A stretch of DNA of 24,984 nt from a virus. The notes beneath the pieces are model-generated. The model was not told where the DNA came from and did no database searches. It saw only the letters and a program-made list of their open reading frames with translations. Position 1 is the stretch's first letter, and each line of letters opens with the position of its first letter. The stretch spans positions 1 to 24,984 of the IMG/VR virus record IMGVR_UViG_3300000928_000628; one strand, written 5' to 3'. Positions 1-24,984 of the stretch are shown here, one piece after another. The translations under genes and the position numbers were made by a program.

Positions 1-1
1 A

Positions 2-544
2 ATTAATCAGGATTTGGTGTGCATAAAGGGTTTGAATGATGTAAACATACCGTTTGCATTGGGTGTACGTAAAAACACATTAAATTGGATTGAGGAATTT
101 GCAAAAGGGTTTTTTAATATTATTGATAATATTACAGGTGTGTTTGGTGGCGGTACATCATTTGCATCACAGATCACAAACCGTATTGGAGTTACACAGA
201 TTGGATCACAGTTTTACAGTAAAACAAAAATATTGTGGCAAATTGGTGGCAAACAACCATCAAATTATGTGAATATACTGGGTGCAAAGGGCCTGTATGA
301 TAATTATCATTATATAAATCAAATACAATTAAACGGTTATAAAATAATAAATGATGCACCTGTGCGGATGACAACCACAGATTTTGTAAATTTGCTATAC
401 AACAATTTTGCCGAAATCAACGGAACAAACTGTGAAATTATCAAAATTCGTTTTAATAATGAAACATCACAGGCCGTTATTTCATACAAAATACCGTTTG
501 ATTATGCCACAGGCAAAGTATTAACAACAGTAATAAATGATTAA
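2..544 (+). CDS. Phage structural protein, C-terminal part (5' end outside window)
   Basis: The reading frame is open to the first bases of the window, so this is the last ~180 residues of a longer protein; the TTG at 14 is unlikely to be the true start. The part seen is rich in Asn, Ile and Tyr, with a Gly/Phe-rich stretch (ITGVFGGGTSF) followed by a beta-rich tail, and has no signal peptide or membrane helix. It lies directly ahead of large virion genes, with only two bases before the next start. I do not recognise a family. From position it is most likely a tail or baseplate component. Virion role is inferred from context only. Confidence 0.7.
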   Translation: MNQDLVCIKGLNDVNIPFALGVRKNTLNWIEEFAKGFFNIIDNITGVFGGGTSFASQITNRIGVTQIGSQFYSKTKILWQIGGKQPSNYVNILGAKGLYDNYHYINQIQLNGYKIINDAPVRMTTTDFVNLLYNNFAEINGTNCEIIKIRFNNETSQAVISYKIPFDYATGKVLTTVIND

Positions 545-546
545 AA

Positions 547-786
547 ATGGATAATAAAACCAAAAAAATAATTGATGAAACAAATAATCTGATTGGTGAT
601 TTAACTGTGAATTTAGGTAAATTAATCAAACAACAAAACAGTGCATTGAATCAATTGCCAAAGGATCAACGTGAACAGGTTGTGAAACATCAGGCCCATG
701 TAAACAAGATAATGAAAACCATTAAAACAGGTGATATTGACAAAATACAAACCATAATTAACAGCCATGCCAATACAAATAACTGA
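547..786 (+). CDS. Small helical hypothetical protein
   Basis: A 79-residue protein with ATG two bases after the previous stop. It is almost entirely charged or polar helix with heptad-like spacing of Leu and Ile (residues ~5-75) and no membrane segment, consistent with a short coiled coil. It overlaps the start of the next gene (ATG at 767) by 20 bases, so translational coupling with the large structural gene is likely. I do not recognise a family. A small virion or assembly (chaperone-like) role is possible from position only. Confidence 0.6.
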   Translation: MDNKTKKIIDETNNLIGDLTVNLGKLIKQQNSALNQLPKDQREQVVKHQAHVNKIMKTIKTGDIDKIQTIINSHANTNN

Positions 787-3103
787 TCAAAATTTTACAC
801 ATTTAAATTTAGGGTTACAGTATAACCAATACACGGCAAATGCAGGTGATAAAATATTTTGCAGGTTTACAATGCGTACTGCAATGAGGGTATCCAGTGT
901 TGATAACCCATTATCATTGGATCCATCATTAAATCAAATCACATCACCTGCAACATCATGGTTGGATGAGGGTTTCAGGGTTGGTGATCTTATAAAATTT
1001 CAAAAATTCAGTCAATCAGGTCCAGGTGTTTCACAATTTGGTACAATAGCATTTGTTGATGATACATATTTGGATTTAAATAGTTCAAACCCAATTGTGT
1101 GGTATGATGTAACGCAGGGTGAAATAATGGTATTTACTGTAATAACGAGTGCAGGGGATCCATCACCAAAAGCATATTCAAACATGGAGTTTTTAATTAA
1201 TCATTCATTATCAGGCCAATTGGGCAACAGTTTGAGTTTAATTGATGGTGAGCCAACACGTGTGTTGTTTGAAAATATTGATCAATTAGGCGGTGGCGGA
1301 TCATCAGTTGCAGTTGGTCAAGTAATACCAAATCAATCAGGGCAATTTTTGATGGATTACGTGCAAATTATGAGGTTAGGAACAACAAATGATGGATTTA
1401 TTCGTTATGATGTAACATGCCAAATTACGCAATCAGGTGTTTATGATCAGGCATGGTTTGCACAGGCAAGTTATTTAAAACTGTTTGCACAATTTAGTTG
1501 GCAACCACAACCACAGGATCCGTTTCCGCCATCAGTTGTGGTTTATGATGAAGTTGCAAACACAGGTTGGTTTGATCAACAATTTAATGTGGGTTATTCA
1601 GGTGTAACAATGGTACAAAATATCCCTGAATTAGATTACTGCATACCATCTGTACATGAGGTAATTTTGGATTCAAGTTTAACAAACATCACACAAATGG
1701 GTGTTGGTGGGTGTTACATTTCAATTGATGATAATTATTACAAAAACAAAACATATTCACAAAACAATATTACAATGATGATACCCACAACATCATTGGC
1801 CCCAATAGGATCAACACACCAATCTGCACCAAACAATGATCCAAATTATTTGGGTGCGTTATATTCAATCACAGTAAACAGTGTTGCAATTGGCGGTGGG
1901 CAGGTGAAAGTTACATTGACATTTACACCAAATGCAGAATTTAATACATTAATGGAAAACCGTGATGATGGTGATCGGTTGTTTTATTTATGGATAACAG
2001 TTGATGAAGTTAATTTTTTGGCATTTAATGGCCAATTAAAATGTGATCCGCCTGTTGGCGGTGAATTGGGTTTAACAACCAATTTTGGTTTTTTAGATCA
2101 TGGGCAAAATATCACACAAATTGGCGGATCAAAACAGGGATTTGTTGCAAATACAGAGGATGATTGTGCATGGTATGGTACATTTTTATTGGATAACAAT
2201 CAGGTTTATGAACGTTTAACAATGGAAATGGAAGTTTTTAACGGCACATCACAGGATGATTTTGCATTGCAATCATCACAATTTTCATTTGGCGGTTTAC
2301 AAATTAATAATGCAGGGCAATATTTAATCAATGAAACGTTGCCAATTGTATCAACATTACCATCAAACAGTGCAAAAATAAACGCATTATTTAAACGTGT
2401 GCCATCAATGGATACCGCAACACAGTATGGGGTTTCAGTTTATTATCCATTTTTATTAAACTGGCAATATTGGTTGGAACAACAAAATGCATCAACCGAT
2501 TTTTACCCAACACAAAACAGGAATTGGGAACAATATGATGATATTCCTGCTTGGGAAATACGTTTTAAAATATCATTGATAAAAGATGGATTGGCATTTA
2601 TTAACAGTAATGTGATCCGTGATTTACCGTATGATTCATCAACAGTTATTGACCAGGATATTCAAATGTTTATTGAATCAACAGGGCAAAACGTTCAGGT
2701 TATTGCAATTGGTGAAATGATGCGTATTGTGGCAACACACACAATAAATGATGGCCGTGCATGGGATCCAAATGATACATGGGCAATGATTACTGTTGAG
2801 CCGTATGAATCAACGGCACGTACAATATGCAGTTCCGTATTACCATTTGATAATGATTTATCAAACCCATTAAAACCAATAAATGGGGTGCAGATGGCAA
2901 TCACATATCCATTACAAAATGTTGCACAAATTGAATGTTTTTTCAATCCTGATATAATTAATTTGGCAAATGGTGCTAAATTTACAACAAAAATAAAAGG
3001 ATGCCCAACAACATTGGATACAAACGGCAAACGCACAACGGATGGAACGTTGAAAAAAACAAGTGGTTTATTAACCGCAGAAACAAAAACAATTGCAAAT
3101 TAA
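767..3103 (+). CDS. Large virion protein, probable tail/baseplate or appendage component
   Basis: A 778-residue protein with alternating short hydrophobic strands, many Gly, Asn, Thr and Gln, and no membrane segment or signal peptide: the composition of a beta-rich virion protein. It contains a Gly-rich loop near residue 180 (QLGGGGSSVAVGQ) and a basic C-terminal tail. The ATG at 767 lies inside the end of the preceding small gene, indicating coupling. It is followed after 12 bases by a fibre-like gene. I cannot name a family; the tail/baseplate assignment rests on size, composition and position between a truncated upstream tail-region gene and appendage genes. Confidence 0.65.
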   Translation: MPIQITDQNFTHLNLGLQYNQYTANAGDKIFCRFTMRTAMRVSSVDNPLSLDPSLNQITSPATSWLDEGFRVGDLIKFQKFSQSGPGVSQFGTIAFVDDTYLDLNSSNPIVWYDVTQGEIMVFTVITSAGDPSPKAYSNMEFLINHSLSGQLGNSLSLIDGEPTRVLFENIDQLGGGGSSVAVGQVIPNQSGQFLMDYVQIMRLGTTNDGFIRYDVTCQITQSGVYDQAWFAQASYLKLFAQFSWQPQPQDPFPPSVVVYDEVANTGWFDQQFNVGYSGVTMVQNIPELDYCIPSVHEVILDSSLTNITQMGVGGCYISIDDNYYKNKTYSQNNITMMIPTTSLAPIGSTHQSAPNNDPNYLGALYSITVNSVAIGGGQVKVTLTFTPNAEFNTLMENRDDGDRLFYLWITVDEVNFLAFNGQLKCDPPVGGELGLTTNFGFLDHGQNITQIGGSKQGFVANTEDDCAWYGTFLLDNNQVYERLTMEMEVFNGTSQDDFALQSSQFSFGGLQINNAGQYLINETLPIVSTLPSNSAKINALFKRVPSMDTATQYGVSVYYPFLLNWQYWLEQQNASTDFYPTQNRNWEQYDDIPAWEIRFKISLIKDGLAFINSNVIRDLPYDSSTVIDQDIQMFIESTGQNVQVIAIGEMMRIVATHTINDGRAWDPNDTWAMITVEPYESTARTICSSVLPFDNDLSNPLKPINGVQMAITYPLQNVAQIECFFNPDIINLANGAKFTTKIKGCPTTLDTNGKRTTDGTLKKTSGLLTAETKTIAN

Positions 3104-3115
3104 AAAAATAAAATT

Positions 3116-4132
3116 ATGGCAGAAATACACAATTATCAAAACGAGGCAACCATTTTTGGGGATGATGATTTTTATGATATTGATTTTTATAACGGTACAG
3201 GTTATGAAACAAAAAAAATATTGGGATCAACAATAAAGGCAGGAATTATTGCATCCGTTCCTGCACCAAATGTAAAAACAATTTACACTGATGATGATGA
3301 TGTTGCCAGTGATCGTACAATAAAAGGTACAAACGGAACACATTTTTTTAAAATGTTAGATTTCAAAACTTTTGAATTTACGGCATTAAATACTGAATCT
3401 GAATGTTTTAAAATTATAGTACCAACAGGTGATTCATTCACATCATTTGTGATTGCAAACAGTGCAAATAACAATCCAATGTTATCAATTGAAAGTGGAT
3501 ACGTTAAAATAAATGATAAATACAGGTTGCCATTGGCAGATGGTCAAACAGGCCAAATTTTGTCCACAGATGGTGCAGGATTGGCCAAATGGATTGATGC
3601 ACCGCAATCAGGTGTTACATCAGTACAAACAATCACAGGTGCCGTGAATGTATCAGGTGAGGGTATTGTTGTTGAAACATCAGGGCAATCATTAATATTA
3701 ACAAGTGAGGAATTAGTGCAGGGCCGTTTATTTACAGGTGCAACAAACACACGTTTTTTCAGTGATAATAACATTGCATTATATTACAATCCAAAAGGCG
3801 GTAATTGGGAGTTAGAAACAAAACTTTTTACATTAGGTTTAAAGGGATATTATGTTTATGTAACAAAAGATTGTGAAACACTGTTTCCTGTTGGATACGT
3901 TGAAACGTTTTGCAATGTATCAAATACAACATATTTTATTTGGGATTTTAACCGTGCCAAAGCAAATGAAAGTTACAGAATCACAGTAACAATCAGGCCA
4001 CAATATGAGGAAGTAATTGAAACACCATTGGCACCAATTTATGAATTTAGTGGATACGTAACAAAAGATGATAACGGCCCAATAATGGTTTCAACCGTAA
4101 CACGTGTGATCAATAATATGAAACAAATATAA
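3116..4132 (+). CDS. Tail fibre/appendage-like protein
   Basis: A 338-residue protein. Around residues 135-160 it has a short phrase (YRLPLADGQTGQILSTDG followed by GLAKW) of a type common in phage tail fibres and bacterial trimeric appendage proteins: a KIND-YRLP element, a TGQ-L-TDG turn, then W. A Thr/Val/Gly-rich beta segment follows (residues ~166-200) and a C-terminal strand-rich domain. The N-terminal 60 residues are acidic and may attach to the virion. It sits 12 bases after the large structural gene and 14 bases before another appendage-like gene, so all three probably form one late unit. Receptor binding is inferred, not shown. Confidence 0.65.
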   Translation: MAEIHNYQNEATIFGDDDFYDIDFYNGTGYETKKILGSTIKAGIIASVPAPNVKTIYTDDDDVASDRTIKGTNGTHFFKMLDFKTFEFTALNTESECFKIIVPTGDSFTSFVIANSANNNPMLSIESGYVKINDKYRLPLADGQTGQILSTDGAGLAKWIDAPQSGVTSVQTITGAVNVSGEGIVVETSGQSLILTSEELVQGRLFTGATNTRFFSDNNIALYYNPKGGNWELETKLFTLGLKGYYVYVTKDCETLFPVGYVETFCNVSNTTYFIWDFNRAKANESYRITVTIRPQYEEVIETPLAPIYEFSGYVTKDDNGPIMVSTVTRVINNMKQI

Positions 4133-4146
4133 AAAACAAATAAATT

Positions 4147-6411
4147 ATGGCCTGTTGTATAAATTTAACATATGAGGTAAACAACGTTGCATACACAGAG
4201 GAATTAACAACCGCAGGTACATTTGGCGGATCTGATTATTTCACGTTTACTGGATCAGATGGAATCAGGTATTACATTTGGTATAATGTAAACCAATGGT
4301 TGATTACAACACAGGTTGGTGATTTGGCCGATATTATTGGTGGAACAAAAGAATATCCACAATCAGAATGCCCCCCAAACGGTGCAAATGGGCAGGGTAT
4401 TTGGGAACCGCCAAATCAATTGGCATTTTGGGATGGATACATGATACAGGAATGTGTTGTTGATTGCCCATGTTTAAAATTAACAGTACAGGCAGATAAT
4501 GGCCCTGAACAAACAATTATTTCATATAATTATTTTGTTGCAAATGGCCGTAATCATTACCGTTTTGATTATAATGGGCAACAGTTAGTAATTTATTTTG
4601 ATGGTGCAGAATGGCAATGTTCAAATTTTTTAAACAATGCACAAAACACTGTGTATGTAACATTGAAATCACAGGATACATGCCCAATTGCAGAATTTGT
4701 TGTTCCGCCAAACTTAATTCAAAACCCAACATTTGGACAAGGCAGTGCGGATTGGAATATTGGCCCTGATTGGGTAATTCAAACACAATCACGCATACAA
4801 TCATTTGGTGATGGATCAACACAATATTTATCACAGGTTGTTCCTGATATTACCGTTGGTAAAACTTATGATATATCATATTTTGTTTACACAAACACAT
4901 TAAGCAACAACAGGTTGATTATGAGTGGAACAAGTGCGTTTCCATTAACAAATTTGCCAATTGTTCAGGGTGTAAACAACATTGTTTTAACTGCAAATTC
5001 AGTACCATCATCAGGTTTTGAATTTAGAATTGCAAATTCATCATCAAATACCAGTGGTGAAATTATAATATCTGCATTTTCAGTACAGGAACAAATTGAT
5101 CAGAGTGAAACATGGATTAGGCCTGTTGGATCTGCATGGAATAAACTAACCACATTTAAAACAGAGGGTGTTGAATGCCCAAATCCATGCCCATGTGTTG
5201 GATTTATTTTTCATTTTATAAATGCACCATTATCACAACAGGTTGATTTGACAGATACCGCAGGCGGTTACAATGGTTTTGCGTTTTGGAGTACACCAAA
5301 TCCACAGGATACAAACAAATGTTTTTACATTTGGATGTTTATCAATGAAAATGGTGGGTGCCAATGGGCGGTATCATTGGATGAATGCAACAGTACAGAT
5401 CCACGTAATGGTGTATTATTGGCATTGTTGGGTGTACCAAATTATGAAAACTGTGATCCATGCCCATACGGCCTGTACACAAACACGGCAGAGGGTGACA
5501 AACTGTTTCAATCAAATATTAATATAATTGATTGTTCAGAAAATGATTGTGATTATTTAGAGGATAGAATTGAAAAATTTTATGATGCAATCAGATTCCC
5601 AATTGTATTTGAGGAAGAGGATAAAGGATGGTTATTTTCATGTTGTGAAACATTTTTGGTACTGGCTGATCCGTTCAGTGATGAATCATACAAAAATGAT
5701 GTAAACAGTGCATGGTGTAAATTATCAGATCCACAGGATAATGTTGAATTTAAATTGTACAAGGATGGGGTTGAAACAAACTATCAACCAACAAAAACAC
5801 CATTTGTAAATGAGGAAAACGCATTTTATGCAACAATTTTTTGGAAAGAAGTTTTACAAAATGAGGGCATAGGTTGTTACACATGGAAAGTTGAATACAA
5901 TATATCAGGTGTAATTTCAAACTTTGTTTGGGGCATTTACAATTTAAAACAATACACCATTGCAAACGCAAATCAAACTGCACGTGTGAGGGTAAAATTT
6001 AATTTAATTCAAGCAATTGAGGGTATTAACTTTACGGATTCAAATGTTGAGGATTCATTGCGGTTTTTTGGATATATTGGTGAAAGACAACCAAACATGG
6101 AAATTGATAATTTAATTTATCAGGATAGAACAATGAAATCTGTAATCAGGCAAAATTTAAATGAATACACAATTACAACGGATCCTGCAATGGATGATAT
6201 TACACGTAAATTATGTGATTTGTATTTATTATCTGAAAATGAAATGTACATATCAGATTACAATATTGTAAACCACAGTTACAGGTATCAGGATTTGCCA
6301 GTGATTGTATCAAATACACCTGAAATAAATTACATTGATACATCACAACGTAAGGCAATTGTTAAATGTGTTGTTTCTGATCGTACAAAAGATCAACGAA
6401 CATATTTTTAA
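4147..6411 (+). CDS. Large Cys-rich beta-domain virion protein with a carbohydrate-binding-like module
   Basis: A 754-residue protein. Three segments look like diverged copies of one beta domain: residues ~3-60 (CCINLTYEV to YYIWYN and W), ~107-185 (CPCLKLTV to LVIYFDGAEW) and ~345-440 (CPCVGFIFHF to FYIWMF and W). Between copies two and three, residues ~188-315 start NLIQNPTFGQGSADW and then have a jelly-roll-like strand pattern of the kind seen in carbohydrate-binding modules. The last ~280 residues are a separate region with no recognised family. It is the last gene before the lysis promoter. A role as receptor-binding or tail-tip protein is plausible; the binding module is a judgement from sequence pattern only. 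Confidence 0.65.
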   Translation: MACCINLTYEVNNVAYTEELTTAGTFGGSDYFTFTGSDGIRYYIWYNVNQWLITTQVGDLADIIGGTKEYPQSECPPNGANGQGIWEPPNQLAFWDGYMIQECVVDCPCLKLTVQADNGPEQTIISYNYFVANGRNHYRFDYNGQQLVIYFDGAEWQCSNFLNNAQNTVYVTLKSQDTCPIAEFVVPPNLIQNPTFGQGSADWNIGPDWVIQTQSRIQSFGDGSTQYLSQVVPDITVGKTYDISYFVYTNTLSNNRLIMSGTSAFPLTNLPIVQGVNNIVLTANSVPSSGFEFRIANSSSNTSGEIIISAFSVQEQIDQSETWIRPVGSAWNKLTTFKTEGVECPNPCPCVGFIFHFINAPLSQQVDLTDTAGGYNGFAFWSTPNPQDTNKCFYIWMFINENGGCQWAVSLDECNSTDPRNGVLLALLGVPNYENCDPCPYGLYTNTAEGDKLFQSNINIIDCSENDCDYLEDRIEKFYDAIRFPIVFEEEDKGWLFSCCETFLVLADPFSDESYKNDVNSAWCKLSDPQDNVEFKLYKDGVETNYQPTKTPFVNEENAFYATIFWKEVLQNEGIGCYTWKVEYNISGVISNFVWGIYNLKQYTIANANQTARVRVKFNLIQAIEGINFTDSNVEDSLRFFGYIGERQPNMEIDNLIYQDRTMKSVIRQNLNEYTITTDPAMDDITRKLCDLYLLSENEMYISDYNIVNHSYRYQDLPVIVSNTPEINYIDTSQRKAIVKCVVSDRTKDQRTYF

Positions 6412-6427
6412 ATTCACAACAAATGTT

Positions 6428-6435
6428 TAAATTTG
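6428..6435 (+). promoter_or_regulatory. Bacteroidota-type promoter -7 box for lysis genes
   Basis: The box TAAATTTG matches the TAnnTTTG consensus exactly and lies 22 bases before the ATG of the first lysis gene. It is embedded in an inverted repeat (AACAAAT at 6418-6424 and ATTTGTT at 6431-6437). I see no convincing -33 element. Confidence 0.5.
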
Positions 6436-6457
6436 TTAAAATAGAAAAACGCATACA

Positions 6458-6754
6458 ATGGATCAGGAAACGGCAAAATTTATTATTAGTATATCAGGCA
6501 CATTATTGTTGTTGTTATTATCTGCAATTGGTTTTTTTATTTCACGGTTGATTTCGGATGTAAAACGCACATCAATTGAAGTTGGAAAAAATAAAGGCAA
6601 AATTGAGTTGGTGCAACAACAACAGATGAATGATATTAAACGTATTGAGGAACGCACACGGTTGGAATTACATACATTAACAACCAATGTTGGTGTTTTA
6701 TCTGATAATGTAAATTCATTGGTTATTGCATTGGCAAAAAAAAATTTGAAATGA
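6458..6754 (+). CDS. Membrane-anchored coiled-coil protein, holin-accessory-like
   Basis: A 98-residue protein with one N-terminal membrane helix (residues ~8-30, Ile/Leu-rich with five Leu in a row) followed by a charged helix with heptad-like hydrophobics to the C-terminus. This architecture (one membrane span then coiled coil) is common for small proteins in phage lysis regions, including XhlA-type proteins. It opens the lysis cassette and is separated by a single base from a second small membrane protein. A role in membrane permeabilisation or in assisting the holin is inferred from this context. Confidence 0.6.
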   Translation: MDQETAKFIISISGTLLLLLLSAIGFFISRLISDVKRTSIEVGKNKGKIELVQQQQMNDIKRIEERTRLELHTLTTNVGVLSDNVNSLVIALAKKNLK

Positions 6755-6755
6755 T

Positions 6756-6986
6756 ATGATAAAACGTGCATGGTTGTATATTAAAAAATTAATACGATCA
6801 AATTCACCTGAATCATCAAAACGTTTTTTGGCCATTTACACGGTGTTGTTATTGGCCACATATGCAGTAATCAGATACACAAATTCCGAAAATTTAACAA
6901 CAGTTTTGGCGGAATTATTGGGGTTTGTTTTGGCCCTGATGGGAATTGCATCATATCAAAACATATTAAAAGACAAAAACAAATGA
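6756..6986 (+). CDS. Putative holin
   Basis: A 76-residue protein with two predicted membrane spans (residues ~23-41 and ~49-66) separated by a short loop (RYTNSENLTTV), a basic N-terminus (IKRAWLYIKKLIR) and a Lys-rich C-terminus. Size, two spans and basic tails fit a class II holin, which makes holes in the inner membrane at lysis. It overlaps the spanin gene by four bases and is preceded by another small membrane protein and followed by spanin and endolysin-like genes. The family is not recognised by name; the call depends on topology and neighbours. Confidence 0.6.
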   Translation: MIKRAWLYIKKLIRSNSPESSKRFLAIYTVLLLATYAVIRYTNSENLTTVLAELLGFVLALMGIASYQNILKDKNK

Positions 6987-7426
6987 TCAAAATAAAACAC
7001 ATATTTATTGTTTTAATATTGATTTCCTTTTGTTTTTCATCCTGTTCACCAGTGTACAGGCATGCACGTTTGGTAAAAAAATATCCTTTTGTACATCAAA
7101 CAGATTCTGTAACATTAACAGATACATTGCGTGTTGAGATCCCAAAAATTCAAGTTGATACAGTATTTAAAACAAACATGTTATTGGATACGGTGTACAT
7201 CACCAAAGAACAATTAAAAATTAAAATGTTTACTGTGCATGATTCAATTTATGTTGATGCAAAATGTGATACAATTTATGTTGAAAAAATTGTTGTACGT
7301 AAAATACCTGTTAAATATTACGTTACAAAGGATCATTGGTTTGATCAGTTTAAATCCTGGTTAAAATGGGTGTTTATTGTTTTATTGGTATTTTTAGGGT
7401 TGAGATTAATTTATAAAATTACGTGA
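6983..7426 (+). CDS. Unimolecular spanin (u-spanin) candidate
   Basis: A 147-residue protein with a lipoprotein signal peptide (basic MIKIKH, hydrophobic core, lipobox FSSC with the acylated Cys at residue 21), a beta-rich periplasmic part of repeated DTLRVEI/DTVYI/DTIYV-like strands (residues ~40-110), and a C-terminal membrane span (residues ~127-144). Outer-membrane lipid anchor plus inner-membrane anchor in one chain is the defining topology of unimolecular spanins such as T1 gp11, which fuse the two membranes in the final lysis step of Gram-negative hosts. It overlaps the holin-like gene by four bases and its TGA overlaps the next ATG by one. No separate Rz/Rz1 pair is seen, consistent with one protein doing both jobs. 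Confidence 0.75.
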   Translation: MIKIKHIFIVLILISFCFSSCSPVYRHARLVKKYPFVHQTDSVTLTDTLRVEIPKIQVDTVFKTNMLLDTVYITKEQLKIKMFTVHDSIYVDAKCDTIYVEKIVVRKIPVKYYVTKDHWFDQFKSWLKWVFIVLLVFLGLRLIYKIT

Positions 7427-8049
7427 TGAAATATACGAGGGTACGAAATTACACGGATGATCAGTTGTTAAATCATGTAAAAACATTGCCAAATTACCGC
7501 ACAATACCCAATGCCATTTGGATTTTGGGTGTACGTTCAAACGAGGATACACCAAATGTTTATGATGATAAATTTTACATTTTTGATAATGATAAATGTG
7601 TTGATGTTTTAACAGGCACAACAAATTGTGGTTTGCCTGCATTGAAAGGCGGATACAAAAAATACAATAAACACGGTGCATTTGTATTGAAATCTGATAT
7701 GTGGCATCATAACATGTGGAAATACGTTTACAGGGCAACACGTGGCCATGAATTACGGCAAGTTTATCCAGTACAGGGTTACAGGGATGGCAATAATGAT
7801 GATAAAAATGATGAAATTGGGCCTGTTGTTACTGGGTATTTTGGTATAAATTTTCACACAAACACATTTAAATGGTACAATGCAGTGATCAAATGGTTTA
7901 TTGGATGGAACAGTGCAGGGTGTCAAGTAACAAACGACAGGATCAAATACATTAAATGGTTAAACGTATTTAAAGAACGTTTAAAAAGCAACAGGCAAAA
8001 CAATGTTACATATTGCCTAATTAATGAGTTTGTGCCTAAAAACGCATAA
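7426..8049 (+). CDS. Probable endolysin, L,D-transpeptidase-like cysteine enzyme
   Basis: A 207-residue protein; I chose the ATG at 7426, which overlaps the previous TGA by one base, over an in-frame GTG three bases earlier. Near the C-terminus it has GINFHTN (His144) and, 22 residues later, the motif WNSAGCQV (Cys166). A His followed by a Ser-x-Gly-Cys motif is the catalytic signature of YkuD-type L,D-transpeptidase folds, which act on peptidoglycan stem peptides. There is no signal peptide, so export through the holin is expected. Its position right after holin and spanin genes makes peptidoglycan cleavage the best guess. Whether it cuts rather than cross-links peptides is inference from context. 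Confidence 0.65.
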   Translation: MKYTRVRNYTDDQLLNHVKTLPNYRTIPNAIWILGVRSNEDTPNVYDDKFYIFDNDKCVDVLTGTTNCGLPALKGGYKKYNKHGAFVLKSDMWHHNMWKYVYRATRGHELRQVYPVQGYRDGNNDDKNDEIGPVVTGYFGINFHTNTFKWYNAVIKWFIGWNSAGCQVTNDRIKYIKWLNVFKERLKSNRQNNVTYCLINEFVPKNA

Positions 8050-8050
8050 A

Positions 8051-8100
8051 AATGCCGTTTCTGTTCATAGTAAGGATGTAAATCCCAACGGTAATTTTTA
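8051..8100 (+). ncRNA. Structured RNA candidate downstream of endolysin
   Basis: Between the endolysin stop and the terminator is a nested fold: outer stem GCCGTT (8054-8059) with AACGGT (8087-8092), one G-U pair, enclosing a small hairpin GGAT-GTAA-ATCC (8074-8085) whose GUAA loop is a GNRA tetraloop. The terminator hairpin at 8103 follows. It may be a 3'-UTR structure or part of a short RNA processed from the lysis transcript. No promoter directly upstream was seen and no known RNA family was recognised. Confidence 0.35.
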
Positions 8101-8130
8101 AAGGTATTGTTTACGCAATGCCTTTTTTTT
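8101..8130 (+). terminator. Rho-independent terminator of the lysis operon
   Basis: Stem GGTATTG (8103-8109) pairs with CAATGCC (8116-8122) with one wobble, six-base loop, then eight T (8123-8130). It ends the lysis transcript before the next promoter. Confidence 0.85.
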
Positions 8131-8168
8131 CCTAAAAACAAAAAAAAAATTAAATTTATTATGTTTTA

Positions 8169-8200
8169 TTGTATATATAAATTAAATTTGTGTATGTTTG
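8169..8200 (+). promoter_or_regulatory. Promoter of the accessory/methyltransferase operon
   Basis: TTG at 8169-8171, 21 bases, then TATGTTTG at 8193-8200, which fits the Flavobacterium-type TTG-N17-23-TAnnTTTG pattern. A second box TAAATTTG (8183-8190) lies just upstream. The leader that follows (to ATG 8254) contains the recurring phrase CATAAAACATAAACACATAA. Confidence 0.65.
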
Positions 8201-8253
8201 TACTGTTGCAAAGAGGCAACCATAAAACATAAACACATAAAAACATACAAAAG

Positions 8254-8457
8254 ATGGCAAATAATATAAATTTTACACAAGTACAGAAAACCGTTGATGA
8301 GTGGATAAATGAAGTAAATCACGATTTACAGGCAGATTGGAATGATGATAAACAAAAAATGCAAATACAATTACAAAATTTATTGATTGTAAAAGCAAAT
8401 TTGGAAAACATTAAACAAACTGGTGGGCAAATATTTTCATCATCAATATCAAAATAA
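8254..8457 (+). CDS. Small helical hypothetical protein
   Basis: A 67-residue acidic protein, predicted to be mostly helix (residues ~8-55, with KQKMQIQLQNLLIVKANLENI as an amphipathic stretch) and with a Ser-rich end. No membrane segment. It is the first gene after the promoter at 8169-8200, so it is likely expressed early. First genes of phage early operons often make small host-takeover or anti-defence proteins, but nothing in this sequence identifies such a function. Confidence 0.6.
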   Translation: MANNINFTQVQKTVDEWINEVNHDLQADWNDDKQKMQIQLQNLLIVKANLENIKQTGGQIFSSSISK

Positions 8458-8472
8458 CATAAAAAATTCATT

Positions 8473-9159
8473 ATGAGTAAATTAAAAGATATGAAAAAAT
8501 ACAAAATATTAAATTTATACGCTTGTTTAGGTGGAAACAGATACAAATGGGATGATGTGAGTGATAATTTAGAAGTAACGGCCGTTGAATTAGATGCAGA
8601 ATTGGCCAGGTTATATCAAGAACGTTTCCCAAACGATAAAGTTATTGTATCAGATGCACATCAGTATTTATTGGAACATTACAAAGATTTTGATTTTATA
8701 TGGTCTTCACCGCCTTGCCCATCACATAGCAGAATAAGATTTGGACAGGCAAACAGTGAAAGAGAAAATTATAAACCTGTTTTTCCTGATATGACATTGT
8801 ACAGTGAAATCCTTTTTTTAGATAATTATTTTAGGGGTAAATATGTGGTTGAAAATGTAATACCTTTTTATGAGCCATTAATACCTGCAAAAAAAAGAGG
8901 CCGACATTTATATTGGACAAACTTTAATTTACCCAGTGATTTAAACGGCAGAAAAAATCCTAAAAACTTTATTGAATCAGGAAGTAAACCAAACGAATTG
9001 TTTCATGAAATAGATTTATCCACTTATAAAGGTGGGCAAAGAAAAGATAAAATTGCTTGTAATCTTGTAGATTTTGAAGTTGGTAAAACAATATTGCAAA
9101 CGGCATTTGGTATCAACACAAAACCAATAGGTAATCAGGTTTCAATTTTTGACAAATAG
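8473..9159 (+). CDS. DNA (cytosine-5) methyltransferase
   Basis: A 228-residue protein with the ordered motifs of C5-cytosine methyltransferases: motif I variant ILNLYACLGG (residues 12-21) for S-adenosylmethionine, an acidic residue near 39-41 (motif II), catalytic motif IV SSPPCPSHS with Cys82, motif VI VVENV (125-129), motif VIII RGRHLYW (142-148) and motif X GNQV (220-223). It would transfer a methyl group to cytosine in DNA, probably to protect phage DNA from host restriction. It is short for the family, with little room for a target-recognition domain. ATG at 8473 follows an A-rich leader; ATG at 8491 is an alternative. Codon use differs from neighbours: AGA for Arg and TCT, GCT and AGC appear here but are rare elsewhere, suggesting recent acquisition. 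Confidence 0.85.
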   Translation: MSKLKDMKKYKILNLYACLGGNRYKWDDVSDNLEVTAVELDAELARLYQERFPNDKVIVSDAHQYLLEHYKDFDFIWSSPPCPSHSRIRFGQANSERENYKPVFPDMTLYSEILFLDNYFRGKYVVENVIPFYEPLIPAKKRGRHLYWTNFNLPSDLNGRKNPKNFIESGSKPNELFHEIDLSTYKGGQRKDKIACNLVDFEVGKTILQTAFGINTKPIGNQVSIFDK

Positions 9160-9189
9160 ATAATAATAATTTTATAAAAAATTTAAAAT

Positions 9190-9336
9190 ATGAAAATTCC
9201 ATTTTTAACACAACGTGAAAAATCCTGCATATCATTTTGGAACACAAAACAAAACAGTGATGTAATACGCACATCATTTAATTTGGCACATTATTTAAAA
9301 GTAAAAGCATACAGGGATGGCCTTAAAAAAGATTAA
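9190..9336 (+). CDS. Small basic hypothetical protein (48 aa)
   Basis: An ATG at 9190 preceded by an A/T-rich leader opens 48 codons (start MKIPFLTQREKSC, end KVKAYRDGLKKD) closed by TAA at 9334. Its end overlaps the next gene start (ATG 9317) by 20 bases, the same overlap arrangement seen at 767 and elsewhere in this genome, and its codons (ACA, TCA, GCA, CGT) match the phage. It fills what would otherwise be a 157-base gap in an operon. The protein is basic with an Arg/Lys-rich end and no known family. Confidence 0.5.
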   Translation: MKIPFLTQREKSCISFWNTKQNSDVIRTSFNLAHYLKVKAYRDGLKKD

Positions 9337-9550
9337 CATTGAATTGTATTATGAGGATCAAAATGATCTGATGAAACAATTGTACAAATTGCACAACAAA
9401 GCATCAGAGGGTTTTTATTTTTATTATGCAGAAAAATTTGATTTTCACGTATGGGATGTTGAGGAAATACCATACACAATTGAAATTATTGATGATAAAC
9501 AATGTATGGTTTATCAATCAAAAATGAATAAAACCATAAAAAAATATTGA
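9317..9550 (+). CDS. Small acidic hypothetical protein
   Basis: A 77-residue protein rich in Asp, Glu, Tyr and Phe (EGFYFYYAEKFDFHVWDVEE), with an alternating strand-like pattern and no membrane segment. It starts inside the preceding 48-codon gene and ends one base before the next ATG, so it is clearly part of the operon between the two methyltransferase genes. I do not recognise a family. Small acidic proteins in phage early regions sometimes act as inhibitors, but there is no direct sign of that here. Confidence 0.6.
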   Translation: MALKKINIELYYEDQNDLMKQLYKLHNKASEGFYFYYAEKFDFHVWDVEEIPYTIEIIDDKQCMVYQSKMNKTIKKY

Positions 9551-9551
9551 T

Positions 9552-10055
9552 ATGAATGATGAAACAAATATGCACGTGCATGTACCAACGGCAACACTGG
9601 CACAAATAAAACAGTATTTAAATGATAATTACAAAGATGGTTGTTATTGCCCTGCTTGTAATCAAAGGGTGCAAATGTACAAACGAAAATTGGCATCAAC
9701 AATGGCATATTGCCTGATCAAATTTGTGATGCATCAACGAGAAAATCAAAATCATTATTCAAAATTTACAGATATTTTAAATGCAGAAAACATCACACCA
9801 TCACAACGTGCAGATTGGCAAAAGTTGGTTTATTTTAGATTAATTCAACCGGATCCTGGTTTTGCAGGAATGTACAGAATCACACCACAGGGTTTTGATT
9901 TTGTGCAGGGCAATATATTAATGCCAAAATATGCAAACGTGTTAAATGGCAAAGTGTACGGTTATTCAATGGAACAAATACATATTAAAAAAGCATTATC
10001 AACAAAATTTAATTTACAAGAATTATTAAATATTGATACAAATGGGAAAAATTAA
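9552..10055 (+). CDS. Zinc-ribbon-like / winged-helix-like hypothetical protein
   Basis: A 167-residue protein. Residues 31-38 contain CYCPACNQ, a zinc-knuckle-like Cys cluster, followed by a basic stretch (QMYKRKLAS). Residues ~50-125 look like a winged-helix fold: helices, then FRLIQPDPGFAGMYRITPQG, a typical wing with a beta-turn. This suggests a DNA- or RNA-binding protein. Only three clustered Cys are present, so any zinc site would need a further ligand. It overlaps the following methyltransferase gene by 14 bases, which suggests linked translation and possibly linked function. Family not named; fold call is from pattern only. Confidence 0.6.
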   Translation: MNDETNMHVHVPTATLAQIKQYLNDNYKDGCYCPACNQRVQMYKRKLASTMAYCLIKFVMHQRENQNHYSKFTDILNAENITPSQRADWQKLVYFRLIQPDPGFAGMYRITPQGFDFVQGNILMPKYANVLNGKVYGYSMEQIHIKKALSTKFNLQELLNIDTNGKN

Positions 10056-10707
10056 AGTTTTAGAATTATTTGCAGGATCAAGAAGTATTGGAAAACAGGC
10101 AGAAAAAATGGGAATGCAGGTGTTTTCTGTTGATTGGGAAAATTATGAAAACATTGATTTGCAAATTGATATTGCACAAATGCAAACATTTGATGTGCCA
10201 TTTATACCTGATTTTATTTGGGCATCACCTGATTGTACAACATACAGTATTTCCGCAATATCACATCACCGCAACAAACAAATACCAACATCAGATTATG
10301 CCAAAAAATGTGATGATACCAATAAACATTTTATTTCATTAATAAAAAAATGGCAAACAATAAATCCAAATTTAATTTATTTTATTGAAAATCCACGTGG
10401 TATGTTACGGCACATGGATTGGATGCAGGAATTTAAAAGGCACACAGTATGGTATTGTAAATACGGTGATTCAAGGGCCAAACCAACGGATTTATTTACA
10501 AATTCTGATGATTGGATTCCGTTACCAGTGTGTAAAAATTACAAATATGATGCGGATGGAAATATAATTGATAAACATTGCCATCACGAATCCGCACGTA
10601 GGGGTGCAAAAACAGGAACGCAGGGAAAAAAGGGATCATATGACAGATCAAAAATACCTGATAAATTATGTATTTCAGTTTTAGAATCAATTAATTCAAA
10701 AAAATAA
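10042..10707 (+). CDS. C5-cytosine methyltransferase-like protein with a PDC active-site motif
   Basis: A 221-residue protein from ATG 10042; a TTG nine bases upstream is in frame but less likely. It has motif I VLELFAGSRSIG (residues 6-17), an Asp at 31 after a strand (SVDWE), a catalytic-position motif ASPDCTTYS with Cys65 (PDC where classical C5 enzymes have PPC), and IENPRG (115-120) in the place of ENV. The remainder, with a Cys/His-rich stretch near 168-190 (CKNYK, KHCHHES), may serve as target recognition. The family is widespread in phages and usually annotated as DNA cytosine methyltransferase. Activity is likely but not certain given the altered motifs. It is the last gene of this operon. 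Confidence 0.7.
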   Translation: MGKIKVLELFAGSRSIGKQAEKMGMQVFSVDWENYENIDLQIDIAQMQTFDVPFIPDFIWASPDCTTYSISAISHHRNKQIPTSDYAKKCDDTNKHFISLIKKWQTINPNLIYFIENPRGMLRHMDWMQEFKRHTVWYCKYGDSRAKPTDLFTNSDDWIPLPVCKNYKYDADGNIIDKHCHHESARRGAKTGTQGKKGSYDRSKIPDKLCISVLESINSKK

Positions 10708-10709
10708 AT

Positions 10710-10717
10710 TAAATTTG
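10710..10717 (+). promoter_or_regulatory. Promoter -7 box for the replication operon
   Basis: TAAATTTG, an exact TAnnTTTG match, lies 29 bases before ATG 10747. The leader carries CATAAAACATAACACATAAC, nearly the same as the leader at 8221. No clear -33 element. Confidence 0.6.
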
Positions 10718-10746
10718 TATAAACATAAAACATAACACATAACACC

Positions 10747-11484
10747 ATGAAAAAAGATACATTTTATTTTTCACACGATTATTCAACAACATCAGATCCT
10801 AAAATTCAAGCATTTTTATCAATGTTTGGTGCATCAGGTTACGGTGTTTTTTGGCGAATCATTGAAATGTTGCATGAAGATCAACAAAAAAAATTACCAT
10901 TAAAAAAATACATTTTTACTGCAATTGGTTTCCAGTTAAAGGTTGATCCTGTTGAGGTTGAAAAAATGATTCATTGTTTAATTGAAGATTGTGAAATATT
11001 AAAATCTGATGATGGTTGTTTTTATTCTGAACGTGTTTTGCATAACATGGAAAAACGTGCATCTGTTATTGAGAAACGCAGTATGGCAGGTAAAAAAAGT
11101 GCAGAAAAACGTGCATTACTTTCAACACGTGTTGAACAAAACACAAAAGGTGTTGAACAAAAACCAACAAAGGAAATAAAAGAAAATAAAACCAAATCAA
11201 ATAAAATTGAATTTGATAAATTATTGGTTTTTTTCAATGATACGTTTGGTAAAAAATGCCGTGTATTTTCCGCATCTGTAAAGCAAAAATACAATGCACG
11301 TGTTTCTGATGGTTACACAACAATGGAAATTGCAAAGGCAATGAGTGTGTGCAAATCTGATGATTTCCATAAACAAAATAATTTTAAATATTGTACATTA
11401 GAATATTTTGCACGGCCAAAAACACTGGATCAATATGCATACGGTGAATCAAAACAATCAAATAAATACACACCAACAAAATAA
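10747..11484 (+). CDS. DUF4373 (Lin1244/Lin1753-like) replication initiator/helicase-loader-type protein
   Basis: A 245-residue protein. The N-terminal ~100 residues (KDTFYFSHDYSTTSDPKIQ, then FGASGYGVFWRIIEMLHED) match the DUF4373 domain found in phage replication proteins, a winged-helix-type DNA-binding region. A Lys/Ser-rich linker (residues ~103-152) follows, then a C-terminal region (IEFDKLLVFFNDTFGK to FKYCTLEYFARP) resembling the conserved phage C-terminal domain with the L-P-type ending. It lies directly upstream of the DnaB-like helicase, the usual place for an origin-binding protein or helicase loader. Origin binding is inferred; the DNA origin itself was not identified. Confidence 0.75.
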   Translation: MKKDTFYFSHDYSTTSDPKIQAFLSMFGASGYGVFWRIIEMLHEDQQKKLPLKKYIFTAIGFQLKVDPVEVEKMIHCLIEDCEILKSDDGCFYSERVLHNMEKRASVIEKRSMAGKKSAEKRALLSTRVEQNTKGVEQKPTKEIKENKTKSNKIEFDKLLVFFNDTFGKKCRVFSASVKQKYNARVSDGYTTMEIAKAMSVCKSDDFHKQNNFKYCTLEYFARPKTLDQYAYGESKQSNKYTPTK

Positions 11485-11494
11485 AACATAACAC

Positions 11495-12835
11495 ATGGTT
11501 ACAGAATTAACGCAAATTTATGGGCATTTATTTATCCATAATCAGGATGTAATAAACGAATATTACCCATTGATAAAACCTGAATGGAACATGTTGCAGA
11601 TTCACAAGGATTGGCATTTTGCAATTGGTGAATTAATTAAACAAAAACGTGCAGTTGATATTGTTACCGTTACTGATGTTTTGCGTGAAAACAATCGTTT
11701 ATCCAAAGATGCCATTTATCAAACATCATTGGCATCAACGGATGTGCCATACATACGCATTGCATCATTGATGAATACTGTAAATTTTCAATTTCAGATT
11801 AATGAAGTAAACAAATTTGCACGTGATTTTATACAAAAAATGGAATCACCTAATTTTTCACCTGATGATGTGATACAGTTATGTGATAAAACCAAATCAA
11901 TGTTATTGGATACAGGTGTAAAATCATATGAATCCAATGATCAGATAATTGATAATGTTATTTCACGGCACAATGATGCAAAAAACGGTGTTGAATTTGG
12001 TTTGCAGTTGGGTTGGAGTGGTACATACAATAAAATTATATTGGAAAATATTGATGTTATGGTTGTTGGTGGCAGGCCTGCAATGGGCAAAACTGCATGG
12101 TTGGTATCCTGTGCAAAACAGATTGCATTTGATCTAAATAAAAAAGTTTGTGTATTTTCATTGGAAATGAGCAATGCACAGATTATGAGGCGGATGTTGG
12201 CCACAATTACTGGGATTGATTCAAATAAAATAAAGTTGGGCCAATGTAATAATGATGAATTGGCAAAAATTTATGGTGTTAAAAACAGTGATGGTTGGAA
12301 AAACATAACGTTTGTTGATGGATCACAAAAGGTTTCAGATATTACACGTAAAATTACAGAATTAAAAAACACAACAGGTTTGGATGTTTACATGGTTGAT
12401 TATCTGCAAAAAATAATACCTGTAAAAACTGAAACACGGTACACAGAGGTTACACGTATATCAAATGATATAAAACGTTTAACAATGAGCATTGAAATAC
12501 CATGCATTGCAATGGCCCAATTATCACGTGATTCTGCAAAAACAGGTAAACGGCCATCATTGCCTGATTTAAAGGAATCAGGTGAAATTGAACAGGATGC
12601 ATCAGTTGTTGCATTTTTACACCGTGCAGAATATTACGGAGAAATGCAGGATGATCAGGGAATGAGTACAGAGGGAAAAGGAGAATTTTTAATTGCCAAA
12701 AATCGTGAGGGTGAAACAGGTATTGTGCCAATGATTGTTGAATTACCAACATCAACATGGGGTGATGATTTGAACATACCTGATTTTAATTACACACAAC
12801 CAGTTAATCAACACCTGGAACAAAACCCATTTTAA
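11495..12835 (+). CDS. dnaB: Replicative DNA helicase, DnaB-like
   Basis: A 446-residue protein with the two DnaB domains: an all-helical N-terminal domain (residues ~1-130) and a RecA-like C-terminal ATPase. Walker A is GGRPAMGKT (192-200), followed by the typical VCVFSLEMS segment (218-226); Walker B is VYMVDYLQ (298-305); AQLSRD (341-346) and SGEIEQDAS (362-370) are sensor motifs normal for DnaB. It would unwind the replication fork in 5'-3' direction as a hexamer. It begins 10 bases after the loader-like gene, in the leader-like sequence AAAACATAACAC, and is followed at once (no gap) by the NinG-like gene. Confidence 0.92.
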   Translation: MVTELTQIYGHLFIHNQDVINEYYPLIKPEWNMLQIHKDWHFAIGELIKQKRAVDIVTVTDVLRENNRLSKDAIYQTSLASTDVPYIRIASLMNTVNFQFQINEVNKFARDFIQKMESPNFSPDDVIQLCDKTKSMLLDTGVKSYESNDQIIDNVISRHNDAKNGVEFGLQLGWSGTYNKIILENIDVMVVGGRPAMGKTAWLVSCAKQIAFDLNKKVCVFSLEMSNAQIMRRMLATITGIDSNKIKLGQCNNDELAKIYGVKNSDGWKNITFVDGSQKVSDITRKITELKNTTGLDVYMVDYLQKIIPVKTETRYTEVTRISNDIKRLTMSIEIPCIAMAQLSRDSAKTGKRPSLPDLKESGEIEQDASVVAFLHRAEYYGEMQDDQGMSTEGKGEFLIAKNREGETGIVPMIVELPTSTWGDDLNIPDFNYTQPVNQHLEQNPF

Positions 12836-13396
12836 ATGAAACAAAAAAACAAAAAATGTAAAGTTTGCAAAGATGATTTTTATCCTGAAAATGATAAACA
12901 AATTGTTTGTGGATGGCAATGTGCATTGAAACATGCCAGTGTTAAGGGCCAAAAGGAAAAAAAACAAAAACAGATACAGGATAAAAAAGATACAAAGGCA
13001 AAACGGTTGGAATTAACCACACCAACAGAATGGAAAAACAAATTGCAAAAGTATTTTAATAAATTCATCAGGATCAGGGATGTAAAAAAAGGTTGTATAT
13101 CGTGCGGTACATCATTGGAAAACAGTAAATATGATGCAGGGCATTTTTGGGAAAAATCAAGGTATCCATTTTTGCGTTTCCATGAATCAAATTGTTTTGG
13201 GCAATGTGTACGTTGTAACAAACACAGGGGATCAAACGCACATGAATACCGTTTGAGGATAACGGAACGCATTACACCTGATCAATTAAAGTATTTGGAT
13301 GATCACAGAGGTGATAAACTGGTATTATCAGTTGATGAAATAAAACAAAAAATTGAATCATATAAACAAAAAATAAAACAATTACAGAGTAAATAA
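12836..13396 (+). CDS. ninG: NinG/Rap-like recombination nuclease
   Basis: A 186-residue protein with two zinc-binding regions: CKVC (8-11) with Cys25 and Cys29, and CISC (87-90), DAGHFWEKSRYPFLRFHE (100-117) and CFGQCVRCNKHRG (120-132). The DAGHF-R-FHE-N-QC-CN-H-G pattern is the signature of phage lambda NinG (Rap), a structure-specific endonuclease that acts on recombination joints. The middle (residues 35-60) is highly Lys-rich. ATG follows the helicase stop directly. The length is close to lambda NinG (about 200 residues). Function is by family; a role in resolving recombination intermediates with the annealing protein encoded next is likely. Confidence 0.85.
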   Translation: MKQKNKKCKVCKDDFYPENDKQIVCGWQCALKHASVKGQKEKKQKQIQDKKDTKAKRLELTTPTEWKNKLQKYFNKFIRIRDVKKGCISCGTSLENSKYDAGHFWEKSRYPFLRFHESNCFGQCVRCNKHRGSNAHEYRLRITERITPDQLKYLDDHRGDKLVLSVDEIKQKIESYKQKIKQLQSK

Positions 13397-13420
13397 ATTA
13401 AATTTACATTTTACACAAAT

Positions 13421-13436
13421 TTATTTTGTATATTTA
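13421..13436 (+). promoter_or_regulatory. Degenerate promoter before the recombination genes
   Basis: The 64-base gap before ATG 13461 holds TTATTTTG followed by TATATTTA, the latter one mismatch from TAnnTTTG, then a CATAAATCATAAATCATAAC leader like those of other early genes. The sequence TTTGTATATT here recurs at 18826. Confidence 0.4.
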
Positions 13437-13460
13437 CATAAATCATAAATCATAACAAAA

Positions 13461-14183
13461 ATGGAACAAACAAAACCTGCACGTAAAACACGTGCCACAA
13501 AAGAAAAACAACAACCGTTGTTTGCAAAATTATCTGCATTAAACGTTAATGCAAACACAGAAAAACGCAATAATTTCACATATTTATCATGGGCATGGGC
13601 ATGGAGTGAATTTAAAAAACATTGCCCTGATGCAAATTATGAAATCATCAAAGATCCTGAAACAAATAAACCGTACATGGTTGATCAGTTTGGTATTTTG
13701 GTGCAAACACGTGTAACAACAGGCGGTGAATCACATGATATGTGGTTGCCAGTAATGGATAATTCAAACAATGCACAAAAAAGTGATGAATACCAAATTA
13801 CATTCAGATCAGGTAAAAAAATTACTGTTGCACCTGCATCCATGATGGATATTAACAAAGCATTGATGCGTTGTTTGGTTAAAAATTTGGCAATGTTTGG
13901 ATTGGGCATTTATATTTATGCAGGTGAGGATTTGCCTGATGGATATGTTGCACCTGCACCTGATCCTGCACCTGAAAAACCAAAACCAAAGGTTGAAACA
14001 AAGAAAAAAATTACTGCAAAACGTTTTAATGATGCATTACAGGCCATCAAAAATGGTGCATACCATGAGGATGATTTGCGTAAAACGTTTGATTTAACGG
14101 TGCCACAGGAAAACACATTGGTTGATTTTCTGCAATCACAAATTGATCATGCCAATGAAATTAATAAAACTTTAAAACAATAA
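13461..14183 (+). CDS. Sak3/DUF1071-type single-strand annealing protein
   Basis: A 240-residue protein. Residues ~20-155 match the DUF1071 pattern: LSALNVN, FTYLSWAWAWSEFK, Y-MVDQFGILVQTRVT, LPVMDN, and DINKALMRCLVKNLAMFGLG followed by LYAGEDLP-like IYAGEDLP. DUF1071 proteins include Sak3, a phage single-strand annealing recombinase. A Pro-rich linker (APAPDPAPEKPKP, ~164-177) leads to a small helical domain (~182-240), perhaps for partner binding. Next to NinG-like, Gp157-like and single-strand-binding-like genes, a role in annealing-based recombination and genome-end processing is well supported. The assignment of DUF1071 to the Sak3 group is from memory of the literature. Confidence 0.8.
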   Translation: MEQTKPARKTRATKEKQQPLFAKLSALNVNANTEKRNNFTYLSWAWAWSEFKKHCPDANYEIIKDPETNKPYMVDQFGILVQTRVTTGGESHDMWLPVMDNSNNAQKSDEYQITFRSGKKITVAPASMMDINKALMRCLVKNLAMFGLGIYIYAGEDLPDGYVAPAPDPAPEKPKPKVETKKKITAKRFNDALQAIKNGAYHEDDLRKTFDLTVPQENTLVDFLQSQIDHANEINKTLKQ

Positions 14184-14186
14184 ATC

Positions 14187-14678
14187 ATGAGTAGTTTATT
14201 TAAAATATCAAATGATATGCAATTAATCGTAAATGAATTGATTGCAAATGGCGGTGAATTAACTGATGAATTGCAGGATCAATTGCAAATCACGGAATCA
14301 CAAATGAAACAAAAGGCAACAGGATATGCACAGGTGATACGTGCAATGAGATATGATAATGATATTGTTGATGCCGAAATAAAACGTTTACAGGCCATTA
14401 AAAAGGTGCGTAAAAACACAACGGAACGTTTGGAAAACGCATTATCAGATGCAATGCAACAGTTTGAAATGGATGTTATTGAAACACCAATATCAAAAAT
14501 TTCATTCAGATCATCACAATCAGTTGAAATAACAGATGAAAATGCAATTGATAAACAATTTAAAACACAGATTATCACAACAAAAGTTGATAAAATGGAA
14601 ATAAAAAGGGCCATAAAAGGCGGTGCCACAGTTAATGGGGCGGAATTAGTTACAAATAAAAATTTACAAATCAAATAA
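14187..14678 (+). CDS. Gp157-like protein (siphovirus Gp157 family)
   Basis: A 163-residue protein starting three bases after the previous stop. The first ~100 residues are helical coiled coil (LIVNELIANGGELTDELQD, then YAQVIRAMRYDNDIVDAEIKRLQ), followed by a strand-rich end (MDVIETPISKISFRSSQSVEI and a GGATVNGAELV turn). This matches the siphovirus Gp157 family, known from Streptococcus phage Sfi21-like genomes, where it sits among recombination genes. Its biochemical role is not established; phage-resistance links have been proposed for the family. It is placed between the annealing protein and the single-strand-binding-like gene, so a recombination accessory role is the best inference. Confidence 0.8.
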   Translation: MSSLFKISNDMQLIVNELIANGGELTDELQDQLQITESQMKQKATGYAQVIRAMRYDNDIVDAEIKRLQAIKKVRKNTTERLENALSDAMQQFEMDVIETPISKISFRSSQSVEITDENAIDKQFKTQIITTKVDKMEIKRAIKGGATVNGAELVTNKNLQIK

Positions 14679-14689
14679 AAACAGAAAAA

Positions 14690-15058
14690 ATGGAATTTAA
14701 ATTAAATGGTACAGTTGAATTGGTAAGAGAGGAAAAACAAATATCTGATTCATTCAGGAAACGTGATGTGATCGTAAACACTGGCGGTGATTATCCGCAA
14801 TCAATACAAATCCAGTTTGTTAATGATATGGTTGATGAATCAGGAATGTTGGTGCAGGGTATGGAAATTGAAGTTGATTTTAATTTGCGTGGCCGTGCAT
14901 GGGAAAATCCCAAAACAGGTGATACAATGTATTTCAATACATTACAGGGATGGAAAATACAAACCGTTGGTGGCATGCCTATACCTACACCAAAGGCACC
15001 ACAGGTAAAAGATTTACCAAAACAAAATGTTGAATCTGATGGTGATCTACCATTTTAA
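14690..15058 (+). CDS. DUF3127 protein, single-strand DNA-binding-like
   Basis: A 122-residue protein with the DUF3127 pattern widespread in Bacteroidota and their phages: FKLNGTVELVREEKQISDSF then an OB-fold-like body (VIVNTGGDYPQSIQIQF, WENPKTGDTMYFNTLQGWKI). The C-terminus is a flexible Pro/Lys stretch ending DGDLPF, the acidic-hydrophobic tip used by bacterial SSB to recruit replication and repair partners. It probably serves as the phage single-strand DNA-binding protein, working with the annealing protein and helicase encoded upstream. No experimental function for DUF3127 is known to me; the OB-fold/SSB role is inferred from pattern, tail and neighbours. Confidence 0.8.
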   Translation: MEFKLNGTVELVREEKQISDSFRKRDVIVNTGGDYPQSIQIQFVNDMVDESGMLVQGMEIEVDFNLRGRAWENPKTGDTMYFNTLQGWKIQTVGGMPIPTPKAPQVKDLPKQNVESDGDLPF

Positions 15059-15067
15059 AAAATAATT

Positions 15068-15295
15068 ATGGCAACAAAGAAAAAAATTACACCAATTAAA
15101 TCAGAACAATTAAAATATTTGGTTGAGGATGTACGTGCAATATGCAATCATTACATCACGGAAAATAATTTATCTGTACATGCATTTGCAAAACAATGTG
15201 CGGTGCATCCAAACCAAATGTATATGTTTTTGAATAATGAACGTGGTTTGAATTTAACCACAGTGCAGAAAATTGGTGATTTAATTAATCAATAA
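15068..15295 (+). CDS. Small helix-turn-helix (XRE-like) protein
   Basis: A 75-residue protein starting 9 bases after the previous stop. Residues ~36-70 (LSVHAFAKQCAVHPNQMYMFLN, then GLNLTTVQKIGDLI) have the helix pattern of XRE/Cro-type helix-turn-helix domains, with a Lys-rich N-terminus. It could be a DNA-binding regulator (Cro-like or of late/early switching) or just a small DNA-binding accessory of recombination. It is the last gene before a strong terminator. No divergent repressor gene accompanies it, so a lysogeny switch is not evident. Confidence 0.65.
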   Translation: MATKKKITPIKSEQLKYLVEDVRAICNHYITENNLSVHAFAKQCAVHPNQMYMFLNNERGLNLTTVQKIGDLINQ

Positions 15296-15302
15296 TAAAA
15301 TG

Positions 15303-15328
15303 GGCATGGTAATACATGCCTTTTTTTT
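15303..15328 (+). terminator. Rho-independent terminator of the recombination operon
   Basis: Perfect six-base stem GGCATG (15303-15308) and CATGCC (15315-15320), loop GTAATA, then eight T (15321-15328). Confidence 0.9.
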
Positions 15329-15340
15329 AAAACATTCATT

Positions 15341-15721
15341 ATGGAAAACAACAACAACATTGATCTGCATGATCAGGTAATGGTATCAAAAACAAATAAA
15401 ATTGGATTGGTTATTGAATCTGAAATTATAACTGTTGTTTACGTTCAAAACACTGGGATGCAAAAAACAAAGGTTACGGAACACACCGTTAAATTTACTG
15501 ATCAATCTGTTGATACGTTTTTATCACACGAATTGGAACACAATGATGATGATATTGAATGTGATTGTGATGAATGTGATGGTGAGGGGTGCGTTGATGT
15601 TATGGATTGCCATGATCAATCAAATGAATGTTGTGGCGGTTGCTTTAAATCTGTTGAATGTGATCAATGCAATGGTACAGGTATAATTGAAAAACAAATT
15701 GATGAAATTATTGAATTATGA
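15341..15721 (+). CDS. DnaJ-type zinc-finger protein
   Basis: A 126-residue protein. The first ~70 residues are a strand-rich region; residues 74-114 hold ten Cys with two DnaJ-style CxxCxGxG elements, CDECDGEG (76-83) and CDQCNGTG (107-114), plus CC-GGC between them (97-101). These are like the Cys-rich zinc modules of DnaJ/Hsp40, but no J-domain (HPD) is present. It may be a small scaffold, chaperone-like or nucleic-acid-binding protein. It begins just after the terminator at 15328 and overlaps the next gene by four bases (ATGA). Function unknown. Confidence 0.65.
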   Translation: MENNNNIDLHDQVMVSKTNKIGLVIESEIITVVYVQNTGMQKTKVTEHTVKFTDQSVDTFLSHELEHNDDDIECDCDECDGEGCVDVMDCHDQSNECCGGCFKSVECDQCNGTGIIEKQIDEIIEL

Positions 15722-16032
15722 ATGATATTAACAACCAGGATCAGGCCCATCATTACAACAATCAAATACCAAAAACGTTTGATGAAATGTGTACATACCT
15801 GTTATCAAAACAAAATTGCAGTATTCAGGGCGGATTTTTCACCATACCTGATATGCATAAATTTTGCAACAGGGCAAATGAATCTGTTAATCTAATTGAA
15901 TACAATGAACGTATCAACAATGTGATGTGCAGAACACAAAAAGGATCAATGCAGAGGGCATTTGATGCCTATTTAAAGGGCCATATTGATAATGTGGGTG
16001 TGATACACAAAAAACCATTTTCACCGCATTAG
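15718..16032 (+). CDS. Hypothetical protein
   Basis: A 104-residue protein overlapping the previous gene by ATGA. It is polar with a His/Asn-rich start (NNQDQAHHYNNQ), four Cys scattered (including LLSKQNCSIQGG), a helical middle, and a basic end. I see no membrane segment and no recognised motif. The four-base overlap indicates that it is co-translated with the zinc-finger protein. Function unknown. Confidence 0.6.
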   Translation: MNDINNQDQAHHYNNQIPKTFDEMCTYLLSKQNCSIQGGFFTIPDMHKFCNRANESVNLIEYNERINNVMCRTQKGSMQRAFDAYLKGHIDNVGVIHKKPFSPH

Positions 16033-16056
16033 ACGTGATTTAAATAAAAAATATCG

Positions 16057-16064
16057 TAAATTTG
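16057..16064 (+). promoter_or_regulatory. Promoter -7 box before the 16084 hairpin
   Basis: TAAATTTG, an exact TAnnTTTG match, 20 bases before a strong hairpin. The bases from 16064 (GAATTGTTATGTTT) are repeated almost exactly at 18308, which starts the other promoter-hairpin unit. Confidence 0.45.
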
Positions 16065-16083
16065 AATTGTTATGTTTTATGTG

Positions 16084-16130
16084 AATGGGGTGCAGATGGT
16101 TGTGATGCCATTATATGCATCCCATTTTCT
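16084..16130 (+). ncRNA. Hairpin, possible short RNA or attenuator
   Basis: An 11-base stem AATGGGGTGCA (16084-16094) pairs with TGCATCCCATT (16116-16126) with one G-T pair, and the loop contains a further ATGG/CCAT stem. It is followed by a weak TTCT tract. It sits between two promoter boxes (16057 and 16138), so the first promoter would give a short RNA ending here, or an attenuated leader for the gene at 16150. Confidence 0.4.
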
Positions 16131-16137
16131 AATTTAT

Positions 16138-16145
16138 TATATTTG
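16138..16145 (+). promoter_or_regulatory. Promoter -7 box immediately before the membrane protein gene
   Basis: TATATTTG, an exact match to TAnnTTTG, ends only five bases before ATG 16150. If it is used, the mRNA from the ATG at 16150 would be nearly leaderless, or translation starts at the in-frame ATG 16198. Confidence 0.5.
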
Positions 16146-16149
16146 TAAA

Positions 16150-16506
16150 ATGAACAGATCAGAAAAAAGAAGTTTAACACGCAAAGCAATTAAGGAAATG
16201 AAAAAAGCAAAACCAACAAAGGTAAAAAAAATTGATGATTCATTTGATAAAAAAATTGATGAAATCAAAAACAAAAGGGCAAAAACGGTAAAAAAATTAC
16301 CAATGTATAAAAAAATATTAGGTGTGGCATTTTTGCCAGTAATGTTTGTTTTATTCTGCATTGATAGGTTTATTCATCTGTTTTTACCGCATGCAACACA
16401 TGCATCATTCAAACTGTATTTAATTGATCCATCAAGTTTAAAATTAACATTTATACGCATTGCAATGGTTGTGGGTATAATTTTATTGGTGAATCTAATT
16501 TTTTAA
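16150..16506 (+). CDS. Small membrane protein with a basic N-terminus
   Basis: A 118-residue protein from ATG 16150. I prefer this to an upstream ATG at 16072, because the strong hairpin at 16084-16126 and a promoter box lie inside that longer frame. The first ~58 residues are very Lys-rich, with repeated KKIDDSFDKKIDEI-type charge; two membrane spans follow (residues ~59-80 and ~99-117), with a short loop between. I do not recognise a family. It lies just ahead of the terminase genes and may be expressed from its own promoter. Function unknown. Confidence 0.6.
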   Translation: MNRSEKRSLTRKAIKEMKKAKPTKVKKIDDSFDKKIDEIKNKRAKTVKKLPMYKKILGVAFLPVMFVLFCIDRFIHLFLPHATHASFKLYLIDPSSLKLTFIRIAMVVGIILLVNLIF

Positions 16507-16511
16507 ATGGT

Positions 16512-16958
16512 ATGGCAACAAATAAAAAAACAACATCAACAAATAAAAAACCTGTTAAACAAAAGGTGAAACGTGTTGCCAAAAAACCTACAAAATCCAA
16601 CACTATAAAAAAGAGGGCAATGATTGAGGCATTAATTGCATCACTGGGAATCATATCAACCGCATGCAGTTCAGTTGGTATAAACAGATCAACACATTAC
16701 GATTGGTACAACAATGATCCTGATTATGCGGAACAGGTAAATGATATTGCCGAACACGCACATGATATGGTTGAATCACAATTGCATGATCAAATCAGGG
16801 ATGGCAACACAACCGCAACAATATTTTACATGAAATGCAAAATGCGATCACGTGGATATGTTGAACGGCAGGATGTTAATTTACAAACCAACAGGCCTGA
16901 TTTATCTGCATTAACAACGGATGAAATACGTGAACACCTAAAAAATGGGAAAAAATAA
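16512..16958 (+). CDS. terS: Terminase small subunit
   Basis: A 148-residue protein with a Lys/Thr-rich N-terminal tail (residues 1-34), a helix-turn-helix DNA-binding region (~38-67, ACSSVGINRSTHYDWY), a helical oligomerisation segment (~70-95), and the ending DGNTTATIFYMKCKMRSRGYVERQ (split over residues 98-120), typical of small terminases of this group. It recognises phage DNA and hands it to the large subunit. Its 3' end overlaps the large-subunit start by 14 bases, which supports coupling. Family assignment is from pattern and neighbour. Confidence 0.85.
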   Translation: MATNKKTTSTNKKPVKQKVKRVAKKPTKSNTIKKRAMIEALIASLGIISTACSSVGINRSTHYDWYNNDPDYAEQVNDIAEHAHDMVESQLHDQIRDGNTTATIFYMKCKMRSRGYVERQDVNLQTNRPDLSALTTDEIREHLKNGKK

Positions 16959-18300
16959 AACAGATCTGATTGATTTGTACCTGTATTATGAATTGTGCAA
17001 ACGTGATTTTTGGCAATTTTGCATATTTTATGATGGTGAATTTTTTGCGGAACGTGAATTTTTACGTGAGGTTGCAGATGCAATGCAGGATATTACAGAT
17101 GATAAAATAAAATCATTATCTGTTTCAATGCCCCCACGTGCAGGAAAATCATATATCACATCAATTTATTGTGCGTGGGTACTGGGTAATCATCCAACGG
17201 AATCAGTAATGAGGAACACATGTACGGCAACACTGTACACAAAGTTTTCATATGATGTACGTGATATTGTGAAATCAGAAAAATTTGCCACAATATTTCC
17301 TGATGTATGTTTATCATCTGATAAAGCAAATTTGCAGGGATGGAACACCAACAAATCAAAACAGGTTGGTTATTTTGGTGCAGGTGTAGGTGGAACAATC
17401 ATTGGATTTGGTGCATCAAAGGTGGCCATTACTGATGATCTGTACAGGGGCATTGATGATGCAATGAATGATAATATGAATGCACGTGTGATACAATGGA
17501 AACAGGCAACACATGATTCACGTTTTGAAACAGGATGCAAACGCATTGATATTGGTACACGTTGGGTTGTAAATGATGTGATTGGTTACCAAATGGCGGA
17601 TGGTGCATATGATAAATCAATTATGGTCCAGGCATTGGATGAAAATGATGAATCCTTTTGCAGTGCAGTTATGAGTACCGCAGAATATATTGATAAAAGA
17701 AAAAAAACCGCAAAGGAAATTTGGTTGGCAGAATATCAACAACAACCAATGGATCTGAAAGGAATGTTATTTGGTGAAATAAATATTATTGATCCTGATG
17801 AATTTGATGAGGTTAAAAACAAAATTGAGGGTTGCATTGGATATGTTGATGTTTCAGATACAGGAAATGATTACACGGCATGTGCCATTGGGGCCATTGT
17901 AGGTGATCAGGTGTACATTGTTGATTACGTATTTGATAGGTCAAACACTGATGTTACAATACCAATGGTTGCATCCCTGTTGGATAAATGGCAGGCCAAT
18001 TATTGCCGTGTTGAATCAAACAGTATGGGTGCAATGTTTGCACGTGAATTACAACGTAATACCAAAACACGTGTGTTACAGGTGGCCAATACACAGAATA
18101 AAATTACACGGATCATTATGCAATCTGCATTTGTGTTAAATAAATTCAATTTTGTGCGTTATGATGTGCCACAATCAATCAGATTTATTGATAATATTTT
18201 ATCATTTAGTAAAGAGGGTAAAAATAAAAATGATGATGCACCTGATTGCATTGCAGGTTTATCAATGTTTATTCAATCATTGTTCAAACATTTACGTTAA
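16945..18300 (+). CDS. terL: Terminase large subunit
   Basis: A 451-residue packaging motor. The N-terminal ATPase has Walker A PPRAGKS (residues 63-69) in SMPPRAGKSYITS, and Walker B VAITDD (160-165). The C-terminal RNase-H-like nuclease has GYVDVSDTGNDY with Asp302, VESNS with Glu357, and NDDAPDCIAG with Asp431/Asp434, the usual triad positions. It cuts concatemers and pumps DNA through the portal. Unlike most HK97-like phages, the portal gene does not follow on the same strand; instead there is a short-RNA region, small genes, a PP-loop gene and then an inverted portal gene. Confidence 0.93.
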   Translation: MGKNKTDLIDLYLYYELCKRDFWQFCIFYDGEFFAEREFLREVADAMQDITDDKIKSLSVSMPPRAGKSYITSIYCAWVLGNHPTESVMRNTCTATLYTKFSYDVRDIVKSEKFATIFPDVCLSSDKANLQGWNTNKSKQVGYFGAGVGGTIIGFGASKVAITDDLYRGIDDAMNDNMNARVIQWKQATHDSRFETGCKRIDIGTRWVVNDVIGYQMADGAYDKSIMVQALDENDESFCSAVMSTAEYIDKRKKTAKEIWLAEYQQQPMDLKGMLFGEINIIDPDEFDEVKNKIEGCIGYVDVSDTGNDYTACAIGAIVGDQVYIVDYVFDRSNTDVTIPMVASLLDKWQANYCRVESNSMGAMFARELQRNTKTRVLQVANTQNKITRIIMQSAFVLNKFNFVRYDVPQSIRFIDNILSFSKEGKNKNDDAPDCIAGLSMFIQSLFKHLR

Positions 18301-18314
18301 AGGCCCTGAATTGT

Positions 18315-18322
18315 TATATTTG
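18315..18322 (+). promoter_or_regulatory. Promoter -7 box for short RNA
   Basis: TATATTTG, an exact TAnnTTTG match, 15 bases after the terminase stop. Preceded by GAATTG. A terminator lies about 60 bases downstream. Confidence 0.6.
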
Positions 18323-18328
18323 TAACAT

Positions 18329-18411
18329 ATAAGGGTTTAAAAAACCATCAGTTTATTAATAGTGATCATGGTGTTTTTTATGCAGGTTGGGAAATACCTG
18401 CATTTTTTTTT
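18329..18411 (+). ncRNA. Putative short RNA (about 80 nt)
   Basis: A promoter box at 18315-18322 and an intrinsic terminator ending at 18411 bracket about 80 bases. The transcript would have a first hairpin GGTTT-AAA-AAACC (18334-18346), an unpaired stretch and the terminator hairpin. The only possible peptide (ATG 18368) runs through the terminator stem and is unlikely. Start is estimated at about seven bases after the box. Confidence 0.5.
18380..18411 (+). terminator. Rho-independent terminator
   Basis: Eight-base perfect stem ATGCAGGT (18380-18387) and ACCTGCAT (18396-18403), eight-base loop TGGGAAAT, then a run of T to 18411. Confidence 0.9.
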
Positions 18412-18425
18412 ATTATTTTTACGTT

Positions 18426-18614
18426 ATGATAAATGAAAAATGGCATCCTGTTCACTGGGTAATACTTGCAATGGGCCTGTGTATGATCCTGTTGATGATT
18501 CAATTTAATTACATAATGGAACACTGCAAACCTGTTGATAAAACAAAAGATAATTTAAATAAACAGGATACATTGATTATTGAACAATCACATGAATTTT
18601 ATTTAAATAAATAA
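18426..18614 (+). CDS. Small single-span membrane protein
   Basis: A 62-residue protein from ATG 18426; an in-frame TTG at 18387 lies within the terminator stem and is rejected. One membrane helix (residues ~10-30, VILAMGLCMILLMIQF) follows a short polar N-terminus, then a charged tail (KPVDKTKDNLNKQ). It starts 15 bases after the terminator, so it must be read by transcription passing through it or from another start. No known family. Sits just ahead of the palindrome at 18620. Confidence 0.5.
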   Translation: MINEKWHPVHWVILAMGLCMILLMIQFNYIMEHCKPVDKTKDNLNKQDTLIIEQSHEFYLNK

Positions 18615-18619
18615 CACGT

Positions 18620-18652
18620 GTTTAACATATGTTAAACATAATTTAACATGTT
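18620..18652. repeat. Perfect 18-bp palindrome with an adjacent second site
   Basis: GTTTAACATATGTTAAAC (18620-18637) is a perfect inverted repeat without a spacer. Four bases on, TTTAACATGTT (18642-18652) repeats one arm and carries its own AACATGTT palindrome. This looks like a tandem operator for a dimeric DNA-binding protein or a replication/packaging site. Confidence 0.6.
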
Positions 18653-18662
18653 CCAACAAAGG

Positions 18663-18690
18663 AAATGAAAGGAAAGTAAATGAAAGGAAA
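18663..18690 (+). repeat. Tandem direct repeat, AAATGAAAGGAAA x2
   Basis: The 13-base unit occurs at 18663-18675 and 18678-18690, 15 bases apart. The second copy contains the ATG of the small gene at 18680; the first ATG (18665) reaches a stop after four codons. The purine-rich AAAGGAAA is one of few Shine-Dalgarno-like sequences in the window and sits upstream of ATG 18680. Confidence 0.6.
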
Positions 18691-18799
18691 ACAAATACAC
18701 AGATTGATTCAGGCATTTAAACGTTTCCATAAATACATGATGTTTATTGAACAGGAACGAATCAAAGGAATGATACATTCAGGTTGGGGTAAATTTTAA
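18680..18799 (+). CDS. Small basic peptide (39 aa)
   Basis: ATG 18680 opens 39 codons (start MKGKQIHRLIQAFKRFH, end GMIHSGWGKF) closed by TAA at 18797. The peptide is strongly basic with an amphipathic helix pattern, and a purine-rich AAAGGAAA lies 6-13 bases before its start. It occupies most of the gap between the palindrome and the PP-loop gene. Codon use fits the phage. No family recognised; it could be a small DNA- or membrane-binding peptide. Confidence 0.4.
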   Translation: MKGKQIHRLIQAFKRFHKYMMFIEQERIKGMIHSGWGKF

Positions 18800-18820
18800 A
18801 CATTTCCGTTTTAATATAAA

Positions 18821-18836
18821 TTTAATTTGTATATTG
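18821..18836 (+). promoter_or_regulatory. Degenerate promoter of the PP-loop gene
   Basis: TTTAATTTG followed by TATATTG, similar to the region at 13421, ends 36 bases before ATG 18873. The leader has GCG-GTTAATTAAT-CGC and CATAAAACAT, the latter shared with other early leaders. Confidence 0.4.
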
Positions 18837-18872
18837 CGGTTAATTAATCGCATAAAACATATCTAATAAAAT

Positions 18873-19715
18873 ATGAAAACAGTAAACAGTTTGAGTGGTG
18901 GCAAAACATCATCATACATGGCCGTTCATTATCCATCAGATTACAATGTATTTTCATTGGTACGTACAGGTGATAAAAAATGTTTGTTTCCTGATGAAAA
19001 AATACGGCAGATTGTATCTGATAAAATTGGTTGTGAATTTATTGGTACATTGGAAATGGATGAAATAATTTACACAATGTTGGATTTAGAACAACACATT
19101 GGATCAAAAATTACATGGGTTACTGGCAAAACATTTGATGAAACAATTACATATAAATCAGAATATTTACCAAACAAAATTGCACGATATTGTACAACAG
19201 AATTAAAAACATTTCCAATAATAAAATGGATGTATGATGAAATTAAAAACCCTGTTTATATGCGTTTTGGATACAGGGCCAATGAATTGAGCCGTGCAAA
19301 TAATATGATGGCCAAAGTTAATGCAGATGGATTCACAGAGGTTAAAACAACGTTTGAAAAACATCCCAATGGCCAAAACAAATGGGTAACATTACCGTAC
19401 TGCAAACCACAATTTCCATTAATAAATGATCAAATATTTAAAGATAATATACATAATTATTGGAATCAAAATACCAATGTGCGTTTTGCATACATGAACA
19501 ATTGCGTGGGGTGTTGGTGGCGATCTGAATTATTATTGAAACATATGTTTGATAAACAACCAAACAAAATGGAATGGTTTGCAGAGCAGGAACGCAAACG
19601 CAAAGGCACATTTAAAACAGGTGTTAAATACGATCAGATTAAACAATACCATACACAACACAGATTGTTTGATGATGATTTTAACGAGTGTGATTCAGGT
19701 AATTGCGGTTTATAA
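18873..19715 (+). CDS. PAPS-reductase/PP-loop family protein
   Basis: A 280-residue protein starting with the PP-loop SGGKTSSYM (residues 8-16), which binds the phosphates of ATP or adenosine phosphosulfate. Later Cys positions include YCTTELKTFPI, NNCVGCWW and a C-terminal ECDSGNCG, which could hold a metal or iron-sulfur cluster. Phage members of this family are usually annotated as phosphoadenosine phosphosulfate reductases; relatives include DndC, which acts in DNA phosphorothioation. No dndA/B/D/E partner is seen here. It has its own leader and faces the inverted portal gene with only 10 bases between stops. A role in sulfur metabolism or nucleic-acid modification is open. Confidence 0.75.
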   Translation: MKTVNSLSGGKTSSYMAVHYPSDYNVFSLVRTGDKKCLFPDEKIRQIVSDKIGCEFIGTLEMDEIIYTMLDLEQHIGSKITWVTGKTFDETITYKSEYLPNKIARYCTTELKTFPIIKWMYDEIKNPVYMRFGYRANELSRANNMMAKVNADGFTEVKTTFEKHPNGQNKWVTLPYCKPQFPLINDQIFKDNIHNYWNQNTNVRFAYMNNCVGCWWRSELLLKHMFDKQPNKMEWFAEQERKRKGTFKTGVKYDQIKQYHTQHRLFDDDFNECDSGNCGL

Positions 19716-19719
19716 AACC
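19707..19719. terminator. Short hairpin between converging genes
   Basis: GGTTT-ATA-AAACC with T/A-rich flanks lies across the stop of the PP-loop gene and ahead of the portal stop on the other strand. Being symmetric, it could act as a weak two-way terminator. The same stem (GGTTT/AAACC) occurs at 18334. Confidence 0.35.
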
Positions 19720-19725
19720 AATTTA

Positions 19726-20937
19726 TTAATATCCAGTATTATTAATGCCTAACAATGCACGTTTTTCATCATCAGATAATTCAACACCTGATTCAATTAT
19801 TTTCAACACTGCATTTGCACGTTTATCCATTGCATCTGATTGCATAACCTGATCCTGTTGAAGTACCGCAACATGTGAAAAATCTGCACACAATTTCAAT
19901 CCCTGATCTGTGAGGCCTAATTGATGTGAAAGTGTTGCATATAATTGATCCGTTTCAGGTATAATTGTATCCTGGTAAGTCATTCGCATACCTTCAAAAA
20001 CATTGGTAAACGTTGCACCTTTTGTTGATGCAAACAGGTATTGGGATAAACCATACGCATCAATGATTGCCATTTTATCTGCATCAAGTTCCTCAAATAA
20101 CATCAGTTGTTTGGTTGGATAACTCATTGGTGTCCAATCAACATTTGATTCCGTAATTACAATTTGATCTGCATTACGTTTTATCCAATCCTTTTGTATT
20201 TGCCGTTTTTCCGCAGGATCCATTGGGAGTGATCCGCCCAAATCAGATTGATTTGATGATAAAATACCAATTGCAGATAAATTTTCCAATAACACATTAC
20301 GTTTTTTGTACTGTGCAATGATGTTTGATAATGGGTACCGCAGGGTTTCAATCCTGTTGCGTGGATTTACCAAATGGATACCATCAGGTGTATTGATGTA
20401 AACCATATCATCAATTTCAATTGTTTCATATTTTTTACCATCATAATAAAACTGATAATTTTCAATCATTCCGCCTGTTTCCATCTGATCCAAATAACGG
20501 CCTGAAAGTTTTAATTTAACTTTTGATGATGGCAATGGCACAATTAAATTACGTATATCAAATGAACGTTTTGGGCAATATGCAAATGCATTGGCAAACA
20601 ATCCATCATTTACTGAAAGCGAATATATAACATCAGACCATGATTGCGTTGGGTTTGGTTTGGCAATTAAATCCTGTACCCATTGATGATCATTAACAAT
20701 TTCACCATCTGAATTTTTTAATACTGGGATACCTGATGCCATCATTGATGCACGTTTATCAATCACTGTGCGTAATTCAGGCACCTGCAAATACAGTTCA
20801 AATGGTTTATTTGTATCAACCCAAACCGCATCCTTAACACCATAATAACTTTGTTTTGTGTTGTTCAGGTACTGCATGAATTTATCAGTGTTTTGGTTAG
20901 ACCATCCAAATATTGAAGTCCAAAAATCGTTTGCCAT
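19726..20937 (-). CDS. Phage portal protein (HK97-like), on the opposite strand
   Basis: A 403-residue protein with the typical portal layout: N-terminal FGW and Tyr-rich segment, then the conserved stretch PELRTVIDKRASMMASGIPV, a middle with DDMVYINTPDG, a helical stem (PLSNIIAQYKKRNVLLENLSAIGILSS), and a C-terminal helical region with NVFEGMRMTYQDTIIPE. Portals form the dodecameric ring through which TerL packs DNA. It is the only gene on the minus strand in the window and has a TAAATTTG box at 20963-20970 read leftwards, facing a rightward box for the protease gene. It keeps an intact frame and normal codons, so it is not a decayed copy. Confidence 0.88.
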   Translation of the reverse strand: MANDFWTSIFGWSNQNTDKFMQYLNNTKQSYYGVKDAVWVDTNKPFELYLQVPELRTVIDKRASMMASGIPVLKNSDGEIVNDHQWVQDLIAKPNPTQSWSDVIYSLSVNDGLFANAFAYCPKRSFDIRNLIVPLPSSKVKLKLSGRYLDQMETGGMIENYQFYYDGKKYETIEIDDMVYINTPDGIHLVNPRNRIETLRYPLSNIIAQYKKRNVLLENLSAIGILSSNQSDLGGSLPMDPAEKRQIQKDWIKRNADQIVITESNVDWTPMSYPTKQLMLFEELDADKMAIIDAYGLSQYLFASTKGATFTNVFEGMRMTYQDTIIPETDQLYATLSHQLGLTDQGLKLCADFSHVAVLQQDQVMQSDAMDKRANAVLKIIESGVELSDDEKRALLGINNTGY

Positions 20938-20962
20938 GATGTTTTTTTTTAATATATTTGAA

Positions 20963-20970
20963 CAAATTTA
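20963..20970 (-). promoter_or_regulatory. Leftward promoter -7 box for the portal gene
   Basis: Read on the minus strand this is TAAATTTG, exact to TAnnTTTG, 25 bases before the portal ATG, with an A-rich leader. Confidence 0.6.
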
Positions 20971-20985
20971 ACTAATTTTGTTATA

Positions 20986-20993
20986 TAAATTTG
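20986..20993 (+). promoter_or_regulatory. Rightward promoter -7 box for the protease/capsid genes
   Basis: TAAATTTG, exact to TAnnTTTG, ends seven bases before ATG 21001, implying a very short or absent leader. It forms a divergent pair with the box at 20963. A further TATATTTG (20953-20960) lies upstream on the plus strand. Confidence 0.55.
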
Positions 20994-21000
20994 CATAATT

Positions 21001-22080
21001 ATGGAAAAACCATTTTCAACGTACAACATAAAACAGGCAACAACACAGATAAAAGATATTGATTTGTCTGCACGTGAGGTGGCAATTTATTTATCAGTGT
21101 TTGATACAATTGATTCTGATAATGATCTAATTCGCAAAGGTGCATTTAAAAAATCGTTGAATGATAGGGGTGTTAATTCAGGATCCAACAGGCAAATTGC
21201 ATTTTTACGGCACCATGATTGGGAACACCAAATTGGAAAATTTACATCATTACAAGAGGATGAAACAGGTTTGTTTGCCGTTGGTAAATTGGGTACATCA
21301 TCAAAGGGTGATGATGCATTGCGTGATTACCAGGATGGAATTATTACGGAACACAGTATTGGATTTCAATACATTGCAGATAAAACAAACTTTGTTGAGG
21401 TTGAAAAAAAGGATGCGGATGATCCTGATGCATCAACAGGATATTTTGAAATAAAGGAATTAAAATTGTGGGAAGGATCCGCAGTAACATTTGGTGCAAA
21501 CCAATATGCAAACACAATTGATGTGTTTAAAACATTACAGGAAAAACAAACAATACAAAAATCATTATCTGATCAGATGAATATAATTGTGAAAGCCATT
21601 ACCAGTGGTAAGGGAACAGATGAACGTTTATATGATTTGGAAATGAAATTAAAATATTTAAATGCACGTTTAATTGATGTGGCAAACACCGATCCGTTCA
21701 ACAAAGAACAATTGGCCGTTAAAGATTCACCAATTATTCACACATTTAATTGGAGTGGATTTGATGATTATTTTCACACCAAAGAAACATTTAATGATTA
21801 CCCACAACAGGCGGTAAATAATGCCAAAAAAGGGATTGAATTAAATGGTGCAGTTGGTAACAAATGTGCAACCAGTGTTGGAAAACAGAGGGCCACAGAT
21901 ATTGTGGCAAAACGTGGTTTTTCATTGGATGTATTAAAACGTGTTTATGCTTATTTAAGTAGGGCAAAAACATATTATGATGCCAATGATACAAAAGCAT
22001 GTGGCACAATTTCATATTTATTATGGGGCGGTGAGGCAATGCGTGTTTGGAGTGAAAAAAAATTAAATGATCTTAATTAA
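21001..22080 (+). CDS. Prohead protease with an extra C-terminal domain
   Basis: A 359-residue protein. Residues 1-~175 are an HK97-type (U35) prohead protease: AIYLSVFDTIDSDNDLIRKGAF, catalytic His in FLRHHDW (His71/72), GLFAVGKLGTS, catalytic Ser in ITEHSIGF (Ser119), and KLWEGSAVTFGAN. It would trim the scaffold and capsid protein during maturation. Residues ~245-359 are a second domain: YPQQAVNNAKKG, then GNKCATSVGKQRA, FSLDVLKRVYAYLSRAKTY and YLLWGGEAMRVWSEKKL. This module is absent from HK97 gp4-type proteases; a similar module is, from memory, found alone or fused to other phage proteins. Its role is unknown; a DNA- or scaffold-binding job is possible. The gene comes directly before the capsid gene. 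Confidence 0.88.
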   Translation: MEKPFSTYNIKQATTQIKDIDLSAREVAIYLSVFDTIDSDNDLIRKGAFKKSLNDRGVNSGSNRQIAFLRHHDWEHQIGKFTSLQEDETGLFAVGKLGTSSKGDDALRDYQDGIITEHSIGFQYIADKTNFVEVEKKDADDPDASTGYFEIKELKLWEGSAVTFGANQYANTIDVFKTLQEKQTIQKSLSDQMNIIVKAITSGKGTDERLYDLEMKLKYLNARLIDVANTDPFNKEQLAVKDSPIIHTFNWSGFDDYFHTKETFNDYPQQAVNNAKKGIELNGAVGNKCATSVGKQRATDIVAKRGFSLDVLKRVYAYLSRAKTYYDANDTKACGTISYLLWGGEAMRVWSEKKLNDLN

Positions 22081-22113
22081 AAATAAATTATTAATATTTA
22101 AAAACTAAAAAAA

Positions 22114-23352
22114 ATGGAAAATACACCATTAACACCTGAACAGGTGATTGAAAAATTTGAGGCAAAAATTGCTGAAAAAACAAACGGTTTTGCATCATCA
22201 AATGATGTTGAAACATTAAAATCTGAATTATCAAATGAATTGGATGCATTAAAATCTGCAAACAAATCAGATGAATTACAGAAAAAATTTGCAGATCTTG
22301 AAAGTTCAATAAATGCAATAAAAGAAAACAACAAAACAAATGCACCTGTTGCAACAAAATCAATCAAAGATATGATTGTTGAAAAAGCAGATGCATTAAA
22401 AAATCTGATCAAACAAAAATCAGGTGTTGTTTCATTAACACTAAAAGCACAAATTGATCCAATCAATTTGGGTGCATTACGTGGTGATGTTTATGGGCAA
22501 TTGATCAATGAAACATTTGATATTCCTTACAGATCAGAAACGAGAATCACCGATTTGTTCAGAAAAACAAACGTTGATACAGAGTACATCAAGTACAGAG
22601 AGCAAAAAAGTGTAACAAGGGATGCAGGTGTGGTTGTAAATTGTGCAACAAATAACACTGATACAACAGTTGTATGGCAAACCAAAACTGTACAGATTGC
22701 AAAAGTTCGTGATTATGTTGATGTTTGTATTGATATGATGGATGATTACAGTTTTGTAACATCAGAAATTGAAAACCTTGTATCATCATCAATCAGATTA
22801 AAGGCAGACAGTGCGGTTTTAAACGGAACAACAGATATTGTTTCCATTGATTCAATCAGTTCTGTATTCAATCCTGCAAACGTATTGGCACCATTCACTG
22901 GGGCATTTACATCTGCAACATTAGCAGAATTAACAGGGGCAATGAAAGCACAGATTTATACATTTGGGCAGGAAATGGCATATGATGCAGATACAATCAT
23001 TATGAATTACAATGATTGGGTTAAATTCATGCACCAAAAAAATGCAAACGGTGATTACCTTTTACCAAACTTTGTGGCATCAGGTGATTCAGTATTGAAC
23101 GGAATGCGTGTGATTACATCACCATTGGTTTCACCAAATTCATTGTATGTTTTGGATTCAAGAAAGGGCCAAATATTAGACAGACAAGGAGTAACGGTTG
23201 ATTTCAGTTATGAAAACAATGATAATTTTGAACACGAAATTGTTACTGTTAAAGCATTACAGAGAATCCAATTTTTTGTTCCATTAGTGCATCAGGATGC
23301 ATTTATGAAATGTACTGATATTGCAGGTGCATTGACTGAATTGACAAAATAA
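22114..23352 (+). CDS. Major capsid protein (HK97-like)
   Basis: A 412-residue protein. Residues ~1-110 are helical, charged coiled coil (TLKSELSNELDALKSANKSD region), fitting an N-terminal scaffolding delta domain that the prohead protease removes. From ~118 on, the HK97-like shell region begins (GALRGDVYGQLINETFDIPY), with a G-rich mid part and the ending QRIQFFVPLVHQDAFMK. It starts 33 bases after the protease gene in an A-rich leader (AAAAACTAAAAAAAATGG). Codons here include more AGA and TTC than neighbours, as often seen in highly expressed genes. It would form the icosahedral head. Confidence 0.88.
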   Translation: MENTPLTPEQVIEKFEAKIAEKTNGFASSNDVETLKSELSNELDALKSANKSDELQKKFADLESSINAIKENNKTNAPVATKSIKDMIVEKADALKNLIKQKSGVVSLTLKAQIDPINLGALRGDVYGQLINETFDIPYRSETRITDLFRKTNVDTEYIKYREQKSVTRDAGVVVNCATNNTDTTVVWQTKTVQIAKVRDYVDVCIDMMDDYSFVTSEIENLVSSSIRLKADSAVLNGTTDIVSIDSISSVFNPANVLAPFTGAFTSATLAELTGAMKAQIYTFGQEMAYDADTIIMNYNDWVKFMHQKNANGDYLLPNFVASGDSVLNGMRVITSPLVSPNSLYVLDSRKGQILDRQGVTVDFSYENNDNFEHEIVTVKALQRIQFFVPLVHQDAFMKCTDIAGALTELTK

Positions 23353-23382
23353 ATATTTGTTTAACAGATTAAAACAATCATT

Positions 23383-23721
23383 ATGAAATTAAAAATATTA
23401 AAAGATTGGGGAACGTTAAAAAAGGATCAAATTATTGATTCAAGCGGAAACACATCACAATATTTGTTATCAAATGGGATTGCCAGTATGGCACCAAATG
23501 ATGATTGCATTGGTGATTGTGATGATCATGCAGAAAACGAATGTGAGGGGTGCAAATCTAAAAAGAAAAAACGCAGTGCAGGGCATACAGGTGCGGTGAT
23601 AATTGAGGAATCAGTTGATCCAAAACCAAAAAAAACTGCACCTGTTGTTAAAAAAAAGGTGGCCCCCAAAAAAGTCAAAGCAAAAAAATCAATTAAAAAA
23701 ACTGCATCACCTAAAAAATGA
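23383..23721 (+). CDS. Small Cys- and Lys-rich hypothetical protein
   Basis: A 112-residue protein. Residues 1-44 form a small strand-rich unit (MKLKILKDWGTLKKDQIID), residues ~45-60 hold Cys and acidic residues (CIGDCDDHAENECEGC), and the last ~35 residues are Lys/Pro/Ala repeats (KKTAPVVKKKVAPKKVKAKK) like a histone H1 tail. The N-terminal part resembles short proteins found after capsid genes in related phages. It may bind DNA or decorate the head. Its leader contains GTTTAACAGATTAAAAC (from 23360), a partial match to the palindrome at 18620. Function not known. Confidence 0.6.
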   Translation: MKLKILKDWGTLKKDQIIDSSGNTSQYLLSNGIASMAPNDDCIGDCDDHAENECEGCKSKKKKRSAGHTGAVIIEESVDPKPKKTAPVVKKKVAPKKVKAKKSIKKTASPKK

Positions 23722-23747
23722 TGTAGTTAAAAAACCATAAAATTACA

Positions 23748-24269
23748 ATGGCAAACGTTTTAAATATCACATACGCAGATTTTGGCAAGGGTAAATGGGA
23801 ATTGGCAACAGGAATTTATGAACAACAAAAAATCAACGGTTACATTGATCTGTACACAAACAGATTATTGGCGGAATTGTTGGGTGTTGATTTGTATAAT
23901 TTGTTTGTGGCGGATTTAGATCCATTAACTTTTGTACCACAGGATCCAAAGTATTTGGCAATTTATAATGCATTTATGCATGAGAGTGGCAATTGTAATA
24001 TTATTATCAGTGATGGTATGATTGATATGATCAAAGGATTCATTTATTTTGAATACTTAAAGGATCAAATAAATCAGGTTTGGGTATCAGGAAATGTTGC
24101 ACCTGTTGGTGAGAATAGCAAAAATATTTCAACACTATCACAACAGATTTATACACGGTATAATCAGGGAGTGTTTACGTATCATGCGATTCAACAATAC
24201 ATTTGTGATAATTCAAGTGATTACCCACGTTATAATGGGCATAGTAAAGTAACAACGTATTGGATATGA
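23748..24269 (+). CDS. Probable head-tail connector (DUF6712-like)
   Basis: A 173-residue protein with a helical layout: an N-terminal segment, a long helix pair around 28-50 (INGYIDLYTNRLLAELLGVD), an aromatic helix (MIDMIKGFIYFEYLKDQINQ, ~91-110), and a C-terminal helix with YTRYNQGVFTYHAIQQYI. This resembles the phage head-tail adaptor proteins (gp6-like, DUF6712 in Bacteroidota phages) that sit on the portal. It follows the capsid genes in the normal place and overlaps the next gene by ATGA. Family naming is from memory; the context supports a head-completion role. Confidence 0.65.
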   Translation: MANVLNITYADFGKGKWELATGIYEQQKINGYIDLYTNRLLAELLGVDLYNLFVADLDPLTFVPQDPKYLAIYNAFMHESGNCNIIISDGMIDMIKGFIYFEYLKDQINQVWVSGNVAPVGENSKNISTLSQQIYTRYNQGVFTYHAIQQYICDNSSDYPRYNGHSKVTTYWI

Positions 24270-24955
24270 TTGATGCAACCATTGAAATACAGGAAATCAT
24301 TGAACACATCAACAATAAAATTGATGGTGAATACAATGCAACAGATGGTAAAACATATTTTTGCCATACAAAATGGGCCAGAGTTGGTAAAACAATTACT
24401 GATTCCAATGGTGTTGTGTTTCTGATCAATGATGTATCTGTTGATGAATGGATAATTGCAACACAGTTGGTTGAAACAGATCCTGTAATTAATTTGGATG
24501 GTGTTTGCACATTGCAAAAACCGTTTTTTATTACAGGTACAAAGTTGGCAACAAACCGTGAATGGACAATTGCAACAAATAATTTAGAGGAAAAATTGCC
24601 GTTGATTTGGTTATTGGAAATAATCAGTGAAACAGGATACGGCAGGGAATCCGCCATTGAACGTGATATTGTAACAAATCTGTTTTTTTTAGATGAAACG
24701 GATCCATCACAGTATTACACGGCAGATCACCGTAAACAAGTGGTTACACCAATGGGTAATTTGATGCAGGAATTTATTAAAACGGTTGAAAGTTTGAGAA
24801 TGTACAAAACTGTTGATGAATACACATACAAAACATTTTCACGTTTTGGTGTGGAAACGGATCAGGGTGCAGTTGAAAACATATTGGATGCCAATTTATC
24901 AGGTGTTTCATTGAATATTACGTTAAGTAAATACCGTGCAAATTGTAAATGTTGA
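24266..24955 (+). CDS. Probable neck/tail-completion protein
   Basis: A 229-residue protein; I chose ATG 24266, overlapping the previous stop by four bases, rather than a TTG at 24260. It starts with a helical stretch (EIQEIIEHINNKI), then strands with Gly/Thr (GKTYFCHTKWARVGKT and ITDSNGVVFLINDVS), a segment TKLATNREWTIATNN, and a helical C-terminal part (LMQEFIKTVESLRMYKT) ending with an unusual CKC. No family recognised. By position after the connector it is probably a neck or tail-terminator protein. The window ends 29 bases later. Confidence 0.6.
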   Translation: MIDATIEIQEIIEHINNKIDGEYNATDGKTYFCHTKWARVGKTITDSNGVVFLINDVSVDEWIIATQLVETDPVINLDGVCTLQKPFFITGTKLATNREWTIATNNLEEKLPLIWLLEIISETGYGRESAIERDIVTNLFFLDETDPSQYYTADHRKQVVTPMGNLMQEFIKTVESLRMYKTVDEYTYKTFSRFGVETDQGAVENILDANLSGVSLNITLSKYRANCKC

Positions 24956-24984
24956 ACAAAATTTTAAAAATAATAATTAATTAA

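Follow-up and report, generated by a model that had tools for sequence, protein, structure and literature searches.

The stretch of DNA analysed here (the window) is a linear fragment of a viral contig, 24984 bases in length, which encodes together the HK97-type gene set of an HK97-family portal, an S78 protease and an HK97-fold capsid (Table 1). The order terL (terminase large subunit), portal, protease, capsid is retained, with a PP-loop cargo gene as the sole interruption. Few traits of tailed phages are as conserved as the order of the packaging and head genes and their location on one strand, and both serve in annotating these phages. A single strand is usual for an HK97-type module, although not strictly defining, and this is not the situation in the window, where, of the main packaging and head genes, the portal alone lies on the minus strand. 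As the original prediction had stated, the portal is intact, reads leftwards among plus-strand neighbours and meets the PP-loop gene tail to tail. Its ORF encodes 403 amino acids, and its stop at 19726 is separated by 10 bp from that of the PP-loop gene at 19715. On its other side a divergent gap of 63 bp (20938–21000) separates it from the protease. The NCBIfam model portal_HK97 matches the gene with E 2.6e-12, but under the curated cut-off, and the portal profile weakly matches the HK97-family portal Rcc01684 (6tba).

Table 1. Genes and sequence features of the head module and of the portal–protease gap in the window.
Feature	Coordinates	Strand	Evidence or remark
terL (terminase large subunit)	16945–18300	+	Pfam Terminase_6C, T7 RNaseH-like; phrog_38 E 2.8e-73
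PP-loop/PAPS-reductase-like cargo gene in the terL–portal slot	18873–19715	+	phrog_424 E 2.2e-24
Convergent junction between PP-loop and portal stops, 10 bp	19716–19725		Sequence
HK97-type portal, inverted	19726–20937	-	Pfam Phage_portal E 9.5e-26; PHROG portal families
HK97-type prohead protease (S78)	21001–22080	+	Pfam Peptidase_S78 E 4.3e-19; NCBIfam proheadase_HK97 above cut-off
HK97-fold major capsid protein	22114–23352	+	Pfam Phage_capsid E 7.1e-18; NCBIfam major_cap_HK97 above cut-off
18-bp back-to-back promoter-like element, CAAATTTA-AC-TAATTTTG (= CAAATTTAACTAATTTTG)	20963–20980		Only such site in the window
Portal-side -7 box, TAAATTTG	20963–20970	-	Kept down to 72% portal identity
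Protease-side -7 box, TAATTTTG	20973–20980	+	Equivalent protease-strand box in 33 of 41 antiparallel gaps
Additional TAAATTTG box of the original prediction	20986–20993	+	Lineage-specific

The portal has dN/dS values of 0.07 against relative L003 and 0.13 against L012, close to those of terL and the protease, which indicates that it is under strong purifying selection; we reject on these values the idea of a non-functional relic. Its third-position GC skew, taken on its own coding strand, is 0.31 and similar to that of the plus-strand genes. A recent inversion is rejected as well, since the skew agrees with the strand on which the portal is now encoded and the composition carries no trace of a recent flip. 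Taken together, selection and skew indicate an old inversion and a functional gene.

Comparison of gene order in relatives, which the original prediction had proposed, began from an IMG/VR scan with the portal that returned 17 other loci at 57–98% portal identity; in all 17 the portal is opposite to terL, protease and capsid. Scans of IMG/VR with portal, capsid and terL alignments gave a set of 320 loci, in which gene orientation was surveyed by HMM, and this wider survey agrees. The orientations of terL, protease and capsid match one another in every one of the 320 loci and the portal alone varies. The antiparallel arrangement recurs in many contigs, at 52–98% portal identity. When portals were clustered at 93% identity, 45 of the 84 clusters were antiparallel, 39 were co-directional and none was mixed. 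Counted as distinct portal sequences there are about 80 antiparallel and 119 co-directional, figures that depend on the queries and in which partial portals may count twice. As the window is a linear piece of one contig, an assembly artefact of a single metagenome might be suspected, but the same arrangement in many contigs of diverged sequence from other metagenomes refutes this, and we give it practically no credence. A few of the retrieved loci have peculiarities of their own. The portal, the protease and the homologue of gene 24260 are split over two frames in L016 (2329–3511), L036 (1580–2671) and L002 (4022–4694), respectively, by sequencing error or a real frameshift. In L090 (917–4522) the order is rearranged and the capsid lies beyond the homologues of genes 23748 and 24260, away from the protease.

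Among distant relatives the portal is co-directional, as seen in fecal contigs and in Freya and Danklef (Polaribacter phages, Forsetiviridae) and phi19:1 (Cellulophaga phage, Assiduviridae). These three phages have the same gene set in the same order, and an HK97-family portal, an S78-type protease and an HK97-fold capsid are common to them and the window. Their portals are about 24–27% identical to that of the window and, unlike it, share the strand of the other module genes. A search of bacterial genomes for relatives found none. The host of this large group of uncultured viruses is probably a member of the Bacteroidota, judging from the TAnnTTTG box described below and from relatives among phages of Polaribacter, Cellulophaga and Flavobacterium. 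A search of the literature in open-licence papers found no report of an inverted portal in an HK97-type module, which is weak evidence of novelty.

We then considered how the orientation has changed. On the portal tree the orientation label needs five changes, as against 28 in shuffles. A more careful portal tree, with distant rows left out, needs two, and none of 200 bootstrap trees needs just one. A single co-directional clade is rejected by the AU test for both portal (p 8e-5) and capsid (p 1e-29). In both trees the co-directional L027 and the co-directional pair L122 and L149 are nested in an otherwise antiparallel clade. The trees thus require the orientation to have changed two or more times within the family, a repeated change that the original prediction did not foresee. 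Since the distant relatives are co-directional and L027, L122 and L149 are nested as described, the simplest reading is one inversion followed by at least one reversal. The inversion and its history are well supported by the sequence comparisons. The original suggestion of an old inversion that became fixed is borne out by the deep sharing of the arrangement, by purifying selection and by a coding-strand composition like that of the plus-strand genes. Further out, L157 is antiparallel and L158 co-directional; they are distant relatives with about 63% capsid identity. The portal–protease gap of L157 is 356 bp and holds a long hairpin-like inverted repeat, without the symmetric element described below. 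This single distant contig, on long branches, looks like a separate inversion.

The terL tree places the window, with L027, L122 and L149, among co-directional phages, whereas the portal, protease and capsid trees place it among antiparallel ones. This difference shows that lineages have exchanged terL and the portal–protease–capsid block. Among relatives the terL–portal slot holds from 0 to 3.7 kb of cargo, and the PP-loop gene is missing or replaced in many of them. The orientation could have changed by recombinational replacement of the block, or of the portal, from a relative rather than by inversion in place; the conflict between the terL and head-module trees over the placement of the window and the readiness of the slot to take up cargo both speak for this idea. 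A single clade of all co-directional portals, which would speak against replacement, is what the AU test rejects. Exchange can spread orientations, however, but does not create them. Moreover, L027, L122 and L149 are co-directional within otherwise antiparallel portal and capsid clades, so that it is with respect to its own protease and capsid that the portal has turned. We consider replacement an unlikely origin of the change. The genes in the slot are nearly all on the terL strand, which argues that the portal alone was turned.

A programmed invertible segment carrying the portal, with each contig representing one of two states, would also account for the existence of both orientations in the family, and the portals of L122 and L149 are indeed flanked by two similar TAnnTTTG-bearing stretches. 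Phase variation of this kind is nevertheless very improbable. The lack of mixed clusters at 93% portal identity means that flips are rare, orientation is strongly clustered on the tree, and the portal of the window is not bordered by long inverted repeats. In L122 and L149 the stretch that precedes the portal is nearly identical to that preceding the protease, and these promoter-like copies could have served as recombination points.

The two arrangements also differ in spacing. In antiparallel loci the portal–protease gap is mostly 52–71 bp (median 63) and, where there is no cargo, a 4-bp overlap of the terL and portal stops is frequent. The terL–portal gap of co-directional loci is about 27 bp and their portal–protease gap about 2 bp. 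Of the 41 antiparallel gaps, 31 contain the motif TAnnTTTG on the portal strand and 33 contain it on the protease strand, against an expectation of about 3–4. The two copies stand back to back. The strict form CAAAnnTA-NN-TAnnTTTG is present in 19 of the 41 antiparallel gaps (expected 0.01) and in none of the 39 co-directional loci. The relaxed form, AAAnnTAnnTAnnTTT, is present in 34 of 41 (expected 0.3–0.5) and in one of 39. The element thus goes with the antiparallel state. Across the retrieved loci there are 20 distinct strict sites, and all of them are in the portal–protease gap (16 flagged as such; those of L035, L066, L070 and L071 by their coordinates). The boxes are separated by 2 bp in 19 cases and by 1 bp in one, with no other spacing. 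Even the relaxed form is missing from seven of the 41 gaps, and in some clades the boxes lack the final G. Of the 39 co-directional loci, 31 have a single TAnnTTTG immediately ahead of the portal.

The original prediction had described the gap in the window as holding a promoter pair, with one TAAATTTG box on each strand. Both boxes are present and the minus-strand box is conserved. The plus-strand box (20986–20993) is kept in relatives of more than 95% identity and lost in L012 and L013 (relatives at 72–87% portal identity); the conserved partner is TAATTTTG. The lineage-specific box would give a nearly leaderless transcript and was rejected as the main protease promoter for its limited distribution. 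Another plus-strand candidate, a -33-like TTTG at 20930 with TATATTTG at 20953–20960, was also rejected: the TTTG is portal coding sequence and TATATTTG becomes GATATTTG in relatives such as L003. Over the whole window the frequency of TAnnTTTG is not above chance. In the intergenic DNA of the window TAAATTTG occurs five times on the plus and twice on the minus strand, with about 0.11 expected per strand. The second minus-strand copy is at 13416–13423, in the gap 13397–13460, and no gene reading leftwards from it was identified.

The sigma-A consensus mapped in Flavobacterium psychrophilum is TAnnTTTG, from -12 to -5 (PMC9723704). Both halves of the conserved element match the -7 consensus of this map and lie at a promoter-like distance from their start codons. 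Positioned by the F. psychrophilum rule, the portal start is predicted at about 20957–20958, with a leader of about 21 nt, and the protease start at about 20985, with a leader of about 16 nt. The two central bases of the element are variable among the loci; A/T is over-represented at symmetric positions consistent with the predicted starts, A on the side of the portal and T at its mirror position. No TTTG was found at 18–22 bp spacing from either conserved box, and the window differs from the mapped promoters in having no clear -33 TTTG/TTG element. In general the -33 element of Bacteroidota sigma-A promoters is weakly conserved.

The symmetry of the element calls for another explanation to be weighed, namely that a dimeric regulator, of phage or host, binds the palindrome as its operator and so controls two ordinary divergent promoters. 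The dyad is perfect in L033 and the symmetry continues into mirrored T/A runs outside the core. Against this, each half is itself a sigma-A -7 consensus suitably placed, isolated halves are found both in other intergenic regions of the window and ahead of co-directional portals, and the retrieved loci contain no further strict site. The symmetric form would be expected before co-directional portals too if it bound a regulator, yet only the portal-pointing half is kept there, and the nn positions fit dyad symmetry in just 18 of 34 sites. These last two observations lead us to favour two boxes; the operator seems to us improbable, somewhat more so than replacement.

We infer that the 18-bp element acts as a promoter for the host RNA polymerase, most likely a divergent one that would have kept both the portal and the protease–capsid genes expressed after the flip. 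In the explanation that we prefer, the portal of an HK97-type head module would have been inverted in place, alone, in the ancestor of a large group, and later turned back in some lineages. Two sigma-A -7 boxes, back to back and 2 bp apart, would then form a compact divergent promoter between portal and protease. From the minus-strand box a leftward transcript of the portal alone would arise, and from the plus-strand box a rightward protease–capsid transcript, in place of the read-through expected in co-directional relatives. We consider it probable that inversion of the lone portal in place, with later reversals, was kept workable by a divergent sigma-A promoter in this way. The original idea that the portal has its own expression holds in that a promoter-like box is present; such expression would not be a consequence of the inversion, since most co-directional portals also have the upstream motif.

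The boxes are so near each other that polymerase could scarcely occupy both, and two polymerases would be unlikely to sit there simultaneously; the relative strength of the halves could then set portal against capsid output. In bidirectional promoters of E. coli such competition occurs only at high activity (PMC12825309), so that for the window we can only infer it. A separation of portal dosage from capsid dosage, as originally proposed, is possible. More tentatively, and less likely than not in our view, the portal may be an autonomous flippable transcription unit, with the symmetric promoter and polymerase competition setting how much portal (12 copies per virion) is made relative to capsid (hundreds). 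If this were true, a gene could turn without loss of expression on either side and an 18-bp site would control head stoichiometry.

The bidirectional promoters of E. coli and Salmonella are likewise short and pseudo-symmetric, with elements on both strands, and in them, as in the window element, polymerase could bind either way (PMC10268837, PMC12825309). They share a -10 element; most of their starts are separated by 18 bp, and separations of 7–25 bp count as bidirectional. The window element has two complete and separate -7 boxes and predicted starts about 27 bp apart, and so falls outside that definition; it may work like a bidirectional promoter despite its separate boxes. Unlike those promoters, both transcripts would be mRNAs of virion genes.

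The group breaks the common-strand rule for one essential gene and mends it at least once, which shows that heads can be assembled without a shared strand. Through the conserved back-to-back element, the way in which phages set the level of portal against capsid could be tested directly at the bench. In viruses of this kind, annotation based on operons can overlook the portal or give it a wrong label.

Elsewhere in the window, a gene resembling C-5 cytosine DNA methylases (Pfam E 3.4e-7) and a second methylase-like gene, with similar motifs by eye and no Pfam match, account for 8473–9159 and 10033–10707. Genes for a DnaB-like helicase, NinG and a Sak single-strand annealing protein follow in a row at 11495–14183 and form a replication and recombination block.
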